From Motilibacter aurantiacus (GTDB taxonomy: Bacteria > Actinomycetota > Actinomycetes > Motilibacterales > Motilibacteraceae): DNA of 64,000 nucleotides. The stretch is taken from NCBI RefSeq assembly GCF_011250645.1, contig NZ_JAANNO010000009.1, forward strand, positions 1 through 64,000, given 5' to 3'. Under the pieces are notes generated by a model. The model worked only from the letters and a program-made list of their open reading frames with translations. It had not been told where the DNA came from and searched no databases. Within the stretch, counting starts at the first letter, position 1; each line of letters opens with the position of its first letter. Shown here piece after piece: positions 1 to 64,000 of this stretch. The position numbers and the translations under genes are program-made.

Positions 1-145
1 GCAGCTCCGTGTCGGCGGCCGCTGCCACCGTCGCGGCGACGTCGGAGGAGGCGGAGTCGGCCGCCACGGCGGCACCGCTGCCGACGAGCGCGGTGACGAC
101 GCCGAGAGCGGCGAGGGCGGAGAGCGGTCTGCGGGCGAAGGTCAC
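1..145 (-). CDS. Secreted protein, N-terminal fragment
   Basis: The gene runs off the left edge, so only the first 48 codons are present. It starts at a GTG whose first base is 145, with a GAGGAA ribosome site about 8 bases upstream. The product begins with two arginines, a hydrophobic Ala/Leu/Val core and an AVAA-type cleavage region near residue 28, which is a typical Sec signal peptide. The mature part that is visible is Ala/Ser/Asp rich and has no recognisable domain. Function cannot be assigned. It is divergent from the sigma factor gene at 560. Confidence 0.6.
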   Translation of the reverse strand, partial: MTFARRPLSALAALGVVTALVGSGAAVAADSASSDVAATVAAAADTEL

Positions 146-559
146 CGGCGGTTCCTCACGGTCGGGCTTGCACGGACGTCCCCGTGGCGCCGAGAAGCTA
201 TGGGCGCGATGTGTCCGCCCCGTGACCGCGAGCGCCGTTCTTCGTGACCTCGAAGGAGAATCCGCGGGCCCGACGCCCCGGAACAGCGCAGGGGGCGAGG
301 CCTGGCGGTGGACCGGTCGGAGGACCGAGGGCGCACAGCTCCGGAGCTGTGTCACCCCACGATCACGCATTGTTGACGACAATTCGCCGTGTCTCCCTGA
401 AAGCCTGGCAACTCGGACAAGCTCGTCTTTCCGCCCATCCCCCTCATTCCGTCGGTTCATTGTCCGGGAACCCTCGAAAGAATGAGGTTCCGGTGTTTAT
501 CCGCCGGGCACGCTGGTGCAGTCGGCCGACCGGCCGTGCTCCCGCTCCACCGAGGTCGC
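146..559. other. Divergent intergenic region with a small inverted repeat
   Basis: No coding sequence is supported here between two divergent genes. One notable element is an inverted repeat, ATTGT-N5-ACAAT, at 369-383, whose spacer overlaps a TTGACG. It could be an operator or part of a promoter for the sigma factor gene, but nothing else confirms this. Confidence 0.3.
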
Positions 560-1177
560 ATGTCCAGCACAGCCGTCCACCGCACCGACGACCACACGCC
601 CACCGGGGCCACCCCGGACGACCTCGACCGGCTCCTCCTGGCCGTCGCCCACGGCGACGAGCGGGCGTACGAGCGGGTCTACGCGATGAGCGCCCCGAGC
701 CTGGTGGCCATGGCCGGCCGCCTCCTGCAGGACCACGGCAGCGCCGAGGACGTCGCACAGGAGGCCCTCCTCGAGGTCTGGCGGACCGCGCGCCGCTTCG
801 ACCCGGCGCGCGGCGGCGCCCGGGCGTGGATCACGACGATCGCGCGCCGCCGAGCCATCGACCGGGTGCGCCGCGAGCAGGCGAGCCAGGACCGGGACCA
901 GCGGGCGTACGCGCTGGACCTGCCGCTGCAGGACGGCGCGGCCTCCGGCGACCCCGGGCTGCGGCTGGAGCGCGTCGAGCGCGGCGGCAGGGTGCGCCAG
1001 GCGATGACCACCCTGAGCTCGCTGCAGCACGAGGCGGTCTCGCTCGTCTACTACGACGACCTGACCCACCGCCAGCTCGCGGACCGGCTGGGCGTCCCGC
1101 TCGGCACCGCCAAGGCCCGCGTCCGCGACGGGCTGCGCCGGCTGCACGCCGCCGTTCCGGACCGTCGCCTGCTGTGA
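560..1177 (+). CDS. ECF-type RNA polymerase sigma factor (SigK-like)
   Basis: The product is a 205-residue group 4 sigma factor that would direct RNA polymerase to a small regulon. Region 2 is seen around residues 35-105 (DEGRAYERVY-type helix, then EDVAQEALLEVW and RAWITTIARRRAIDRVR). Region 4 is near residues 145-200 (LSSLQHEAVSLVYYDDLTH, then the helix-turn-helix QLADRLGVPLGTAKARVRDG). The ATG at 560 is chosen because GAGG lies 7 bases upstream and homology begins right after it; an in-frame ATG at 482 has no such support. There is no anti-sigma gene next to it. The next gene downstream is a phytochrome-phosphatase 88 bases away, which suggests but does not prove a functional link. Confidence 0.88.
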   Translation: MSSTAVHRTDDHTPTGATPDDLDRLLLAVAHGDERAYERVYAMSAPSLVAMAGRLLQDHGSAEDVAQEALLEVWRTARRFDPARGGARAWITTIARRRAIDRVRREQASQDRDQRAYALDLPLQDGAASGDPGLRLERVERGGRVRQAMTTLSSLQHEAVSLVYYDDLTHRQLADRLGVPLGTAKARVRDGLRRLHAAVPDRRLL

Positions 1178-1265
1178 GGACGGGGCGCGCCGCCTTTGAC
1201 CCGCTTCGACTAGCCTCGTACCCCGAGCCGTACCGACCGGCCCGGCCTCAGAGGACGGTGGAGCA

Positions 1266-3578
1266 CTGACGCACGGCAGCGACGACGGCCGCGGGAGGCT
1301 GCCGGTCCAGGTCGGCCGGGAGCTGCTGCCGCCGGGCACCCCGATCGACCTGAGCAACTGCGAGCGGGAGCCCATCCACATCCCCGGCAGCGTGCAGCCC
1401 CGTGGCGCGCTGCTCGTGCTCACCGAGCCCGAGCTCGAGGTCGTCCAGGCCTCCGCCAGCGCGGCCGCGCTCCTGGGCCGTGAGCTGGACGAGCTGCTCG
1501 GCGCGCCGCTGGCCGTCGCGCTCGGGCCGGACGCGGCCGGTGAGGTCACCCGGTTCGCCAGCACGTTCGGCGACGTCCGCGACCGCAACCCGCTGGAGCT
1601 CACGCTGCGGCGGGACGGCCGGCCCCTGGGGGTGGACGCGATCCTGCACCGGGTCCCGCTCGACCCGACGGGAGCGCGCACCGGCTCGCTGCTCGTGGTC
1701 GAGCTCGAGCCGGCGTACGGCCCGCGCCCCTTCTCGTTCCCCAACACCTACCAGGCCGTCCGGGGCGCCGTCGCCGAGCTCAACCGGGCCGGCACGTTGC
1801 AGGAGCTCTACGACGTCACCGCACGGGAGGTGAAGGCGCTCACCGGCTTCGACCGGGTGATGATCTACCGCTACGACGCCGACTACAACGGCGAGGTCGT
1901 CGCGGAGGAGCGCGAGGAGCACCTCGAGCCGTTCCTCGGCCTGCACTACCCCGCCTCGGACGTCCCCCGGCAGGCCCGCGAGCTCTACGAGAAGAACTGG
2001 ATCCGGCTGATCGACGACGTGGGCTACGTCCCGTCGCCCGTGGTGCCGACGGACAACCCGCTGACCGGGTGGCCGCTCGACCTGACCTATGCGAGCCTGC
2101 GCAGCGTCTCGCCGATCCACGTCGAGTACCTGCGCAACATGGGGGTGCGCGCCTCCATGTCGATCTCCCTGCTGCGCAGCGACAGGCTGTGGGGGCTCAT
2201 CGCCTGCCACCACTACTCCGGACCGCACGCGCCGCCCTACGGCGTGCGCGCGGCGGCCGAGTTCCTCGGCTCGACACTCTCCCTGCGGCTGGTGGACCGC
2301 GCCCAGGACGAGGAGCTGCAGGCCGCGCTCGCGGCCCGCTCGACGATGGCCGCGCTCACCCGATCCACGCTGGACGAGGACGTCCCGCTGGCCCGCTCGC
2401 TGCTCGCCGGGCCGACGCTGCTGGACCTGGTGCCTGCCGCCGGCGTCGTCGTCGCGCTGGGCGGGGACGTGCAGAGCGCGGGACGGGTGCCGCCGCCCGA
2501 CGTCGTCGAGCGGGTCGTCCGCTGGGCGTGCGACATGGGCCGTGACGTCGTCTCCACCGAGGAGCTGTCCGCCGTGCCCGGCCTCGACGTGCCCGTCGAG
2601 ACCGCCTGCGGCGTGCTGGCCGTCCCGCTGCCCGACGGGCAGAGCGTGCTGTGGTTCCGGGACGAGACCGCGCGGTCGGTCGACTGGGGCGGCGACCCCC
2701 ACACCAAGCTCCGCGTGCACGTCGAGGACGACCGCATGCGGCTCAGCCCGCGCCGGTCCTTCGCCCGCTGGCGCGAGGTCGTGCACGGCCGGTCCGAGCC
2801 GTGGACGGCCGAGCAGCTGCAGCTCGCCGCCCAGCTGCGGGCCACCGTCGTCGAGGCGCTCTGGGCCCGCTCACGCCGGCAGCTGCGGGCGGCGGAGACG
2901 CTGCAGCGTGCCCTGCTTCCCGGAACCCTGCCCCGGCCGGTCGGCTGGTCCATCGGCGCCCGCTACTCCCCCTCGGCGGGAGGGCGGGTGGGCGGCGACT
3001 GGTACGACGCCTTCGTGCTGCGGGACGGACGCCTCGCGCTCGTCCTGGGCGACGTCGCCGGGCACGGCCTGGCCGCCGCGGGCACGATGGCGCAGCTGCG
3101 CAACTCGCTGCGGGCGGTCCTGCTCGAGACCGGCGACCCGGCGGCGGCCCTCGGCCGGCTCGACGCGCTCGTCGAGTGGCTGCTGCCCGACGCCCTCGCG
3201 ACGGCCGTCGTCGTCGTCGTGGACCCGGCCGACGGGCGTGGGTCGGCCGCCAGCTCCGGCCACCCCGCCCCGATCCTGCTCGCCCCCGACCGCGGCCCCG
3301 CGCCGCTCGAGCTGACGGCCGGGCCCCCGCTCGGGGTCGGCCTGGGGGCGCCCGAGGCAGCGGCGGTCGTCCTGCCCCCTGGCGCCTGCGTCTGCCTGTA
3401 CTCCGACGGGCTCGTGGAGCGGCGCACCGAGTCCCTCGACGTCGGCCTGGCCAGGCTGCAGCGCAACCTCGCCACAGCTGACATCGACGAGGTGTTCCTG
3501 CGTACCCGGGACCCCGAGTCCGAGGACGACGCGACCCTCCTGGTGCTGCAGCGCGACGAGCAGGCCCGCGCCGGCTGA
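1266..3578 (+). CDS. Bacteriophytochrome fused to SpoIIE/PP2C-type phosphatase
   Basis: A red/far-red light sensor whose output is a Ser/Thr phosphatase rather than a histidine kinase. Numbered from 1266, the order is: PAS with the biliverdin-cysteine motif LSNCEREPIHIPGSVQPRG near residue 32, GAF with PASDVP near 230 and SPIHVEYLRNMGV near 283, PHY with WGGDPH and the tongue motif PRRSF near 480-500, and a PP2C domain from about 545 (GGDWYDA, LGDVAGHG, YSDGLVE). The start is uncertain. The frame is open from 1200, but the first ATG/GTG/TTG is the GTG at 1392, which would remove the essential cysteine. CTG 1266 (or ACG 1269), just after GAGG and GGAG tracts, is proposed instead. Family knowledge suggests an RsbU-like role, dephosphorylating an anti-sigma antagonist; none is encoded nearby. 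Confidence 0.9.
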   Translation: MTHGSDDGRGRLPVQVGRELLPPGTPIDLSNCEREPIHIPGSVQPRGALLVLTEPELEVVQASASAAALLGRELDELLGAPLAVALGPDAAGEVTRFASTFGDVRDRNPLELTLRRDGRPLGVDAILHRVPLDPTGARTGSLLVVELEPAYGPRPFSFPNTYQAVRGAVAELNRAGTLQELYDVTAREVKALTGFDRVMIYRYDADYNGEVVAEEREEHLEPFLGLHYPASDVPRQARELYEKNWIRLIDDVGYVPSPVVPTDNPLTGWPLDLTYASLRSVSPIHVEYLRNMGVRASMSISLLRSDRLWGLIACHHYSGPHAPPYGVRAAAEFLGSTLSLRLVDRAQDEELQAALAARSTMAALTRSTLDEDVPLARSLLAGPTLLDLVPAAGVVVALGGDVQSAGRVPPPDVVERVVRWACDMGRDVVSTEELSAVPGLDVPVETACGVLAVPLPDGQSVLWFRDETARSVDWGGDPHTKLRVHVEDDRMRLSPRRSFARWREVVHGRSEPWTAEQLQLAAQLRATVVEALWARSRRQLRAAETLQRALLPGTLPRPVGWSIGARYSPSAGGRVGGDWYDAFVLRDGRLALVLGDVAGHGLAAAGTMAQLRNSLRAVLLETGDPAAALGRLDALVEWLLPDALATAVVVVVDPADGRGSAASSGHPAPILLAPDRGPAPLELTAGPPLGVGLGAPEAAAVVLPPGACVCLYSDGLVERRTESLDVGLARLQRNLATADIDEVFLRTRDPESEDDATLLVLQRDEQARAG

Positions 3579-3653
3579 CGTCGGGGCCGGCCCGGCGGAC
3601 GCCTGCTCCTCGCCATGGCTAAGCATCCGGGCGGCGGCGCCGATCAGGGGGTC

Positions 3654-5882
3654 ATGTCCGGCGTCGCCTCCGCTCCGGCCCTGCGGGGCGTGCGGGGCCA
3701 GCTGGCCGTGCTCGCGGCGCTCGCGGCACTGGCGCTCGCGGTGCCGCCGTTGCGCCCCCCGCTGCTCCTGCTCTCCAACTGGGCGGCGGTGGTGCTCGTA
3801 CTGGCCGGGCCGCGTCGCTCCCCGGGCGCCCCGCTGCGGGTCGTCGTGCCGTTGGCGCTCTTCGCCACCTGCGTGGCCGTCGGCAACACCGCCCTCACCG
3901 TCGCCGGCGAGGAGAACACCCTCTCCCGCCTGGCCACCGGGCTCGCCCAGCCGGCGGCGGCCCTGATCCTGCCGGCGCTGTTCCGCTCGAGCGCGGCCCC
4001 GCGACGCGGGCTGCTGCTCGACGGCCTGGTCCTCGGGGTGCCCGTGGCGCTGGTCGCCGCGGAGCTGGCGCTGCGCGGTGCCCAGGAGCACCGGACGAGC
4101 GGGCTGCACTGGGAGCTGGCAGTGGCCCCTGCCGCGGACGTGGTCCTGCTCGGGCTGCTCGCCTGGCTGGCGCTGACCCGGTCCCGGCTCGTGCCCGCGA
4201 TCGCCCTCGGGCTCGCCGGCGGCGTCGGGTGCACCGTGTACGACCTCATCGTGACCCTCGGGGGCCAGCGCGTCGCGCTCCCGGGCCAGGCGGTGCAGGC
4301 GCTCGGGGTCGTGGACATGCTGCTGTTCGGCCTCGCCGCGGTGCACCCGTCGGCGCAGGCCCTCGGAACACGCTCGGGGGCCGCCTCCCCGCGCCGCCCG
4401 CACGTCCAGGTGCTGCTGCTCCTGCCGCTCGCGGCCACCCCGGCCCTGCTGCTGGTGAGCCACGGGGTCGGCCTTCCCCTGCTCGTCCCGGAGTGGGCAC
4501 TGGGCGGGGCCGCGCTCGTCGCGGTCCTGGCGGTGGCGACCCGCGCGGTGCAGGCCCTGCGCGAGGTCGAGCGGCGCTCGACCCGCGACCCCCTCACCGG
4601 CTACCTCAACCGGGCGGGCGTGGTGGACGCGCTGGGCCGGGTCACCGCGCAGGGCAGGGGCGCCGAGCTGGTCCTGCTCAACCTGCGCCGGTTCAGCGAG
4701 CTGAACGAGGCGCTGGGCCACGAGGCCGGCGACGAGCTGCTGCGCACGGTCGCCGACCGGGTCGCCGGGCAGCTGTGCCCGGACGACCGGCTCGGGCGTA
4801 CCGACGGCGACGAGTTCGCGCTCGTGCTGCCCGACGCCCCGCCGGACGTTGTCGCGAAGCGGGCGGAGCGGCTCATCACGGCGTTCGCCGCCCCGTTCGA
4901 GGTGCAGGGCATGGCGCTGCACGTCACCGCACGGACGGGCCTCGTCGACGCAGCGCCGGGCGACGACCCGGAGGACCTGCTGCGCCGGGCCGGCGTGGCC
5001 GTGCACGCGGCCGAGCAGTCCGGCGGGCTGCCCGTCCGCCACGAGGACCGCCTGGACGACGCGGCGCGCCGCCGGTTCCAGCTGGCCGAGGACCTGCGCG
5101 ACGGGCTCGCCCGGTTCGAGCTCGAGCTGCACTACCAGCCGAAGGTGGACCTCTACACCGGCGGGCTGTTCGGCGTCGAGGCGCTGGTGCGCTGGCGGCA
5201 CCCGCAGCGCGGGCTGGTCCCGCCCGACGACTTCATCCCGCTCGCGGAGACCACCGGGCTGATCGTCCCGCTGACCGAGCAGGTGCTCGACGAGGCGGTC
5301 CGGCAGGCCCGGCTCTGGCTCGCGCAGGGACACCGCGTCCCCGTCGCGGTCAACGTGTCGCCGGCCTGCCTCCTGGCCGACGGGTTCGTCGACGGCGTGG
5401 GCGAGCGGCTCGCCCGCCACGGGCTGCCCGCAGGCCTGCTCCGGCTCGAGATCACCGAGACCGCGCTGCTGCGCGACGCCGAGCGCGCCATCGCCGAGCT
5501 GCACGCCCTCGCCGCGCTCGGCGTCAAGCTCTCCCTGGACGACTTCGGGACCGGCTACTCCTCCATGAGCTACCTGCGGAGGCTGCCCGCGGACGAGCTG
5601 AAGATCGACCGGTCGTTCGTCACCGGGCTCGCGGGCACCGGTGGGCGGGACGACATCCTCGTGGCGGCCATGGTCCAGCTCGGGCACAGCCTCGGCCTCT
5701 TCGTGGTGGCTGAGGGCGTCGAGGACGCCGAGACGGCGGACGCCCTCGCCGAGCTCGGCTGCGACGTCGGCCAGGGCTACTGGTGGTCGCGGCCGGTCCC
5801 GGCGTCCCAGCTCGCCGACTGGCTGACGAGGTCGCCGGCCGCCCAGGGCCTGAGCGAGCGCGCCCGGCCGTCCTCGGCCTAG
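3654..5882 (+). CDS. Multi-pass membrane protein with degenerate GGDEF and intact EAL domain
   Basis: A c-di-GMP signalling protein of 742 residues. Residues about 15-310 form eight or nine hydrophobic segments of no recognised sensor family. A GGDEF domain follows (about 325-485), but the signature reads TDGDEF and the metal-binding aspartate of the first strand is replaced (LLNLRRF), so cyclase activity is doubtful. The EAL domain (about 495-735) keeps all catalytic residues: EALVRW, NVSP, EITET, DDFGTGYSS, KIDRSF, AEGVE and QGY. The likely role is therefore a phosphodiesterase with a regulatory GGDEF. ATG 3654 follows an AGGGGG tract; ATG 3615 is an alternative without a ribosome site. The stop overlaps the convergent pseudogene end by 4 bases. 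Confidence 0.9.
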   Translation: MSGVASAPALRGVRGQLAVLAALAALALAVPPLRPPLLLLSNWAAVVLVLAGPRRSPGAPLRVVVPLALFATCVAVGNTALTVAGEENTLSRLATGLAQPAAALILPALFRSSAAPRRGLLLDGLVLGVPVALVAAELALRGAQEHRTSGLHWELAVAPAADVVLLGLLAWLALTRSRLVPAIALGLAGGVGCTVYDLIVTLGGQRVALPGQAVQALGVVDMLLFGLAAVHPSAQALGTRSGAASPRRPHVQVLLLLPLAATPALLLVSHGVGLPLLVPEWALGGAALVAVLAVATRAVQALREVERRSTRDPLTGYLNRAGVVDALGRVTAQGRGAELVLLNLRRFSELNEALGHEAGDELLRTVADRVAGQLCPDDRLGRTDGDEFALVLPDAPPDVVAKRAERLITAFAAPFEVQGMALHVTARTGLVDAAPGDDPEDLLRRAGVAVHAAEQSGGLPVRHEDRLDDAARRRFQLAEDLRDGLARFELELHYQPKVDLYTGGLFGVEALVRWRHPQRGLVPPDDFIPLAETTGLIVPLTEQVLDEAVRQARLWLAQGHRVPVAVNVSPACLLADGFVDGVGERLARHGLPAGLLRLEITETALLRDAERAIAELHALAALGVKLSLDDFGTGYSSMSYLRRLPADELKIDRSFVTGLAGTGGRDDILVAAMVQLGHSLGLFVVAEGVEDAETADALAELGCDVGQGYWWSRPVPASQLADWLTRSPAAQGLSERARPSSA

Positions 5883-6745
5883 GCCCGCAGGGCGGCCCGG
5901 GCCGTCCGGCCGGCCCGCGCCCCGTACCCGCCGCCGAACAGCACCGCGTGCACGAGCAGCGGGTGCAGCTGGTGGAGCGGCGCCCGCTGGCCCCAGCCGG
6001 GGGCGAGCGGCGCGGCCTCCGCGCACGCTGCCAGCACGCGCTCGAGCAGGGGCGCGCCGAACAGCGCGAGCATCGCGAGGTCGGTCTCGCGGTGCCCGCC
6101 GTCAACGCGGGGTCGGCCAGCCGGGCGCGGCCGTCCGCGCCCCAGAGCACGTTGCCGGTCCAGAGGTCCCCGTGGACCGTGGCGGGCGGCTCCGGCGGGC
6201 CCGCCAGCCGGTCGAGCCGCCCGAGCACGCGCTCCACGTCGCGTGCGTCGTCCGGGCCGATCGCGCCCCGGTCGACCGCCCGGGCGAGGAACGGCGCGAC
6301 CCGGCGCTCGGCGTAGAACTGCGGCCAGGTGGCGGCGGGGGTGTTGTCCAGCGGCAGGACGGCGATCCAGCCGGGCGTCGGCGCCCCGAGCCCGCCGGAG
6401 GCGTGCCGTGCCTCGCCGCCAGCTCACGGCCGAGCCGCTCGGCAGCGGACGGGGTCTCCGGGCCGGGCGGCACCCACTCCAGGACGAGCGCCTCGTCGTC
6501 GACGCCCAGCACCTCCGGCACGGGAGCCCCTGCCGCCGCGGCCAGCAGCCGCAGCCCGGCGGCCTCCGTGGCGAAGAAGCCCGCCGCCGCCCGTCCCGCG
6601 TCTTGGCGAAGAACTCCCGGCCGTCCCCCAGCCGCGCCCGGTACGCGCGGCAGACGTCCCCGCCTGGCACCGGGCGCACCGCCGACACCGCGACGCCGAG
6701 CAGCCGCTCCACGGCCGTCGTGACGACGCTCCCGCCGTGGCTCAT
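5879..6745 (-). pseudogene. Fructosamine kinase family protein with three frameshifts
   Basis: Conceptual joining of three frames gives a full-length fructosamine/ribulosamine 3-kinase-like protein (APH fold), which would phosphorylate glycated lysines for deglycation. Segments are: start to about 6590 (PGGDVCRAYRARLGDG, FFAKTRDG), then frame change (GFFATEAAGLRLLAAA, LVLEWVPPG) to about 6410, then frame change (VHGDLWTGNVLWGADG, the catalytic loop) to about 6105, then return to the first frame (HRETDLAMLALFG) to the stop. Every change is consistent with one missing base, in GC-rich repeats near 6581-6595, 6402-6416 and 6103-6108. The start overlaps the phosphatase stop (ATGA). Neighbouring genes read cleanly, so this is either real decay or local sequence error. 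Confidence 0.8.
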
Positions 6746-7242
6746 CCCACGGAGCGGGCGGCGAGCCACGCCCGCACGTGCTCGAGGATCCCCGGGGCGG
6801 CCGCCTCCACCTGGTCGAGCGTGAGCTCGAAGCCCGCGTCGTCGCCGTAGTAGGGGTCGGCGACGTCGAGGTCCTCGCCCGCGCCGGGGTCGAAAGACCG
6901 CAGCAGCCGTACCTTCTCGGCTGCGTCCGGTGTCGGCGCCAGCGCCCGCAACGCGCGTACGTGACCCGCGTCGAGGGCGAGCACGAGGTCCTTGCCCGCG
7001 AACCACTCCGCGGCGAACTGCCGTGCCACGTGGGCGTCGTCGTACCCCCGCGCCCGCAGCACCGCCGCGGCCCGCGGGTCCGCCGGGCCGCCGACGTGCC
7101 AGCCGCCGGTGCCCGCGCTGTCCACGTGCACGACGTCCCCGAGCCCGGCGTCCCCGAACGCCCGGCGCAGCACGATCTCGCCCATCGGTGACCGGCAGAT
7201 GTTGCCGGTGCAGACGACACAGATGCGGTACGCGACGGTCAC
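6742..7242 (-). CDS. Low-molecular-weight protein-tyrosine-phosphatase
   Basis: A 166-residue cytoplasmic phosphatase of the LMW-PTP family. The P-loop CTGNICRSPMGE (C-x5-R-S) lies at residues 10-21 and the general-acid loop DPYYGD near residue 128. Length is normal for the family. It begins with GTG at 7242 and its stop overlaps the ATG of the downstream fructosamine kinase gene (ATGA), so the two were made as one translationally coupled unit. Such pairing is known in other bacteria, where the phosphatase is thought to act on phosphorylated sugars or glycation products rather than only on protein tyrosine; that role here is inference. Confidence 0.92.
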   Translation of the reverse strand: MTVAYRICVVCTGNICRSPMGEIVLRRAFGDAGLGDVVHVDSAGTGGWHVGGPADPRAAAVLRARGYDDAHVARQFAAEWFAGKDLVLALDAGHVRALRALAPTPDAAEKVRLLRSFDPGAGEDLDVADPYYGDDAGFELTLDQVEAAAPGILEHVRAWLAARSVG

Positions 7243-7331
7243 CCGCTCATCCTGCCCAGCCCTGCTCCCGATCCGGTGACACGGGCCCGCGGCGCCTTGA
7301 CCGGTCGACGGGCGGCCTCTAACCTCCCGTG

Positions 7332-7339
7332 AAACGTTT
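7332..7339. promoter_or_regulatory. LacI-type operator core AAACGTTT
   Basis: A perfect 8-bp palindrome with the AANCGNTT core typical of LacI-family operators lies just upstream of the GTG start of the LacI gene. Its position over the leader fits autorepression and argues against the earlier GTG at 7329 as the start. Confidence 0.5.
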
Positions 7340-7358
7340 GCGCGAAGGACTCCTGCCG

Positions 7359-8363
7359 GTGGCTGTGACGATCCGGGACGTCGCCCGACTCGCGGGGGTC
7401 GACCCCGGCACCGTGAGCCGCGCGTTGACCAGGCCCGGCCTCGTCAACGACGCGACGCGGCTGCGCGTGCTGCAGGCCGTGCGCGACGCCGGCTACGTCC
7501 CCAACGCCTCCGCTCGCGCCGTGCGCCGTGGCGGCACGGGAAGCATCGCGCTGGTGGTGCTCGACATCGGCAACCCCTTCTTCACCGAGCTCACCTCCGC
7601 GGTCGAGTCCTGTGCGCAGGAGTCCGGCCGGCTCGTGGACCTGTTCAGCAGCGGGGCGGACGCGCGCCGGGAGGAGCGCGTCCTCGAGCACGTGCTCCAA
7701 CTGCGACCCGACGGCGTGGTCGTCATGCCGCTGGACCCGGAGCACCCGCTGCTGCACCGAATGTCCGCGACCGGGACCCCGGTCGTGGTGCTCGGCCATC
7801 GCGTACGCCGCAACCGGCTCAGCTCCGTCCGCGGCGACGAGGGCTGCTCCGGACGTGAGGTCGCGCGCCACCTGGTCGAGCTGGGCCATCGGCGGGTGCT
7901 CCTGGCCGGGCCGCTCGAGACGCCGCGTCTCGCGGGCGCCCGCCGCGCCCTGACCGCGGCATCGGCAACGGCTGAACTGCGCATCACCGGACGCGCCGGT
8001 CTGCAGGACGGCCGGGCCGTCGGGGAGACGGTGGCCGGCACCCCCGCACGCCGCAGGCCGACCGCCGTCTTCTGCAACAACGACATGATGGCGCTCGGCC
8101 TGCTGCAGTTCGCCCGTGAGCGGCACATCCGCGTGCCGGAGGACCTCGCGGTCGTCGGCTACGACGACACGGCACTCGCCAGCGCGGCGAGCGGGGTCGG
8201 GCTGACGAGCGTCCGCACCCCGCCCGAGCGCATCGGCGCCGCGGCCGTGCGCCTCCTGTCCGAGGAGGCCGCGGGCGTGCAGGCGCGGCGGGACGTCGTC
8301 GTACGCCCGCGGCTGCACGTCCGGGCCTCCACGGTCGGCCAGCCGCCGGTCAGAAGCCGGTGA
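7359..8363 (+). CDS. LacI-family transcriptional regulator
   Basis: A 334-residue LacI/GalR repressor. The N-terminal helix-turn-helix and hinge are clear (TIRDVARLAGVDPGTVSRAL, then RDAGYVPNASARAVRRGG), followed by a periplasmic-binding-protein-like sensor domain (IALVVLDIGNPFFTEL at the front, CNNDMMALG and GYDDTALAS in the second half). GTG 7359 is preferred because GAAGGA lies 9 bases upstream and an operator-like palindrome occupies the more upstream in-frame region. It is convergent with the GH128 gene (14-base overlap of the ends) and lies close to the GH3 gene, so a polysaccharide-derived sugar is a plausible inducer. Confidence 0.9.
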   Translation: MAVTIRDVARLAGVDPGTVSRALTRPGLVNDATRLRVLQAVRDAGYVPNASARAVRRGGTGSIALVVLDIGNPFFTELTSAVESCAQESGRLVDLFSSGADARREERVLEHVLQLRPDGVVVMPLDPEHPLLHRMSATGTPVVVLGHRVRRNRLSSVRGDEGCSGREVARHLVELGHRRVLLAGPLETPRLAGARRALTAASATAELRITGRAGLQDGRAVGETVAGTPARRRPTAVFCNNDMMALGLLQFARERHIRVPEDLAVVGYDDTALASAASGVGLTSVRTPPERIGAAAVRLLSEEAAGVQARRDVVVRPRLHVRASTVGQPPVRSR

Positions 8364-9705
8364 GCTTCCAGAGCTGCTGGCTGCTGTTCCACCCCGCGGG
8401 CGTCACGGCGGCGGAGCGCACCTCCCCGGAGGCGTCGTAGGTGTCGGACGTCGCCTGCAGGGCCGCACCGCTGCGCGCATTGACGATGCGCACGTAGCCG
8501 CCGCCGGCGTCCACGATGCGCCAGCGCTGCTCGGGCAGGTCCCAGGACCGCGGGGTCAGGGCGACCTGGGCCGCGCCGGCGTACCCGCCGTACTGCTCGC
8601 CCGTCGCCTGCAGCACCAGGCCGCTGCGAGCAGTGCTGGAGATCCGGTACGTGCCGTCCCCCACAGCGCTGACCGCCCAGCGCTGCTCCGGCCCCCGCCA
8701 GGCCACGGGAGTGGTGACGACGCGCCTGGTGTCGGCGTAGCCGCCGTACGCCTCGGCGGTGGCGTGCAGCGCGCCCTGCCCGTCCCGCGCCGTGACGGCG
8801 AAGGTGCCGACGCGCGGGTCCGCGGTCGCCCGCCCCACGCCGGCGAACGCGGCGCCGTGGCTGGTGAGAGAGCCGTCGGGCGCGTACAGCCGGGTCCAGC
8901 GGCAGCTCGCGTCCGCGCTGGTGTCGAGGAACCAGGCGTAGCGCTCGACGTAGGGCGACTGCTCGAGCCGCTGGGCGACGGCGCGCAGGAACGCGTCGGC
9001 CCGCTCGTCCGTGGGAGCCTGCTTCAGCGCCGGCAGGCCCCACGCCGACACGTCGATCGCCCCGACCTCGGTCACCCAGACGGGCTTGCGCCACTTGACC
9101 CAGGCGTCCTCGACCATCGCCATCAGCTGGTCCGGCGCGCTCGGGTCGGTGAAGTCCGGGTAGAAGTGCAGGGTGACGAAGTCGACCCGGTACCCGCGGG
9201 CCTGCGCCCCGGACATGAACCTGTCGAGCCAGCCGCCCCAGTAGTTCGCGACCGCCGGGCTCCCGAGCCTCAGCCCCGTCGCCTGCAGCTTGGGCCAGAG
9301 CGCGAGCGCCTGCTCGGGGGTGAGGTCCGCCTGGTCGGCGTGGTCCGGCTCGTTGAAGCCGAGCAGCTCCTTGTAGCGGCCGGCTCTCGCCCCGGAGGCG
9401 AGCGCGCCCATCTGCGCCGCGGAAGCGGCCGTGGCCGCGCCCCAGACCATGGGGACGAACTGCACCCCGCTCGCACTGGACCCGCTGTCTGTCCAGTTGT
9501 ACGACCACGTCGCCCCGAGCGCGGCCAGCTTGTCCTGCCGCGAGGCGAGCGTCGTGGCGGCGACCCCCTTCTTCGGGGACACCTGCACGACCGCCGCGGC
9601 CTTGGCCGAGGTGCGCGCCTGCGCAGAGCCGGGCACCACGGCGAGCAGCCCGGCCATCACTGTGGCCAGGGCGACGCCCACAGCCCTTCCGTTACGCGTT
9701 CGCAC
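8350..9705 (-). CDS. Secreted GH128 endo-beta-1,3-glucanase with C-terminal ricin-type lectin domain
   Basis: A 451-residue secreted enzyme. A Sec signal peptide ends near AQA at residue 28. The catalytic TIM barrel is of the asl1/GH128 family: GFNEPDH near residue 118 gives the acid/base glutamate and VWVTEVGAID near 212 the nucleophile. The C-terminal 150 residues form a ricin-type beta-trefoil with three QxW-like repeats (PEQRWAV, PEQRWRI, SQQLWKL), a carbohydrate-binding module. Family members hydrolyse beta-1,3-glucans such as fungal cell wall or laminarin. GTG 9705 is preferred over upstream starts because GGGAGG lies 8 bases before it and the signal peptide begins there. Confidence 0.88.
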   Translation of the reverse strand: MRTRNGRAVGVALATVMAGLLAVVPGSAQARTSAKAAAVVQVSPKKGVAATTLASRQDKLAALGATWSYNWTDSGSSASGVQFVPMVWGAATAASAAQMGALASGARAGRYKELLGFNEPDHADQADLTPEQALALWPKLQATGLRLGSPAVANYWGGWLDRFMSGAQARGYRVDFVTLHFYPDFTDPSAPDQLMAMVEDAWVKWRKPVWVTEVGAIDVSAWGLPALKQAPTDERADAFLRAVAQRLEQSPYVERYAWFLDTSADASCRWTRLYAPDGSLTSHGAAFAGVGRATADPRVGTFAVTARDGQGALHATAEAYGGYADTRRVVTTPVAWRGPEQRWAVSAVGDGTYRISSTARSGLVLQATGEQYGGYAGAAQVALTPRSWDLPEQRWRIVDAGGGYVRIVNARSGAALQATSDTYDASGEVRSAAVTPAGWNSSQQLWKLTGF

Positions 9706-10046
9706 TCGACGTGCCTCCCTGACGATGCGGCTGGTGACGGCGACAGGCCGTCGCTCCCACAACTCCGCTTGTGCATCGGCAGCGACCGGCCGTGACTGAA
9801 GCTCGAGCCCGCACGGGTTCAGGAGCACGCGGCCCCGACCCGCGACCCAGGTGGAGTGTCGCCACCGACCCTAGCCCCGCGGCTGCTGAAACGTCTGCCG
9901 GCCGAGGATCGGGCAACCCTCCCGTCACCCGGACGGCCCAGCGGCCACTCACGCTCCGAACAGTCCCCCGGACGCACTGTCGATCTTTCGTCCCGATCGG
10001 GCGACGCGGGTGGACAGCTGGTGATCTCGTGATGCACGGTCCTGTC

Positions 10047-10060
10047 TGCAATCGATTCAA
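10047..10060. promoter_or_regulatory. LacI/cre-like operator upstream of the GH3 gene
   Basis: The sequence TGCAATCGATTCAA contains the palindromic core AATCGATT (10050-10057), matching the AANCGNTT core of LacI-family operators. It sits 23 bases upstream of the GH3 start, a repressing position. The remainder of the 377-bp divergent region between 9705 and 10083 holds no coding sequence I can support. Confidence 0.4.
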
Positions 10061-10082
10061 GACCCCTTGGAGAGCTCCCCAC

Positions 10083-12788
10083 ATGCTCCGCCCCTCGCAA
10101 GCCTCGCGCTGGGTCGTGCTCGCGGCGGCCGGCGCCGTCGCAGCCGCCGCCCTCGTCGGACCTGCTTCCCCCGCCTCCGCCACCACGGCCTTGCCGTGGA
10201 TGGACACGACGCTCGGCGCGGACCAGCGTGCCGCCCTGGTCCTCGCCGAGATGTCGCTGCACCAGAAGGCCAACCTGCTCATCCAGACCGGCGGGCCTGG
10301 CGTGCCCGAGCTCGGCATCCCCGCCATTCGCGGCCGCGACGCCTCCAACGGCGTCTCCCTGACGCCGGCGTCCACCGCTCTGCCCGTCGGCCTCGCGCTC
10401 GCGTCGGCGTGGAACGACGAGCTGGCCGGCGTCTACGGCAGCGTGGCCGGCGAGCAGGTGCGCGGCGCCGGCTACAACTCCGCCGCCGCCCCGTCGATGG
10501 ACCTCGCCCGCAACCCCTGGAACGGCCGCCAGTGGGAGAGCTACGGCGAGGACCCCCTCCTCTCCGGCCGGCTGGCCACTGCCCAGACCCGAGGCATCCA
10601 GTCCAAGGTGCCGGCGGAGGTCAAGCACTACAACGTCTACACCCAGGAGACCCGTCGCGGGCACGTCGACGCGGTCGTCGACGAGCGCACGCTCCAGGAG
10701 GTGTACATCCGGCCCTGGGAGAAGGTCGTCTCGGAGGCCGACCCCGCGTCCGTGATGTGCTCCTTCAACAAGATCAACGGTGAGCACGGCTGCAGCAGCG
10801 GCACGATGCTCAACACCATCCTCAAGGGCCAGCTCGGCTTCAAGGGGTTCGTGCAGACCGACTACGACGCCGCGCACAGCATCGACGACTTCAGCAAGGG
10901 CCTGGACACCTCCGGCGAGAAGCTGGACTACTCGGGGGCCAACCTCGAGCAGGCCGTGCTCTCCGGCCGGGTCCCGCAGCAGCGTGTGGACGACGCGGCC
11001 CGCCGAGTGCTCGTCAGCATGTTCAAGTACGGCGTGATCGACAACCCGCCCCCCGGCTCGTTCACCACCCCGATGCCCGCGACGCCGGCACTGCCCGCAG
11101 CGATGCTGGAGCGCGGTGACGAGGTGGCGACCGAGGTCGGGGAGCAGAGCATCGTGCTGCTCAAGAACGACCGCAGTCAGCTTCCCTTGTCGACTGCGGC
11201 CACGAAGTCGATCGCGGTCATCGGCTCCGACGCCGACCACTACATCGACGGTGGCGGCAGCGCGGCGGTCACGAACCCGATCAACGCCCAGCAGAGCGGG
11301 TACGGCAATGGCACCGGTGGCAACTCCACCGCCGCGCAGCTGACGACCATCCTCGACGGCATCACCGGCCGCGCCGGCAGGGGCGTCGCCGTGAGGCACG
11401 CCGCCGGGACCGACCCGGTCGGCACCGCCGACACGCTGCCCGGCCCGGCGCCCGTCCCCTCGGGCGTCCTGTCCGGCGTGCGGGCCGAGTACCACCTCGG
11501 CCTCAACAGCTTCGCGAGCCCGGCCATGCTCACCCGGGCCGAGAAGCAGGTCCAGCTGCGGCTCGGCCTGTCGAACGACACCATCAACAGCTCCCAGGTG
11601 CCGGGCGTCCCGTTCCCGCTCCCCGTCGCCCCGATCTCGGTGCGCTGGACGGGCACGCTCACCGCGCCGAGCACCGGCACGTACGGCCTCTCGCTCTCGA
11701 GCCTCGGCACCGCGAAGCTGTACGTCGACGGCCGGCTGGCCCTCGACAACCCGGCCACCACGTACGGCACCAGGACGGTGCAGCTGCCGCTGACCGCGGG
11801 CAAGTCCGTCAAGGTCCAGGTCGACTACACCACCGACGCGCCGAACCAGTTCGACGGCTCGCTCAACGACCAGCCCGGTGCCATGGTGCGCCTCGGCTGG
11901 ACGCCGCCGGCGGACGTGCTCTCGCCCGCGATGAAGGAGGCGGCGGCGCTCGCGAAGAAGTCCGACGTGGCCGTCGTCGTCGCTCGCGACTACACCGGTG
12001 AGGGCGCCGACCGGGGCAGCCTCACGCTGCCGCAGGACCAGGACAAGCTCATCCGCGCCGTGGCCGCCGCCAACCCGAGGACGGTCGTCGTGCTCGCGAC
12101 CAGCGGCGCGGTGACGATGCCGTGGCTGTCGAAGGTCCCCGCGGTCATCGAGGCGTGGTACGGCGGGCAGCAGCAGGGCAAGTCGGTCGCCAAGGTGCTC
12201 TTCGGCGACGTCAACCCCTCGGGCAAGCTGCCGGTCACCTTCCCCGCCTCCGAGGCGCAGCCCACCCGCATGGGCGTGCAGCCAGCGTTCGACGACATCG
12301 ACGAGGTCAACCCGACGGTGACCTACGCCGAGGGCCTGAACATCGGCTACCGGGGCTACGCCAAGAACGACCTCGAGCCGCTCTTCCCCTTCGGCTACGG
12401 CCTGTCCTACACCCGGTTCGACTACTCCAGCCTCTCGACCCGCGGCATCGACACCCGCCACAAGGGCAAGGGCCACGCGGACGACGTCGCCCGCGTCAAG
12501 CTGCGCGTCCGCAACACCGGCGAGCGCGCGGGCACCGAGATCGTGCAGGTCTATGTGGGCAAGCTCCCGGGCAAGGCCGCGAGCCCGGTCAAGCAGCTCG
12601 CGGGCTACGCCCGGGTGACGCTGCAGCCGGGCAAGAAGTCCACGGTGACGATCGACCTGGACGAGCGCGCGCTGCAGTACTGGGACGCCGGCGCGGACCG
12701 CTGGGTGACCCCGGCCGGCGACGTCCCCGTGTTCGTCGGGACGTCCTCCGCGGACGCCCGCCTCACCGGGACGATCACGGTCGAGTAG
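10083..12788 (+). CDS. Secreted GH3 beta-glycosidase with inserted PA14 domain
   Basis: A 901-residue exported glycoside hydrolase family 3 enzyme (beta-glucosidase or beta-xylosidase type). A Sec signal peptide covers about residues 1-36 (ending ASA). The N-terminal GH3 barrel shows the substrate-binding stretch PWNGRQWESYGEDP and the nucleophile region GFVQTDYDA near residue 260. The second GH3 domain is split by a PA14 module (about 460-600). A fibronectin III-like domain closes the protein (ARVKLRVRNTGERAGTEIVQ, about 800-900). ATG 10083 has GGAG ten bases upstream. Exact sugar specificity cannot be read from sequence. It follows a LacI-type operator and is followed by a strong terminator. 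Confidence 0.92.
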   Translation: MLRPSQASRWVVLAAAGAVAAAALVGPASPASATTALPWMDTTLGADQRAALVLAEMSLHQKANLLIQTGGPGVPELGIPAIRGRDASNGVSLTPASTALPVGLALASAWNDELAGVYGSVAGEQVRGAGYNSAAAPSMDLARNPWNGRQWESYGEDPLLSGRLATAQTRGIQSKVPAEVKHYNVYTQETRRGHVDAVVDERTLQEVYIRPWEKVVSEADPASVMCSFNKINGEHGCSSGTMLNTILKGQLGFKGFVQTDYDAAHSIDDFSKGLDTSGEKLDYSGANLEQAVLSGRVPQQRVDDAARRVLVSMFKYGVIDNPPPGSFTTPMPATPALPAAMLERGDEVATEVGEQSIVLLKNDRSQLPLSTAATKSIAVIGSDADHYIDGGGSAAVTNPINAQQSGYGNGTGGNSTAAQLTTILDGITGRAGRGVAVRHAAGTDPVGTADTLPGPAPVPSGVLSGVRAEYHLGLNSFASPAMLTRAEKQVQLRLGLSNDTINSSQVPGVPFPLPVAPISVRWTGTLTAPSTGTYGLSLSSLGTAKLYVDGRLALDNPATTYGTRTVQLPLTAGKSVKVQVDYTTDAPNQFDGSLNDQPGAMVRLGWTPPADVLSPAMKEAAALAKKSDVAVVVARDYTGEGADRGSLTLPQDQDKLIRAVAAANPRTVVVLATSGAVTMPWLSKVPAVIEAWYGGQQQGKSVAKVLFGDVNPSGKLPVTFPASEAQPTRMGVQPAFDDIDEVNPTVTYAEGLNIGYRGYAKNDLEPLFPFGYGLSYTRFDYSSLSTRGIDTRHKGKGHADDVARVKLRVRNTGERAGTEIVQVYVGKLPGKAASPVKQLAGYARVTLQPGKKSTVTIDLDERALQYWDAGADRWVTPAGDVPVFVGTSSADARLTGTITVE

Positions 12789-12805
12789 CGGGACATCCTC
12801 CCCTG

Positions 12806-12839
12806 GGGCAGGGGCCGGCGAGCTCGCCGGCCCCTGCCC
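12806..12839 (+). terminator. Perfect 17-bp GC palindrome, terminator of the GH3 gene
   Basis: Arms 12806-12822 and 12823-12839 are exact reverse complements, 18 bases after the GH3 stop. There is no T-run, as is common for actinobacterial terminators. Confidence 0.75.
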
Positions 12840-12968
12840 TCGTCCCGTCTCCCTTCGCGGGCTGATCGAGCCGCCGTCGGGTGAGCACCCCGAGCACCCG
12901 GTTGGGCTAGCACGGTCTCGGAGGGGCCGCCGATGAGACGGGCGTACTAGAACGTTCGGGGGAAGCTC

Positions 12969-14219
12969 ATGTCCACACTTGTCGACGCCGGGAACGGCGG
13001 CGAGGTCGACACCGTCGCCGAGGCGGGCCGTCTGCAGGCGCTCGACGCGTACGCGGTGTGCGGCACGGCACCGGAGCAGGCGTTCGACGACATCGCCTCC
13101 CTCGCCGCGGACCTCTGCGGCGCTCCGATCGCGCTGGTCAGCCTGGTGGGCCGGGAGCAGGTGTGGTTCAAGGCGCGGCACGGGCTCGAGGTCGCGTCCG
13201 CAGGCCGCGAGTCCGTCCTCTGCCCGCTGGCCCTTCGCGGCACCGATCTGGTGGAGCTGCCCGACCTGACGCTGGTGGAGGAGTACGCCCGCAGCCCGCT
13301 GGTGGTCGGCGAGCCGCACGCACGGTTCTACGCCGGCGCGCCGCTGCTCACGGCCGACGGCCACGTGATCGGGTCCCTGTGCGTCCTGGACTCCGTCCCG
13401 CGCCGGCTCACGGACGCGCAGCGGCGCGGCCTGCGCACGCTGGCCTCGCACGTCGTCGTGCAGCTGGAGCTGCGCCGGCGCGTCTGCCAGGAGGCCGTCG
13501 CGAACGACCGGCTCCGGCGCGCGGACCAGCTCAAGAGCGATTTCCTCGCCCGCATCACCCACGAGTTCCGCACCCCGCTGACCTGCATCACCGGCTACCT
13601 GGAGCTGCTGGTGGCCGGGGGCCTGGGCCCGGACGAGGTGGCCGAGTCCCTGCACGTCGTGCAGCGCAACTCCGCCCGGCTCACCGGGTTGGTCGACGAC
13701 GTGCTCGCGGCCTCCCAGCTCGGCGGCGCGGCGCCGGCGCCCGAGCGCACGGTCGAGGACCTGTTCGACCTCGCCGCGGAGGCCGTGGCGAAGCACGCGG
13801 GGACGGCTGCCCGCCGAGGGGTGGCCCTCGAGCTCGCTGCGCCTCTCGGGCCCTCCGAGCCCTCCATGGCGTACGTGCGGGGCGACCGGGTGGGGCTGGC
13901 CTGCGCGCTCTCCCGCGTCGTCTCCAATGCGGTGCTCTACACCCCGGCGGGAGGGTCGGCCACGGTCAGCGTCACCGTCGAGGCGGACCGCTGCGCGGTC
14001 TCCGTGACGGACACCGGCGTGGGCGTGCCCGCGGACGAGGTCGCCGAGGTGCTCAAGCCCTTCTGCCGCGGCCGCTACGCCGACGAGCGGCAGGTCCCGG
14101 GGGCGGGCCTGGGCCTGCCCCTCGCGGCGGCGACCGTGCAGGCCCACGACGGCAAGCTCACGTTCGACAGCGTGCACGGCGCCGGCACGACGGTGACGAT
14201 CGCACTGCCGCGCGCCTGA
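12969..14219 (+). CDS. Orphan GAF-domain sensor histidine kinase
   Basis: A 416-residue soluble histidine kinase with no membrane segment. A GAF domain occupies about residues 30-160 (ALVSLVGREQVWFKARHGL, ARFYAGAPLLTADGHVIGSL), followed by HisKA with the H-box FLARITHEFRTPLT near residue 200, then HATPase with the N-box VVSNAVLYTP and the G-box DTGVGVP and GAGLGLPLA. ATG 12969 follows GGGGGAAG. No response regulator gene lies beside it, so its partner is elsewhere. The GAF type (short redox/free-standing class) is also seen in the GAF proteins at 35774 and 36894; the signal sensed is unknown. Confidence 0.9.
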   Translation: MSTLVDAGNGGEVDTVAEAGRLQALDAYAVCGTAPEQAFDDIASLAADLCGAPIALVSLVGREQVWFKARHGLEVASAGRESVLCPLALRGTDLVELPDLTLVEEYARSPLVVGEPHARFYAGAPLLTADGHVIGSLCVLDSVPRRLTDAQRRGLRTLASHVVVQLELRRRVCQEAVANDRLRRADQLKSDFLARITHEFRTPLTCITGYLELLVAGGLGPDEVAESLHVVQRNSARLTGLVDDVLAASQLGGAAPAPERTVEDLFDLAAEAVAKHAGTAARRGVALELAAPLGPSEPSMAYVRGDRVGLACALSRVVSNAVLYTPAGGSATVSVTVEADRCAVSVTDTGVGVPADEVAEVLKPFCRGRYADERQVPGAGLGLPLAAATVQAHDGKLTFDSVHGAGTTVTIALPRA

Positions 14220-14256
14220 CCCCACGCCCGGTCCCCGCGGGGCCCGCGGCCGGCAC

Positions 14257-14293
14257 GCCGAGGCCCCGCCACGCGGAGGGGCGGGGCCTCGGC
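14257..14293. terminator. Bidirectional terminator between convergent genes
   Basis: Fourteen-base arms 14257-14270 and 14280-14293 are exact reverse complements with a 9-base loop. The hairpin lies between the histidine kinase stop (14219) and the esterase stop (14310), so it can serve both. Confidence 0.75.
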
Positions 14294-14309
14294 CGTGCGG
14301 GTCAGCCGG

Positions 14310-15923
14310 TCAGCTGCAGACGCTGCCGTTGAGCGCGAAGGCCGACGTCCCCGTCGAGGCCCCCGTCGCGGTGAAGCTGATCGTGGCGGACTTGCCGGGC
14401 TGGATCGACGCTCCCGACCTGACGGTGACGTTCCCGGCGGTCTGGCTGACCGTCCCCGGCCAGGCCTTCGTCACCTGCGCGCCGGCCCCCAGGTCGAACG
14501 CGAGCGACAGCCCGGTGACCGGCTTCCTGCTGGTGTTGGTCACCACGACCTGCCCGCTGAAACCGCCGTTCCAGGAGGTGGCGCGGTACGTCGCGGTGCA
14601 CGACCCGCCGCCGGTCCGCTCCTGGCTGTAGAGCCAGTCGAGCATGGTGGTGTTGAGGTACGTCGGCACCCACGACCAGTGCGCGTTCTGCGGGGTCGTG
14701 CCGCGGGTGTAGGCCGTGAGCAGGGTGTGGCTGCCCGAGGCCTGCGCCGCGTCCCACTGCGCCCGGGCGAGCGCGTCCGCCTGGGCGACCGGCAGGTTGC
14801 CCGCCCACTCGGCGCGGGTCGTCGCCGCGCCCGCGGCCTCGATCGCATTGACGAGCGCCAGCGAGCCGTTGGTGTAGTTCACGGTCGCGTCGTCGACCGA
14901 GTGCGTGGCCCAGATCGGCACGTCGACGAGCGCGGGCATCGCGGCGGTGCTGCCGGTCGCCGCCACGGTGAGGGCCGCCGCGAACTTCGTCGGGTACTTG
15001 GGCAGGATGTCGAAGGTGCCGATCCCGCCGAGCGAGAGGCCGGTGAGGTAGACCCGGTCGGGGTCGACCGGGTAGTCGGCCATGACCTCGTCGACCGTCT
15101 CCAGCAGCGCCTGCTGGACCGCAGGCGTGGTCCACGCGAGACCGGCGGGCACCTGCGGCGAGAGCACGAAGCTCGGGTTCTCCGCCTGCCGGGCCGGTGC
15201 CGCGAACGCCGTCGCGATCTGGTTGCCCGTGATCTGGGTGAGGTTGTTCGGCCCGCGCTCGCCCGCTCCGTGCAGTGTGACGACGAGGGGATAGAGCGCC
15301 TTCCTGCCAGGCCGCTCGTCGTAGGGCTCCGGGGTGTAGAAGCGGTAGTTCAGCACCTGGCCGGCACTGCTGGTGCTCGACAGCGCGGCGAAGTCGTCCA
15401 CGACCGGCGTGATGACGCTCGTAGCGGTGACCGCCGCCGATGAGCTCTCCAGCTCGACCCGGCCCCTCCCGTCCAGGACGTCGGCCACCTGGGTCACCGA
15501 GTAGGACAGCCCGTAGGGGCTGTTGATGCCTCCCGAGTACTGCAGCGCCCCGGCCGCGGGCCCGGTCGAGCCGAGCTCGAGGATGAGGTACCTGCCCTTC
15601 GTCCCCTGGGCGGCGGGCTCGGGCTCGTCGTTGACGTACGCCCGCAGCACCGGGCGCGTGGCACTGGTGACGGCCCCGTTGACCGTGGAGGCCCGGGTGC
15701 CGACCACGCGGAAGGCGGACGGGTCGATGGTGGCGCCCTCGAGGTCGACCTTGGAGGAGTACTCGATCGCCACCGCGGTGATGAAGTGCCCCAGGGGCAG
15801 CGACTCGGTGATGATGTCGGCGTCGACCGGGCCGGGGCCAGCGGCCGACGCCGGCCCGGCCAGCGGCACCGCGGACAGCAGCGCGGCGGCGGTGAGAGCC
15901 CCGAGGGCTCGCAGCGTGTTCAC
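14310..15923 (-). CDS. Secreted CE1-type esterase/alpha-beta hydrolase with CBM2
   Basis: A 537-residue exported enzyme. The Sec signal peptide ends near ASA at residue 27. An Ig-like N-terminal domain (about 35-180) precedes an alpha/beta hydrolase of the feruloyl-esterase/PHB-depolymerase type: LVVTLHGAGERG forms the oxyanion loop and LTGLSLGG holds the nucleophile serine, with a catalytic histidine likely in GSHTLLTAY. The final 100 residues are a family 2 cellulose-binding module (CTATYRATSWNGGFSG to SVCS, with flanking cysteines). GTG 15923 follows GAGGTGAC. The enzyme would remove ester side chains from plant cell-wall polymers. Its promoter carries a palindrome also found upstream of the deacetylase at 47011. 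Confidence 0.88.
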   Translation of the reverse strand: MNTLRALGALTAAALLSAVPLAGPASAAGPGPVDADIITESLPLGHFITAVAIEYSSKVDLEGATIDPSAFRVVGTRASTVNGAVTSATRPVLRAYVNDEPEPAAQGTKGRYLILELGSTGPAAGALQYSGGINSPYGLSYSVTQVADVLDGRGRVELESSSAAVTATSVITPVVDDFAALSSTSSAGQVLNYRFYTPEPYDERPGRKALYPLVVTLHGAGERGPNNLTQITGNQIATAFAAPARQAENPSFVLSPQVPAGLAWTTPAVQQALLETVDEVMADYPVDPDRVYLTGLSLGGIGTFDILPKYPTKFAAALTVAATGSTAAMPALVDVPIWATHSVDDATVNYTNGSLALVNAIEAAGAATTRAEWAGNLPVAQADALARAQWDAAQASGSHTLLTAYTRGTTPQNAHWSWVPTYLNTTMLDWLYSQERTGGGSCTATYRATSWNGGFSGQVVVTNTSRKPVTGLSLAFDLGAGAQVTKAWPGTVSQTAGNVTVRSGASIQPGKSATISFTATGASTGTSAFALNGSVCS

Positions 15924-16037
15924 ATGTCACCTCGACGTTGAGGGAGGAGCGGACGCGACGGCCGGGGCCCGGCACCAGGCCCCGCCGAACTCGGCGGAGG
16001 GAGGGGCAGGTCGTGCGCGGGCGGAGTCGTCGCGCTG

Positions 16038-16083
16038 AACGTAGAGAGCCCGCGAAAGCGGTGTCAACCGTCCAGATCTGGAC
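16038..16083 (-). promoter_or_regulatory. Promoter of the esterase gene with GTCCAGATCTGGAC palindrome
   Basis: Reading the minus strand, a perfect 14-bp palindrome (16083-16070) is followed by TTGACA (16067-16062), an 18-bp spacer and TACGTT (16043-16038), then the leader of the esterase. A near-identical arrangement precedes the deacetylase gene at 47011. The palindrome sits directly upstream of the -35 box, a usual site for an activator. Confidence 0.6.
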
Positions 16084-16290
16084 GAATAGGCGGATGCACG
16101 GCCTGGAGCCCCCGGCCGACCGCAGTGGCCGCCTGGGACGCGGACCCACCACCCCCACTGTGTAATCACGTGCGGGGAGCACCTCTGGAGAAGCGGGCCG
16201 GTGTCCGGGCCACTACCCTGGCGAGGACGTCGGCAACGCGCGCGCCGACCGCCCGCACGCCCTGCCCAGCCAGGGCGCGACGACGATGGG

Positions 16291-17463
16291 ATGAGCTGCG
16301 TGACGAGGTCGGACGCCTCCCAGCCCGCCACGTACGACCCGGTCACCACTCTCGCACGGCTCGAGCGGCTCTCCTGGTTCGGCGGCGTCGCCCGGCGACG
16401 GTCGGCCGCCTCCGTGCTCGTCGGCACCCTCGTCATCGCGATCGTCACGGTCGTGGTCGCGACGGGCCTGAACGCCGCGGGGATGTCGCTCGTCGCCCCG
16501 TTGTGGACCCAACTGCTGGGCTGGCCCCTCCTCTACGCCTCCCGGTCCGAGCCCGTGCAGCGGTTCCTCGGCGGCGGGCGCCTGGACAACCGCGAATGGC
16601 TGCGGGCCGTGACCGGCAACGCCCTGTTGCTGTTCGTCATCCTCCCGACCGGCCTGTCATTCCTGCTGCCGCTGGGTGCGGTGATGATCGCGAGCGTCCA
16701 CATCGGCTGGTCCGGCGCGCGGGCCTGGTGGGCCAACGCGCTGTCCGCCACCCTGACCACGGTCCTCGGCCAGGCCTGCGTGCACCTCGGCGTCGGCCCC
16801 GAGGGCGACTTCGTCGACAACGCGGACCTCGCCTCCGGGGTTGCGCTCATCCTGGGCCTCGCAGCCATCGCCAACATGGCTCTGGTCGCCGCCCGGCAGG
16901 AGGCCGACCAGTCCCTGATCGACGCGGAGCGCCAGGCCCGGCAGGAGGAGCTGCGCCACGCCGCCACGCACGACGCGCTGACCGGGGCGCTCAACCGGGC
17001 CGGCCTGTACGAGCGGCTCGGGACGGCCCTGCCCACCGCCGCGCCGGACCACGGGGTGGCGGCGCTCTACGTGGACCTCGACCGCTTCAAGCCGGTCAAC
17101 GACCGGCACGGGCACGCGACCGGGGACCGGCTGCTGGCCGTGGCGGCCCAGCGGCTGAAGCGGGTGCTGCGCCCGCAGGACGCCCTCGCCCGGGTCGGCG
17201 GCGACGAGTTCGTCGCGGTGCTCGTCGGTGTGGGGGCCAACGCGGACGTCAGGGCGGTCGCCGCGCGCGCGGCCGCCGCCCTGCACGAGCCGTTCAACCT
17301 CGACGGGACCGTCGTCGCCGTCTCCGCCAGCCTCGGCCATGCCCTCACCCACGACCCCGCCACCACCGCCGACGAGCTGCTGGGCGAGGCCGACCGGGAG
17401 ATGTATGCGGCGAAGGGCCGAGCCCCTGCGGCCCGGCCCCTCGCCGACGGGCCCCGTCGCTGA
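16291..17463 (+). CDS. Membrane diguanylate cyclase (GGDEF)
   Basis: A 390-residue protein that would make c-di-GMP from two GTP. Residues about 40-205 contain five or six membrane segments, then a short helical linker (RQARQEELRHAATHDALTG) leads into a GGDEF domain. The active-site motif is intact (RVGGDEF), the metal-binding strand is YVDLDRFKPVND, and an inhibitory RxxD site (RPQD) lies five residues before GGDEF, so product inhibition is expected. ATG 16291 is chosen because the membrane domain begins soon after; GTG 16300 is an alternative. It is divergent from the esterase gene. Confidence 0.88.
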   Translation: MSCVTRSDASQPATYDPVTTLARLERLSWFGGVARRRSAASVLVGTLVIAIVTVVVATGLNAAGMSLVAPLWTQLLGWPLLYASRSEPVQRFLGGGRLDNREWLRAVTGNALLLFVILPTGLSFLLPLGAVMIASVHIGWSGARAWWANALSATLTTVLGQACVHLGVGPEGDFVDNADLASGVALILGLAAIANMALVAARQEADQSLIDAERQARQEELRHAATHDALTGALNRAGLYERLGTALPTAAPDHGVAALYVDLDRFKPVNDRHGHATGDRLLAVAAQRLKRVLRPQDALARVGGDEFVAVLVGVGANADVRAVAARAAAALHEPFNLDGTVVAVSASLGHALTHDPATTADELLGEADREMYAAKGRAPAARPLADGPRR

Positions 17464-17540
17464 CGCCCGCGAGCGGGCCGGGCACCCGCCGCTCGTCCGG
17501 CGGCGCGGGCACGGGCCGTCCGGTGCCCGAAGGCCTTCGG

Positions 17541-18323
17541 CTAGTTGAGCATCCGGGTCCCCGCAGGCAGCACGCCCCCGTTCACCACCTCGGCGGCAGC
17601 GTCCTGCAGCGCCGTGAGGGCGACGCGCTGGGTGAACGGGCCGGCAGAGACCCGGGCCACCCCGAGCTCCTGCAGCTCACGGGTCGGCAGCGACGCACCC
17701 GGGACGCTGATGACGCTGAGCTTCTGCGGGCCGAGGGCGTCGACGAGAGCGCCGATCTCCTCGCGCGCCACCACGCCGGGGACGAAGACCACCGGTGCGC
17801 CGGCCTCGAGGTACGCCTTGCCGCGCCTGATCGCCTCCGCCAGCGAGGCGGCCCGGTCGCTGCCGGCCGGAGCGCGGAGGAACGCGTCGGTCCGTGCGTT
17901 GAGCACGAACTCCACGCCCGCGTCCCGCCCGGCGCGCAGGACGGCCTCGACGTTCGCCACCGCCTCGTCGAGGGGACGCAGCTGGTCCTCGAGGTTCCCG
18001 CCGACCGCACCGGCTGCCAGCGCGCGCCGCGCGGTCTCGCCCGCGTCGCCGTACCCGGCCTCGAAATCCATCGTCACGGGGAGGTCCACCGCTCGGCAGA
18101 TGCGCCGGACCATGTCGAGGTGGAGCTCGAGCGGGATGTTCTCGCCGTCCTCGTAGCCGAACGTGGCGGCGATCGAGTGGCTGGCCGTCGCGAGGGCGCC
18201 CACGCCGGGCACGCCCGCCACGACGCGGGCGGACACCACGTCCCAGACGTTCGCGAGCACGAGGATGTCGGGCGCGGTGTGCAGGTCGAGGAGGGTACGG
18301 GCCTTCGTGGGGAGATCGGTCAT
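17541..18323 (-). CDS. Isocitrate lyase/PEP mutase family protein
   Basis: A 260-residue TIM-barrel enzyme of the ICL/PEPM superfamily, whose members cleave or form C-C or C-P bonds next to 2-oxo acids. Visible family features are LANVWDVVSARVVA near the N-terminus, the metal-site motif MDFEAGYGD near residue 87, NLEDQL near 112 and NARTDAF near 147. The lyase-specific KKCGH loop of isocitrate and methylisocitrate lyases is not seen, so the reaction is uncertain (oxaloacetate decarboxylase or carboxyphosphonoenolpyruvate-type activity are possibilities). ATG 18323 has GAGG five bases upstream. Divergent from the gene at 18443. Confidence 0.85.
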   Translation of the reverse strand: MTDLPTKARTLLDLHTAPDILVLANVWDVVSARVVAGVPGVGALATASHSIAATFGYEDGENIPLELHLDMVRRICRAVDLPVTMDFEAGYGDAGETARRALAAGAVGGNLEDQLRPLDEAVANVEAVLRAGRDAGVEFVLNARTDAFLRAPAGSDRAASLAEAIRRGKAYLEAGAPVVFVPGVVAREEIGALVDALGPQKLSVISVPGASLPTRELQELGVARVSAGPFTQRVALTALQDAAAEVVNGGVLPAGTRMLN

Positions 18324-18442
18324 GGGAGCCTCTGTATCGCGGCGGGCCCGGTCGCGCAAACGAGTTGCGTCCCTGCGTGACTGCGGCCACGCCGGCTCGT
18401 CACAGCACTCGTCGGGTGCGACACCGAGGAGGAGGATCTTTC

Positions 18443-19039
18443 GTGGGCAAGCTGGTCGTGGTCGAGAACATGTCGCTGGACGGGGTGGCCCAGTCCCCGG
18501 GACGCGCGGACGAGGACCCGCGTGACGGCTTCCAGCGCGGTGGATGGGCGTCCACCTGGTTCGCCACCGACCCGGAGGCGGCCCGGGCCGCGATGGGCGG
18601 CCGGCACGAGACGACCGCACTGCTGTTCGGCTCACGAACCTACCTCGACCTGGTCGGCCACTGGCTCTCCACGCCCGGCCCGAACCCCTTCGCCGACATC
18701 CTCCGCTCGATGCCCAAGCACGTCGTCACCTCCACCCTGCCCGACCCGCTGCCCCACCCCAACTCGCACGCGCTGCGCGGCGACCCCGCCGTGACGGTGG
18801 CCCGCCTGAAGGACGAGGCCGCCGGCGAGATCGTCGTGCTGGGCAGCATCCGCCTCGTCCACGCGCTGACCGCCGCGGGCCTCGTCGACGAGTACCTGCT
18901 CACGGTGCTGCCGGTCGTGCTGGGCGGCGGGCTGCGGCTCTTCGACACGGTCCCCGTCGAGCTGGAGACGGTAAGCAGCAGCACCTCGCCGCGCGGGGCG
19001 GTGACGGCGACGTACCGCCCCGTGCGGCGCGGCTCCTGA
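18443..19039 (+). CDS. Dihydrofolate reductase-like (RibD C-terminal domain) protein
   Basis: A 198-residue cytoplasmic protein of the DHFR/RibD-C family, small NADPH-dependent reductases of mostly unknown substrate. Typical marks are VVVENMSLDGVAQSPG at the start, LLFGSRTYLDLVGHW, and GEIVVLGSIRLVHALTAAGLVDEY near residue 135. GTG 18443 has the strong ribosome site GGAGGAGGA. It stands alone between two divergent or decayed neighbours. Confidence 0.88.
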   Translation: MGKLVVVENMSLDGVAQSPGRADEDPRDGFQRGGWASTWFATDPEAARAAMGGRHETTALLFGSRTYLDLVGHWLSTPGPNPFADILRSMPKHVVTSTLPDPLPHPNSHALRGDPAVTVARLKDEAAGEIVVLGSIRLVHALTAAGLVDEYLLTVLPVVLGGGLRLFDTVPVELETVSSSTSPRGAVTATYRPVRRGS

Positions 19040-19058
19040 CCGTCCGCTCTTCGGGCCG

Positions 19059-19440
19059 TCAGCCCCGGCCGGCACGGAACCGGCGCTTCGCCGCGTACAT
19101 CGCCTGACGAGCGGGACGGACAGGCAGGCCTGGACGCCCAGCCGGTCGGCCGTCGCGGCGACGGCGGGCCACCTGGTGTCCCTGCCCAGCGCCAGGGACT
19201 CGACAGGGGCGCATGCCGGCCGTCGCGTCGCGGCAGGGCCCCTCCTGCCGCTCGTCCTGCTCCAGCTCGACGCCTCGTCGCTCGTCTCGTGCACCGCGTC
19301 CGACCGTGAGCCGTTGACGGCCACCACCCCGACGTCCAGCGGAGCGTGGGCGTGCGGCACACAATTCACGACCCGTACGAGAAGGCGACGGCGTTCCTGG
19401 GACTTCCGGGGGGAGCCACCCCGGCCACGGTCCTCGAGGT
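19059..19440 (-). pseudogene. Remnant of a GAF-GGDEF signalling gene
   Basis: No single frame encodes a protein, but pieces of one are recognisable on the minus strand. From about 19360 down, a GAF-like stretch reads APLDVGVVAVNGS; a second frame continues ELEQDERQEGPCRDA, the conserved GAF core; the first frame resumes with DTRWPAVAATADRLGVQACL. At about 19105 it changes frame again into RQAMYAAKRRFRAGRG, which is the usual C-terminal end of a GGDEF domain, followed by a stop. This looks like a GAF-GGDEF gene that lost its middle and acquired frameshifts. The 5' boundary is uncertain and may reach the ArsR stop. Confidence 0.55.
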
Positions 19441-19469
19441 ACTGCTCGTACGCCGCGGCGCGCGCCCGC

Positions 19470-19844
19470 TCAGTGCGCGTGCGCTCCGAGGGCCGCTCCC
19501 GGGTTGACGCCGGCCAGCAGCTCGCCCAGGGCCGGGTCCTGCAGCTCGTAGTACGCCACGCGGCCCTCCCGCCGGACCGAGACCGCCCCTTCGGCGCGCA
19601 GCAGGCGGAGCGCCTGCGACACGGCGGTGGGCGTCATGTCGACGGCCACCGCGAGGTCGGACACGCACACCGGGCCGGCGCGGGAGATCGCCAGCAGCAG
19701 CGCCAGCCGACCGGGGTCCGCGACGAGCGCGAAGCGGGCCGCGGCGCGGCGCACCCCGTCCCGGTCCCCCACCGCGGCGATCGCCGCACAGGCCCGGTCG
19801 GCGTCGATGACGGAGCCGGCGGCAGAGGCGGGCACGAGGTGCAC
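19470..19844 (-). CDS. ArsR-family winged-helix regulator
   Basis: A 124-residue repressor of the ArsR/SmtB family. The helix-turn-helix is VSDLAVAVDMTPTAVSQALR followed by the wing GAVSVRREGRVAYYEL. The C-terminus ends in GAHAH, a possible Ni/Co/Zn ligand set as in NmtR/KmtR-type sensors, but N-terminal ligands are not obvious. It is divergent from the cobalamin-riboswitch operon, so a cobalt-linked role is possible by context only. Confidence 0.85.
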   Translation of the reverse strand: MHLVPASAAGSVIDADRACAAIAAVGDRDGVRRAAARFALVADPGRLALLLAISRAGPVCVSDLAVAVDMTPTAVSQALRLLRAEGAVSVRREGRVAYYELQDPALGELLAGVNPGAALGAHAH

Positions 19845-19914
19845 CGGGCCATCGTGCCAGGCAGCCCCACGGAGACATCTGTCCGCCTGCTCACACTTGC
19901 AGTCGAAGCAGCAG

Positions 19915-20090
19915 CCTGGCTAGGGTCACCCCGCCGCGGTGCTCGGGAAGCCGGTTCGATGCCGGCGCGGCCCTCGCCACTGTGATCGGGAAGCTCGTAC
20001 GCCGTTGCCTCCGGGCAGCCACTGGGCGCTCATGCGTCCGGGAAGGTGGCGCACGCGCGTCTCACCCGTCAGCCAGGAGACCGGCCGCGG
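19915..20090 (+). promoter_or_regulatory. Cobalamin riboswitch
   Basis: The leader shows the conserved cobalamin aptamer elements in order: GGGAAGCCGG at 19945-19954 with its pairing partner GCCGGCG and the CCCTCGCCACTGTGA segment (19971-19985); GCCACTGGG at 20018-20026 with GGGAAGGTGG (20040-20049); and the B12 box AGCCAGGAGACCGGCC at 20071-20086. It precedes the binding-protein gene of the ABC transporter at 20139. In this class cobalamin binding normally shuts off the downstream genes. Confidence 0.9.
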
Positions 20091-20138
20091 CACGGAAGAA
20101 GCCCGTCCACGAGGTGCTGGAAGGCGGTCCGCGGAAGC

Positions 20139-21149
20139 GTGCCCACTCATCGGTCGACTGCTACACGTATCGCCGCCGCAGCGTTCGCCCTGGCGTTCGC
20201 CCTGGCCGGCTGCGGCTCCGACGACGGCGCCGCCCCGGTCGCGGCCGCGCCGTCGCCCCCGCCGGCCGGCCCGGCAGCCGTGGACAACTGCGGCGTCGAG
20301 GTCGCTCCCCCGCAGGCGCCCGACCGGGTGGTCACGATGAACCAGGCGGCGACCGAGGTCATGCTCACGCTCGGGCTGGCCGACCGCATGGCGGGGACGG
20401 CGTACCTCGACGACGACGTCCTCCCCGAGCTGGCCGCCGACTACGCGAAGGTACCTGTGCTGGCGAAGGAGTACCCGTCCCGCGAGGCGTTGCTGAAGGC
20501 CGAATCTGACTTCGTGTACGCGTCCTACCCGAGCGCCTTCGAGGCCGATGCGGCGGGAAGCCGCGAGGAGCTGGCGCGCCTCGGCGTGGTGTCGTACCTC
20601 TCCCCTGCCGCCTGTGCGGACCGCGACGACGCCGATCCGCTGACGCTCGAGGACGTGTGGGACGAGATTCTCGAGGTGGGCACCGTGTTCGGCGTCCGCG
20701 ACCGCGCGGAGCAGGTCGTCGCCGCGCAGCGGGCGACGGTCGAGAAGGCACGGGCCGGCCTGCGCAGCGCCGACCCGCTGCGGGCGCTGTGGTGGGACGG
20801 CGGCACGGACGCCCCGAGCGCCGGCGCGTGCTGCGGCGCCCCCGGAATGGTGATGGCGGCGCTCGGCGTCACCAACGTGTTCGGGAGCCTTCCCGGCGGC
20901 TGGGCCGACGCGTCCTGGGAGGCCGTCGTCAAGGCGGGACCGGACGTGATCGTGCTCGTCGACGCCTCCTGGGACACCGCCGCGTCGAAGCGGGCGTTCC
21001 TCGAGTCCGACCCGGTCACGCGCGAGCTGCGGGCCGTGGCCGAAGGCCGGCTCGTGACGGTTCCCTTCTCGGCGACCACCCCCGGGGTGCGCAACGCCGA
21101 CGCCGTCGCCGAGCTGAGCGCCTCGCTCGCCGCGCTGCCGAGCGAGTGA
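20139..21149 (+). CDS. BtuF-like substrate-binding lipoprotein
   Basis: A 336-residue lipoprotein with a short signal peptide and lipobox LAGC. It has the helical-backbone fold of class III binding proteins (DRVVTMNQAATEVMLTLGLADRM at the front, PDVIVLVDASWDT late). The sequence resembles the subgroup annotated in databases as a putative F420-0 ABC transporter binding protein, with the ACCGAPGMVMAALGVTNVFG stretch. The cobalamin riboswitch just upstream instead points to a corrinoid or a precursor. GTG 20139 is inferred from the signal peptide; its ribosome site is weak. The stop overlaps the permease start (GTGA). Confidence 0.85.
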   Translation: MPTHRSTATRIAAAAFALAFALAGCGSDDGAAPVAAAPSPPPAGPAAVDNCGVEVAPPQAPDRVVTMNQAATEVMLTLGLADRMAGTAYLDDDVLPELAADYAKVPVLAKEYPSREALLKAESDFVYASYPSAFEADAAGSREELARLGVVSYLSPAACADRDDADPLTLEDVWDEILEVGTVFGVRDRAEQVVAAQRATVEKARAGLRSADPLRALWWDGGTDAPSAGACCGAPGMVMAALGVTNVFGSLPGGWADASWEAVVKAGPDVIVLVDASWDTAASKRAFLESDPVTRELRAVAEGRLVTVPFSATTPGVRNADAVAELSASLAALPSE

Positions 21150-22176
21150 CAGCGGTCGAGGCGCGGCCGGGCACCCACCGGCTGGTACCCGGCGTCCTGG
21201 CCGCTCTGCTGGTCGGGTCGGCGATGTACGCCGTCACCGCCGGGCAGGCCGGCCTCTCGGTCGGCACCGTCTGGGACGTCCTCGCGCGCCACCTGGGGCT
21301 CGGGGACACGCCCGTCTCCCCGCTGCACGACGCCGTGGTCTGGGAGCTCCGGCTGCCGCGGGTGCTCACCGCAGCGGCGGTCGGGGCCGGGCTCGCGGTA
21401 GCCGGGGCGGTCCTGCAGACGCTGACCCGCAACCCGCTCGCGGAGCCGTACCTGCTCGGCGTCTCCTCGGGTGCTTCCCTGGGCGCCGTCCTCGTGCTGG
21501 TCGCCGGCGTCGGGGGCGGGGTGGTGTCTCTGACGGCCGGGGCCTTCGCCGGCGCGGTGTCCGCGTTCGTGCTCGTGCTCGCGCTCGGGTCGGTCGCTGG
21601 CCGCATCACCCCGGCCCGCATGGTGCTCGCCGGCGTCGCGCTGGCGCAGCTGTGCGCCGCCACCCTGTCGTTCGTCGTCCTCTGGGTGGCGAGCCCGCAC
21701 GCCACCCAGAGCGCGCAGTTCTGGCTCGCGGGGTCGCTCACCCGCAGCAGCTGGGGGTACGCCGGGGCGTGCGCGGCCGTGCTGGCCGGCGTCCTGCTGA
21801 TCTGCGCCTGGAACGCGCGGTCGCTCGATGCGCTCGCGTTCGGCGAGGACGCGGCCACCGGGCTGGGGGTGCCGGTGCAGGCGCTGCGCTGGCTCCTGCT
21901 GGTCGCCGTCGCCCTGCTGACGGCGGTGCTGGTGTCGGTCAGCGGCAGCATCGGCTTCGTCGGCCTGATCCTCCCGCACGCGGCCCGTTTCCTCGTCGGC
22001 CCCGGGCACGCCCGGCTGCTGCCGGTCGTGACGCTCGCGGGGGCGCTCTTCCTGCTCTGGATGGACACGCTCGCGCGCGTCGTCTTCGCCCCGCGCGAGA
22101 TGCCGGTGGGCCTGTTGACCGCCCTGCTCGGCGTGCCCGCCTTCCTCGTGCTGCTGCGGCGTGCGGAGCTGCGCTC

Positions 22177-22180
<4 letters not shown>
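21146..22180 (+). CDS. FecCD/BtuC-type ABC permease
   Basis: A 344-residue inner-membrane permease of the FecCD family with about ten hydrophobic segments. Family signatures include LRLPRVLTAAAVGAGLAVAG, NPLAEPYLLGVSSGAS, and GFVGLILPHAARFLVGPGH near the C-terminus. It forms the channel for the binding protein before it and the ATPase after it; both junctions are GTGA overlaps, indicating one translationally coupled operon under the riboswitch. Confidence 0.93.
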
Positions 22181-22961
<781 letters not shown>

Positions 22962-22965
<4 letters not shown>

Positions 22966-23894
22966 GCGGCGGGCGCCGCGTGCTCCTGCTCGGCCGGGCG
23001 CACCACGACCTGCGGGCCGTCGAGGCGTTGCGGGCGCTCGCCGCCCGGGCGCAGGCGCACGCCGGTGTCCCCGTCACGGCCTGCTTCCTCGACGGGGCGG
23101 AGCCGTCGCTGCACGCCGCGCTCGACGGCTGCGTGCGCCACCGGGCCGCGGAGGTCGTCGTGGTGCCGGCGACCGCCGACGGCTACCTCGCCCAGTGGGC
23201 CGCGCGGGCACCGGCGCACTGGCGGGAGCGAGCCGGCGCGGACGGCCCTCCGGTGCTCGTCGCCCCACCTGTCGCCGAGCAGCCGGGCATGCTCGAGGCC
23301 CTCGCATCGGCGGTCGCCGGCGCAGCCGAGGCACCGCCGGTCAGCCCGGCTGGGTTCCGCAGCCCTGCCTGGACAGTCCTGCCGCGGCCGCGCACCCACC
23401 TGCTGCTCTGCCGCGGGCCGCGCTGCACCGCGTACGGCAGCGGTGACGTGCTGCGTGCGCTGTCCCAAGTGACGAGGGATCGCGGCATCAGCGAAGTCGA
23501 AATCATGATCACGCCGACAGGCTGCCTCACGCCGTGCAACCTCGGGCCGCTCGCGGTGGCCTACCCGGTCGGGCGCTGGCACACGGGGCTCTCCCCCGAG
23601 CAGGCCGCCGCCGTCGTCGAGGAGTGCCTGCCACCGCGGGAGCAGCCACCGGCCGCCTCGGAGGTCCCGGGACTACCCGGGCCCGTGCCCGGACCAACAG
23701 GGCAGAGGGACGAGCTCCGGCCCGTCCCGCGCCCGGACCGCCGAGCAAGGGATGTCTCATGTCTGTCGACGCCCGCGGGCCCGCCCGGCCCACAGACGCC
23801 CAACAGACCGCGCCGTCGGCGGGCGCCGGCGCGCGCTCCTCGAGCTGGTGGAGGCAGCTGCTCCTGCGCTGGCACTTCCACGGCGGCTTGCTGA
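22962..23894 (+). CDS. CbiX-like chelatase domain fused to thioredoxin-like [2Fe-2S] ferredoxin
   Basis: The N-terminal half (about residues 1-120) resembles the CbiX cobaltochelatase fold (VLLLGRAHHDLRAVEALRALA, FLDGAEPSLHAAL, AEVVVVPATADGYL). Residues about 145-225 form a thioredoxin-like ferredoxin with the cysteine pattern CRGPRC and TGCLTPC. Cobalt chelation fits the cobalamin riboswitch context. The last 75 or so residues are Pro/Arg-rich, lack any domain and run out of frame over the start of the PepSY pseudogene, so the true stop has probably been lost. Confidence 0.75.
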
Positions 23895-24257
23895 TACGCC
23901 GACTTGCCGGTGGCCGCGAAGCTCGCGCGCTGGGGCATCGACGCGCACATGGGCTCGTTCGGGGTCGTCAACCAGGTGCTGCTGGTGGCGCTCGCCATCG
24001 GGCTGCTCTGCATGATCGTGTGGGGCTACCGGATGTGGTGGCAGCGCCGGCCCGACCTCGCGGGCACGTTCGCCGTCGGGCGGCCGGTGCCGCGGGGTGC
24101 GCTGCGCTCCGCGCCGCTCCCCGCGGTCGTCGCAGTCGTCGTGATGGGGGCCGCCATCGGGTGGTTCCTGCCCGTCCTCGGGGCCAGCCTGCTCGCGTTC
24201 GTGGTGCTCGACCTGGCCCTGGCGGCGCGACAGCGGAGCTCGGCCGGCAGGCGCTGA
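23759..24257 (+). pseudogene. PepSY-associated membrane protein with internal deletion
   Basis: The 5' part, from ATG 23759, encodes the usual beginning of PepSY-TM proteins (SSWWRQLLLRWHFHGGLLI). After about 23895 a different frame encodes their usual C-terminus (VAAKLARWGIDAHMG, VWGYRMWWQRRP, then two hydrophobic segments). The 300 or so residues that normally lie between, including the PepSY domain, are absent and the junction shifts frame. It is therefore a broken gene. Intact relatives often accompany metal or redox genes, consistent with the preceding operon. A short product from TTG 23904 or GTG 23910 (about 115 residues, three membrane segments) might still be made. Confidence 0.7.
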
Positions 24258-24382
24258 CCCCCGTCCCCCACCCCTTGTCGCGCTGATCATGCACGACCTC
24301 GCTACTTCTCCCCAGGTGGACAGCTGACCCGGTGGTGATGATCAGCGGGGGACGTGAGGTGGGGGGCGCGGGGCACCGGCAG

Positions 24383-24426
24383 ATGAGAGACCGCTCATGC
24401 ACGGCTCACGGACGTCTCACGGGCCG
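24383..24426. promoter_or_regulatory. Operator-like array upstream of the peptide-ABC-kinase operon
   Basis: ATGAGAG at 24383 is followed at exactly 11-bp steps by CTCATGCACGG (24394), CTCACGGACGT (24405) and CTCACGGGCCG (24416). The same ATGAGAG-N4-CTCAT unit with an 11-bp repeat is found at 29117-29147 before the two-component operon. Direct repeats with 11-bp period are the usual binding pattern of OmpR-family regulators, and such a regulator is encoded at 31370. Confidence 0.55.
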
Positions 24427-24479
24427 TGGCCAGAGTTCTCGGCATCCGGGCAGCAGACCCGGGGAACCCAGGAGGACAC

Positions 24480-24608
24480 ATGGCACGGTCCGGTCTGTTC
24501 GCCGCGCTCCAGCCGGCGCGCACCAGCTCCCGTCGCGACACCACCAGCGCCCCGAAGCGGCGCCGGCGCGTCGTCCGCCGCCGCCCCCGTCGTCGCACCA
24601 CGACCTGA
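24480..24608 (+). CDS. Very basic 42-residue peptide, possible exported precursor
   Basis: A short gene with a near-perfect ribosome site (AGGAGGACAC before ATG). The product has a hydrophobic start (MARSGLFAALQP) and a tail in which about half the residues are arginine (KRRRRVVRRRPRRRTTT); it has 13-14 positive charges, no cysteine and several Ser/Thr. I do not recognise a family. A perfect 15-bp hairpin separates it from the ABC exporter gene, the layout seen when a precursor peptide must be made in excess over its processing genes. An alternative is a small nucleic-acid-binding or ribosome-associated protein, or a non-functional reading frame. Confidence 0.5.
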   Translation: MARSGLFAALQPARTSSRRDTTSAPKRRRRVVRRRPRRRTTT

Positions 24609-24626
24609 CCCGTCCGTACCCACCCC

Positions 24627-24660
24627 GCCGGGAGGCGGCGGCACCCCGCCGCCTCCCGGC
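24627..24660 (+). terminator. Intercistronic 15-bp hairpin
   Basis: Arms 24627-24641 and 24646-24660 are perfect reverse complements around a CACC loop. The hairpin lies between the peptide stop (24608) and the ABC start (24683) and has no T-run. It could act as a partial terminator or as an mRNA stabiliser. Confidence 0.65.
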
Positions 24661-24682
24661 CCGGACGGCTGAAGGACAACTC

Positions 24683-26476
24683 GTGAGAAGTGCGCTGTGT
24701 ACGTGGATGGCACGGCGACTGCTGCCGCTCGGGGAGGGGCTCGGCCTCGTGCCGGAGACGCCCCCGGTCCCGTTGCGGCAGGTCGTACGCCGGTTCTGGC
24801 CCGACGTCCGCCCCTACCGGCTGCAGCTGCTGCTGGGGCTGGCCTGCCTGGCGGCCGTCCCCGCGGTGCAGGCCGCGGAGATCTGGCTGTTCGGCGCGCT
24901 CGTCGACGAGGTGCTCGTCCCGCGCGACTGGGGCCCGCTGCCGCTCGTCGTGGCGCTCTTCGTGGGGCTCGCGGTCCTCAGCGGCGCGCTCTCCTTCTTC
25001 GACGACTACCTCGCCACGGCGGTCGGGCAACGGATGCTGCTGCGCCTGCGGTGCCGGCTCTTCGCCCACCTGTGCCGACTGACCGGGGACGTGCTCGACC
25101 GCCGGCGCCTCGGCGACCTGCTGGCCCGGCTCGGCGGCGACATCGCCGCCATCGAGACGCTCATGGTGGCCGGCACCGCCCAACTGGTGAGCTCGGTCGT
25201 ACGGCTCGGGCTGTTCACCGCACTCCTCTTCGTGCTCGACTGGCAGCTGGCCGCCGTCGCCCTCGTCGTCGCGCCCGCCTTCTACGTCGCGGCGCGTGCG
25301 TTCGCCCGGCTGCTGCGGCGCGCGTCCCGCGCGAAGCGCCGCGCCTCGGGCGAGCTGCTGGCGGTGGCCGAGGAGGCCCTGTCGAACGCCGTCCTGCTGC
25401 AGGTCAACGACCGGGCGGATGCCGAGGTGGCGCGCTACCGCAGCCAGGCCGACGCCGCGCTCCGGGCCGAGCTCTCCGCCGCCCGCGTGCGAGCGCTCTT
25501 CGGCCCGGTGATCGACCTGTTCCAGCTCGCCGGGGTGCTCCTCGTCATCGCGCTCGGCGCGCACGCGCTGATCCAGGGCCGGCTCAGCCTCGGCGAGCTG
25601 CTCGCGTTCCTCACGCTGCTGTCCCAGCTGTACGCCCCGGTGCGGGACCTGGGCGAGCTGTCCGGCATGGTCTTCGCGGCCGGAGCGGGCGCCGAGCGCG
25701 TGCTGGAGATGCTCGACACGCCTCCCGCCGTGACCGAGCCGCCCGACGGCGTCACGATCTCCCCGCGCGGAGTCGTCGACCTCGACTCCGTCTGCGTCCG
25801 CTACGCCGACGCGGCCCGCCCGGCGCTCGTGGACGTCTCGGCCCGCCTGGAGCCGGGCGAGCTCGTCGTCCTGACCGGCCCCAGCGGGGCCGGGAAGACC
25901 ACGCTGGTCAAGCTGCTGCTGCGCCTGCTGGACCCCGGCTCGGGCGCGGTCCGGCTCGACGGCTGGGACCTGCGCGACCTCACGCTGTCCACCGTGCGCG
26001 CCGCCACCGCGGTCCTGCCCCAGGACGCCGCGGTGCTCAACGCCTCGATCGCCGACAACGTCCGCTTCGGCCGCTCCTCGGCCACCGACGTCGAGGTCCG
26101 CCAGGCGCTGGCGGACGCGGGCGCCATCGGCTTCGTCGACGCGCTCCCCGCCGGCGTCGACACCGTGGTCGGGGAGAAAGGGCGGCTGCTCTCCGGAGGC
26201 CAGCGCCAGCGGCTGGCGCTGGCCCGGGCGCTCGTGCGCGACCCGCGCGTGCTCGTCCTCGACGAGCCCACCACCGGGCTGGACGAGCCGTCGGCCCGCC
26301 TGCTCCTCGGCTCGATGCGGGGCCTCGTCCCCGGTCGCACCGTGCTCGTCGTCTCGCACGACCCGCTCGTGGTCGCGGCCGCGGACAGGGTGCTCGTGCT
26401 GGACGAGGGACGCCTGACGGAAGGGCCGCGGCGGGCGTACGCACCCGCGGCCGCTTCCTCCGCGGTGACGGCATGA
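24683..26476 (+). CDS. ABC exporter, fused membrane and ATPase domains
   Basis: A 597-residue half-transporter of the ABCB/exporter type that would work as a homodimer. Residues about 35-320 hold six membrane helices; the ATPase domain has Walker A GPSGAGKTT, signature LSGGQRQR and Walker B VLVLDEPTTGLD. There is no N-terminal C39 peptidase domain, so it would not cleave a leader itself. GTG 24683 has GAAGGA six bases upstream. It overlaps the kinase gene by ATGA. Context (peptide before, kinase after) suggests export of a peptide or lipid under kinase control; the substrate is unknown. Confidence 0.9.
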   Translation: MRSALCTWMARRLLPLGEGLGLVPETPPVPLRQVVRRFWPDVRPYRLQLLLGLACLAAVPAVQAAEIWLFGALVDEVLVPRDWGPLPLVVALFVGLAVLSGALSFFDDYLATAVGQRMLLRLRCRLFAHLCRLTGDVLDRRRLGDLLARLGGDIAAIETLMVAGTAQLVSSVVRLGLFTALLFVLDWQLAAVALVVAPAFYVAARAFARLLRRASRAKRRASGELLAVAEEALSNAVLLQVNDRADAEVARYRSQADAALRAELSAARVRALFGPVIDLFQLAGVLLVIALGAHALIQGRLSLGELLAFLTLLSQLYAPVRDLGELSGMVFAAGAGAERVLEMLDTPPAVTEPPDGVTISPRGVVDLDSVCVRYADAARPALVDVSARLEPGELVVLTGPSGAGKTTLVKLLLRLLDPGSGAVRLDGWDLRDLTLSTVRAATAVLPQDAAVLNASIADNVRFGRSSATDVEVRQALADAGAIGFVDALPAGVDTVVGEKGRLLSGGQRQRLALARALVRDPRVLVLDEPTTGLDEPSARLLLGSMRGLVPGRTVLVVSHDPLVVAAADRVLVLDEGRLTEGPRRAYAPAAASSAVTA

Positions 26477-27381
26477 GGGCCCCGGCCGCCGACGGGCTGC
26501 GCGAGCTGGGCGTCGTCCCGCCCGGCGAGCCCCTCCTGCCCGGCCATGTCGTCGTCGCCCTGCTGAGCCGGGGCCGCGACCTCGACGTCTACGACGTCTG
26601 GGACACGGCTCGCGGTTGCCGTTGCGTGGTGAAGACGCTGCGCCCGGACCGGTATGCCGACGCGGGCGCCCGGCGGAGGCTGCTCCTGGAGGGCAGCCTG
26701 CTGCGCCGGCTGGCCCACCCGCACCTGGTCCGTGCGTACGAGGTGGTGCCCGGCCCGCGGCCCGCCGTCGTGCTCGAGACGCTCGGGGGCGCCACGCTGG
26801 CAGCGGTCCTCGACGAGGAGGGCCGGCTCGCCGTGGCGGACACCGCCCTGCTCGGCGTGCAGCTCGCCTCCGTGCTCGGGTTCCTGCACGCCGCGGGTTA
26901 CCTGCACCTGGACCTGAAGCCCTCGAACGTCGTCGTCGAGGCGGGCCGCGCGAAGCTCATCGACCTGTCCGTGGCACGCCGCCCCGGCCGCGCCCGGCGG
27001 GTGCGCGGCACCCCCGGCTACCTCGCGCCGGAGCAGGCGGCCGGCGGGCTCGTGGGCCCGGGGGCGGACGTGTGGGCGCTCGGCGCGCTGCTCCACGAGT
27101 GCCTGACCGGGGAGCCCGCCGTGCCGGAGGAGGACGTGAGCGGCGCCAGCCCGGCGGGCACCTTCCCGACGCCTGCGCCGGTGGCCGCGCTGCGCCGGCG
27201 GCTGCCGCGTCGTCTCGCCGCCGTGATCGACGGGTGCCTCGCCGACGTCCCGGAGGAGCGGCCACCCCTCCGGGACGTCGGCCGGCTGCTGGCCGAGCAC
27301 GCCGGGGTCGACGTCCGCGCACCCGCAGCCGACACGCAACCGCGGTGGAGCACCGCGGCGGCCTACGCCCCGGATGGGTGA
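26473..27381 (+). CDS. Serine/threonine protein kinase, cytoplasmic
   Basis: A 302-residue Hanks-type kinase without membrane or PASTA domains. Visible motifs are the ATP lysine in CVVKTLRPD, the catalytic loop HLDLKPSN (HLD instead of HRD), the metal loop IDLSVA (DLS instead of DFG), the activation segment GTPGYLAPEQ and DVWALGALLHECLTG. All catalytic residues are present, so it is probably active. Its ATG overlaps the ABC exporter stop (ATGA), so the two are translated together; the exporter or the 42-residue peptide are natural candidate substrates, which is inference. Confidence 0.9.
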   Translation: MRAPAADGLRELGVVPPGEPLLPGHVVVALLSRGRDLDVYDVWDTARGCRCVVKTLRPDRYADAGARRRLLLEGSLLRRLAHPHLVRAYEVVPGPRPAVVLETLGGATLAAVLDEEGRLAVADTALLGVQLASVLGFLHAAGYLHLDLKPSNVVVEAGRAKLIDLSVARRPGRARRVRGTPGYLAPEQAAGGLVGPGADVWALGALLHECLTGEPAVPEEDVSGASPAGTFPTPAPVAALRRRLPRRLAAVIDGCLADVPEERPPLRDVGRLLAEHAGVDVRAPAADTQPRWSTAAAYAPDG

Positions 27382-27400
27382 CCGGCTCGCCCGGCCGCCC

Positions 27401-28846
27401 TCAGTAGGGCAGCAGCGTCGCGTCGACCCGCTCCCAGGACGCGCGCAGGTCGGCCAGCAGGGCGGGCTCCGCAGCGGCCCGGTCTGCCTGCTCGTGGACG
27501 TCCCGGGCCAGGTCGTAGAGCCGCGGGACGTTGTCCGAGCCCTGGTAGTACTTCCAGTCGCCGCGGCGCAGCGCCCTGCTCCCCCGGACCCGCCAGAACA
27601 GGTCGCGCTCCGGCGCCTGCTCCCCGCGTAGCAGGTAGCCGGCCAGGCTCTTGCCGTCGAGGGGGTACGCCGGGTCCGCCGCCGCGCCCCCGAGCTCGAG
27701 CAGCGTCGCGGTCCAGTCCTGGCTGTAGACGGGCTCGTGGCTGACCTGTCGCGGCAGGACACGGTCCGGCCAGCGCAGGATCGTGGGCACCCGGATGCCG
27801 CCCTCGTAGAGGCCGAACTTCTCCCCGCGCAGCGGCCAGTTGTTGGAGAAGCGCTCGCCGCCGTTGTCGCTGACGAAGACCACGACCGTGTTGTCCTCCT
27901 GCTTGGAGCGTCGCAGCGCGTCGAGGACGTCGCCCACGGCCCGGTCCAGGGACTCGACCATCTTCTTGTAGGTCTCCAGCGACCCGCTGTCGCGGTGGTT
28001 GAGCGCAGCCGACACGTTCCCGCCCGCACGGATCTGTGCGGCGATGCGCGCACCTTCCTCCGCGTCGTCCTCGGTGAGCCACGGCCAGTGCGGGGTCGTG
28101 AAGTTGAGGTTCAGCAGCCACGGCTTGTCGTGGTCACGCCGGATGTACTGCACCGCGCGCTCGGCGAGGACGGTCGTGTAGTAGCGCGGGTCCTCGTACG
28201 GCTGCTCGTTCTCGTACAGGTCGTGGTCGCCGTGGAACCCGATCTTGGAGAAGTACTCGGAGGCAGCGCTGTAGTTGCCGAAGAACTCGTCCCACCCGGA
28301 CTTCAGCGGGCCGAACCTCGGCAACACACCGCAGTGCCACTTGCCGATGAGAGCCGTAGCGTAACCGGCAGACCGCAGCAGAGAAGCCAGCGTCGGGTGT
28401 GCCGGGTCGAGCCCCGTCGTGCGGTTCGCGATGGGCTCGGCCAACCCGGCGGGCGTACGTCCCGGATGGCGCCCGGTGTAGAAGCTGACCCGGGTCGGGG
28501 AGCAGGTCGCGGACCCGGAGTACCCGTTGGTGAAGCGCACGCCCTCCCGCGCCAGGCGGTCGAGGCTCCGCGTCTCGATGTGCGGGGACCCGTAGGACGA
28601 GAGGTCGGCGTAGCCGAGGTCGTCGGCGATGATGAACAGGATGTTCGGCCGGGGCCCGGAGCCCGCGCCCGGCTTGGACCGGAAGGGCCGCTCGTTGCGG
28701 TCGATGTCGGCGGCGGCCGGCGCCGCGGCGCTCGACACGCCCGCAGCACCGGCCAGCCCTGCGATCGTGCCGCCGACGATCCCGCCGAAGCGGCGGCGCG
28801 AGATGCCGTCGGACGAGCCCACGGGGCTCTGGTCGTGCTGGGGCAT
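27401..28846 (-). CDS. Tat-exported sulfatase
   Basis: A 481-residue arylsulfatase-type enzyme. The N-terminus has a twin-arginine signal (SRRRFGGIVGG) followed by a hydrophobic stretch. The metal site begins ILFIIADDLGYADLSSYG, and the formylglycine motif is CSPTR near residue 113, of the cysteine type that needs an FGE enzyme; none is encoded in this window. Later motifs are GKWHCG and VVFVSDNGG. ATG 28846 has GGAGGACC before it. It is convergent with the kinase operon. It would release sulfate from a sugar or aryl ester outside the membrane. Confidence 0.93.
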   Translation of the reverse strand: MPQHDQSPVGSSDGISRRRFGGIVGGTIAGLAGAAGVSSAAAPAAADIDRNERPFRSKPGAGSGPRPNILFIIADDLGYADLSSYGSPHIETRSLDRLAREGVRFTNGYSGSATCSPTRVSFYTGRHPGRTPAGLAEPIANRTTGLDPAHPTLASLLRSAGYATALIGKWHCGVLPRFGPLKSGWDEFFGNYSAASEYFSKIGFHGDHDLYENEQPYEDPRYYTTVLAERAVQYIRRDHDKPWLLNLNFTTPHWPWLTEDDAEEGARIAAQIRAGGNVSAALNHRDSGSLETYKKMVESLDRAVGDVLDALRRSKQEDNTVVVFVSDNGGERFSNNWPLRGEKFGLYEGGIRVPTILRWPDRVLPRQVSHEPVYSQDWTATLLELGGAAADPAYPLDGKSLAGYLLRGEQAPERDLFWRVRGSRALRRGDWKYYQGSDNVPRLYDLARDVHEQADRAAAEPALLADLRASWERVDATLLPY

Positions 28847-28904
28847 GGGTCCTCCACGAAAGGGATCGGGGCCCGGCGGACGACGTGCGGCAGCGCGCCA
28901 CGGC

Positions 28905-28935
28905 GTCGAGCGGGGAGTCGAGCGGGGAGTCGAGC
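28905..28935. repeat. 12-bp tandem repeat GTCGAGCGGGGA, 2.6 copies
   Basis: Units start at 28905, 28917 and 28929 (last one partial). They lie in the sulfatase leader, between its promoter and start codon. No function is evident. Confidence 0.6.
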
Positions 28936-29044
28936 AGGAGCCGACAGGGGTGCGGGCGCGGCCACCTCAGGCCGGGCGGCGTCCGCCCGCGAGCCGACAT
29001 CGGGGCATCGGGAGCGTCAGCAGGTCGCGGCCGGTCACGACGCG

Positions 29045-29074
29045 AACCTAGCGATGTCCGGCGTAGCTCGTCAA
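29045..29074 (-). promoter_or_regulatory. Promoter of the sulfatase gene
   Basis: On the minus strand TTGACG (29074-29069), an 18-bp spacer and TAGGTT (29050-29045) form a sigma-70-type promoter. The same hexamers and spacing precede the deacetylase gene (47092-47063). Confidence 0.55.
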
Positions 29075-29116
29075 CAAAACCTAGTGGATTGGTAGGGGAG
29101 GGTCGGGACCCGGTCC

Positions 29117-29147
29117 ATGAGAGCTCTCTCATCCGGCTCTCATTCGG
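29117..29147. promoter_or_regulatory. Operator-like array upstream of the acidic-protein/two-component operon
   Basis: ATGAGAG at 29117, then CTCTCATCCGG (29126-29136) and CTCTCATTCGG (29137-29147) as exact-period 11-bp direct repeats. It matches the element at 24383-24426 in sequence and spacing (ATGAGAG-N4-CTCAT). It lies 30 bases before the first gene of the operon, consistent with autoregulation by the OmpR-family regulator. Confidence 0.6.
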
Positions 29148-29176
29148 CGTTCCCGTGGGGGCGGGACGCTCGGGCC

Positions 29177-29884
29177 ATGGTCTCCGGGGTCAAGGCGGGC
29201 TCGGCCGTCGTCGGCCTGGCCGTGGCCGGCGCGGCCGTGCTGGCCGTCGCGGCGATCGGCCGCGCGTCCCCGCCACCGGACCTCGGCGGGCCGCTCGTGA
29301 TCCCCTCCCCGACAGCAGGCGCCCCCTCGGGCCCGTCCCTGCGTACCCCGTCCGCTCCCCCGCCCTCGGCGGGCGCGGCCACGCGGTCCGGGGAGGCCGC
29401 GCCCCGCACGCCGGGGCCCGGCGGTGTCGCGGGCCGGTCGGCCGGCTCGCCCCCGGACGGCTCGGCCGGAGCCCGGGGCCCGGCACGAGGCGGGGCGCCG
29501 GCGAGCGGTGGGCGAGCGGGAGGCGGCGGCTCGGCGGGGAGCGGAGGCTCGGGGGCGGCGCCGAGGCCGCCGGCCCCGGCCGCCTCGGCCCCCGCGCCGG
29601 AGCGTCGTCCGGCCGAGGTGCGGCCGACGCCCCGCCGGGTGGGGGGTGCGACCGCCCCTCCGCGGGCGGCGGGCGGCTCGGGAGCGGACGACGACGACGC
29701 GCGGGATGATGACGAGGACAATGACGAGGGCGGGCGCCCCCTGCCCGACGACGACGGGGACGACGACGGCGACGACACCGGGGACGACGACAGCGGAGAC
29801 GGCGACGACACCGGCGACGGCGACGACGGCGACGACGGCGACGGGGGCGACAGCGGGGACGACGACGACAGGGGCGACGACTGA
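29177..29884 (+). CDS. Secreted or anchored low-complexity protein with Asp/Gly-rich tail
   Basis: A 235-residue protein with an N-terminal hydrophobic segment (AVVGLAVAGAAVLAVAAIG, residues about 9-27), a long Pro/Ala/Ser/Gly-rich middle and a C-terminal 65 residues made almost only of Asp and Gly with little else. It has no named domain. The tail could bind Ca2+ or other cations, or act as a polyanion outside the membrane. As the first gene of a two-component operon with an autoregulatory-looking operator, it may be a sensor accessory or the main output. ATG 29177 is preferred over ATG 29117, which falls inside the operator. Confidence 0.65.
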   Translation: MVSGVKAGSAVVGLAVAGAAVLAVAAIGRASPPPDLGGPLVIPSPTAGAPSGPSLRTPSAPPPSAGAATRSGEAAPRTPGPGGVAGRSAGSPPDGSAGARGPARGGAPASGGRAGGGGSAGSGGSGAAPRPPAPAASAPAPERRPAEVRPTPRRVGGATAPPRAAGGSGADDDDARDDDEDNDEGGRPLPDDDGDDDGDDTGDDDSGDGDDTGDGDDGDDGDGGDSGDDDDRGDD

Positions 29885-29960
29885 CCGCTCCGCGGCGGCG
29901 CACACCGCCGTCCCGGCCCGGTCGGGGCTGCGCTGGTGGCGCCGGCTCGCCGCCCGCTCC

Positions 29961-31373
29961 GTGCGCGCCCGCATCCTCGGCTGGGTGGTCCTGCTCGCCT
30001 CGCTCTGCCTGGCGGGGGCGGGGACCGCGGCGTACGTCCTGGAGGCCGAGCGCATCGACAACCGGGTCGACGCGTCCATCGCGCAGGAGATCGAGGAGTT
30101 CCGCGAGTTCCAGCGCACCGGGGTGGACCCGGAGACCGGGCGTGGGTTCCGGTCGCTCGACCGGCTCATGGAGACCGCGCTCAGCCGCAACGTCCCCACC
30201 GGCTACGAGCGCGTCCTGGCCTTCGTGAACGGTGAGGCACGCTTCGTCCAGGGGTCCCGCGAGGGGCCGCCGCTCTCCGGTGACCCGGAGTTCGTCGCGG
30301 CCGTCCGCGACGTCGACGGCAGCGGCTTCGGCACGGTCGAGGTCGGCGGCGAGCAGGTGCGCTTCGCCGTCCTCGGCCTGCGCATGGGCCAGGAGCGCGG
30401 CCAGTACGTCGTGGCGACGCTCGTCGGGCGCGAGCACGCCGAGCTCGTCGAGACGATGCGCGTCTACGCCGCGGTCGCCGTCGTGTCGCTGCTGCTGCTG
30501 TCCGGAGCCGCCTGGCTCGTCGCCGGTCGGCTGCTCGCACCGCTGCGCCTGCTGCGCCGCACGGCGCACCAGATCAGCGACAGCGACCTGCAGCAGCGCA
30601 TCCCGGTCGAGGGCGGGGACGACATCTCCGAGCTGGCCCGCACCTTCAACGCCATGCTCGACCGGCTCGAGGCGGCCTTCACCGCCCAGCGCGAGTTCGT
30701 CGACGACGCGGGCCACGAGCTGCGCACCCCGCTCACCATCCTGCGCGGCCAGCTCGAGCTGCTGGACGCCTCGGACCCGGTGGACGTCTCCGAGACGCGG
30801 GCCCTGCTGCTCGACGAGGTCGACCGCATGTCGCGGCTGGTGGAGGAGCTGCTGCTGCTGGCGAAGTCGGAGCGGCCGGACTTCCTCCGCCCGGGCAACG
30901 TGCATCTCGCCCGTCTCGTGGACGCCGTCGTCGACAAGGCGCGCGGGCTGGGCCCGCGCAACTGGCACGTCGACGCCCGTCCCGACGCGGTCCTGGTCGC
31001 GGACGAGCAGCGGTTGACACAGGCGCTCGTGCAGTTGGCGCACAACGCGTTCAAGGTGACGGGCCCCGCCGACACGATCGCCGTCGGCGCGACGGTGGAG
31101 GACGGGACCGCCCGGCTCTGGGTACGGGACACCGGGCCGGGGATCGACCCGGCCGAGGGCAGCCGCATCTTCGCCCGGTTCCAGCGCGGCAGCGCGGGCA
31201 GCCGCGCCGAGGGGTCCGGGCTCGGGCTCGCCATCGTGAGCGCGATCGCCGCGGCGCACAACGGCCGGGTCGACCTGCGCTCGCGCCCCGGTGCCGGCGC
31301 GATGTTCGTCATCGAGATCCCGATACCCGACGACACGGCCATGACAGGCCCGACCGGACAGGAGCGAGCATGA
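29961..31373 (+). CDS. Membrane sensor histidine kinase
   Basis: A kinase of about 470 residues. It has a first membrane helix right after the start (ILGWVVLLASLCLAGAG), an extracytoplasmic region of about 150 residues, a second helix (VAVVSLLLLSGAAWLVAG), HAMP, HisKA with DDAGHELRTPLT (His near residue 251), and HATPase motifs AHNAFKVT, DTGPGID and GSGLGLAIV. The N-box reads H-N-A-F, slightly atypical. The start is uncertain: no ATG/GTG lies between the previous stop and GTG 29961, and an upstream ATG would overlap the acidic tail out of frame. The stop overlaps the response regulator start (ATGA). Confidence 0.88.
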   Translation: MRARILGWVVLLASLCLAGAGTAAYVLEAERIDNRVDASIAQEIEEFREFQRTGVDPETGRGFRSLDRLMETALSRNVPTGYERVLAFVNGEARFVQGSREGPPLSGDPEFVAAVRDVDGSGFGTVEVGGEQVRFAVLGLRMGQERGQYVVATLVGREHAELVETMRVYAAVAVVSLLLLSGAAWLVAGRLLAPLRLLRRTAHQISDSDLQQRIPVEGGDDISELARTFNAMLDRLEAAFTAQREFVDDAGHELRTPLTILRGQLELLDASDPVDVSETRALLLDEVDRMSRLVEELLLLAKSERPDFLRPGNVHLARLVDAVVDKARGLGPRNWHVDARPDAVLVADEQRLTQALVQLAHNAFKVTGPADTIAVGATVEDGTARLWVRDTGPGIDPAEGSRIFARFQRGSAGSRAEGSGLGLAIVSAIAAAHNGRVDLRSRPGAGAMFVIEIPIPDDTAMTGPTGQERA

Positions 31374-32032
31374 GCCGGATCCTCATCGCGGAGGACGAGG
31401 CACGGATCGCGATGTTCGTGGCCAAAGGGCTGCGCAGCAACGGTTTCACGGTCACCGTCGTCGAGGACGGCCCTGCGGCCGTCGACTACGCGCTGACCGG
31501 GGAGTTCGACCTGCTCGTCCTGGACGTCGGGCTTCCCGGCTGCGACGGGTTCACCGTGCTACGTCGGATCCGCGGTTCGGGAAGCTCGCTTCCGGTCATC
31601 TTCCTCACCGCCCGTGACTCGGTGGCCGACACGGTTGCCGGGCTCGAGGGCGGCGCGGACGACTACGTGCCGAAGCCGTTCCGGTTCGAGGAGCTCCTGG
31701 CCCGCATCCGGCTACGGCTCCGCGCGGGCGGCACCACCGAGGTCACCGTGCTGCGCGCCGGTGACGTGTCGCTGGACCTGCGGACCCGGCGCGCGACCGT
31801 CGGGGAGCGCACGGTCGACCTGACCGCCCGCGAGTTCCTGCTTCTGGAGACGTTCCTGCGCAACGCCGACCAGGTGCTCAGCCGCGAGCAGGTGCTGTCC
31901 CGCGTCTGGGGCTACGACTTCGACCCGGGCTCCAACGTGGTGGACGTCTACGTGCGCTACCTGCGGCGCAAGCTCGGCGCGGAGCGAATCGTCACGGTCC
32001 GCGGGATGGGCTACCGCCTCGTCCCACACTGA
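31370..32032 (+). CDS. OmpR/PhoB-family response regulator
   Basis: A 220-residue regulator. The receiver has the acidic pocket AEDEA, phosphoacceptor Asp near residue 52 (LVLDVGLPG), threonine in FLTARD and lysine in PKPF. The winged-helix output domain ends with NVVDVYVRYLRRKLG and VRGMGYRLV, as in OmpR. It is coupled to the kinase gene by ATGA. Its 3' third is overlapped on the other strand by the reading frame of the GGDEF-EAL gene. Tandem 11-bp repeats at 29117 and 24383 are the natural candidates for its binding sites. Confidence 0.95.
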   Translation: MSRILIAEDEARIAMFVAKGLRSNGFTVTVVEDGPAAVDYALTGEFDLLVLDVGLPGCDGFTVLRRIRGSGSSLPVIFLTARDSVADTVAGLEGGADDYVPKPFRFEELLARIRLRLRAGGTTEVTVLRAGDVSLDLRTRRATVGERTVDLTAREFLLLETFLRNADQVLSREQVLSRVWGYDFDPGSNVVDVYVRYLRRKLGAERIVTVRGMGYRLVPH

Positions 32033-34045
32033 GGGGCCGCCTCCCCAGGTCACCGGGGCCACCTCACCCCCCCCGGGCCCGACGCCTCCGGACGCGAGCC
32101 CACCGACCCCGCCCACCGTGCCCGCAAGGATGCCCCTGCCCAGCTCCTCCGGCGGCAGCGGGCGGGCGAAGTGGTAGCCCTGCCCGTGCGTCACCCCGAG
32201 CTCGCGCAGCACGACGAGGGTCGCGGCGTCCTCGACGCCCTCGACGACCACCGTGCGCTGCAGGCTGTGGCCCAGCAGCAGGACCGAGGACACCACCGCA
32301 GCGGCGTCAGCGCGCACGGTCAGGCCTCGGGTGAAGGACTGGTCGACCTTGAGCGTGCCGGCGGGGATCTCCACGAGCCTGCTCAACGACGAGTAGCCGG
32401 TGCCGAAGTCGTCGATCGCGAGCTCGCACCCCAGCCGGCGCAGCTCCTCCACCGCGCGGGCCGCGATCACGGGCTCGGTGAACAGCTGGGTCTCGGTGAT
32501 CTCCAGCGTCAGCCGACCCGGCGCGAGGCCGGTCTCCGCGAGGACGGCGGACACCGTGTCGACGAGCCCGCGCTGGGCGAGCTCGGACGCGGAGAGGTTG
32601 AGGAACAGGCGGGCGGGCGCGGCGTCGCCCAGGTCCCGGTCCCAGGCCACCATCTGCCGGCAGGCCTGACGCAGCACCAGCGAGCCCAGCTCCACGATCA
32701 GCCCGTTCGCCTCGGCGAGCGGCACGAACTCGCCGGCCGACAGCAGGCCCTGCGCCGGGTGCCGCCACCGCGCGAGCGCCTCGACCGCCCACACCTCGCG
32801 ACCGGCGGGCGAGCCGCCCGGCAGCGCGTGGGCGGCGCGCTTCTCCAGGGCGTCGAGGTCGAGGATCGGTTGGTAGTGCACCTCGAGCTGGCCCCGGCGC
32901 AGCCCGTTCCGGAGCGCCGAGGTGAGCTCCTGGCGGGAGCTGACCCGGGCTCGCTCCGCGGCGTACGCGGAGGGCTCGAACACGCGGTAGCAGCGGCGCC
33001 CGGCCTGCTTGGCCGCGTACATCGCGGTGTCCGCGTGGGCGATCAGCTCGTCGGGGGTGCGGCCCGCGGCGTCGGTGACGGCCACGCCGATGCTGGCGGA
33101 CGGCTCGATCAGCTCCCCGTCCGGGCGGTACGGCGCCGACAGCTCGTCGAGGATGCGCTGGGCCACCGCGGCCGCGTCGGCGGGACCGCCGATGTCCTCG
33201 AGCAGGATGACGAACTCGTCGCCGCCGATCCTCGCCATGAGGTCCGACGGGCGCAGCGCCGCACGCACCCGCCCCACGCACGTCGTGATGAGGTGGTCCC
33301 CCGCGAGGTGCCCGTAGGTGTCGTTGACGTACTTGAGACCGTCGATGTCGAGGAAGAGCACCGCGACCTGCTGGTCCGGGTTCCGCTGCAGCCGGGTGAG
33401 CGCGTGCGCCACCTGCTCCAGGAAGACCCAGCGGACCGGCAGACCGGTGAGCGGGTCGTGCGCGGCGCGGTGGGCCAGCTTCGCCTGGGCAGCTCGCGCC
33501 GCGTCCCGGTCCGCCGTCACCAGCAGGTAGGACGTGGCCAGGTTCGCCAGCCGCTGCGCGGCGGTGAGCTCCTTCTCGTCCAGTTTGACCGGGCGCAGCC
33601 GGTAGAGGTCGAGCACGCCGACGGTGCGCCCGCGCGCCCGCATCGGCAAGGTGGTCACGGCCCGCAGCCCCACCTGCACCGCGGCGGCCTGGAACTCTGG
33701 CCAGTCCCCCTCGACCGAGAGGTCGCTGATGTTGATCCACTGGCCGGAGGCGGCCGCGTCCGTGCACGGCCCGTCCTGCAAGGACTCCTGCAGCCGCTCG
33801 AGGCCCTCCGCCTCCCCCGACGTGGCGAAGACGAACCGCACCAGCGGCCCGCCCGCCGGCGCCATGACCCCGGCCCCGTCCACGTCCAGCACCCGGATGG
33901 CAGCCTGCGCGAGCTGGCAGAGGATGTCCTCGGCCTCGAACTCGCCGGCCACCGTGGCGGTGAACTCGTCGACGGCCGCGGCGAGCGCGGCCTCGTCAAC
34001 CACGACGGCCAGAGCACACGGCGACGAGCGGCGCCCGCCAGGCAT
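31712..34045 (-). CDS. GAF-GGDEF-EAL bifunctional c-di-GMP protein
   Basis: A soluble c-di-GMP enzyme. The order is GAF (about residues 10-165, with the GPCTDA core), GGDEF (about 185-345, intact ARIGGDEF with an RPSD inhibitory site five residues before) and EAL (about 370-630, with VEALARW, NLSA, EITET, DDFGTGYSS, KVDQSF, VEGVE and GQGYHF). All catalytic residues of both domains are present. The domain homology ends near 32130; the frame then continues for about 130 residues antisense to the response regulator. A G8 run (32067-32074 on the other strand) lies there, and one base more or less would give a stop at once, so the tail is probably an artefact of an indel. ATG 34045 has no clear ribosome site. 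Confidence 0.85.
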   Translation of the reverse strand: MPGGRRSSPCALAVVVDEAALAAAVDEFTATVAGEFEAEDILCQLAQAAIRVLDVDGAGVMAPAGGPLVRFVFATSGEAEGLERLQESLQDGPCTDAAASGQWINISDLSVEGDWPEFQAAAVQVGLRAVTTLPMRARGRTVGVLDLYRLRPVKLDEKELTAAQRLANLATSYLLVTADRDAARAAQAKLAHRAAHDPLTGLPVRWVFLEQVAHALTRLQRNPDQQVAVLFLDIDGLKYVNDTYGHLAGDHLITTCVGRVRAALRPSDLMARIGGDEFVILLEDIGGPADAAAVAQRILDELSAPYRPDGELIEPSASIGVAVTDAAGRTPDELIAHADTAMYAAKQAGRRCYRVFEPSAYAAERARVSSRQELTSALRNGLRRGQLEVHYQPILDLDALEKRAAHALPGGSPAGREVWAVEALARWRHPAQGLLSAGEFVPLAEANGLIVELGSLVLRQACRQMVAWDRDLGDAAPARLFLNLSASELAQRGLVDTVSAVLAETGLAPGRLTLEITETQLFTEPVIAARAVEELRRLGCELAIDDFGTGYSSLSRLVEIPAGTLKVDQSFTRGLTVRADAAAVVSSVLLLGHSLQRTVVVEGVEDAATLVVLRELGVTHGQGYHFARPLPPEELGRGILAGTVGGVGGLASGGVGPGGGEVAPVTWGGGPSVWDEAVAHPADRDDSLRAELAPQVAHVDVHHVGARVEVVAPDAGQHLLAAEHLVGVAQERLQKQELAGGQVDRALPDGRAPGPQVQRHVTGAQHGDLGGAARAEP

Positions 34046-34791
34046 GGTGACAAGGATCGACTGCGCTGCGCATCCGTGCTCCCCCCTTAGGACCGCGGCC
34101 CCCCGTGCAGGCGGCCGGTACGACCGGCGGCTCGCTGGACCGTGTCGGCGCACCTACCCTGCGCTTCTCCCCGTCATGCTCGCGCCCCTCGCGGCGGGGC
34201 CCCTCGGCCGTTGGCGCGGGGCCCGCGGCACCTCCGGAGCCGTCCCAGCCGGTGCCTGCCGCGGTCGGGCGGCGGTTGCCGCGGCCCCCGTCCCGACAGA
34301 AGGACGCCGGCGAGCCGCGCGGCGCGACCTGTCGTGCCGAGCCGGGACGCTGCTGCGCGCCGCCGTCGGGCTGCGCGCCCTCGTGGCGGCCTGCTCCGGG
34401 GGAGGCTGCCGCCCGGGCTACGGCCCCGGCCGGGAGCCGGCCGGGCACGCCCTCCGGCACAGCCACGCCGGGCACGTCCGGCGTACACCTGTCCGGCGAT
34501 GCCGGAACCCGGCGTCTGGTGATTGCAGGCGGCGGGACCGGGTCCGACCCGGGCGTCGACGCACACCGGCTGGCCGGGGAGCCAACTCGGGCTGGTGGCA
34601 GAACGGCTGCGCGTCCCCGCGACGGGAGGCGGGCTCGGGCCGGAGACCGCGCGGGGCACGGCAGGGGGCCGTCGTGGACGTGCCGGCCGGCGCATCCACC
34701 GAACCGGCGACGTCTCCGGACCGGACGGACGTGCGGACCGCGCACTGCTATACAAGGCACGCCGCCGCCCGCCGACCGGAGGAACTGCGAG
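34046..34791. other. Long gap without a supported gene
   Basis: About 745 bases between divergent genes. Open frames exist on both strands, but their translations are Arg/Pro/Ala-rich GC artefacts with no domain, no ribosome site and no membrane pattern. An AAGGGGGGAG tract followed by ATG near 34074 on the minus strand is out of frame with the GGDEF-EAL gene. I see no RNA gene. It may hold decayed DNA or an unrecognised regulatory leader. Confidence 0.4.
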
Positions 34792-35748
34792 ATGGCCGCT
34801 CGGGCGTACCAAGCGCACGGCTACACCCTCACGAGCGAGGTCGCCCTCACGCTTCCCGAGGCTCCGGTCGGGTGGACGGGCGACCCCGGCCGGCAGCTGC
34901 GGGTACGCCTCGGCGAGCCGCGCCCGGTGCCGGCGACCGCACCCGCGGGCGTGCCCCTGACCGGCCCGGAGGGCCAGGGGCTGCCGTACGCCTTCGTCCG
35001 AGCCCCGGACGGGGGGGTCGTGCTGCGCTTCTTCGGCGTCGCGGACCTCGTCGCCGACCCCGGGCTGACGGACGTCGTGGCGCACCTCGCCCCCGGCACG
35101 GCGGAGGAGGTGCTGCCCCTGCTCGTCACCGGCCTCCTCGTCTCGACCCGGCTGCTGCTGGACGGCGAGCTCCTGCTGCACGCCAGCGCGGTGGCGCGCT
35201 CCGGCAGCGCCGTCGCCTTCGTCGCGGCGTCCGGCGCGGGCAAGTCGACGCTGGCGACGCTGCTGGGCCGCGAGGGCTGGAGCCTGCTGACCGACGACGT
35301 GCTCCGGGTCAGCCTGGGCGGGGGGGCCGCGCTGGGCTGGCCGGGCTCGGTCGAGACCAGGCTGCGGCCGGACGCGCTCGTGCTCGTGGACGGCCCGCAG
35401 AGCGCGCACACGACGGTGGACGGGCGTACGGCCGTGCGAGCGCGCCGGGCCGAGGCGGGGCCGCTGCCCGTCCGGGTGGTTGCCGTCCCCCGCCGGAGCG
35501 CCGGGCTGGCGGGCCCCCGGGTGCTGCCACTGCCACCGGGCGAGGCGATCGCGGTGCTGCTCGGGCTCCCGCGCGTGGTGGGCTGGCAGGACCCCGCGTC
35601 GTCCCGTGCCCAGTTCGAGCTCCTCGCCGACCTGGTCGAGCGCGTCCCGGTCGTCGTGCTGGAGACCCCGGAGGGGCCGCCCTTCGCCGACCGGCTCGCC
35701 GCGGACGTCGCAGCCCTGCTGGACGGCGTCCGCGCTCCGAGCGGCTGA
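34792..35748 (+). CDS. HPr kinase-like P-loop protein
   Basis: A 318-residue protein with the HprK-type kinase fold in its second half: Walker A AASGAGKSTLATLL near residue 145, then LLTDDVLRVS where HPr kinases carry catalytic aspartates. The first half (residues 1-130) has no recognised domain. Such stand-alone HprK-like proteins occur near peptide natural-product genes and elsewhere, where some phosphorylate peptides; no precursor, PqqD or cyclase gene is beside this one. The ribosome site GGAGGA lies seven bases before ATG 34792. Substrate unknown. Confidence 0.75.
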   Translation: MAARAYQAHGYTLTSEVALTLPEAPVGWTGDPGRQLRVRLGEPRPVPATAPAGVPLTGPEGQGLPYAFVRAPDGGVVLRFFGVADLVADPGLTDVVAHLAPGTAEEVLPLLVTGLLVSTRLLLDGELLLHASAVARSGSAVAFVAASGAGKSTLATLLGREGWSLLTDDVLRVSLGGGAALGWPGSVETRLRPDALVLVDGPQSAHTTVDGRTAVRARRAEAGPLPVRVVAVPRRSAGLAGPRVLPLPPGEAIAVLLGLPRVVGWQDPASSRAQFELLADLVERVPVVVLETPEGPPFADRLAADVAALLDGVRAPSG

Positions 35749-35773
35749 GCTGCCGCCAGGGCGGGGCGAGCGG

Positions 35774-36268
35774 TCAGTCGCGCGCGTCAGCCTCGCTCTC
35801 GAGGGTGTCGACCAGCTCGGAAGCCAGCTGCTCGAGCTGCCTGACCTGCGCGTCGTCGATGGAGTGCGGCTCGATGTCGAAGGTGCAGAGGGTGCCGATG
35901 ATGAGGTCGCGGGACGTGCGCAGCGGCACCGAGGCGTAGAACCGCACGTTGCCGAGCCGGCCGTCCACCCAGGGGCTGTCGGCGAAGCGGGGGTCGGCGC
36001 TCGCGTCGGACACGTGCACGGGGCCTCCGAGCCGCAGCGTGACGTCGCACATCGCCTCCGATCGCGGCGCCGGCGTGCCCGCGAACCCGCTCGTGGCGGG
36101 CTGCCACTGGGTGTCCGCGTCGAGCAGGTTCAGCGTGGCCATGGGCACCCCGGCGGCCACGGCGGCCCGCTCGACCAGGTCCTCAACGGCGGCGCTCTGC
36201 CGCACGGCGGGGTCGGTCAGCCGGTGCAGCTCACGGACCCGGAGGCCCTCCTCGACGGCTGCGCTCAT
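35774..36268 (-). CDS. Stand-alone GAF-domain protein
   Basis: A 164-residue soluble protein consisting mostly of one GAF domain (TLNLLDADTQWQPATSGF, DVTLRLGGPVHVSDASADPRF, VRFYASVPLRTSRDLIIGTLC). There is no output domain. ATG 36268 has AAAGGGG upstream. It lies 31 bases after the RsbW-like gene in the same direction, so the two are probably one operon, with the GAF protein sensing a small molecule or redox state for the switch kinase. Confidence 0.82.
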   Translation of the reverse strand: MSAAVEEGLRVRELHRLTDPAVRQSAAVEDLVERAAVAAGVPMATLNLLDADTQWQPATSGFAGTPAPRSEAMCDVTLRLGGPVHVSDASADPRFADSPWVDGRLGNVRFYASVPLRTSRDLIIGTLCTFDIEPHSIDDAQVRQLEQLASELVDTLESEADARD

Positions 36269-36299
36269 GTGCGGCGCCCCTTTCACGACGGTCCTGCGC

Positions 36300-36677
36300 T
36301 CAGCAGGACACCTCTGCCCAGACGACCTTGCCCACGGCCAGCGGCTCGCACCCCCACGAGGAGCTCAGCGCATCGATGATCAGCATGCCGCGGCCGCTCT
36401 CCTCCTCGAAGGAGGCCTCCCGCGGCTCCGGCCGCCGGTCCGAGTCGTCCTGGACCCCGATGCGGAGCACGTTCCCGGTCCGGCGCAGCCGCACGCGCAT
36501 CAGGTCGCCCTCGCCGTGGCGCACCGCGTTGCCGACCAGCTCGCTGAGCACGAGCGCGGCGTCGTCCAGCCGGTCGGGGTCGCAGGCCCAGCAGGCGAAC
36601 GTGGTCCACAGCAGGGAGCGCAGCCGGGCGCTGGACTCCGCAGCACGTGGCACGGTCGCGACGCTGCTCGAGTCCAC
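36300..36677 (-). CDS. RsbW-like anti-sigma ATPase
   Basis: A 125-residue HATPase_c_2 protein. Motifs are ALVLSELVGNAVRHGEG (N-box), VLRIGVQDDSDRRPEP (G1) and GRGMLIIDALSSSWGCE (G2). Such proteins bind a sigma factor or phosphorylate an anti-antagonist. GTG 36677 has GAGGAGGA five bases upstream. No sigma or STAS gene is adjacent; the PP2C phytochrome at 1266 is the kind of phosphatase that opposes these kinases, but a link is speculative. Confidence 0.88.
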   Translation of the reverse strand: MDSSSVATVPRAAESSARLRSLLWTTFACWACDPDRLDDAALVLSELVGNAVRHGEGDLMRVRLRRTGNVLRIGVQDDSDRRPEPREASFEEESGRGMLIIDALSSSWGCEPLAVGKVVWAEVSC

Positions 36678-36893
36678 CGGTCCTCCTCGGCTGGTCCTGC
36701 TCGGTCCACCGCGTGTCATCGGCACGAGAGCCCGCGACTGAAGCACGAGCGCGACGCCCCTCATGTCTACCCTGCCGAGTCCCCGGGCCGCGCTGCGGTG
36801 GCCGGGTGCTACAGCCGGGCCGCGAGCCCGCCGAAGAGGACGGGACGACTCCTGGCCCGCGCCGCGCCGGCCTGCCAGCACACGGGGGGCCAC

Positions 36894-38126
36894 ATGGGCA
36901 AGGCACGCACACCGGCCGAGCAGCAGGTCGCCGAGCTCCTGCGGACGGCGAAGGGCGCCCTGGGCCTCAGCGTCACCTTCCTCACCCGCATGGACGGCGA
37001 GACCCAGCACCTGGAGGTCGTCGACTCCTCGGTGCCCTTCCTCTTCCAGGAGGGCTACCAGCAGCGCCAGGAGGCGACCCTCTGCCAGGCGATCAGGGAC
37101 AAGAAGCTGCCTGCGGTCATCCCCGACCTCAGGGACTTCCCCGTGGCGATGAAGCTTCCCGCGGCCCGGTTCCCCCGGATCCGCAGCTACGTCTCCGTAC
37201 CGGTCGTCCTCAGCGACGGCACCGTCTACGGCACCTTCTGCGGAGCAGGGCTGACCTCGGACAAGGGGCTGACCAAGCGCGACCAGTCGCTGATGGACGT
37301 CCTGGCCAGCGCGGCGGCGGTCATCCTCGAGCCGGGCGTCCAGGAGCAGGCACGCGCCGCGGAGATCGCCGCCCGCCTGCAGCCGGTCATGGACGACGGC
37401 GGCCCGCTCGTCGTGCTGCAGCCGATCGTCAGCCTGCGGACCGGCCACCGTGAGGGCGCCGAGGCGCTCAGCCGCTTCCCCCGGGAGTGGGGCAAGGCGC
37501 CCGACCTCTGCTTCGCCGAGGCCCACAGCATCGGGCGCGGGCACGAGCTGGAGCTGCTGGCCCTGCAGGGCGCGGCCCGGCACCTCGAGGTGGTGAGCGG
37601 GTACGTGTCGATGAACGTCTCGCCGCAGACCCTGCTGACCGAGGGCTGCGCCACCCTGCTCCGGTCGCTCCCCCTCGACCGGATCCTCCTCGAGCTGTCC
37701 GAGCACGACCCGGTGGAGGACTACGAGGCCCTGCAGGCGACGCTCGCCCCGCTGCGCGCCCGCGGGATGCGGCTGGCGATCGACGACGTCGGCGCCGGCT
37801 TCTCCTCGCTCCGGCACATCGTGCTGACCTCGCCGGACGTCATCAAGCTCGACCGCAGCTTGGTCGACGGGGTCAACTCCGACCCGGTCCTGACCTCGCT
37901 CGTGCGCTCCCTGGCCGAGTTCGGCCACGGTGCCGGGGCCGTCGTCGTGGCCGAGGGCATCGAGACGGCCGAGGACGCCGCGATGCTCGTGTCGCTGGGC
38001 GTGGACCACGGGCAGGGGTGGCACTTCGGCCGGCCCGGCCCGCCCGAGGCACTGGTCGACGCCTGTGCGGTACCCGCCGCGGAGGGGCTCGTGCCGCGCC
38101 AGGCGGGTCCTCTGATCGTCACCTGA
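36894..38126 (+). CDS. GAF-EAL c-di-GMP phosphodiesterase
   Basis: A 410-residue soluble protein. A GAF domain covers about residues 15-165 (VTFLTRMDGETQHLEVVD, TLCQAIRDKKLPAVIPD, SYVSVPVVLSDGTVYGTFC). An EAL domain covers about 175-395 with catalytic residues retained: GAEALSRF, NVSP, ELSEHD, DDVGAGFSS, KLDRSL, AEGIE and GQGWHF. It would linearise c-di-GMP in response to a GAF ligand. The start follows a GGGGGG tract. It is divergent from the RsbW-like gene, 216 bases away, and its stop abuts the convergent peptidase gene. Confidence 0.9.
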   Translation: MGKARTPAEQQVAELLRTAKGALGLSVTFLTRMDGETQHLEVVDSSVPFLFQEGYQQRQEATLCQAIRDKKLPAVIPDLRDFPVAMKLPAARFPRIRSYVSVPVVLSDGTVYGTFCGAGLTSDKGLTKRDQSLMDVLASAAAVILEPGVQEQARAAEIAARLQPVMDDGGPLVVLQPIVSLRTGHREGAEALSRFPREWGKAPDLCFAEAHSIGRGHELELLALQGAARHLEVVSGYVSMNVSPQTLLTEGCATLLRSLPLDRILLELSEHDPVEDYEALQATLAPLRARGMRLAIDDVGAGFSSLRHIVLTSPDVIKLDRSLVDGVNSDPVLTSLVRSLAEFGHGAGAVVVAEGIETAEDAAMLVSLGVDHGQGWHFGRPGPPEALVDACAVPAAEGLVPRQAGPLIVT

Positions 38127-39020
38127 TCAGCGCAGCGCGTACGCCTCCGCGACCGCCCACATCCACGGCAGCACCAGCGCGGCGGTCGGCACGGTGAGCA
38201 GGGCGGCGGCGCCGCCGTAGGTGAGCGCGGACAGGCCGCGGTGACCGGGCCGCCCGCCGCCGGCGAGGCGACGGACCCGGGCCGCGGCACCGGCCGTCAG
38301 CACCGTGCCGGACGCCGTCGGCGCGGGTACCGGCGTTGCGCTCAGCGCCAGGAGGGCGTTCGCCAGCGGCCGCTCCCCGGCCTTGCGGCGGGCGGCGTCG
38401 TCGGCGAGCATCTCCACGAGCAGCCGCACCGTCTGCAGCGCGGCGCCGCTGCGTACGAGCCGGGGGAACGCCTGGTGCAGCGCGGTGAAGAACTCGACGA
38501 GCAGGTCGTGCCGGGCGCGCAGGTGGGCCCGCTCGTGCGCGACCACAGCCGCCAGCTCGACGGGACTGAGCGAGGCCAGCGTCGCCTCGGACAGGACGAC
38601 GGCGGCCTCGCGGCCGGGCAGGCAGTAGGCGTAGCAGGCCTGGCCCTCGACCACCCGGACGGCCGAGCCGCCGGAGGTCACCGAGCCGCACTGCAGCAGG
38701 TCGACGAGGTCGCGGTGGCGCTGGCGGCGGCGGCGGGTGCGCACCGCCACGCTGAGGCCGGCCGCAGCGAGCCGCCCGCCGAGCAGCCCGGTGACGACGC
38801 CGACGGCCACCGCCGCGGGCAGCCCGTGCGGGTTCAGCAGCAGCTCGGTCGTGGCCCACGTGCCGGCGCCGAGCGCGGCGAGGAAGGCGGCGACCGCGAG
38901 GGCCTGCCAGAGCACGAGAGCGGCCCGCGGCACCTGCCAGGTCCAGCGCGCGCGAGCGAGCACGGCCGGCACCGGGCCGGCCAGCACGAGCGCGAGGAGC
39001 CCCAGCCAGAGCCCGGTCAT
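38127..39020 (-). CDS. BlaR1-type M56 family membrane metallopeptidase
   Basis: A 297-residue membrane protease. Three or four hydrophobic segments flank the zinc site VVAHERAHLRARHD (HExxH). It lacks the penicillin-binding sensor domain of staphylococcal BlaR1, as is usual in actinobacteria. The family acts by inactivating the BlaI repressor when a signal is sensed. Its ATG overlaps the blaI-like stop (ATGA), so repressor and protease are co-translated. Confidence 0.9.
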   Translation of the reverse strand: MTGLWLGLLALVLAGPVPAVLARARWTWQVPRAALVLWQALAVAAFLAALGAGTWATTELLLNPHGLPAAVAVGVVTGLLGGRLAAAGLSVAVRTRRRRQRHRDLVDLLQCGSVTSGGSAVRVVEGQACYAYCLPGREAAVVLSEATLASLSPVELAAVVAHERAHLRARHDLLVEFFTALHQAFPRLVRSGAALQTVRLLVEMLADDAARRKAGERPLANALLALSATPVPAPTASGTVLTAGAAARVRRLAGGGRPGHRGLSALTYGGAAALLTVPTAALVLPWMWAVAEAYALR

Positions 39021-39406
39021 CCCCCGCGCCTCCCGCGGCGCCCCCGGGGGCGGCCCAGCCCGTCGAGCGCCTCGCGCAGCGCCTGCGCCTCCGACGGCGA
39101 CACCTGCTGGACGAAGTGGACGAGGGCAGCGGCCCGGGCCTGCTCGTCGACGTCGCCCAGCGCGTCGACCATGAGCTCGGCGGCCAGCTCCTCACGGCTC
39201 GCGGCCGGGGAGTAGCGGTAGGCCCGCTCGGCGCGCTCCTCGACCGCCAGCCCCTTGCGCGCGAGCCGTTGCAGCACCGTCATGACGGTCGTGTACGCCG
39301 CCTGCCGGGAGGCGCTCAGGCGCTCGTGGACCTCGCGCACGGTGAGCGGCCCGGGCGCGCCCCACAGCTGCGCCATCACGTCGCGCTCCAGGTCTCCCAA
39401 GCCCAC
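39017..39406 (-). CDS. BlaI/MecI-family transcriptional repressor
   Basis: A 129-residue winged-helix repressor (GDLERDVMAQLWG, LTVREVHERLSASRQAAYTT, VMTVLQRLARKGL), with the C-terminal dimer helices reaching an Arg-rich tail. It starts with GTG 39406. A BlaI-type box lies directly upstream (39416-39434) and two more lie before cydA. It therefore probably represses both its own operon and the cytochrome bd operon, with relief through the M56 protease. Confidence 0.93.
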   Translation of the reverse strand: MGLGDLERDVMAQLWGAPGPLTVREVHERLSASRQAAYTTVMTVLQRLARKGLAVEERAERAYRYSPAASREELAAELMVDALGDVDEQARAAALVHFVQQVSPSEAQALREALDGLGRPRGRRGRRGG

Positions 39407-39415
39407 GCACCGAGC

Positions 39416-39434
39416 CTACGACGCAGCGTCGTTG
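39416..39434. promoter_or_regulatory. BlaI-type operator box 1
   Basis: CTACGAC-N5-GTCGTTG, a dyad of the TACKAC/GTMGTA type, located 10 bases upstream of the blaI-like start. It matches boxes 2 and 3 before cydA in sequence and spacer length. Confidence 0.7.
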
Positions 39435-39498
39435 ACCGCGACGGACAGCGCTGAGACAAGAGACACAGGCCGTCGAGGAACACGAGGGACCTTGGTCG

Positions 39499-39536
39499 CT
39501 ACTACTCTTTGTCGTAGGTACTACGCCTCGTCGTAG
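39499..39536. promoter_or_regulatory. BlaI-type operator boxes 2 and 3 upstream of cydA
   Basis: Two abutting 19-bp boxes: CTACTAC-N5-GTCGTAG (39499-39517) and GTACTAC-N5-GTCGTAG (39518-39536). The second ends 14 bases before the cydA ATG and touches its ribosome site, a position that would block expression when bound. No Rex-type site was noticed. Confidence 0.75.
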
Positions 39537-39550
39537 AGAGAAGAAGCGAC

Positions 39551-40963
39551 ATGGACGTCCTCGAGCTCACCCGCCTCCAGTTCGCGGTGACGACGCTCTA
39601 CCACTACCTCTTCGTGCCGCTCTCGATCAGCCTCTCCACCCTGACCGCGGTGCTGCAGACAGCCGCTGTCCGGACCGGCCGGGCCGACTTCCAGCGCCTC
39701 GCCCTCCTCGTCGGCAAGATCCTCATGGCGACGTTCGCGGTCGGCGTGGTCACCGGTCTGGTTCAGGAATTTCAGTTCGGCCTGGGGTGGAGCGACTTCG
39801 CCCGCTTCTACGGGGACGTCTTCGGCCCGACCCTGGCGCTCGAGGGCATGCTCGCGTTCTTCCTCGAGGCGACGTTTCTGGGGCTGTGGTACTTCGGCCG
39901 GGACAAGCTCCCGCGGCTCGCCCACCTGGCGACCATCTGGGTCGTCGCGGTCGGCACGCTGCTGTCGGCGTTCATCATCCTCGCCGCGAACGCCTTCATG
40001 CAGAACCCCGTCGGCTACACCTACGACGAGGAGGCAGGGCGGGCGCACCTCGAGAGCTTCTCGGCCCTGCTGCTCAACGAGGTCAACCTCGCCGCATTCC
40101 CGCACACCGTCGCGGGCGCGTTCATGGGCGGCGGCTCGCTGCTGCTGGCCGTGGCGCTGTGGGGGATGTCCCGCCGGCCGGCCGACACCGCCGCCTGGCG
40201 TACCCTCGGCCGGCTCGGCGCCTGGACGACCGTCCTCGGCGGCGCCGGCACCGCGGTCACCGGAGACGCCCTCGCCAAGGTGATGACGCACGTGCAGCCG
40301 ATGAAGATGGCTGCGGCCGAGGCGCTCTACGCCTCGCGCAGCTCGGCACCCTTCTCCGTCTTCGCGTACGCGCCGCCCGGCGAGGACGAGCCCAGCTGGA
40401 GCCTCGAGATCCCCGGCCTGCTCTCCTTCCTGGGCAAGGGCAGCTTCGGCGCGACGATCTCGGGCATGGGCGACCTGCAGAGCGAGTACGCCGCCCGCTT
40501 CGGCGCCGGTGACTACGTCCCGTGGGTGCCCGTCGCCTTCTGGAGCTTCCGGCTGATGATCGGGGTCGGGCTGGCCGCGGCGGCGCTCGCCGCGGCGTAC
40601 CTCTGGCTGACCCGCAAGGGCAGGCCGCTCCCCGTCCCCCGCGCCCTCTCCCGGCTCGTGCCCGTCCTCGCCTTCGCCCTCCCTCTGCTGCCCGCGGCCG
40701 CCAACTCCTTCGGCTGGGTCTTCACGGAGACCGCCCGCCAGCCGTGGCTCGTGTTCGGCCTCTTCCGCACCGAGGACGGCGTCTCCCTCGGGCTGACGTC
40801 GACCGAGGTGCTGCTCTCGCTCGGCGGTTTCGCGCTCGTGTACGGCCTGCTGGCCCTGGCCTGGGCGCGGCTCGTCCAGCGCCTGCTGCACGCCGGGCTC
40901 CCGCCCGAGGAGCCGGCGCCCGCCGAGCGGGACGACGCCCCCGTCCCGGCCCTGACCTACTGA
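39551..40963 (+). CDS. cydA: Cytochrome bd oxidase subunit I
   Basis: A 470-residue integral membrane subunit that carries the hemes and quinol site of the oxygen-reducing cytochrome bd. Heme ligands are visible: His in TTLYHYLFVPLS near residue 18, His in NLAAFPHTVAGA near 180, and Met in HVQPMKMAAAEAL. The Q-loop is short, and the ETARQPW motif (E. coli GRQPW) is present. Nine membrane segments are expected. It is the first gene of cydA-cydB-cydDC and follows two BlaI-type boxes. Confidence 0.97.
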   Translation: MDVLELTRLQFAVTTLYHYLFVPLSISLSTLTAVLQTAAVRTGRADFQRLALLVGKILMATFAVGVVTGLVQEFQFGLGWSDFARFYGDVFGPTLALEGMLAFFLEATFLGLWYFGRDKLPRLAHLATIWVVAVGTLLSAFIILAANAFMQNPVGYTYDEEAGRAHLESFSALLLNEVNLAAFPHTVAGAFMGGGSLLLAVALWGMSRRPADTAAWRTLGRLGAWTTVLGGAGTAVTGDALAKVMTHVQPMKMAAAEALYASRSSAPFSVFAYAPPGEDEPSWSLEIPGLLSFLGKGSFGATISGMGDLQSEYAARFGAGDYVPWVPVAFWSFRLMIGVGLAAAALAAAYLWLTRKGRPLPVPRALSRLVPVLAFALPLLPAAANSFGWVFTETARQPWLVFGLFRTEDGVSLGLTSTEVLLSLGGFALVYGLLALAWARLVQRLLHAGLPPEEPAPAERDDAPVPALTY

Positions 40964-40978
40964 AGCGGAGTTCGCTCG

Positions 40979-42004
40979 ATGGCGCTGGACCTCCCCACCG
41001 TCTGGCTTGTCCTCGCGATCGCCTCGTGGGTCGCGTTCTTCGTCCTCGAGGGCTTCGACTTCGGGGTCGGCATGCTCGTCGGGCTCACGCGCGGCGCGCA
41101 CCGCGAGGAGCGGCGCGGCGTACTGGTCCGCACCATCGGCCCGGTGTGGGACGGCAACGAGGTCTGGCTCGTCGCCGCGGTGGGCGTCATGTTCGCGGCG
41201 TTCCCGGCCTGGTACGCCTCGCTGCTGTCCGGGCTCTACCTGCCGATGGTGCTGGTCCTGCTGGCCCTGGCGGTCCGTGGCGTGGCCCTCGAGTTCCGCG
41301 GCAAGGTCGACGACCCGCGGTGGCGCGCCCGGTGCGACATGGCGCTGGCCGCGGCGTCGCTGGCCACGGCAGCCCTCTTCGGGGCGGTGCTCGCGGTGCT
41401 CGCCCAGGGCCTCCCGCTCGGGCCCGACGGGGAGGTGCGCGGCACCGGGGCGGGCCGCTCCCTGGGCCTCGTGCTCACCGGCCCCGCCCTGCTCGGGGCG
41501 GTGGCCGGCGTCGCGGCCTGCCTGCTGCAGGGCGCTGCGTTCCTCGCACTGCGCACCGAGGGGAGGCAGCGGCAGGCCGCACGTCGGGCGGCCGGGAGGC
41601 TCGCCCCGGCCGTCGGCCTGGCCGCCGCGCTCGCCGGGCTGGCCACGGGCGCGGGCCTCCTGGTGCTGGCGGGCATCGCGGCCGGGCTCGCCGGGCTCGC
41701 CGCGCTCCGCGCCCGGGAGGCGCTGACGTTCGCCGCGAGCAGTAGCGCGGTCGCGCTCGCCGTCGTGGCCGTCTTCGCCTCCAGACTGCCCACGCTGATG
41801 CCCAGCACGCTCGCGGAGGAGTGGTCACTGACGCTGCACGGCGGAGCAGCCTCGCCGTACGCACTGCGCGCCCTGTCCGTCGCCGCAGTGGTGATCCTGC
41901 CGGGCGTGCTCGTCTACCAGGCCTGGTCGTACTGGGTCTTCCGGCAGCGCGTCGCGGGGCCTCGGGTCGCACCCGTGCTCCCGTCGCAGGCGGCCCGCTC
42001 GTGA
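40979..42004 (+). CDS. cydB: Cytochrome bd oxidase subunit II
   Basis: A 341-residue membrane subunit with eight or nine hydrophobic helices. The family N-terminus WVAFFVLEGFDFGVGML and the loop GPVWDGNEVWLV are clear. It forms the heterodimer with CydA. It begins 15 bases after the cydA stop, and its TGA overlaps the GTG of the downstream exporter gene. Confidence 0.97.
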   Translation: MALDLPTVWLVLAIASWVAFFVLEGFDFGVGMLVGLTRGAHREERRGVLVRTIGPVWDGNEVWLVAAVGVMFAAFPAWYASLLSGLYLPMVLVLLALAVRGVALEFRGKVDDPRWRARCDMALAAASLATAALFGAVLAVLAQGLPLGPDGEVRGTGAGRSLGLVLTGPALLGAVAGVAACLLQGAAFLALRTEGRQRQAARRAAGRLAPAVGLAAALAGLATGAGLLVLAGIAAGLAGLAALRAREALTFAASSSAVALAVVAVFASRLPTLMPSTLAEEWSLTLHGGAASPYALRALSVAAVVILPGVLVYQAWSYWVFRQRVAGPRVAPVLPSQAARS

Positions 42005-45000
42005 AGCCGCTGGACCCGCGGCTGCTCCGCCGCTCCCGGCACGCGCGGGTGGGCAGCGCGGCACTGGCCCTCACCGGGGCACTGGGCAGCGGGCTCGCGG
42101 TCGCCCAGGTCTTCGCGGTCGTCGGGCTCGTGTCGCCGGTGGCCGACCCGGGCCGCCTCCCGGCGCCGGCCACGCGGCTGCTGCCCGCGGCGGCCGTGCT
42201 GGCCGGGCTGGTGCTGGCTGCCGCGGCGGTGCGCTGGGCCGAGCAGCTGCTGGCGGTCCGGGTGGCGACGGCCGTCCAGGGCGAGCTGCGGTCGGCGGCG
42301 CTGCGGGCGGCCCTCCCGGTCGCCGGGCAGCTCGGGGTCGCCCGCGTCGCGACCCTGCTGACCTCCGGGCTGGCGGCCCTGGAGCCCTGGTTCACCGCGT
42401 ACCTGCCCTCGCTCGTCGTCGCCGCCGTGCTGCCGGTCGCCGTCGTGGCCGTTCTGGCCCTGCTCGACCCTGCGACGGCGGTCACCGTCGCCGTCACCCT
42501 GCCGCTGGTCCCGCTCTTCGCCGCCCTGCTCGGCTGGACCGCCCAGCGCCGGGCCGAGCGGCAGTGGCACGCGATGAGCCGGCTCGCCGCGCACTTCCTG
42601 GACGCCGTGCAGGGCCTGGCCACGCTGCGGGCGTACGGCAGGGCGGAGCGCCAGGCCGGCGTGGTCGCGGCAGCGACGGACGCGCACCGGCGCTCCACCC
42701 TCTCGGTGCTGCGTGTCGCCTTCCTGTCCTCCACCGCGCTCGACCTGGTCGGGACCGTCTCCGTCGGGCTGGTCGCCGTCTCCGCCGGCCTGCGCCTGGT
42801 CGACGGAAGCCTCGATCTGCGAACAGCGTTGCTGGTGATCCTGCTCGCTCCTCATGCCTACGCCCCGCTGCGCGAGGTCGGTGCCCGCTTCCACGCCAGC
42901 GCGGACGCGCTCGCCGTGCTGGACGAGCTCGACGCGGTGCTCGCGCGCGGCCCCGGTGCCCCGCGAGCCCTGAAGCAGGTTCCCGGACTGTGCGTGCGCG
43001 GGCTGGCCGCCTCGCCCGGAGGCGCCGACGGCCCCCGCTGCGGCCCCCTGGACCTCGACGTGCGCCCCGGCGAGCTGGTGGCCCTGACCGGCCCGTCCGG
43101 GGCGGGGAAGACGACCCTGCTACGGGCCTGCGCGGGGCTGTCGGCGTACGACGGCGAGCTGGCCCGCGCCGAGCGGGTCGCGTACCTGCCGCAGCGGCCT
43201 ACCTTCCCGGCGGCCCGCACCGCGCGCGAGGCCGTCACTGCGGGCCGGCCGGACGTGCCCGAGGCGGCGCTCCGGGCGGCGCTGGACGACGCAGGGGTCG
43301 AGCCCCCCGTGACCCTCGACACCCGGGTCGGCGAGCGGGGCGCCGGGCTGTCCGCGGGCCAGCGGCAGCGGCTCGCCCTGGCCCGGACGTTCCTCACCGC
43401 CCGCGGCGGCGCCCAGCTGCTGCTGCTCGACGAGCCGACGGCGCACCTGGACGCGGCGGCGGAGGCGCGTGTGGTGACGGCACTGCGTCGGCTCGCCGAC
43501 GACGGGTACGCAGTGCTCGCCGTCGCGCACCGGCCGGCGCTCGTGGCGGCCGCCGACCGGGTCGTGCACCTGCCCGCGCGGCCAACCGTGCCGGCTCCTG
43601 CCCCGCCGGCGCCGCGGCGCACCACGACCGGGGCGGGCGCGCAGCTCCCGGCGGCGCCGGTCACCGACCGCTGGCACCGCGCCCGCGACCTGCTCGCCGT
43701 TCTCGTCGGGGTGGCGGCCGCGCTCACCGGCCTCGGGCTGGTGGCGGCCGCGTCCTGGCTGATCGCCCGTGCAGCCGGGTCCCCGCCCGTGCTCGCGCTC
43801 TCGCTCGCGGTCGTCGCCGTGCGCGGCACCGCGGTCGCACGGCCGCTCCTGCGCTACGTCGAGCGCCTGCTCACCCACGAGGTCGCGCTCCGCCGGCTCG
43901 CCGAGTGGAGGTCGGAGGTCTACGCGCAGCTCGTGCCCCGCGTGCCCGGCCGGCACGTGCCCCGCCGCGGTGACCTGCTGACCCGGCTCGTCGCCGACGT
44001 CGACGCGCGCGCCGACGTGCGGGTGCGGTGGGCGCAGCCGGTGCTGGTCACGGCAGTGGCGGGCGCGGTCGCGCTCGCCGGGGCGTACGCGATCTGCCCA
44101 CCGGCCGCGACGGCCGCACTGCCGCTCCTGCTGCTGGCCGGGGTGGCCGCGCCCCTTGCCGCGGCCATCGGGGCGGGACGGCTCGCGGCGCGGCAGGCGG
44201 CCGCGGACGCCCGGCTGCAGGAAGAGGTGCTCGAGGCCCTCGACGGTGCCGACGACCTGCTGACGCTGCCGGCCGGGGCGGCCGGGGCTGCGGCCGGTGT
44301 GCAGGCCGCGGGACGCGCCTGCGACAGCGCCGCCCGTGCCCGCGCCCGCGTCGCGGGGCTCGCGGACGCGCTGGTCGGAGCCGGCTCCGGCCTGCTGCCT
44401 GCGGCCGTGGCTCTCGCGGCCGCGCCGGCCGTCGTCGCCGGCGAGCTGGCCCGCACCTCCTACGCCGTGCTGACCCTCGCCGCTCTGGGCGCCGGCGAGC
44501 TGCTCGCCCCGCTGCCGGCGGCGGCGCGGGCCCGCTCGCGCGGCTCGGTGGCCCGGGCGCGGCTGGCCGAGGTGCTGGGCACCGCACCGGCGGCGACCGA
44601 GCCCGCCGCCCCGCTCCCGCTGCCCGCGGGGACGCACCTGCAGCTGCGGGGCGTCCACGCCGGCTGGCAGGCCGGGAACCAGGTGCTGCGCGGGGTCGAC
44701 CTCGACCTGCCCGCGGGGGCGGTCGTGGGCGTCGTCGGCGCGTCCGGCAGCGGGAAGTCGACGCTGGGGGCGGTGCTGCTGCGCCTGCTCGACGTATCGG
44801 CGGGCAGCGTGCGGCTGGGCGGTGCAGAGCTCGCGCGGCTGCCCGGGGACGCGGTGCGCCGGCGGGTCGGGCACCTGTCCGACGACGAGCACGTGTTCGC
44901 CACCACGCTCCGGCAGAACCTCGCGCTGGCCCGGCCGGACGCCTCGGACGACCAACTGGTGCGCGCGCTCGGCCGCGCGCGCCTGGGCGACTGGTACGCC

Positions 45001-45336
45001 CGACTGCCCGGCGGCCTCGACACCCAGCTCGGCGACGGCGGCCGCGCCCTGTCCGGTGGCGAGCGACGCAGGCTCGCCATGGCCCGGGCACTGCTCGCCG
45101 ACCTGCCCGTGCTGGTCCTCGACGAGCCGACCGAGGGGCTGGACGAGCCCACGGCCCGCGCCCTCCTGACGGACCTGCTCGGAGCCGCGGACGGCCGCAC
45201 CGTCCTGCTGCTGACCCACCGACCGGAGGGGCTGGAGGCCGCCGACGCCGTCCTCCGGCTCGAGCACGGGGTGCTCCACCCGCACGAGCAGCCCGCAGCC
45301 CTGCCGCGGGTGGCCGACGAGCCGGTGACCTGCTGA
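42001..45336 (+). CDS. cydDC: Fused CydDC thiol/heme ABC exporter needed for cytochrome bd assembly
   Basis: A 1111-residue fusion of CydD and CydC. Half one has membrane helices (about residues 15-320) and an ATPase with GPSGAGKTT, LSAGQRQR and LLLLDEPTAHLD. Half two, after a Pro/Ala linker near 535, has helices (about 560-830) and an ATPase with GASGSGKST, LSGGERRR and LVLDEPTEGLD. In E. coli the two halves are separate proteins exporting thiols or heme to the outer face; the single-chain form is common in actinobacteria. GTG 42001 overlaps the cydB stop. Confidence 0.94.
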   Translation: MKPLDPRLLRRSRHARVGSAALALTGALGSGLAVAQVFAVVGLVSPVADPGRLPAPATRLLPAAAVLAGLVLAAAAVRWAEQLLAVRVATAVQGELRSAALRAALPVAGQLGVARVATLLTSGLAALEPWFTAYLPSLVVAAVLPVAVVAVLALLDPATAVTVAVTLPLVPLFAALLGWTAQRRAERQWHAMSRLAAHFLDAVQGLATLRAYGRAERQAGVVAAATDAHRRSTLSVLRVAFLSSTALDLVGTVSVGLVAVSAGLRLVDGSLDLRTALLVILLAPHAYAPLREVGARFHASADALAVLDELDAVLARGPGAPRALKQVPGLCVRGLAASPGGADGPRCGPLDLDVRPGELVALTGPSGAGKTTLLRACAGLSAYDGELARAERVAYLPQRPTFPAARTAREAVTAGRPDVPEAALRAALDDAGVEPPVTLDTRVGERGAGLSAGQRQRLALARTFLTARGGAQLLLLDEPTAHLDAAAEARVVTALRRLADDGYAVLAVAHRPALVAAADRVVHLPARPTVPAPAPPAPRRTTTGAGAQLPAAPVTDRWHRARDLLAVLVGVAAALTGLGLVAAASWLIARAAGSPPVLALSLAVVAVRGTAVARPLLRYVERLLTHEVALRRLAEWRSEVYAQLVPRVPGRHVPRRGDLLTRLVADVDARADVRVRWAQPVLVTAVAGAVALAGAYAICPPAATAALPLLLLAGVAAPLAAAIGAGRLAARQAAADARLQEEVLEALDGADDLLTLPAGAAGAAAGVQAAGRACDSAARARARVAGLADALVGAGSGLLPAAVALAAAPAVVAGELARTSYAVLTLAALGAGELLAPLPAAARARSRGSVARARLAEVLGTAPAATEPAAPLPLPAGTHLQLRGVHAGWQAGNQVLRGVDLDLPAGAVVGVVGASGSGKSTLGAVLLRLLDVSAGSVRLGGAELARLPGDAVRRRVGHLSDDEHVFATTLRQNLALARPDASDDQLVRALGRARLGDWYARLPGGLDTQLGDGGRALSGGERRRLAMARALLADLPVLVLDEPTEGLDEPTARALLTDLLGAADGRTVLLLTHRPEGLEAADAVLRLEHGVLHPHEQPAALPRVADEPVTC

Positions 45337-45345
45337 GCTCTCCGC

Positions 45346-45816
45346 TCAGCGGTAGCTGAAGACGGTCTCGTTGTAGCGGTGCAGCAGCTTGGCGAAGAGG
45401 TTCACGTCGGCCTCGTCCCAGCTCGCGAGCAGCTCGCCGAAGTACTCGCGACGGGCCTCCCTCATCCGCCGGATGCGCGCGCGCCCGTCCTCGGTGATCT
45501 TGAGCACCGTCGCCCTGCCGTCGGTCTCGTCCGGGTGGCGCTCCACCAGGCCGAGCTTCTCCAGGGTGGCGACCTGCCGGCTGATCGTCGGCTTGCCGAC
45601 GCCGAAGAAGGCGGCGAGGTCGGTGCCGCGCGCCCCGTCCACCTGGTCCAGCCGGATCAACAGCCCGTACGCGTCGTTCTCGAGCTCCGGGTGGATCTGG
45701 CGCGCGAACTCCTGGGAGGTCCCGCGGGCCCGGCGCAGCAGGACGGTGAGCTCCTGCTCGACGCCGACGTGACCGGTGCGCTGGGCCGTGCCCTCGGTGT
45801 CACTGGCTCCGGTCAT
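45346..45816 (-). CDS. MarR-family transcriptional regulator
   Basis: A 156-residue winged-helix regulator (ARGTDLAAFFGVGKPTISRQ as the recognition region, then the wing PDETDGRATVLKITEDG). ATG 45816 has AAAGGG seven bases upstream. It is convergent with cydDC and lies between it and the deacetylase gene. An inverted repeat CACCGC-N7-GCGGTG lies 26 bases upstream of the start and may be its own operator. Its ligand is unknown. Confidence 0.9.
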   Translation of the reverse strand: MTGASDTEGTAQRTGHVGVEQELTVLLRRARGTSQEFARQIHPELENDAYGLLIRLDQVDGARGTDLAAFFGVGKPTISRQVATLEKLGLVERHPDETDGRATVLKITEDGRARIRRMREARREYFGELLASWDEADVNLFAKLLHRYNETVFSYR

Positions 45817-45841
45817 GCCACGCCCTTTCTCGTGCCTGGTC

Positions 45842-45860
45842 CACCGCAGCGTTCGCGGTG
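45842..45860. promoter_or_regulatory. Inverted repeat upstream of marR-like gene
   Basis: CACCGC-N7-GCGGTG, a perfect 6-bp dyad, close to the MarR start. MarR proteins usually bind such dyads over their own promoter. Evidence is position only. Confidence 0.35.
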
Positions 45861-45940
45861 AGCCCACCCTGCCATGGCACGCGCCGGACGGGCGCACGAC
45901 GCGGCGACGCTCGACCCCCCGCTCAGGGGCGTCGCGGGCG

Positions 45941-47011
45941 TCAGATGCCGACGAGCATCCGGTCCACCTGGGCGAGCAGCGCCGCTCGTCCCGCGTCGTC
46001 GATCTTGCTCGACCGGGCCGACTGCACGAGGGCGCGGATCTCCCGGAGGCGCCGGCGCTGGGCGTCGACGTTCCCGCACAGCTGGGCCTGCTCGCCCTGC
46101 TCGACGAGGCGGCCGAGGTCGCGGGCGAGGCTGCGCACGACCGAGCCCGCCGCGACGAGGTCGGCCACGTCGACCGACAGGTGGCGCACCGACTCGCCCC
46201 GGACGATGGCGTACGGCTGCGGCGGCGTCTGCGGCGGGTCGCCGGCGAAGAGGAGCGGCTTGTACGGCACGGGGCTCACGATCGCCGGGATCGGCTGAGC
46301 CGACGGCCTGAGCCGGCCCGGGACCACCTGGCCCGCCGCGTTGACGACGCCGAAGCAGTAGCCGCGCGCCCGGACGCCGTCTAGCACCTGCGGGAGGGCC
46401 TCCTGCACGGCCGCGCCCGCCGGGGTGTCGATCGGGCCGTCGTGGAACAGCAGGATCCGGTCGGGTGAGAGGTTGTTCAGGATCGCGTCGCGGATCGTCG
46501 TCGCGGTGGTCTCGGCGCGGAAGTCGTTCCCCCCGAGGTTGGACGGGACGCTGACGTAGCCCGCATCGGCGATCGCCTGGCGCAGCGGGGCGCCGTTGCC
46601 GGACCCGCCCGGAGCACGGAAGCCCTTGAAGGCGAAGGTCGCGCCCGAGCCCAGGATGACGGACTCGGCCGCGAGGATCTCGCGTCGCATGTCCGCCGGG
46701 GCGAGCTGGCCCATGTTGACGTGGCGGTAGGAGTGGTTGATGACCGAGTGGCCCTCGCGGACCTCGAACTCGGTGATGTGCGGGTTGGCCGCGACGCGCA
46801 TCCCGATGTCCGCGAACGAGGCGGGGACGAGCTTCTCGCGCAACACGCGCAGCGTCTGCGGTCGGTAGCTCGACGGCCCGTCGTCGAAGACGAGGCCGAC
46901 GGTCCCGCTCGGGCACACCTCGTCGACCGCGACGGCGGCCGTGGGGAGCGAGACGAGGGCACCGGCGCTCAGGGCCGCTGCCGACACGGCGGCGAGGACG
47001 AGCTTCTTCAT
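45941..47011 (-). CDS. Secreted polysaccharide deacetylase (CE4) with C-terminal helical module
   Basis: A 356-residue exported NodB-type deacetylase. A Sec signal peptide ends near AVA at residue 28. The catalytic motifs are LVFDDGPSSY (first Asp pair), NHSYRH (zinc histidines) and FRAPGG; ILLFHDG is the usual late His motif. Substrates in the family are chitin, peptidoglycan or acetyl-xylan. The last 75 residues (LARDLGRLVEQGEQAQLCG to LLAQVDRMLV) are a helical module that also ends the two GH43-type proteins downstream. ATG 47011 follows GGAGG. Its promoter carries the CCAGATCTGG palindrome. Confidence 0.88.
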   Translation of the reverse strand: MKKLVLAAVSAAALSAGALVSLPTAAVAVDEVCPSGTVGLVFDDGPSSYRPQTLRVLREKLVPASFADIGMRVAANPHITEFEVREGHSVINHSYRHVNMGQLAPADMRREILAAESVILGSGATFAFKGFRAPGGSGNGAPLRQAIADAGYVSVPSNLGGNDFRAETTATTIRDAILNNLSPDRILLFHDGPIDTPAGAAVQEALPQVLDGVRARGYCFGVVNAAGQVVPGRLRPSAQPIPAIVSPVPYKPLLFAGDPPQTPPQPYAIVRGESVRHLSVDVADLVAAGSVVRSLARDLGRLVEQGEQAQLCGNVDAQRRRLREIRALVQSARSSKIDDAGRAALLAQVDRMLVGI

Positions 47012-47062
47012 CGAAGCCTCCGCGAGGACGACGACGGCGGCGAGTGGGCCGACGTCTCCCGC

Positions 47063-47111
47063 AACCTACGAGAGCGCCATTCCGGCCGTCAACGGGCCAG
47101 ATCTGGACGAA
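47063..47111 (-). promoter_or_regulatory. Promoter of the deacetylase gene with CCAGATCTGG palindrome
   Basis: On the minus strand TTCGTCCAGATCTGG (47111-47097) is followed by TTGACG (47092-47087), an 18-bp spacer and TAGGTT (47068-47063). The 24 bases from the palindrome to the -35 box are nearly identical to those at the esterase promoter (16083-16062). Confidence 0.6.
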
Positions 47112-47142
47112 CGCCGGTCGACCCCGCCGCTTCGTGCGGCCC

Positions 47143-47171
47143 TTGACGCTGTCCGGAGCCGCGGTTAAGTT
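47143..47171 (+). promoter_or_regulatory. Promoter toward the first GH43-type gene
   Basis: TTGACG (47143-47148), a 17-bp spacer and TAAGTT (47166-47171). It points to the gene at 47475 through a leader of about 300 bases that contains a LacI-type operator and a tandem repeat. Confidence 0.45.
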
Positions 47172-47300
47172 CGGCCCCGCGACGAAAGCGCGCTGTACCC
47201 CGGTTCGCACACCGGAGGCAGCACCGCGTCCCGAGGCCGTCCACAGCGGCCGGGCGTCGGCGATCCCGCTCGCGCGAAGACACGGGTGAAGCGCAGTTCG

Positions 47301-47314
47301 TGTGAACGCTCACA
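47301..47314. promoter_or_regulatory. LacI-type operator TGTGAACGCTCACA
   Basis: Half-sites TGTGA and TCACA around a CG centre, fitting the TGTNANCGNTNACA pattern of LacI operators. It lies in the leader of the GH43-type gene at 47475. A related site, TGTGAGCGATAACA, lies before the second GH43 gene. Confidence 0.6.
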
Positions 47315-47405
47315 GCGCTTGCCCGGCGCCCTCGTCGTGCACCCTGACGCGGCTCCGCACCGCAAGCGGCCGCGGCTACCACGGCGCGCGACGCGGAGCA
47401 GTACC

Positions 47406-47450
47406 CCCACCACCACGCCCACCACCACGCCCACCACCACGCCCACCACG
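47406..47450 (+). repeat. CCCACCACCACG tandem repeat in the mRNA leader
   Basis: Three complete 12-bp units (47406, 47418, 47430) and a shortened fourth. The transcript here would contain almost no G, so it should be unstructured. It ends about 20 bases before the ribosome site of the gene at 47475. Confidence 0.75.
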
Positions 47451-47474
47451 ACAACGACGACGTCGGAGGAGCTC

Positions 47475-49469
47475 ATGGACAACGACATCCCGAACGGCAT
47501 GGGGCGACGCGCGTTCCTGCGCGCATCAGCAGTGGGGGCGGCCGCCGCCGCCGTGCCACTCGCCCTCGAGGCGGCCCCGGCGGAGGCCGCGCCGCTGCAC
47601 ACCACCGTCGGCACCCGCCTGCAGCCGAAGTACGCGACGGCTCCTGTCGACATGAGCAAGACGTACGTGAACCCGATCAACCTGCCGTGGATGGAGGTGC
47701 GCAGGACGCCCAGCACGCTGCCTGCCACCGACGCCGGCATCAACTCGACGCAGATGCTCCCGATCCTCGCGAAGGAGCAGTGGGTCGAGGCGGACGGCCG
47801 CAACCTCGTCGGCCGCGCCAGGACCGGGTTCCGGGTCCTGAGCGAGAACGCCTTCCGCACGATGGCCGACTTCTCGGCCGTCAACTACGACGGGACGATC
47901 TGGCTCTACCTCTCGGGCAGCATGCAGAACGGCAACCGGGCGGTGTACTCCACGACGGACTACATCAACTGGACCATGCACGAGATGAACATCGGGCCGA
48001 CCGCTCCCACGGCGGTCCGGGTGAACGGCAAGTACTACCTCGCCGGCAACAACTCGCCGGTGTACGTCGCCGACAGCCCGACGGGCCCCTGGACGCAGCT
48101 GGGCCGGTTCACCCGGCCCGGAGGCCAGACCCTCAGCCCCGGCGACGTGCAGTTCTTCCTCGACGAGGACACCAACCGGCTCTTCCTCTCCTACAACATC
48201 GGCGCGCCGATCATGGGTGTCGAGCTCGACCCGAACAACCCCACTCGCCTGTTGAGCGAGCCCGTCGTGGTCGTCGACTTCGACCCGCACGAGGAGTGGA
48301 TGCACCTCGGCGACAGCAAGCAGATGTACAACCTGGGCTACGTCGAGGGCTCTCAGCTCTTCAAGATCGGCCAGCAGTACTACATCCAGGTCGCGTCCGG
48401 CGGCACCGAGCACACCACGTACTCGACCGGCGTCTACAAGTCGACGGGCGGCCCCCTCGGCCCCTTCGTCCCGCAGGCGAACAACCCGATCGGCCAGGAG
48501 ATCGGCGGGAACTTCCCGAGCTCGCTCTACCCCGACGCCGGCCACGGCAGCTTCGTCCAGGACGCCGACGGCAACCTCGTCTTCTTCTACACCTACGTCA
48601 TCGCGTACGAGGAGATCTTCGAGCGCCGGATGGGGATCGACATCTGCGAGGTGGACGACAGGGGCAACATCTCCTGCCGGATCACGAACACGCCGCAGCT
48701 GTCGCCCGCCGCACAGCCCCCGGCGGGCAACACCAGCCGGGACGCCGGCCTCTACAACCTCGCCACGAACTCGTACGCCTACTGGGCCAGCAGCTACGCG
48801 CCCGGGCGCACGCCGTACTACGCCACGGACCGCACGTTCAGCACCTGGTGGGAGCCGCGCGACGGCGACCCGTCGCCGACCTTCGTCGTGGGCCTGAGCA
48901 ACGCGTTCCACGTCTCGGCGATCCAGATCAACTGGAAGGAGCTCGGGCAGGCCTTCACGGCGAGGAACGCCGTGAAGTACACGGTGGAGTTCTTCGACAT
49001 CAACGCCAACGCATGGGCGCCGCTCGTGGACAAGAGCCAGAACACCACCGCCCTCCCGGTCGACTACCTGCCGTTCGACCGGGTCTTCACGCACGCGATC
49101 CGGGTGCGCATCCTCGGGACGACCGAGAACGTCAAGGTGGGGATCCTGCAGCTCAACGTGTTCGGCGAGAACTACACGCTGACCGCGTCGAAGGGGATGA
49201 TGGACCTCACCCACGGGTTGAGCCTCGACCCGCTCTACGCCACGCTCGACGCCCTTGTCGCCGCGGGCGACCTGCAGCGCAGCGTGGCGCGCGACCTGCG
49301 CGCCTACCTCGATGACGCCCGTACGGCGCAGGCCGGCGGCGACGACCAGCAGGTGCGCGCGCTCCTCACCCAGTTGCGGGACGTCGTCCTGGCTGCGCGG
49401 CCGGCGAAGATCGGAGCCACCGCCAAGACGGCCCTGCTCGACGAGCTCGCTCCCTGGCTGCGGCCCTGA
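47475..49469 (+). CDS. Tat-exported GH43-like beta-propeller protein with discoidin domain
   Basis: A 664-residue exported protein. The N-terminus carries a twin-arginine signal (MGRRAFLRASAVGAAAAAVP). Residues about 75-430 form a five-bladed beta-propeller resembling GH43/GH117-type enzymes (DGTIWLYLSGSMQNG, YSTTDYINWTMHEM, YLAGNNSPVYVADSPTGPW, YPDAGHGSFVQDADG). A discoidin/F5-8C-like carbohydrate-binding domain spans about 450-580. The last 80 residues are the same helical module as in the deacetylase before it and the GH43 after it. ATG 47475 has GGAGGAG. Substrate is probably a plant or algal oligosaccharide; the exact activity cannot be read. Confidence 0.8.
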   Translation: MDNDIPNGMGRRAFLRASAVGAAAAAVPLALEAAPAEAAPLHTTVGTRLQPKYATAPVDMSKTYVNPINLPWMEVRRTPSTLPATDAGINSTQMLPILAKEQWVEADGRNLVGRARTGFRVLSENAFRTMADFSAVNYDGTIWLYLSGSMQNGNRAVYSTTDYINWTMHEMNIGPTAPTAVRVNGKYYLAGNNSPVYVADSPTGPWTQLGRFTRPGGQTLSPGDVQFFLDEDTNRLFLSYNIGAPIMGVELDPNNPTRLLSEPVVVVDFDPHEEWMHLGDSKQMYNLGYVEGSQLFKIGQQYYIQVASGGTEHTTYSTGVYKSTGGPLGPFVPQANNPIGQEIGGNFPSSLYPDAGHGSFVQDADGNLVFFYTYVIAYEEIFERRMGIDICEVDDRGNISCRITNTPQLSPAAQPPAGNTSRDAGLYNLATNSYAYWASSYAPGRTPYYATDRTFSTWWEPRDGDPSPTFVVGLSNAFHVSAIQINWKELGQAFTARNAVKYTVEFFDINANAWAPLVDKSQNTTALPVDYLPFDRVFTHAIRVRILGTTENVKVGILQLNVFGENYTLTASKGMMDLTHGLSLDPLYATLDALVAAGDLQRSVARDLRAYLDDARTAQAGGDDQQVRALLTQLRDVVLAARPAKIGATAKTALLDELAPWLRP

Positions 49470-49506
49470 CCCGGCGGCCCTGACCCGGCGACGGCGACCC
49501 GGGGAC

Positions 49507-49579
49507 CCCGTGGCCGGATGGACGGGCAATGGCCCGTCCACCCGGCCACGGGTGCCTCCGACAACGATTTGTCGGAGGC
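49507..49579 (+). terminator. Two tandem hairpins after the GH43-type gene
   Basis: The first has 21-base arms (49507-49527 and 49532-49552) with one mismatch and an AATG loop. The second has perfect 11-base arms (49554-49564 and 49569-49579) with a CGAT loop. Both follow the stop at 49469, so they should block transcription into the next gene, which then needs its own promoter. Confidence 0.75.
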
Positions 49580-49584
49580 AACAA

Positions 49585-49685
49585 CGAAAACTTTCGCTAC
49601 CCATTGCCACTGCGTTCGAGGCGCCTCTAGCGTGGCCGCGCCGGTGCCCCTGGACCCGGGACGCCGGCGGTTGTGAGCGATAACA
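49585..49685 (+). promoter_or_regulatory. Regulatory region of the large GH43 gene
   Basis: It contains CGAAAACTTTCG (49585-49596), close to the CGAAA/TTTCG dyad known upstream of actinobacterial xylanase genes, a possible TTGCCA...TAGCGT promoter between about 49604 and 49635, and TGTGAGCGATAACA (49672-49685), a LacI-type operator downstream of that promoter. The layout fits repression by the LacI protein at 54095. Confidence 0.5.
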
Positions 49686-49849
49686 GAATCCGACGCGGAG
49701 CGCCTGTGCGAGGGCGCTCCGCAGCTGGCCAGACAAGGAGGAGTGCGGCAGCGACGGGACCGGTCGGACTCGGCCCTCTCGCCTTCCGCCCCACGGCAGT
49801 TCACCGCTGACGACGGACAGCGGGCTGCACCCGGGACATACGAAGGAGT

Positions 49850-49864
49850 ATGCGACCCCCATGA
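49850..49864 (+). CDS. Four-codon leader open frame overlapping the GH43 start
   Basis: ATG CGA CCC CCA TGA, with GAAGGAG directly before the ATG. Its stop overlaps the ATG of the large gene at 49861 (ATGA). The main gene has no better placed ribosome site, so ribosomes probably load at the leader and re-initiate. It may equally be a chance arrangement. Confidence 0.4.
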   Translation: MRPP

Positions 49865-52800
49865 CCCGAACGACTTCCCGCCGGAGACCCGGCAGCTCCC
49901 GCCTCCTGGCGACGGCCACGGCCCTGGCGCTCGGCGCGTCCGGGCTGGCGGCGACGGTCGCCACAGCGGACACGGCCCTCGCCGCCGAGGACGGCCTCGT
50001 CGTCCACTACCCGCTCGACGAGACGAGCGGCAGCACCGTGCACGACGCGTCCGGCAACGGCAAGGACGCCGTCATCGTCAACAACACGGGCACCGCGGCC
50101 TGGCAGAACGGGCGCGGCCTGCGCCTGCCGGGTGGCAGCAGCACCAACCTCAACGCCTTCCCCGCGGTCAAGCTGCCCGATGCCCTCCTTGCCGGCCTGT
50201 CCGACGTGACCATCGCGTACGACGTGCTGGCCTCCGGCACGGCCGCGGGCGGCCCCGTCGCGGCGTTCGGGCAGAACTCCGACAACGGCGGCTACCTCGT
50301 CTCCTCCCCCGGCGACAACAACTCGACGACGGTCCGCCACCAGGCAGCGATCGCCGGCCCCGGCACCCCCGCCCAGACCGCGGCCGGGCCGGCAGGGCTG
50401 GCCCGCAACGTGTGGAAGCACGTCGCGGTGACGGTCAAGGGCGGCAGCGCCTCCGCGCCGGGCGAGCTGCGGGTGTACGAGGACGGCGCGCTGGTGGGCA
50501 TCAACTCCGGGCTCACGCTCAAGCCCGCTGACATCACCTCGCCGACGTCGTACATCGGCCGGTCGAACGTCACCTCCGGCACGGTCCGTCAATTCGCCGG
50601 GACGGTCAAGGACTTCCGCGTCTACTCCGCAGCCCTCGCCCCTGCGCGGGTGCAGGAGCTGTCCGCGGCCACGGCTCCCGGGAACCTGCAGGAGATCCTG
50701 GCCGGGGTGACACTCGGGGACACCAGCGCGGTCCGCGAGCACCTCGTCCTGCCGACGGCACCCGGGCTCACCTGGACCAGCAGCAACCCCGCGGCCGTCA
50801 CGGCGACCGGCCGGGTCACCCGCCCCGCTGCCGACGCGGCCGACGCCTCCGCCACGCTCACCGCGACGGTCACCCACCGCGGCCTCACCGGGACGAAGGA
50901 CTTCCCGGTCACGGTGAAGAAGCGCGCCGCGCTCACCGAGCAGGAGCTCACCGCCGGGCTGGTCCACCGCTTCAAGCTCGACGAGACGAGCGGGACGGTG
51001 CTCCACAACTCCGGTAGTGCGGGGTCGGCGGCGGACGCGACGCTGGTGAACCCGCAGAAGGCCGAGCTGACCGGTGACGGCGTGCGGTTCAACCCGAGCT
51101 CCTACGAGGACTCGCTCACGGGCGCGCACGTGCGGCTGCCGAACGACCTCACCGCCAGCATGACAAACCTGACGGTCGACTACGAGGTGTGGGTCGACCC
51201 GGCGAACGTCGGCGACCACCAGATGTGGAGCTTCGGCAGCAAGTCCGGCAGCTGCGACGTCGACACCGGAGCGCAGGGCTCGATCTTCGCGTCGAACACC
51301 GCCCCTCGACCGGGCCTTCGCTTCCGCGTCGGTGTCGGCAGCCAGAACGTCATGGCCGCCGCACCCAGCCACCTGCTCGAGGGCGCCTGGAAGCACGTCA
51401 CGTACACCCAGTCGCTGAACGCCAACGGCACCAGCTGGACCGGCACGGTCTACGTCGACGGCGTCCGCCAGGCCCAGGTCACCAACCTGACCACGCCGCC
51501 GTCGGTCAACGTCACCGCCGGGACCAACTGCAACTTCCTCGCGCGGTCGCAGGTCGCGGGCCACTACTCCTTCCGCGGCATCCTCAAGGACTTCCGCGTC
51601 TACGACCGCGCGGTCAGCCTCGACGAGGCGCTGGCGCTGTCCGACGCGAGCGTCGAGGCCGGCGTACGCGCCGACGCGGCCGCGATCGACCTCGGCCTGA
51701 CGAGCGCCATCGTGCGCGACATCGTCCTCCCGAAGGTCGGCTCGGTGGCCGGCTCGTCCATCACGTGGGCCAGCTCGGACCCCTCGGTCGTGTCGGTGTA
51801 CACACCGCCGGCCACCAACAGCGCCCGCAAGGTGCAGGTGACGGGCCGGGTCACGCGCCCGGCGCTCGGCCAGCCCGACGCGACCGTCGTGCTCACGGCG
51901 ACGGTGCGCAAGGGCACGGACAGCGTCACCACGCGCCAGATCCCCGTCACCGTCAAGGCGCAGTTCGACGACGCGCAGGCGGTCGACCGCGACACGTTCG
52001 ACCTCGACCTCTACAAGACCGACGACGTGCGGGGCAACATCGACCTCCCGGCGACCGGCGAGTTCGGCTCGACGATCACCTGGACGTCGACCACCGACCT
52101 CGTCGGCCCGACGGGCGAGGTGACCCGGCCGGCGTACGGCCGTCCCGCGGTGACCGGGACCCTGACGGCGACCATCACCAAGGGGTCGGCCTCGCAGACC
52201 AAGTCGTTCCCCGTCACGGTCAAGCCGCTGCCGCGCTGGGAGGAGAAGGAGCGCTACTTCCTCGGCTACTTCAAGGGCGAGAACATCGCCGACGGCGAGC
52301 AGATCATGTTCGCCACCTCCAACGGCAACACGGCGCTGGACTGGACCGGCCTCACCGGCGGGCGCCCGTCGCTCATCTCCCAGCTGGGCGACCAGGGCCT
52401 GCGCGACCCGCACATCGTCCGGTCTCCCGACGGCGACACGTTCTACATGATCGCCACCGACCTGAACTGGTACGACCAGGGCGGCTACGAGATCAACGAC
52501 ACGCAGTACATCGAGGTCTTCGAGTCGCACGACCTCGTGAACTGGACGCCGCAGCGCCACGTCAAGGTCGCGCCGGAGAACGCGGGCAACGCGTTCGCCC
52601 CGGAGTCGCTGTGGGTCGAGGAGATCGGCGCGTACGTCGTCTTCTGGGCGCAGTCGCTGTGGAACGACCCGGTCAACCGCACCAACCCCGGGAACGCGCA
52701 GATGTGGTACAACATCACGCGCGATTTCCAGACCTTCTCGGAGCCCAAGGTCTGGCAGAACCCGTTCCCGCAGTCGCGCATCGACACGACCGCGATCAAG

Positions 52801-53976
52801 GTCGGCGACTACTACTACCGCGTCACGAAGAACGAGGCCGGCAACGCCGGCTCGGACATCTTCTCGGAGAAGCACACCGACTTCCTCGACAGCAACATCA
52901 ACAACTGGCAGCTCGTCGCCCCGGCCCTCGGCCGCACGACGTGGGTGGCGAACCAGGGCTACGAGGGCCCGATCATCTTCGAGGCGAACCCGGGCGACAC
53001 CGCCTGCCCCGGCCAGTTCTACCTGTGGGGTGACCGCTACACGAACGGCGGCGGCTACCAGGCCGCGTGCGAGGAGAACATCGAGGCGCCGACCTGGGAC
53101 GCGAAGCCGATCACGATGACCAACGCGGGGGTCCCGCGGCCGCGTCACGGCACCGTCATTCCGATCACGCTGCGCGAGTGGAACTCCATCCGCGGGATCC
53201 CGAACAGTGACGTGGCCACGACCACCGAGGTCACGGTGGCGCCGGTGGCTTTCGAGGGCAGCCGGCCGACCGTGACGGCGACGGTCCGCGCGGCCGACAC
53301 CTTCGAGACCGGCGGGCAGGTCCGGTTCTCGGCCGGGGACTGGTCGCAGACGGCGTACCTCACCGACGGCAAGGCCTCGGTACAGCTGCCCGCGGGCCTA
53401 CCGGCGGGAGCCTCCACCGTCACGGCCGAGTTCCTCGGCTTCGAGATCCTCGACGGCTCGCAGGGCAGCGCGTCCGTCCGGCTGCTGCCGCCGGCCGCCG
53501 GGCTCGACGCGGCGGTCGTTGGTGCCGTCGGCCGGGGCGACCTGACGGCGAGCCTCGGGCGCGACCTGCAGCGGGTCATCGACCGCGCGCAGCAGGCCGA
53601 GCAGGGCCAGGACCCCGCAGCGGTGCAGGTGGAGGCCCGGGCGCTGCGCGACCTGCTCGTCGCGGCCCGCACGAGCAAGGTCTCGGCCGCGGCACGGTCC
53701 GCGCTGCTCGAGCAGCTGGAGCTGTGGCTCGGTGACCCCACCGGGATCGCCGAGGCTCAGGTGCGGGCCGCCGCGCTGCTGGACGGCGGGCAGCTCGCCG
53801 CCGGCCTCGCGGCCGACCTGCAGCAACAGCTCTCGGACGCGGCCCGCGCCGAGGGAAGCGTGCAGCAGACGCATCTGCGGTCGGCCCGCGCGATGCTCGC
53901 CGGCGCCTCGCCGAGCAAGGTCAGCGACTCCGCGCGCGCGGTGCTGCTCCCCGTGCTCGACGCCCTGATCCGGTGA
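49861..53976 (+). CDS. Large secreted GH43 enzyme with two LamG, Ig-like and two C-terminal helical modules
   Basis: A 1371-residue exported protein. Order: Sec signal peptide (about 1-42), LamG-like domain (about 45-270), Ig-like repeat, second LamG (about 355-590), two further Ig-like repeats of the bacterial a-Big type (TWTSSNP, TWASSDP, TWTSTTD), then a GH43 catalytic propeller (about 790-1110: DPHIVRSPDGDTFYMIATDL, NAFAPESLWVEEIGAYVVFW, DTTAIKVGDYYYRVTKNE), an Ig-like domain and two copies of a helical module (about 1213-1290 and 1297-1371). Family activity is arabinofuranosidase, arabinanase or xylosidase. The preceding four-codon frame overlaps the start. Confidence 0.9.
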   Translation: MTRTTSRRRPGSSRLLATATALALGASGLAATVATADTALAAEDGLVVHYPLDETSGSTVHDASGNGKDAVIVNNTGTAAWQNGRGLRLPGGSSTNLNAFPAVKLPDALLAGLSDVTIAYDVLASGTAAGGPVAAFGQNSDNGGYLVSSPGDNNSTTVRHQAAIAGPGTPAQTAAGPAGLARNVWKHVAVTVKGGSASAPGELRVYEDGALVGINSGLTLKPADITSPTSYIGRSNVTSGTVRQFAGTVKDFRVYSAALAPARVQELSAATAPGNLQEILAGVTLGDTSAVREHLVLPTAPGLTWTSSNPAAVTATGRVTRPAADAADASATLTATVTHRGLTGTKDFPVTVKKRAALTEQELTAGLVHRFKLDETSGTVLHNSGSAGSAADATLVNPQKAELTGDGVRFNPSSYEDSLTGAHVRLPNDLTASMTNLTVDYEVWVDPANVGDHQMWSFGSKSGSCDVDTGAQGSIFASNTAPRPGLRFRVGVGSQNVMAAAPSHLLEGAWKHVTYTQSLNANGTSWTGTVYVDGVRQAQVTNLTTPPSVNVTAGTNCNFLARSQVAGHYSFRGILKDFRVYDRAVSLDEALALSDASVEAGVRADAAAIDLGLTSAIVRDIVLPKVGSVAGSSITWASSDPSVVSVYTPPATNSARKVQVTGRVTRPALGQPDATVVLTATVRKGTDSVTTRQIPVTVKAQFDDAQAVDRDTFDLDLYKTDDVRGNIDLPATGEFGSTITWTSTTDLVGPTGEVTRPAYGRPAVTGTLTATITKGSASQTKSFPVTVKPLPRWEEKERYFLGYFKGENIADGEQIMFATSNGNTALDWTGLTGGRPSLISQLGDQGLRDPHIVRSPDGDTFYMIATDLNWYDQGGYEINDTQYIEVFESHDLVNWTPQRHVKVAPENAGNAFAPESLWVEEIGAYVVFWAQSLWNDPVNRTNPGNAQMWYNITRDFQTFSEPKVWQNPFPQSRIDTTAIKVGDYYYRVTKNEAGNAGSDIFSEKHTDFLDSNINNWQLVAPALGRTTWVANQGYEGPIIFEANPGDTACPGQFYLWGDRYTNGGGYQAACEENIEAPTWDAKPITMTNAGVPRPRHGTVIPITLREWNSIRGIPNSDVATTTEVTVAPVAFEGSRPTVTATVRAADTFETGGQVRFSAGDWSQTAYLTDGKASVQLPAGLPAGASTVTAEFLGFEILDGSQGSASVRLLPPAAGLDAAVVGAVGRGDLTASLGRDLQRVIDRAQQAEQGQDPAAVQVEARALRDLLVAARTSKVSAAARSALLEQLELWLGDPTGIAEAQVRAAALLDGGQLAAGLAADLQQQLSDAARAEGSVQQTHLRSARAMLAGASPSKVSDSARAVLLPVLDALIR

Positions 53977-54012
53977 GCTGACGCACCGGTCGCCCTGCGG
54001 CCGCCGTGCCCC

Positions 54013-54050
54013 GGAGCCCGGCTCGACCCGCAACGGTCGGGCCGGGCTCC
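54013..54050 (+). terminator. Terminator of the large GH43 gene
   Basis: Arms GGAGCCCGGC (54013-54022) and GCCGGGCTCC (54041-54050), with further pairing of CGACC and GGTCG inside. It lies 37 bases after the stop. Confidence 0.7.
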
Positions 54051-54094
54051 GTCGTGCGGCAGCACCCCGACGACACCGCTCTGGAGGAAACGCC

Positions 54095-55192
54095 ATGTCG
54101 GCAGCCGGATCTCGCGGCCGTCCCCGCTCGCTCGCCCGGGCGGTGACCCTCGCCGACGTCGCCGCGGCCACCGGCGTCTCGCACCAGACGGTGTCGCGCG
54201 TGCTCAACGACTCCCCCGCGGTCCGGCCGGAGACGCGAGAACGTGTGGCCGCCGTCATCGAGCAGCTGGGCTACCGGCCCAACCCGGCGGCCCGGGCGCT
54301 GGCCACCCGGCGTTCGCTCACCCTGGGCGTCGTCAGCTTCGACCCCACCCTGCACGGGCCGGCGAGCACCGTGCACGGCATCGAGGTGGCCGCTCGGGCG
54401 GCCGGGTACTTCGTCAGCGTCGCCGGCCTGGACTCGCCGGGCGCCGACGGGGTCCGTCGGGCGCTGGACCGGCTGGTCGGGCAGGCGGTCGACGGCGTCG
54501 TCCTCATCGCGCCCTTCCACGAAGCGGCAGCCGCCGCTGCGGAGCTCGCGGAACGGGTGCCCGTGGTCGTCGTCGGCGCGGGCGGCTCCACAGGGATGCC
54601 CTGCGTCGGTGTCGACCAGGTCGAGGGCGCCCGGCTCGCGACGGCCCACCTGCTCGACCAGGGGGCGGGCACGGTGTTCCACGTGGCCGGGCCGGAGGGC
54701 TGGACGGAGTCCGAGGAGCGGGCGGACGGATGGCGGGCGGCCCTCGAGGCAGCCGGGCGCCCCGTCCCGCCGGTCGTGGGCGGGACGTGGCGCCCGTCCG
54801 CCGGCTACGAGGCGGGACGGCTGCTCGCCGCGAGAGGAGACGTCGAGGGGGTCTTCGTGGCCAACGACCAGATGGCGCTGGGCCTGCTGCGCGCCTTCGG
54901 CGAGGCGGGGCTCCGCGTGCCCGAGGACGTGCTGGTCGTGGGCTTCGACGACGTGCCCGAGGCCGCGTACTACAGCCCGCCCCTGACCACGGTGCGCCAG
55001 GACTTCGCGCGGGTCGGCCGGCGCAGCATCGACCTCCTCGTCGAGCGGCTTGCGCAGGGGGCGTCCGTGCCGGCGCGGTACGACGTCGTCCCACCCGAGC
55101 TGGTCGTGCGGTCCAGCTCGGTGCGTGCGCGGACGCGGCGGGCGCAGCAGGGCCGACGGGCGCCGGCGGAGGGCGCGCGATCCGCGCGCTGA
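54095..55192 (+). CDS. LacI-family transcriptional regulator, probable regulator of the GH43 genes
   Basis: A 365-residue LacI repressor: helix-turn-helix VTLADVAAATGVSHQTVSRV with hinge LGYRPNPAARALATRRS, and a ligand-binding domain (LGVVSFDPTLHGPAST, VANDQMALGLLRAF, VGFDDVPEAAYYSPPLTTV). ATG 54095 has GGAGGAA six bases upstream. It directly follows the large GH43 gene. Two LacI-type operators of the form TGTGANCGNTMACA lie before the two GH43 genes, so it is the natural candidate to bind them, with an arabinose- or xylose-type oligosaccharide as inducer. Confidence 0.92.
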   Translation: MSAAGSRGRPRSLARAVTLADVAAATGVSHQTVSRVLNDSPAVRPETRERVAAVIEQLGYRPNPAARALATRRSLTLGVVSFDPTLHGPASTVHGIEVAARAAGYFVSVAGLDSPGADGVRRALDRLVGQAVDGVVLIAPFHEAAAAAAELAERVPVVVVGAGGSTGMPCVGVDQVEGARLATAHLLDQGAGTVFHVAGPEGWTESEERADGWRAALEAAGRPVPPVVGGTWRPSAGYEAGRLLAARGDVEGVFVANDQMALGLLRAFGEAGLRVPEDVLVVGFDDVPEAAYYSPPLTTVRQDFARVGRRSIDLLVERLAQGASVPARYDVVPPELVVRSSSVRARTRRAQQGRRAPAEGARSAR

Positions 55193-55197
55193 GCTGG

Positions 55198-56265
55198 CTA
55201 CCCGCCGCGGGGCGGCTGCGTGCTGGCGCGCACGACGAGCTCGACGGGGAGCTCGACACGAGACTCCGTGAGCGGCACGCCGGCCGCCTGCCGCACGACG
55301 ATGCCGGCCGCGGCGGCGGCCATCTCGCGGATCGGCTGGTGGACCGTGGTCAGCGGCGGGACGCTGGACGCGGCGATGGACAGGTCGTCGAAGCCCACCA
55401 CGCTGAGGTCCTGCGGCACGCGCAGCCCGGCCTCCTGGGCCGCCTGGCACACGCCGAGCGCCTGGCCGTCGTTGCCCGCGACCACGGCCGTGGGGCGGTC
55501 AGGCAGCTGCAGGAGCGCCTGCGCCTGCTCCCGGCCACCGCGGGGGACGAAGTCGTCCTCCCGGACGAGAGCCGGGTCGAGGGCGAGGCCGGCTCGCCTC
55601 AGGGCCGCGGTGTAGCCGTCCAGCCGTGCGCGCGCGGGCAGAGCCCACAGCGGCCCGGTCACCGCGGCGATGCGGCGGTGACCGAGGTCGAGCAGGTGCT
55701 GGGTGGCCAGCGCCCCACCGTGCCAGTTCCTCGCGGCCACCGTCGGGAAGTCCGGGCCGGGGTCCTCGGTCGGGTCGACCACGACGTACGCGATGTCACG
55801 GTCGCGCAGCTGCCGGCGCTGCTCCGCTCCCAGCCCGGAGAAGACCGAGATGACGCCGGCCGGCCGGCGCGACAGCACGCGCTCCATCTCCACGGACCCC
55901 GGGGTGAAGCGGTAGTTGAGCTGCGAGATGACCAGCGCCAGGCCGTTCTCGCTCGCGACCTGCTCGGCGCCGTTGATGACCTCCGTGTCGTAGGCGCTCT
56001 CCAGCGCGTGGAAGACGAGCTCGATGTGCGCCCCGGGGGCTCCGAGCTTGCGGGCGGGACGGTAGCCGTGTTCGCGCAGCGCGCGCTCCACGCGGCTACG
56101 GGTGTCGGGGCCGACGTCCGCGCGGCCGTTGACCACCTTGGACACCGTGGGGACCGACACGCCCGCGATCTGCGCGATGCGGGAGAGCGTCGGCCGTTGA
56201 CGGGGCGGCTCGGGCGGCCTTCCGGCGGGCACGCCCGCGGACTCTAGCCCGCGACGCTGCGACAT
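55198..56265 (-). CDS. LacI-family transcriptional regulator
   Basis: A 355-residue LacI repressor with helix-turn-helix LSRIAQIAGVSVPTVSKVVN and hinge-region EHGYRPARK, and sensor motifs VAGNDGQALGVCQAA and VGFDDLSIAASSVPPLTTV. It is the last gene of a three-gene run (DJ-1, hydrolase, LacI), starting 10 bases after the hydrolase stop. Its end is 5 bases from the convergent LacI gene. Which sugar genes it controls cannot be told; no operator was identified for it. Confidence 0.92.
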   Translation of the reverse strand: MSQRRGLESAGVPAGRPPEPPRQRPTLSRIAQIAGVSVPTVSKVVNGRADVGPDTRSRVERALREHGYRPARKLGAPGAHIELVFHALESAYDTEVINGAEQVASENGLALVISQLNYRFTPGSVEMERVLSRRPAGVISVFSGLGAEQRRQLRDRDIAYVVVDPTEDPGPDFPTVAARNWHGGALATQHLLDLGHRRIAAVTGPLWALPARARLDGYTAALRRAGLALDPALVREDDFVPRGGREQAQALLQLPDRPTAVVAGNDGQALGVCQAAQEAGLRVPQDLSVVGFDDLSIAASSVPPLTTVHQPIREMAAAAAGIVVRQAAGVPLTESRVELPVELVVRASTQPPRGG

Positions 56266-56275
56266 GCGGAACCGC

Positions 56276-57121
56276 TCACGGCTGCAGGAAGCCCTCGACC
56301 GTGCGGAGGAAGAGCGCGGGATGCTCCACGGCGGGGACGTGGCCGCACTCCGGGATCGTCTCCAGCCGGGCGTCCGGCAGCAGGCTGCGCAGGCGGAGGG
56401 CGGTCTGCTCGAGGGGCGTGACGGCGTCCTGCTGCCCGTGCACCAGCAGGACGGGCGCGACGACCGATGCGAGGGTCGGCTCGTCGAGGGCCAGGTCGTC
56501 CGCCCACCGCTCCCGCGGTGGCGGGAAGAGCCGTGCGTAGGCCGCCTCGCCGGCCGTCATGGCGGCGAGGCGGGCGTCGACGGCCGCCTCCGTCACGAGC
56601 ACCTCGTCGTGGAACAGCAGGCGCAGCAGGCTGCGGGCCGCGTCGCGCGACGGGCGGGCGGACCAGAGCGCGTCCAGCCCGGGCGAGAGCGGTGCGGGCG
56701 CCCCCATCGAGGACACCGCGACCACGCGCGAGACCCGGTCCGGGTACGCCGCAGCGAGCGCGAGGGCGACGGCGCCGCCCATGGAGTGGCCGACCACGGC
56801 GTACGTCCCGAGGCCGAGCGCCGCCATCACGCCGGCGGCCTGCGAGACCCACACGTCGCGCCCGGCCCGGCCCTCGCCCGGGATGGGCGTCGCCCCGAAC
56901 CCGGCCTGGTCGGGCACGACGACGCGAAAGCGGCCGGACAGGGCGGCCGCGGTCGCCCGCCACGCCCCCCATCCGGTCGTGCCCGGCCCCGACCCGTGCA
57001 GCAGCAGCACGCCCGGGCCGGAGCCGGCTTGCACGACGTGGACCGGGGAGCCGTCGACGACGACGTCACCCCCGGTCGGCGACGCGGAGCCCGCGTCGCC
57101 GACCGCCCGCAGCTGGGTCAA
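56276..57121 (-). CDS. Alpha/beta hydrolase
   Basis: A 281-residue hydrolase with the full catalytic set: oxyanion region LLLHGSGPG, nucleophile elbow VGHSMGG near residue 123, acid in VHGQQDAVTPL, and histidine in PECGHVPAVEHP. It resembles meta-cleavage-product hydrolases and esterases such as MhpC/BphD, but no aromatic-ring pathway genes are near. The start is TTG 57121, which overlaps the stop of the DJ-1 gene (TTGA); no ATG or GTG gives a complete domain. Confidence 0.88.
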   Translation of the reverse strand: MTQLRAVGDAGSASPTGGDVVVDGSPVHVVQAGSGPGVLLLHGSGPGTTGWGAWRATAAALSGRFRVVVPDQAGFGATPIPGEGRAGRDVWVSQAAGVMAALGLGTYAVVGHSMGGAVALALAAAYPDRVSRVVAVSSMGAPAPLSPGLDALWSARPSRDAARSLLRLLFHDEVLVTEAAVDARLAAMTAGEAAYARLFPPPRERWADDLALDEPTLASVVAPVLLVHGQQDAVTPLEQTALRLRSLLPDARLETIPECGHVPAVEHPALFLRTVEGFLQP

Positions 57122-57681
57122 GCGGGGACCGCCGCGCGCTCGAGAAGCCCCATGAAGGCGCGCGAGAACTCCGGCATGTCCGGCCAGCCACGGCACGAGG
57201 CGATGTTGCCGTCGACGACGTCGGGAGCGTCGACCACGATCGCGCCGGCGTTCTCCATGTCCCCGGTCAGCGGGGGGAAGCACGCGGTCCGGCGGCCGCG
57301 CAGCAGGCCGTAGACGGCGGGGACCTGCGGGCCGTGGCAGACGAGCCCCACCGGAAGGTTCTGGGCGAAGAAGTATTCGGTGATTCGCCGTACGTCCTTG
57401 TCGAGCCGGATGTACTCCGGGGCGCGGCCTCCCGGGATGATGAGCGCGGAGTAGCGCTCCACCTCGACCTCTGCGAACGCCAGGTCGACCGGGAGCTTCC
57501 TGCCGTTCTTCTCGGTGTAGGCGTCGGAGTTGGGGTCGAAGTCGTGGATCACCAACTGCGCCTCGCGCCGGCTCGGCGCCGCGACGTCGACGTCCCAGCC
57601 CGCCTCCCGGATCCGGTACAGCGGGTACATGACGTCGAGCTCCTCGGCGGCGTCGCCGGTGAGCATGAGTGCTCGGGGCAC
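57118..57681 (-). CDS. DJ-1/PfpI family protein
   Basis: A 187-residue protein of the DJ-1/PfpI superfamily. The nucleophile elbow is GLVCHGPQV with the reactive cysteine near residue 115, and the partner glutamate may be in GGRAPEYI. Members act as glyoxalase III, proposed deglycases or amidases. GTG 57681 has AGGAGGAG upstream. It is the first gene of the DJ-1, hydrolase, LacI operon, and a GntR-type palindrome lies about 100 bases upstream. Confidence 0.9.
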   Translation of the reverse strand: MPRALMLTGDAAEELDVMYPLYRIREAGWDVDVAAPSRREAQLVIHDFDPNSDAYTEKNGRKLPVDLAFAEVEVERYSALIIPGGRAPEYIRLDKDVRRITEYFFAQNLPVGLVCHGPQVPAVYGLLRGRRTACFPPLTGDMENAGAIVVDAPDVVDGNIASCRGWPDMPEFSRAFMGLLERAAVPA

Positions 57682-57779
57682 CTGCTCCTCCTCGGTGGGG
57701 TTCAGCGGTCGACGAGCGCGTGCGACAGGGCTCGTCGGGCCACCTGCCCGACTGCCGTGAAGGCTCGATCCGGCTCGGA

Positions 57780-57792
57780 ATCCGATCGGATC
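57780..57792. promoter_or_regulatory. GntR-type palindrome ATCCGATCGGAT upstream of the DJ-1 operon
   Basis: A perfect 12-bp palindrome (57780-57791). The motif ATCCKATCGGATC also occurs at 58690-58702 in the divergent gntR/alcohol dehydrogenase region, so both may be bound by the GntR protein between them. Confidence 0.5.
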
Positions 57793-57867
57793 TGATCGCG
57801 CTCTGTCCGCAGTCTGCTTCAGCCTGGAGGGCGCGTCAATGACCGTTGCACAGTCGTGTCCTACCGA

Positions 57868-58614
57868 TCACTTCTTCACCGGCGCGGCCATGCGCTCGAA
57901 GATGGGACGGAAACGTTCACCGGAGCGCAGGATGTGCCGCCGCATCGCATACGCAGCGCCGTCCGCGTCCCGTGCCGCGATCGCCTCGAGGATCTCCGCG
58001 TGCTCGTCCATGGCCTCGTTCGTGACCTTGGCGTCGTAGAGAAGCCTGAAGAGATGTACGTGCGTGTGCAGGCGGGCCAGCGTCTCGCGCACGACCCGGT
58101 TGCCGCCCCCTACCGCGATGAGGTCGTGGAAAGCGGCGTCCCGACGGCCGAAGATGCCGTACGCCAGGTGCTGGTCGCCGGCCTGCGGCCGAGCCATGTC
58201 CTCCAGCAGGCCCCGTAACTGCTCCGTCTGCGCCGGCGTCATGCGCTCGGCCGCATGGCGCGCGACCGACGGCTCGAGCAGCAGCCGGATCTCGACGAGG
58301 TCCTCGAACTGCTGCCGGGTGATCTGCGGCGCCACGCGGTAGCCCGCCAGGTGGACACGTACGACGAGGCCGTCGGCCTCGAGCCGGCTCAGGGCGTCGC
58401 GGATGGGGGTCTGGGACACCCCGAGCTCGCGCGCCAGGGCGTCGATGGTCACCCGCGCGTCCGGCTCGATCCGCAGCGTCATGAGCTGCGAGAGCAGGAA
58501 GTCGTAGACCTCGTCGGCCAGCCGCGGGCGCGCAGACGCCGCGCCCGCCTCGCCCCGCAGACCCGCGCCCGGCGTGGCGCCTTCGACCGCCGTGACCTCG
58601 CGCCGCTTCGCCAT
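57868..58614 (-). CDS. GntR-family regulator (FadR/FCD subfamily)
   Basis: A 248-residue regulator. The winged helix covers about residues 30-100 (IDALARELGVSQTPIRDALS, LEADGLVVRVHLAGYRV), and the C-terminal FCD domain is all-helical with metal/ligand residues in FGRRDAAFHDLI and AMDEHAEILEAIAARD. FCD regulators usually sense small organic acids. ATG 58614 has GGAGG seven bases upstream. It is divergent from the alcohol dehydrogenase operon, which it probably controls. Confidence 0.92.
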   Translation of the reverse strand: MAKRREVTAVEGATPGAGLRGEAGAASARPRLADEVYDFLLSQLMTLRIEPDARVTIDALARELGVSQTPIRDALSRLEADGLVVRVHLAGYRVAPQITRQQFEDLVEIRLLLEPSVARHAAERMTPAQTEQLRGLLEDMARPQAGDQHLAYGIFGRRDAAFHDLIAVGGGNRVVRETLARLHTHVHLFRLLYDAKVTNEAMDEHAEILEAIAARDADGAAYAMRRHILRSGERFRPIFERMAAPVKK

Positions 58615-58689
58615 CAGCCAACCTCCGCTGCCGAGAAGTCTTCCCAGGCATGTTGACAGGCGCCGCCTGCTGCACGATTCTCTGCGCAG

Positions 58690-58702
58690 ATCCTATCGGA
58701 TC
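58690..58702. promoter_or_regulatory. GntR-type site ATCCTATCGGATC in the divergent region
   Basis: Near-palindrome matching the site at 57780 at 12 of 13 positions. It lies between the gntR start (58614) and the dehydrogenase start (58782), so binding could control both directions. Confidence 0.5.
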
Positions 58703-58781
58703 CTGCGCTTCGAGACCTGGTCTCGCTCTCACCGTCTGCGCGCTCCTCATGCGCCCGCCCCGGCAGGATGTGTCCACGCCT

Positions 58782-60044
58782 ATGACTGTGTTCGGGCTTC
58801 TGCGGAGCCCCCGCCACGTGCTGTTCGGAGCCGGGCAGCGTCGTGCACTCGGAACCCTCGCCGCCTCCGTGGGGCGGCGGGCGCTCGTGTGCACGGATGC
58901 GAGATTCAGCAGCACCCCCGACTTCGACGAGCTGCTCGGCCTGCTGCGCGGGGCCGGCATGGAGGTCTCGACCTTCACCGAGACGCTGCCGGACGTACCC
59001 ACCGGACAGGTCGTCGAGTGCGCGGAGCTGGCCCGCCGAGCGGCCCCCGACGTCGTCCTCGGCATGGGCGGCGGCAGCTGCATCGACCTGGCCAAGTCCG
59101 TGACCGTGCTGCTCGCCCACGGAGGCCGCCCGCAGGACTACTACGGCGAGTTCCGGGTCCCCGGGCCGACGTTGCCCCTCATCGCGCTGCCGACGACGGC
59201 CGGCACCGGCTCCGAGGTCACCCCGGTCGCCGTCCTGTCCGACCCGGAGCGGTCGAGCAAGGTAGGTATCTCGAGCCCGCACATCATCCCCTGGGGCGCG
59301 GTGTGCGACCCGGAGCTGACCTACGGCTCCCCTCCCGCGCTCACGGCAAGCACGGGCGCGGATGCCCTGGCCCACGCGGTGGAGGCCTTCACCGCCATCC
59401 GGCGCGAGCCGGAGCCGGGGCTCTCGGCCGCCCGGGTCTTCGTCGGCAAGAGCGAGCTGACCGACCAGTACGCGCTCCTCGCCGTGCGCCTCATCGCGGC
59501 CAACTTCCACCGCGCGTGGTCCGACCCGGACGACCTGGAGGCGCGCGAGGCCATGATGCTGGCCGCCATGGCGGGCGGCTTCGCGCTCGGCACCGCGGGG
59601 ACCGCGGCCGCCCACGCGATCCAGTACCCGCTCGGGGCGCTGACCCACACCCCGCACGGGGTCGGCGTGGGCGCCCTTCTGCCGTACGTCATGGAGTTCA
59701 ACCGCAACGTGCGCGAGCAGGAGCTGGCCCGGATCGCCCGGGAGATGCGAGTACCCCTGCAGGGCGACGACGCGGAGCTGGCCGACGCCTCCATCGAGGC
59801 CGTGGCCGACCTGCTGGCCTCCGTCGGCATCCCCCGCACGCTGGGCGAGCTCGGGCTGGCCGAGGACAAGGTCGGCTGGACCGCGGAGCAGTCGCTCAAC
59901 GCGGCGCGGCTGGTGGAGAACAACCCGCGTCGGCTCGACGCGGCCGGCGCCGAGCGCATCGTCCGCGCGGCGTACGCCGGGGACCGCACAGGACTGCGCG
60001 ACGAGCACGAGCCGCTCGTCGCCGCACGGGGAGGATCGCTGTGA
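58782..60044 (+). CDS. Iron-containing alcohol dehydrogenase
   Basis: A 420-residue group III alcohol dehydrogenase. The nucleotide site is GMGGGSCIDLAKS, followed by PTTAGTGSEVTPVAV; metal ligands lie in DALAHAVEAF and HTPHGVGVG. It would oxidise a primary alcohol or hydroxy acid with NAD. ATG 58782 is inferred from the family N-terminus (FGLLRSPRHVLFGAG); GTG 58770 is an alternative. The stop overlaps the aldehyde dehydrogenase GTG, so the aldehyde formed is probably passed to that enzyme. Confidence 0.92.
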   Translation: MTVFGLLRSPRHVLFGAGQRRALGTLAASVGRRALVCTDARFSSTPDFDELLGLLRGAGMEVSTFTETLPDVPTGQVVECAELARRAAPDVVLGMGGGSCIDLAKSVTVLLAHGGRPQDYYGEFRVPGPTLPLIALPTTAGTGSEVTPVAVLSDPERSSKVGISSPHIIPWGAVCDPELTYGSPPALTASTGADALAHAVEAFTAIRREPEPGLSAARVFVGKSELTDQYALLAVRLIAANFHRAWSDPDDLEAREAMMLAAMAGGFALGTAGTAAAHAIQYPLGALTHTPHGVGVGALLPYVMEFNRNVREQELARIAREMRVPLQGDDAELADASIEAVADLLASVGIPRTLGELGLAEDKVGWTAEQSLNAARLVENNPRRLDAAGAERIVRAAYAGDRTGLRDEHEPLVAARGGSL

Positions 60045-61492
60045 CGCTCGTCGACTGGGGAAAGCTGCCGACCGACCTGTTCATCGGAGGGGTGTGGCGG
60101 CCCGCCGCGAGCGGCCGGCGCATCGACGTCGTCGACCCGTCGACGGCCACCGTCATCACCTCCGTCGCCGACGCCGGCGTCGAGGAGGCCGTCGCAGCCG
60201 TCGACGCGGCATCGGCCGCGGCCGCCGCCTGGGCGGGCACGTCGCCCCGGCAACGTGCCGAGACGTTGCGCCGGGCCTTCGACCTGATGACGGAGCGGCG
60301 CGAGGAGCTCGCGCAGCTCATGTCGACCGAGAACGGCAAGTCCCTCGTGGACTCGCGGGCCGAGGCCTCCTACGCCGCCGAGTTCTTCCGCTGGTACGCG
60401 GAGGAGGCCGTGCGGGTGCGCGGGGAGATCGCCGAAGCGCCCGCCGGCACGAACTCGATCCTCGTCACCTACCAGCCCATCGGAGTGGCGGTCCTCGTCA
60501 CCCCCTGGAACTTCCCTGCCGCGATGGCCACCCGCAAGATCGGGCCGGCGCTCGCGGCGGGCTGCACCGTGGTGCTCAAGCCCGCCACCGAGACCCCGTT
60601 GACCGCGCTCGCGCTGGCCGACCTCCTCACCGAGGCCGGCGTCCCGGCCGGCGTGGTCAATGTCGTCGCCACCTCGACCCCCGGCCCCGTCGTCGGGGCG
60701 ATGCTGTCCGACGAGCGCGTCCGGATGCTGTCCTTCACCGGTTCCACCGAGGTGGGCCGGGTGCTGCTGCGCCAGGCGTCCGACCGGGTGCTGAAGACGG
60801 CGATGGAGCTCGGCGGCAACGCGCCCTTCCTCGTCTTCGACGACGCGGACCTCGAGGCCGCGCTGGACGGGGCGATGGTCGCCAAGATGCGCAACGGCGG
60901 GCAGGCCTGCACGGCCGCGAACCGCTTCTACGTCCAAGCGGGCATCCACGACGCCTTCGTGCGCGGGCTGACCGAGCGCATGGGCCGCATCGTGCTGGGC
61001 GCCGGCACGGACCCCGACACCCAGTGCGGCCCGTTGGTGAACCGTGCTTCGGTCGAGAAGGCCGACCACCTGGTCCGTGACGCGGTGGCGCGCGGGGCGT
61101 CGGTCACCACGGGCGGGGAGCCGCCGGAGGAGGACGGCTTCTTCTATCCCCCCACCGTGCTGGTGGACGTCCCCGCGGACGCGGAGATCCTGCGCGAGGA
61201 GGTCTTCGCTCCCGTGGCCCCCGTGGTGCGCTTCGAGGACCCGGAGGAGGTCCTCGCGGCCGCGAACGACACCATCCACGGCCTCGTCTCCTACGTCTTC
61301 ACCGGGGACGTCGCCCGCGGCATGCGCGTCGCCGGGCGCCTCGAGTCCGGCATGGTCGGGCTCAATCGTGGCCTGGTGTCCGACCCGGCCGCGCCCTTCG
61401 GCGGCGTCAAGCAGAGCGGCCTGGGGCGCGAGGGCGGGCACGAGGGCCTCCTCGAGTTCATGGAGGCCAAGTACGTCGCGACCTCCTGGTGA
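60041..61492 (+). CDS. NAD(P)-dependent aldehyde dehydrogenase (succinate-semialdehyde type)
   Basis: A 483-residue aldehyde dehydrogenase close to GabD-like enzymes. Catalytic residues are visible: TPWNFPAAM and KPATETPLTA (cofactor), FTGSTEVG, the glutamate in MELGGNAPFLVF and the cysteine in NGGQACTAANR. GTG 60041 overlaps the previous stop (GTGA). Alcohol plus aldehyde dehydrogenase would convert a hydroxyalkanoate such as 4-hydroxybutyrate, or a polyol-derived aldehyde, to an acid; the substrate is not certain. Confidence 0.93.
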   Translation: MTLVDWGKLPTDLFIGGVWRPAASGRRIDVVDPSTATVITSVADAGVEEAVAAVDAASAAAAAWAGTSPRQRAETLRRAFDLMTERREELAQLMSTENGKSLVDSRAEASYAAEFFRWYAEEAVRVRGEIAEAPAGTNSILVTYQPIGVAVLVTPWNFPAAMATRKIGPALAAGCTVVLKPATETPLTALALADLLTEAGVPAGVVNVVATSTPGPVVGAMLSDERVRMLSFTGSTEVGRVLLRQASDRVLKTAMELGGNAPFLVFDDADLEAALDGAMVAKMRNGGQACTAANRFYVQAGIHDAFVRGLTERMGRIVLGAGTDPDTQCGPLVNRASVEKADHLVRDAVARGASVTTGGEPPEEDGFFYPPTVLVDVPADAEILREEVFAPVAPVVRFEDPEEVLAAANDTIHGLVSYVFTGDVARGMRVAGRLESGMVGLNRGLVSDPAAPFGGVKQSGLGREGGHEGLLEFMEAKYVATSW

Positions 61493-61531
61493 GCCCCGGA
61501 CGCATTCCGAAAGCGAGAATTGGGAGAAACA

Positions 61532-62944
61532 ATGATGTTCCTCGACAGGCACGGAAGGCGCCGCCGGCTCTCCAGGCGCACGGCGGCGACGGCGGCCCTG
61601 GCCCTGGCGGTCGGCACCGTGGCCGCCTGCGGTGGGGGTGACGACAGCGAGGGCGGCGGCGACGCGGCCCCCGCGACGATCCCCGAGCTGTCCACCGAGC
61701 CCATCACCTTGAGCTTCCTCTGGTTCGAGTGGCCCCCCGCCCAGGCGCTGGAGGACTTCGCGAACGCGGAGTACACGAAGGAGCGCCCCAACGTCACCGT
61801 GAAGGTCAACACGGTGCCGAACCCGAACTGGCACGATGCGATCTTCACCCAGTTCGCCGCCCGCAAGACCGACTTCGACATCCCGATCCTGGACTCCCAG
61901 CACATCGGCGAGGCGGTCACGAACGGCAGCATCCTCGACATCACCGACTTCGTGAAGGCGAACATCGAGGAGGAGGCCTACGACCCGTACCTGCTCGCCG
62001 CCTACGGCCAGTACCCGCAGGCCGAGACCGGCCAGCGTGACGAGAACGCGAAGCTCTACGGGCTCCCGCTGCTGGGGGACACCTGGGCGATGATCTACCG
62101 CAAGGACCTCATCGGCGAGAAGCCCCCGGCCACGTGGGACGAGATGATCGCGACGGCCAAGAAGTGCCAGGAGGACAACCCCGGCGTCAGCGGCCTCGCC
62201 TTCCACCAGTCCAACGGCTCGGACGCCGCGGCCGTCACGTACAACACCGTGAACGGCGTCTACGGCGGCAAGCTGTGGGACCCCAAGGAGAAGCAGATCG
62301 AGGGGATCATCAACGACGAGGCCGGCAAGAAGGCCATGGACGTCCTCGTCAACCAGATGAAGCCGCTGGCGCCCAAGGGCTCGGGCAACTGGTTCATCGA
62401 CGAGGTCAACGCCGCCATCGGGCAAGGCAAGGTCTGCATCGGGTTCAACTGGCTCGCCGCGATCGGCGGCCTGCTCGACCCCGGCCAGTCGACGCTCGGC
62501 AAGTCCAAGGAGGAGATCCTCACCAAGCTCGGCTTCGCCACGCTGCCGACGCAGGATGCCGACATCGTGCCGCTAGGCGGCATGGGCATGCACATCTCGA
62601 AGTACGCCCCGGCGGAGCGCCAGGCCGAGGCGCTCAACTTCATGAAGTGGTTCGAGCAGGCGGACGTGCAGAAGAAGTGGGCGGCCGCCGGCGGGGTGCC
62701 GGCGCGCACCGACGCGATCAACTCCCCGGAGTTCCTGAACGCGGCCCCGTGGAACAAGGTGTTCGCCGACTCGGTGCCTCGCCTGCGGGACATGTGGAAC
62801 GTCCCGGAGTACGCGAAGCTCATCGACATCGAGAACACGAACGTCAACGCGGCGCTCAACGGGGCCAAGGACCCCATGGACGCCCTGGACGCGATCGCGA
62901 AGGAGCAGCAGGCAGTGCTGGACCAGAGCGGCGGGATCCGGTAA
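61532..62944 (+). CDS. ABC transporter sugar-binding lipoprotein (CUT1 type)
   Basis: A 470-residue class I extracellular binding protein. A basic N-terminus (RRRRLSRR) and hydrophobic segment end at the lipobox VAAC. The fold markers are GLPLLGDTWAMIYRKDL and PATWDEMIATAKK, and the long C-terminal lobe includes MGMHISKYAP. ATG 61532 has GGAG six bases upstream. It begins 39 bases after the aldehyde dehydrogenase, so all are likely one operon; the cargo is probably a sugar or polyol oxidised by the enzymes before it. Confidence 0.92.
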   Translation: MMFLDRHGRRRRLSRRTAATAALALAVGTVAACGGGDDSEGGGDAAPATIPELSTEPITLSFLWFEWPPAQALEDFANAEYTKERPNVTVKVNTVPNPNWHDAIFTQFAARKTDFDIPILDSQHIGEAVTNGSILDITDFVKANIEEEAYDPYLLAAYGQYPQAETGQRDENAKLYGLPLLGDTWAMIYRKDLIGEKPPATWDEMIATAKKCQEDNPGVSGLAFHQSNGSDAAAVTYNTVNGVYGGKLWDPKEKQIEGIINDEAGKKAMDVLVNQMKPLAPKGSGNWFIDEVNAAIGQGKVCIGFNWLAAIGGLLDPGQSTLGKSKEEILTKLGFATLPTQDADIVPLGGMGMHISKYAPAERQAEALNFMKWFEQADVQKKWAAAGGVPARTDAINSPEFLNAAPWNKVFADSVPRLRDMWNVPEYAKLIDIENTNVNAALNGAKDPMDALDAIAKEQQAVLDQSGGIR

Positions 62945-62950
62945 CTGCTG

Positions 62951-63892
62951 ATGGCTACCACGATCTCGCCCGCGGAGCCGGCGGCGCCCCTGGTGGCGCC
63001 GCCGGCGGCGCGGCGCTTCCGCTGGCTCGGCGACCGGCGCCTGTCCGCGATGTTCATCGCGCCGGCCCTCGCCCTGCTCCTGTTCCTCTCCGTGTTCCCG
63101 CTGCTCTGGGCGCTGTACCTCTCGTTCACGAACTACTCGGCCACCCGCGACACCCCCGCCCAGTGGGTGTGGTTCGACAACTACCGCGACATCCTCACCT
63201 CGGCCACGGTCCACCAGCGGGCCCTCACCACGCTGATGTACGTCATCGGCGCCGTCGGCCTGCAGACGGTGCTCGGCTTCTCGATCGCGTACCTGATCTC
63301 CCGCCGGGTCCGCGGCCGCGGCCTCATGACGACGCTGTTCCTCGTGCCGATGATGCTCTCGCCCGTGGTCGTCGGCCTCTTCTGGCGGTTCATGCTCGAC
63401 ACGCAGTTCGGCGTGGTCAACTCGCTGCTCAACTCGCTGGGCTTCGGCTCCGTCGAGTGGCTCACCAAGCAGCGGACCGCCCTGCTGTCGCTGATCGTCG
63501 TCGACACCTGGCAGTGGACGCCGTTCATCATGCTGATCGCCCTGGCCGGCCTCACGGCGGTGCCGAAGTACCTCTACGAGGCCGCGTCCATCGACCGGGC
63601 GTCGGAGTGGTTCCGCTTCCGGCACATCACGCTGCCGCTCGTGTGGCCGCTCCTGCTGATCGCCGTGCTGTTCCGGGCGATCGAGGCGTTCCGGCTCTTC
63701 GACCTCGTCTACATCCTGACGAACGGCGGCCCCGGCGTGTCGACCGAGACGCTGTCCTTCCACGTCTACAAGGTCGCGTTCCTCGGCTTCGACACCGGCG
63801 CCGCGTCGGCGTACGGGATCCTCATGGTCCTCGTCGTGATCGTCCTGGCGCAGTTCTACCTGCGCTACCTCGAGAAGCTGCGGAGCACCTGA
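62951..63892 (+). CDS. ABC sugar permease, MalF type
   Basis: A 313-residue membrane protein with six hydrophobic helices and the EAA loop EAASIDRASEWFRFRHITLP near residue 212, which contacts the ATPase. The start lies 6 bases after the binding-protein stop, and the TGA overlaps the next ATG (TGATG). Confidence 0.94.
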   Translation: MATTISPAEPAAPLVAPPAARRFRWLGDRRLSAMFIAPALALLLFLSVFPLLWALYLSFTNYSATRDTPAQWVWFDNYRDILTSATVHQRALTTLMYVIGAVGLQTVLGFSIAYLISRRVRGRGLMTTLFLVPMMLSPVVVGLFWRFMLDTQFGVVNSLLNSLGFGSVEWLTKQRTALLSLIVVDTWQWTPFIMLIALAGLTAVPKYLYEAASIDRASEWFRFRHITLPLVWPLLLIAVLFRAIEAFRLFDLVYILTNGGPGVSTETLSFHVYKVAFLGFDTGAASAYGILMVLVVIVLAQFYLRYLEKLRST

Positions 63893-64000
63893 TGGCGCTG
63901 CACATCGACGAGACCGTCGCCGCCGAGGCCGGGGCGGCACACCGCAACCCTCCCCGCGGGCCACAGCGCCGCCGGCGCGGGACGCTGCGCACCTGGCTCG
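63892..64000 (+). CDS. ABC sugar permease, MalG type, N-terminal fragment
   Basis: The first 36 codons of the second permease gene, cut by the window edge. The visible part is the cytoplasmic tail (basic stretch PQRRRRGTLRTWL) just before the first membrane helix. Identity rests on position after the MalF-type gene and the TGATG coupling. Confidence 0.65.
   Translation, partial: MALHIDETVAAEAGAAHRNPPRGPQRRRRGTLRTWL

Follow-up and report, generated by a model that had tools for sequence, protein, structure and literature searches.

Bacteriophytochromes are defined by a cysteine ahead of the PAS domain, which binds biliverdin, and by the motifs PASD[IV]P, SP.H and CH of the GAF pocket together with PRxSF in the tongue of the PHY domain. 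SpoIIE is among the effector classes listed for these receptors (PMC9587094). Conserved regulatory starts at non-canonical codons are already known from infC and from Streptomyces sigR, and a CTG start is known from AerR. infC begins with ATT in E. coli and with ATC in Streptomyces, and sigR begins with GTC (GTT in 2 of 34 species), a start that was tested by mutation and is repressed by IF3; the same report deals with the effects of IF3 on non-canonical starts (PMC5472188). In Rhodobacter capsulatus a CTG, accompanied by a ribosome-binding site, starts the short isoform of AerR (PMC6199135), and CUG initiation complexes have been described as well (PMC11497404). In a start-codon selection in M. 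smegmatis behind a consensus Shine-Dalgarno sequence, CTG made up 0.03% and was not enriched, against 9.8% for ATT (PMC4633059).

Here we describe a phytochrome gene in a 64,000-nucleotide stretch of Motilibacter aurantiacus DNA (the window, meaning the whole stretch analysed). The sequence suggests that it probably encodes a complete PAS-GAF-PHY-SpoIIE bacteriophytochrome whose translation is started ahead of the cysteine, at a codon outside the usual set, for which CTG 1266 is the best candidate. Like sigR, this would be an actinobacterial regulatory gene with a non-canonical start that is kept between species and lies outside the gene-finder repertoire; the sigR GTC, however, was tested by mutation, whereas the phytochrome CTG is proposed from sequence only, in two genomes. 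The pattern known from sigR, no usual start and a conserved unusual codon, was found in both of the two genus genomes compared. AerR resembles our case as a bacterial photoreceptor for which a CTG start is described, there behind a ribosome-binding site; that CTG, however, is internal and its product an additional, shortened isoform of a B12 receptor, while the phytochrome CTG would give the full-length, pigment-binding form. infC shares the conserved non-canonical start but, unlike the phytochrome gene, it is autoregulated and its product is the fidelity factor itself. Its expected start position is ATC in this family too: it reads ATC AGC AC(T/G) GAG behind a purine-rich leader in the window's genome (G000:C6, L294), in a second genome of the genus (G001:C256, L295) and in one of another genus of the family (G002:C2, L296), and in all three a GTG or ATG stands further upstream in frame.

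Reading frame and domains

The chromophore motif LSNCEREPIHIPGSVQPRG is encoded at 1350-1406, and the cysteine codon TGC (1359-1361) lies inside it. We noted that between TGA 1197-1199, the last in-frame stop upstream (codons of this frame begin at positions divisible by 3), and GTG 1392 there is no in-frame ATG, GTG or TTG. GTG 1392 itself sits within LSNCEREPIHIPGSVQPRG, starting 33 bases past the cysteine codon TGC 1359. The first-pass annotation had already placed the motif at 1350-1406 and the first usual in-frame start after the cysteine, and its coordinates and codons were right. GAGGACGGTGGAG (1251-1263) directly precedes two candidate start codons, CTG 1266 and ACG 1269. The genome collection used contains five genomes of the order, among them one other of the window's genus, G001, which is called the congener below. 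The features of the locus, in window positions, are:

1197 to 1199, + strand: in-frame TGA stop, the upstream boundary of the frame
1202 to 1218, + strand: 17-base block CGCTTCGACTAGCCTCG, identical in the congener, with a putative promoter -10 element (TAGCCT)
1251 to 1278, + strand: conserved initiation block, 27 of 28 bases the same in the congener
1256 to 1261, + strand: Shine-Dalgarno-like CGGTGG, 4 bases before CTG 1266 and 7 before ACG 1269
1258 to 1269, + strand: mini-ORF of three codons in another frame, GTG-GAG-CAC-TGA, whose stop overlaps the CTG/ACG
1266 to 1268, + strand: CTG, the proposed start codon
1269 to 1271, + strand: ACG, alternative start or second codon
1266 to 3578, + strand: predicted full-length bacteriophytochrome-SpoIIE protein, 770 amino acids
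1359 to 1361, + strand: cysteine codon of the family's presumed biliverdin-attachment motif
1359 to 1715, + strand: PAS_2 domain (PF08446, Pfam)
1392 to 1394, + strand: GTG (Val43), first usual in-frame start codon, Shine-Dalgarno energy -1.7 kcal/mol
1797 to 2264, + strand: GAF domain (PF01590, Pfam)
2406 to 2867, + strand: PHY domain (PF00360, Pfam)
3024 to 3554, + strand: SpoIIE/PP2C phosphatase domain (PF07228, Pfam)

Read from 1266, the protein matches PAS_2 at residues 32-150, GAF at 178-333, PHY at 381-534 and SpoIIE at 587-763 (E 1.6e-38), each well above its Pfam cut-off, and the earlier description of an otherwise complete phytochrome stands. Residues 26-531 align with the solved phytochrome 9jry and residues 26-537 with 6bap, the cysteine included. 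Cys32, in LSNCEREPIHIPG, aligns to LTNC of both structures, and we take it, by family, to be the residue to which biliverdin attaches. The pocket and tongue motifs were found as PASDVPRQAR, SPIHVEYL, ACHHYSG and LSPRRSF, aligned to the matching stretches of 9jry and 6bap (CHH and CHQ there). The defining cysteine is part of the protein, however, only if translation begins before 1359. From the domains, light regulation and phosphatase activity are predicted. A second PAS-GAF-PHY-SpoIIE phytochrome, 47% identical, is encoded elsewhere in the same genome (G000:C1:742660-744786, L002); this gene and its counterpart in the congener both have a GTG 15 codons before the cysteine.

Comparison with other genomes

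Aligning orthologue starts had been suggested earlier as a check, and it pointed the same way: the congener's orthologue (83% protein identity) likewise has no usable ATG, GTG or TTG and keeps CTGACG. The start regions, GAGGACGGTGGAGCACTGACGCACGGCA in the window and GAGGACGGTGGCGCACTGACGCACGGCA in the congener, are identical at 27 of 28 bases around CTGACG. In the congener the frame is open for 531 codons upstream of the cysteine, as far as the compared stretch reaches. We considered this upstream frame as possible coding sequence and did not adopt that reading, because in frame no GTG occurs nearer than 374 codons before the cysteine and because the flank has diverged, the 30 bases before the conserved block matching those of the window at 10 positions unshifted and at 14 at the best of seven shifts.

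Codons 12-42 differ between the two species by 5 synonymous changes and 1 nonsynonymous change (dN 0.015, dS 0.234). All 42 codons from CTG 1266 gave dN 0.074 and dS 0.184, and the 727 aligned codons from 1392 onward dN 0.112 and dS 0.555. Judged by these substitutions, protein-level selection acts on the stretch before GTG 1392. Codons 1-11 vary between the species, so by comparison alone the coding sequence is firm only from about residue 12. It is the conserved start block and this codon-level selection that carry the weight in taking the missing usual start beyond chance, and they back the rare CTG or ACG start that the first-pass annotation had invoked. The gene also occurs in G002, the third such genome of the family (66% identity). 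There VRVGQALLPPGTPVDLSNCEREPIHVPGSVQPRG aligns with the stretch beginning VQVGRELLPPGTPIDLSNC, VRVGQALLPPGTPVDLSNC aligns before the cysteine, where GTG codons are available, and the position of GTG 1392 reads GTC.

Further upstream, CGCTTCGACTAGCCTCG lies 49 bases before the start block in the window and 50 in the congener. It is possibly a promoter or operator, with TAGCCT as a candidate -10. The block could not be tied to a promoter element, as CTAGCCTCG is rarer than expected, with 3 occurrences against 16.7 in the 1.5 Mb examined.

Among named organisms, the protein's closest relatives belong to Actinobacteria. PAS-GAF-PHY-SpoIIE bacteriophytochromes of Geodermatophilus, Blastococcus, Cellulomonas, Mycobacterium and others have the same domain order and chromophore-attachment motif. 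We took the best 80 of 591 confirmed stretches, in 78 of which, all but L093 and L103, the cysteine motif was readable in a long frame. Unlike the window gene, all 78 have an ATG, GTG or TTG within 60 codons before the cysteine (the nearest is GTG in 45, ATG in 26 and TTG in 7), a count that is supporting evidence only, since by base composition such triplets are likely within 60 codons and since the 80 loci include cyanobacterial phytochromes that match in the sensory part only.

In G002 and in G041, which belongs to another family of the class, the likely GTG start of the phytochrome gene overlaps the stop of the upstream gene as GTGA. That upstream gene (L010 893-1498, + strand, and L011 3831-4433, - strand, respectively) matches heme oxygenase over the Pfam cut-off. 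The match in G002 is weak (E 1.9e-6), and a search of the whole G002 genome with the heme oxygenase family gave no matches. The window's genus, in contrast, has no such overlap: each of its two genomes has one heme oxygenase match, away from the phytochrome (G000:C3:313854-314453 and G001:C232:651644-652243). It is plausible that the usual start was lost when the gene became separated from a heme oxygenase operon.

In the window, the phytochrome is separated from its upstream neighbour by a sigma-70-family gene with regions 2 and 4 (482-1177). In the congener these flanks stand about 195 bases apart, against about 1020 in the window, so the gene is missing there. Directly downstream of the phytochrome is a gene for a GGDEF-EAL protein (3615-5882), and the stretch is rich in signalling genes, with a GAF histidine kinase and a GGDEF protein at 12969-14219 and 16201-17463.

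Ribosome binding and the start codon

Against the 16S tail, CGGTGG gives the best match, at -6.2 kcal/mol. Its spacing of 4 bases to CTG occurs in 22, and that of 7 bases to ACG in 16, of 133 genes picked for a conserved ATG or GTG with a Shine-Dalgarno match. The match is modest evidence, because 10% of in-frame gene-body positions score as well as CGGTGG upstream of CTG 1266 and because CTG 1326, likewise before the cysteine, equals CTG 1266 in Shine-Dalgarno energy. A good match was also sought upstream of GTG 1392, and none was found (-1.7 kcal/mol). The start region folds less than its shuffles, with z +1.18 over 78 bases in the window and +1.97 over 129 bases in the congener. Since both CTG and ACG are conserved in the two genomes of the genus, they are inseparable by this comparison.

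Another gene, however, bears on the choice. When the sequence aligned between the two genus genomes was surveyed roughly, a first pass flagged 75 of 348 ORFs for odd starts. After the 17 class-A flags of at least 250 codons were read by eye, the phytochrome gene and a zinc-ribbon gene remained; the other 15 were judged to be antisense frames, untranslated flanks or otherwise unconvincing. Under a stricter filter (273 ORFs, 61 flags) the zinc-ribbon gene dropped out, and reading 17 of its 61 flags gave one weak further case, at about G000:C3 437341-438747 on the minus strand, with GTT where the congener has GTG and no usual start upstream in frame.

The second gene encodes a CT398-like coiled-coil zinc-ribbon protein (PF24481, PF02591) and reads GAGGAGCTCGCC-CTG-AAGGCCGAC, with the CTG at about 121944 of G000:C3 on the minus strand (L264, L230). 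Of 60 genomes searched, 58 had a match, and we compared the best-scoring 30 loci (L264-L293), both genus genomes among them. At the start position, 18 of the 29 counted loci, all from the class, have CTG, 8 GTG, 2 ATG, 1 TTG and none ACG; L282 was left out for a misplaced frame, and L287 was counted as CTG with a less sure start alignment. Both genus genomes have CTG, and inspection by eye showed a GGAG-like leader in many of the loci. Of the 18 CTG loci, 6 have no ATG, GTG or TTG upstream in the open frame; the remaining 12 have a usual codon 9 to 50 codons upstream in frame, so a longer form is possible there. The zinc-ribbon gene may have a widely conserved CTG start. Such starts make CTG initiation plausible in the phytochrome gene, and it is this start-position comparison that leads us to favour CTG 1266 over ACG 1269.

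Alternative explanations

Translation from ACG 1269 (fMet-His-Gly), with CTG 1266 non-coding, we regard as unlikely. ACG is as conserved in the congener as CTG, its spacing is about as usual (16 against 22 of the 133 Shine-Dalgarno-selected genes), and the end of the mini-ORF, TGACG, may be likened to a TGATG stop-start overlap; the zinc-ribbon start position, however, is NTG in all 29 counted loci. The mini-ORF might instead be translated from GTG 1258 to its TGA, with re-initiation at the overlapping CTG/ACG, or a -1 slip, so that the start works by coupling. This is quite improbable: both species keep the GTG and the TGA, and a published study (PMC4648390) deals with re-initiation at non-canonical codons, but the mini-ORF's own Shine-Dalgarno match ends just 2 bases before its GTG, the two species differ in its second codon (GAG in the window, GCG in the congener's GTG-GCG-CAC-TGA) and no slippery heptamer was visible by eye. 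A start at another CTG before the cysteine (1299, 1323 or 1326) may also come into question, given the variability of codons 1-11 and the Shine-Dalgarno energy that CTG 1326 shares with CTG 1266.

Automatic annotation would be expected to choose GTG 1392, the first usual in-frame start, which is kept in the congener. The product would then be a cysteine-less, probably light-insensitive phosphatase. We consider this very improbable, since protein-level selection acts on the codons upstream, a good Shine-Dalgarno match is lacking, the aligned codon in G002 is GTC, and the codon lies inside the family motif IPGSVQPRG, at a residue that is Val or Ile in the relatives compared. A sequencing or assembly error that removed a normal ATG or GTG, the small error that had been offered earlier as the other way out, is scarcely credible. 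The genome is a draft of 62 contigs and the window is the start of contig C9, but CTGACG stands in the congener's assembly too, in a block that agrees at 27 of 28 bases, which effectively excludes such an error short of its having occurred in two assemblies.

Discussion

We thus prefer initiation at CTG 1266. Against it stands the M. smegmatis selection, in which CTG was not enriched (PMC4633059); that screen selected for zeocin resistance, for which a weak start may not have sufficed. In the mechanism that we propose, ribosomes would bind the GAGGACGGTGG leader, and CTG 1266, read by fMet-tRNA, would give a 770-residue protein beginning fMet-Thr-His-Gly. Because of what is known of sigR and infC, we infer that this initiation would be weak and IF3-sensitive, which would keep the receptor at a low level. 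The product would bind biliverdin from a heme oxygenase encoded elsewhere in the genome, and its SpoIIE phosphatase would be switched in a light-dependent manner, likely dephosphorylating an anti-sigma antagonist. More tentatively, and with considerable doubt, the phytochrome of this genus could be under initiation-fidelity control, its level being set by IF3 or growth state through the CTG start, which is conserved along with leader and mini-ORF. It would then belong to a small, overlooked actinobacterial set of fixed CTG starts, the zinc-ribbon gene being the widespread example.

Among the literature matches listed, which mostly leave subscription journals outside, no CTG start was reported for a phytochrome or a CT398-like gene, and no phytochrome-SpoIIE protein with a misplaced start was found among them. 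Going by these matches, no phytochrome before the one described here may have been argued to need a non-canonical start. From gene finders limited to ATG, GTG and TTG, one would expect an entry for this receptor that lacks the pigment-binding cysteine, and it may therefore be misread as a degenerate, light-blind phytochrome. Together, the phytochrome and zinc-ribbon genes suggest that CTG is usable, and sometimes conserved, as a start codon in actinobacteria.

Follow-up and report, generated by a model that had tools for sequence, protein, structure and literature searches.

The window, by which we mean the whole 64-kb stretch of DNA analysed, carries a gene for the winged-helix repressor BlaI and a gene for a BlaR1-like membrane zinc protease, and both are transcribed away from the genes for cytochrome bd (Table 1). 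The blaI and protease genes overlap by 4 bp, while on the other side of the intergenic gap cydA, cydB and the gene for a fused CydDC exporter lie together in one operon, which can be called cydABDC on that count. The profile matches agree with the original prediction that a BlaI/protease pair sits beside the terminal oxidase and its exporter rather than beside a beta-lactamase: the only PF13354 match in the genome is on another contig (C4), and no exact box was found at that gene in a genome-wide box search. A linked beta-lactamase or penicillin-binding protein (PBP) target is a property of the named BlaI/MecI systems and not of the protein family; the neighbour found here is cydABDC. A MarR-family regulator gene converges on cydDC, with no link to the boxes seen.

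Table 1. Genes and palindromic boxes of the blaI–cydA locus (window coordinates)
Feature	Position	Strand	Sequence	Remarks
BlaR1-like membrane zinc protease (M56/M48 type)	38127..39020	-		297 aa
blaI, winged-helix repressor	39017..39406	-		129 aa; PF03965 95.2 bits, cut-off 22.6
Box 1	39417-39433		TACGACGCAGCGTCGTT	One mismatch to TACKAC-N5-GTMGTA; 10 bp from blaI start codon
Box 2	39500-39516		TACTACTCTTTGTCGTA	Exact match to TACKAC-N5-GTMGTA
Box 3	39519-39535		TACTACGCCTCGTCGTA	Exact match; 15 bp from cydA start codon
cydA, cytochrome bd subunit I	39551..40963	+		PF01654 450.9 bits
cydB, cytochrome bd subunit II	40979..42004	+		PF02322 288.5 bits; TIGR00203 237.1 bits, over cut-off
cydDC, fused thiol-reductant ABC exporter	42001..45336	+		TIGR02857 (CydD) 648.6 bits, TIGR02868 (CydC) 589.7 bits, both over cut-off
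MarR-family regulator	45346-45897	-		Convergent to cydDC

Between the divergent blaI and cydA genes there are three palindromes of the form TACKAC-N5-GTMGTA. As had been described, they share a 5-bp spacer and the core ACKAC-N5-GTCGT, which occurs in exact form at 39418-39432, 39501-39515 and 39520-39534 and nowhere else in the window. One box precedes blaI and two precede cydA, the latter nearly abutting with a gap of 2 bp (19 bp from centre to centre); box 3 is directly followed by GAGAGAAGAAGCGAC and then by the cydA ATG at 39551, and thus touches the putative ribosome site. The stronger, exact boxes 2 and 3 adjoin cydA, and the weaker box 1 adjoins blaI. Throughout the genome (4.59 Mb) TACKAC-N5-GTMGTA is matched exactly nowhere but at boxes 2 and 3. 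With the window (74% GC) described by an order-2 Markov model, 0.46 exact sites are expected per genome, and the value for two within this gap is about 8e-11.

The core with one mismatch is no commoner in the window than chance would have it (14 occurrences vs 11.3 expected), so that the signal resides in exact, clustered sites. Genome-wide, one-mismatch boxes (23) do not rise above a reversed-pattern control (39), and the matches elsewhere in the genome are mostly inside coding sequence; we therefore dropped the idea of a wider regulon built from degenerate single boxes and claim none for this genome. We likewise dropped a -10 element of the form TANNNT that would overlap the end of the box, since it is not enriched (6/36). 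The same genome encodes a second CydA, 51% identical (G000 contig C8:137711-139105), and the absence of a box before its gene serves as an internal negative control. In a relative of the same genus (G001) neither CydA nor BlaI was detected at the search sensitivity used; together with the unboxed second CydA this makes the boxed cyd cassette patchy within the family.

The repressor and its protease partner

The solved structure nearest to the window BlaI is that of M. tuberculosis BlaI (2G9W, E 1.5e-34), and the BlaI profile also matches S. aureus BlaI (1SD4) and MecI (1OKR). All 42 BlaI sequences compared have Phe98, whose counterpart in the alignment with S. aureus BlaI is Phe102; this residue occupies P1' of the cleavage site mapped there by experiment (PMC9834060). 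The palindromes at its own gene and at cydA are both present and conserved, and represent putative operators.

In the protease the HEXXH zinc motif (H162, E163 and H166) is invariant in 36 homologues. The predicted model is confident (pLDDT 90.2), and its best structural matches are to S. aureus BlaR1 (8EXS, Z 11.4 over 223 residues; 8EXT, Z 11.1 over 211), where it covers residues 1-289, that is the transmembrane and protease part. Ste24/ZMPSTE24 of the M48 family come next at Z about 10, a small lead for BlaR1. The original assignment to M56 agrees with the BlaR1 fold and the HEXXH motif, but not with the M56 profile PF05569, which scores 23.5 bits and stays under its cut-off of 31, the M48 model PF01435 reaching 35.4 bits; the protein is best called 'BlaR1-like', and PF05569 does not file it as M56. 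In the predicted model the chain ends after the last helix, at residue 297, leaving no extracytoplasmic penicillin-binding sensor domain, which argues against direct binding of beta-lactams by the protease.

Boxes before cydA across Actinobacteria

The association with cydA was recovered in scans that used no gene information and searched for two boxes 0-8 bp apart. This tandem pattern occurs in 39 of 393 Actinomycetes genomes and its reverse in none of them (0/393), and in each of the 30 loci retrieved for these matches cydA starts 15-57 bp past the last box. In GTDB genomes, cydA lies within 150 bp of tandem boxes in 110 of 120 loci among the matches listed, which also hold a probable 111th (L109) with a cydA start visible at its cut end. 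The hosts include Kineococcus, Micromonospora, Actinoplanes, Actinomycetospora, Nocardioides, Aeromicrobium, Phytoactinopolyspora, Phycicoccus, Knoellia, Flexivirga, Actinoallomurus and Tsukamurella, and the centre-to-centre spacings are most often 19 bp and 22-25 bp. The blaI and protease genes are kept together in most loci. In several families the BlaI-M56 pair is divergent from cydA, with a BlaI just 50-60% identical to that of the window; boxes also precede cydA in Micromonospora, Tsukamurella and others, though BlaI is encoded elsewhere. Micromonospora (L078, L096, L102, L129, L133 and others) has in addition a second gene order, in which a BlaI-M56 pair is followed by boxes spaced 25 bp and then by a distant cydA in the same direction (about 37% identical), so that the link between box and cydA arose or was kept in two gene orders. 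Another cyd operon of Micromonospora is boxed with no BlaI nearby.

A cydA promoter was examined in 63 genomes, 48 of them BlaI-bearing and 15 BlaI-less. A box with at most one mismatch precedes cydA in 26/48 of the former vs 0/15 of the latter (Fisher p = 1.4e-4), and an exact box in 21/48 vs 0/15 (p = 0.0012), p-values that are indicative only, the compared genomes being related and not independent samples. The TAC-type box is absent before cydA in 22 of the 48 BlaI-bearing genomes. At least four of these have a different box type, TTC, and others without a TAC-type box (e.g. Streptomyces-sized genomes) carry other BlaI paralogues. The TTC-type palindrome, TTCTAC-N5-GTAGAA, stands in the same place in four genomes with a divergent BlaI and no TAC box, and likewise in a more distant group (f18); altogether the type is present in three family groups. 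Leu42 and Glu49 in the recognition-helix region (M42L, A49E) are found in all eight TTC-type BlaIs examined and in none of 47 distinct TAC-type helices, where position 42 is Met in 46 and Thr in one. This co-variation of helix and box strongly suggests that it is BlaI itself that reads the box.

In mycobacteria the box precedes cydA in exact form in 7/7 Mycobacteriaceae of the first sample and in each of the 30 Mycobacterium species fetched, 40-94 bp upstream of the gene, with BlaI encoded elsewhere. These were assigned to Mycobacterium by the synteny of blaI with urease genes and gnd, and by their CydA, which resembles the structures from M. smegmatis and M. tuberculosis. BlaI is nearly universal in the group (390 of 396 mycobacterial genomes); M. 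tuberculosis lies outside this genome set, in which the best BlaI is 95% identical. In two genomes (G007 and G724) exact TACTAC-N5-GTMGTA sites occur genome-wide only before blaI, cydA and the atpI-atpB operon, while in two of 11 genomes checked (G659 and G718) blaI and atp are boxed and no cydA is, a gene which itself is possibly absent from them. BlaI binds the Rv1303-atp promoter in EMSA and represses the Rv1303-atp operon (PMC12565901). A common box before blaI, cydA and this published target ties the box to BlaI. The parallel with mycobacterial ATP synthase, originally drawn in support of a respiratory role, is apt, and it reaches further than was foreseen: mycobacterial cydA is itself boxed.

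Probable control of cytochrome bd by BlaI and its alternatives

A BlaI and membrane protease pair very probably switches cytochrome bd in this actinomycete. What was predicted for the cyd operon finds support in the sequences on several counts, namely the tandem boxes at cydA, the presence of BlaI and the helix co-variation, with the genes, the conservation of the boxes and their specificity for cydA promoters being directly legible there. We envisage dimeric BlaI on all three palindromes, with boxes 2 and 3 acting jointly to block the cydA promoter and hold cydABDC down, and box 1 making blaI and the protease self-limiting through autoregulation. A membrane, respiratory or cell-wall signal would activate the BlaR1-like protease, devoid of a penicillin sensor, which would then cut BlaI next to the invariant Phe98; the repressor would come off the DNA, allowing induction of cytochrome bd. 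This mechanism as a whole, in which BlaI represses cydABDC from boxes 2 and 3 and is released by the protease, we consider highly likely. What we infer is that BlaI binds in this species, that it represses and does not activate, and that proteolysis releases it; the position of the boxes alone is compatible with either sign of control. Other regulators, Crp for one, may act at cydA beside BlaI.

Since divergent blaI and cydA share the gap here, the boxes could serve BlaI autoregulation alone, with cydA a mere bystander under Rex, Crp or another regulator; in M. smegmatis cydAB is known to be activated by Crp1, and Rex regulates cydAB in Streptomyces (PMC7739888). This is very improbable given that the two good boxes adjoin cydA and the weaker one blaI, and that cydA is boxed in mycobacteria, Micromonospora, Tsukamurella and others where blaI is not its neighbour. 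The Rex operator TTGTGAA-N6-TTCACAA is not found with three or fewer mismatches in the 350 bp before cydA, nor do any of the Rex-type sites genome-wide fall at the cydA locus, and Rex control of the window cydA was rejected on these grounds. The reading of the boxes by the window BlaI is a prediction from sequence, and another DNA-binding protein might read them with BlaI merely linked genetically, but the chances of this are slimmer still: the 15 BlaI-less genomes are without boxes before cydA, mycobacteria have the same box before blaI and the published BlaI target atp, and helix and operator co-vary across three family groups.

More weight attaches to the possibility that BlaI controls cydA and is released without proteolysis, either through CopY-like sensing of a small molecule or metal or because the protease has another substrate. 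The protease's missing extracytoplasmic sensor domain speaks for it, as does a weak resemblance of BlaI to CopY (35.3 bits with TIGR02698), but the score falls far under the CopY cut-off of 121.95, the blaI and protease genes stay together in most loci, and both the catalytic residues of the protease and Phe98 at the aligned cleavage site are invariant. We regard non-proteolytic release as unlikely, if worth keeping in mind, and favour cleavage of BlaI by its partner.

Relation to known systems and further boxed genes

Like M. tuberculosis BlaI (Rv1846c) and Rv1845c, the window system combines a BlaI to which that protein is the nearest of known structure with an M56 partner without penicillin-binding domain, and the box type before blaI and atp is common across mycobacteria. 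In contrast to M. tuberculosis BlaI, whose published targets are blaC, atp and others, the window pair adjoins cydABDC, and the exact sites of its genome are at cydA only. With S. aureus BlaI-BlaR1 and MecI-MecR1 the system shares the repressor family, the fold of the transmembrane protease and the cleavage-site Phe, but it has neither a penicillin sensor nor a beta-lactamase or PBP2a target, and the operator sequence differs. Rex and Crp exert transcriptional control over the cytochrome bd operon in other actinobacteria (PMC7739888), as BlaI would here, though proteins and sites differ and no Rex-like site precedes the window cydA. The type of switch is thus known, while its respiratory target is widely conserved and apparently undescribed: no report of BlaI control of cydA was found in the mostly open-access literature searched.

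Cytochrome bd aids mycobacteria in tolerating respiratory inhibitors, and its induction in these organisms is so far only partly explained. For the M. tuberculosis BlaI regulon, Sala et al. 2009 reportedly list five loci, with atp and blaC among them but not cydA. With both Crp sites mutated, M. smegmatis cydA is still induced 7.3-fold, and an additional cis-element was suggested by the authors, whose own candidate is a different, upstream 20-bp stretch (PMC7739888). BlaI is a candidate for this Crp-independent induction even though the authors favour that other stretch, and the box conserved in 30/30 Mycobacterium species is a directly testable candidate for the site of the missing cydA regulator. 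If true, cytochrome bd and ATP synthase would be on one switch, and the 'penicillinase repressor' would be recast as a respiratory regulator. It is even conceivable, though we advance this tentatively and with some doubt, that BlaI is an ancestral respiratory regulator in Actinobacteria, with cytochrome bd, ATP synthase and, depending on lineage, further electron-transport genes (for a nitric oxide reductase or a bc1-type cytochrome b) under joint control, exerted through a membrane protease that lacks a penicillin sensor and monitors the membrane or respiratory chain; beta-lactamase control would then be a side branch.

Boxes were also seen at other genes. In two mycobacterial genomes a NorB-type nitric oxide reductase gene (PF22085) lies behind an exact BlaI-type box (L352:1501-1517 in G659, and L354 in G718), and in Mycobacterium sp. 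D16R12 tandem boxes (L161:2648-2687) lie ahead of a gene for what, from its translation alone, looks like a bc1-type cytochrome b (QcrB); both fit the respiratory theme. In Nocardioides, tandem boxes between divergent genes (L118:5986-6025 and L142:6811-6850), one of which encodes a membrane protein without Pfam match, may mark a further target. In an Actinomycetota MAG, tandem boxes (L174:1177-1217) separate a BlaI-M56 pair from a divergently encoded membrane protein which, by reading alone, resembles the PepSY type. Outside Actinobacteria, the tandem pattern is followed by BlaI-like and M56-like genes in a Roseburia MAG (L106) and a Hydrogenedentota MAG (L151), an arrangement that looks like autoregulation.
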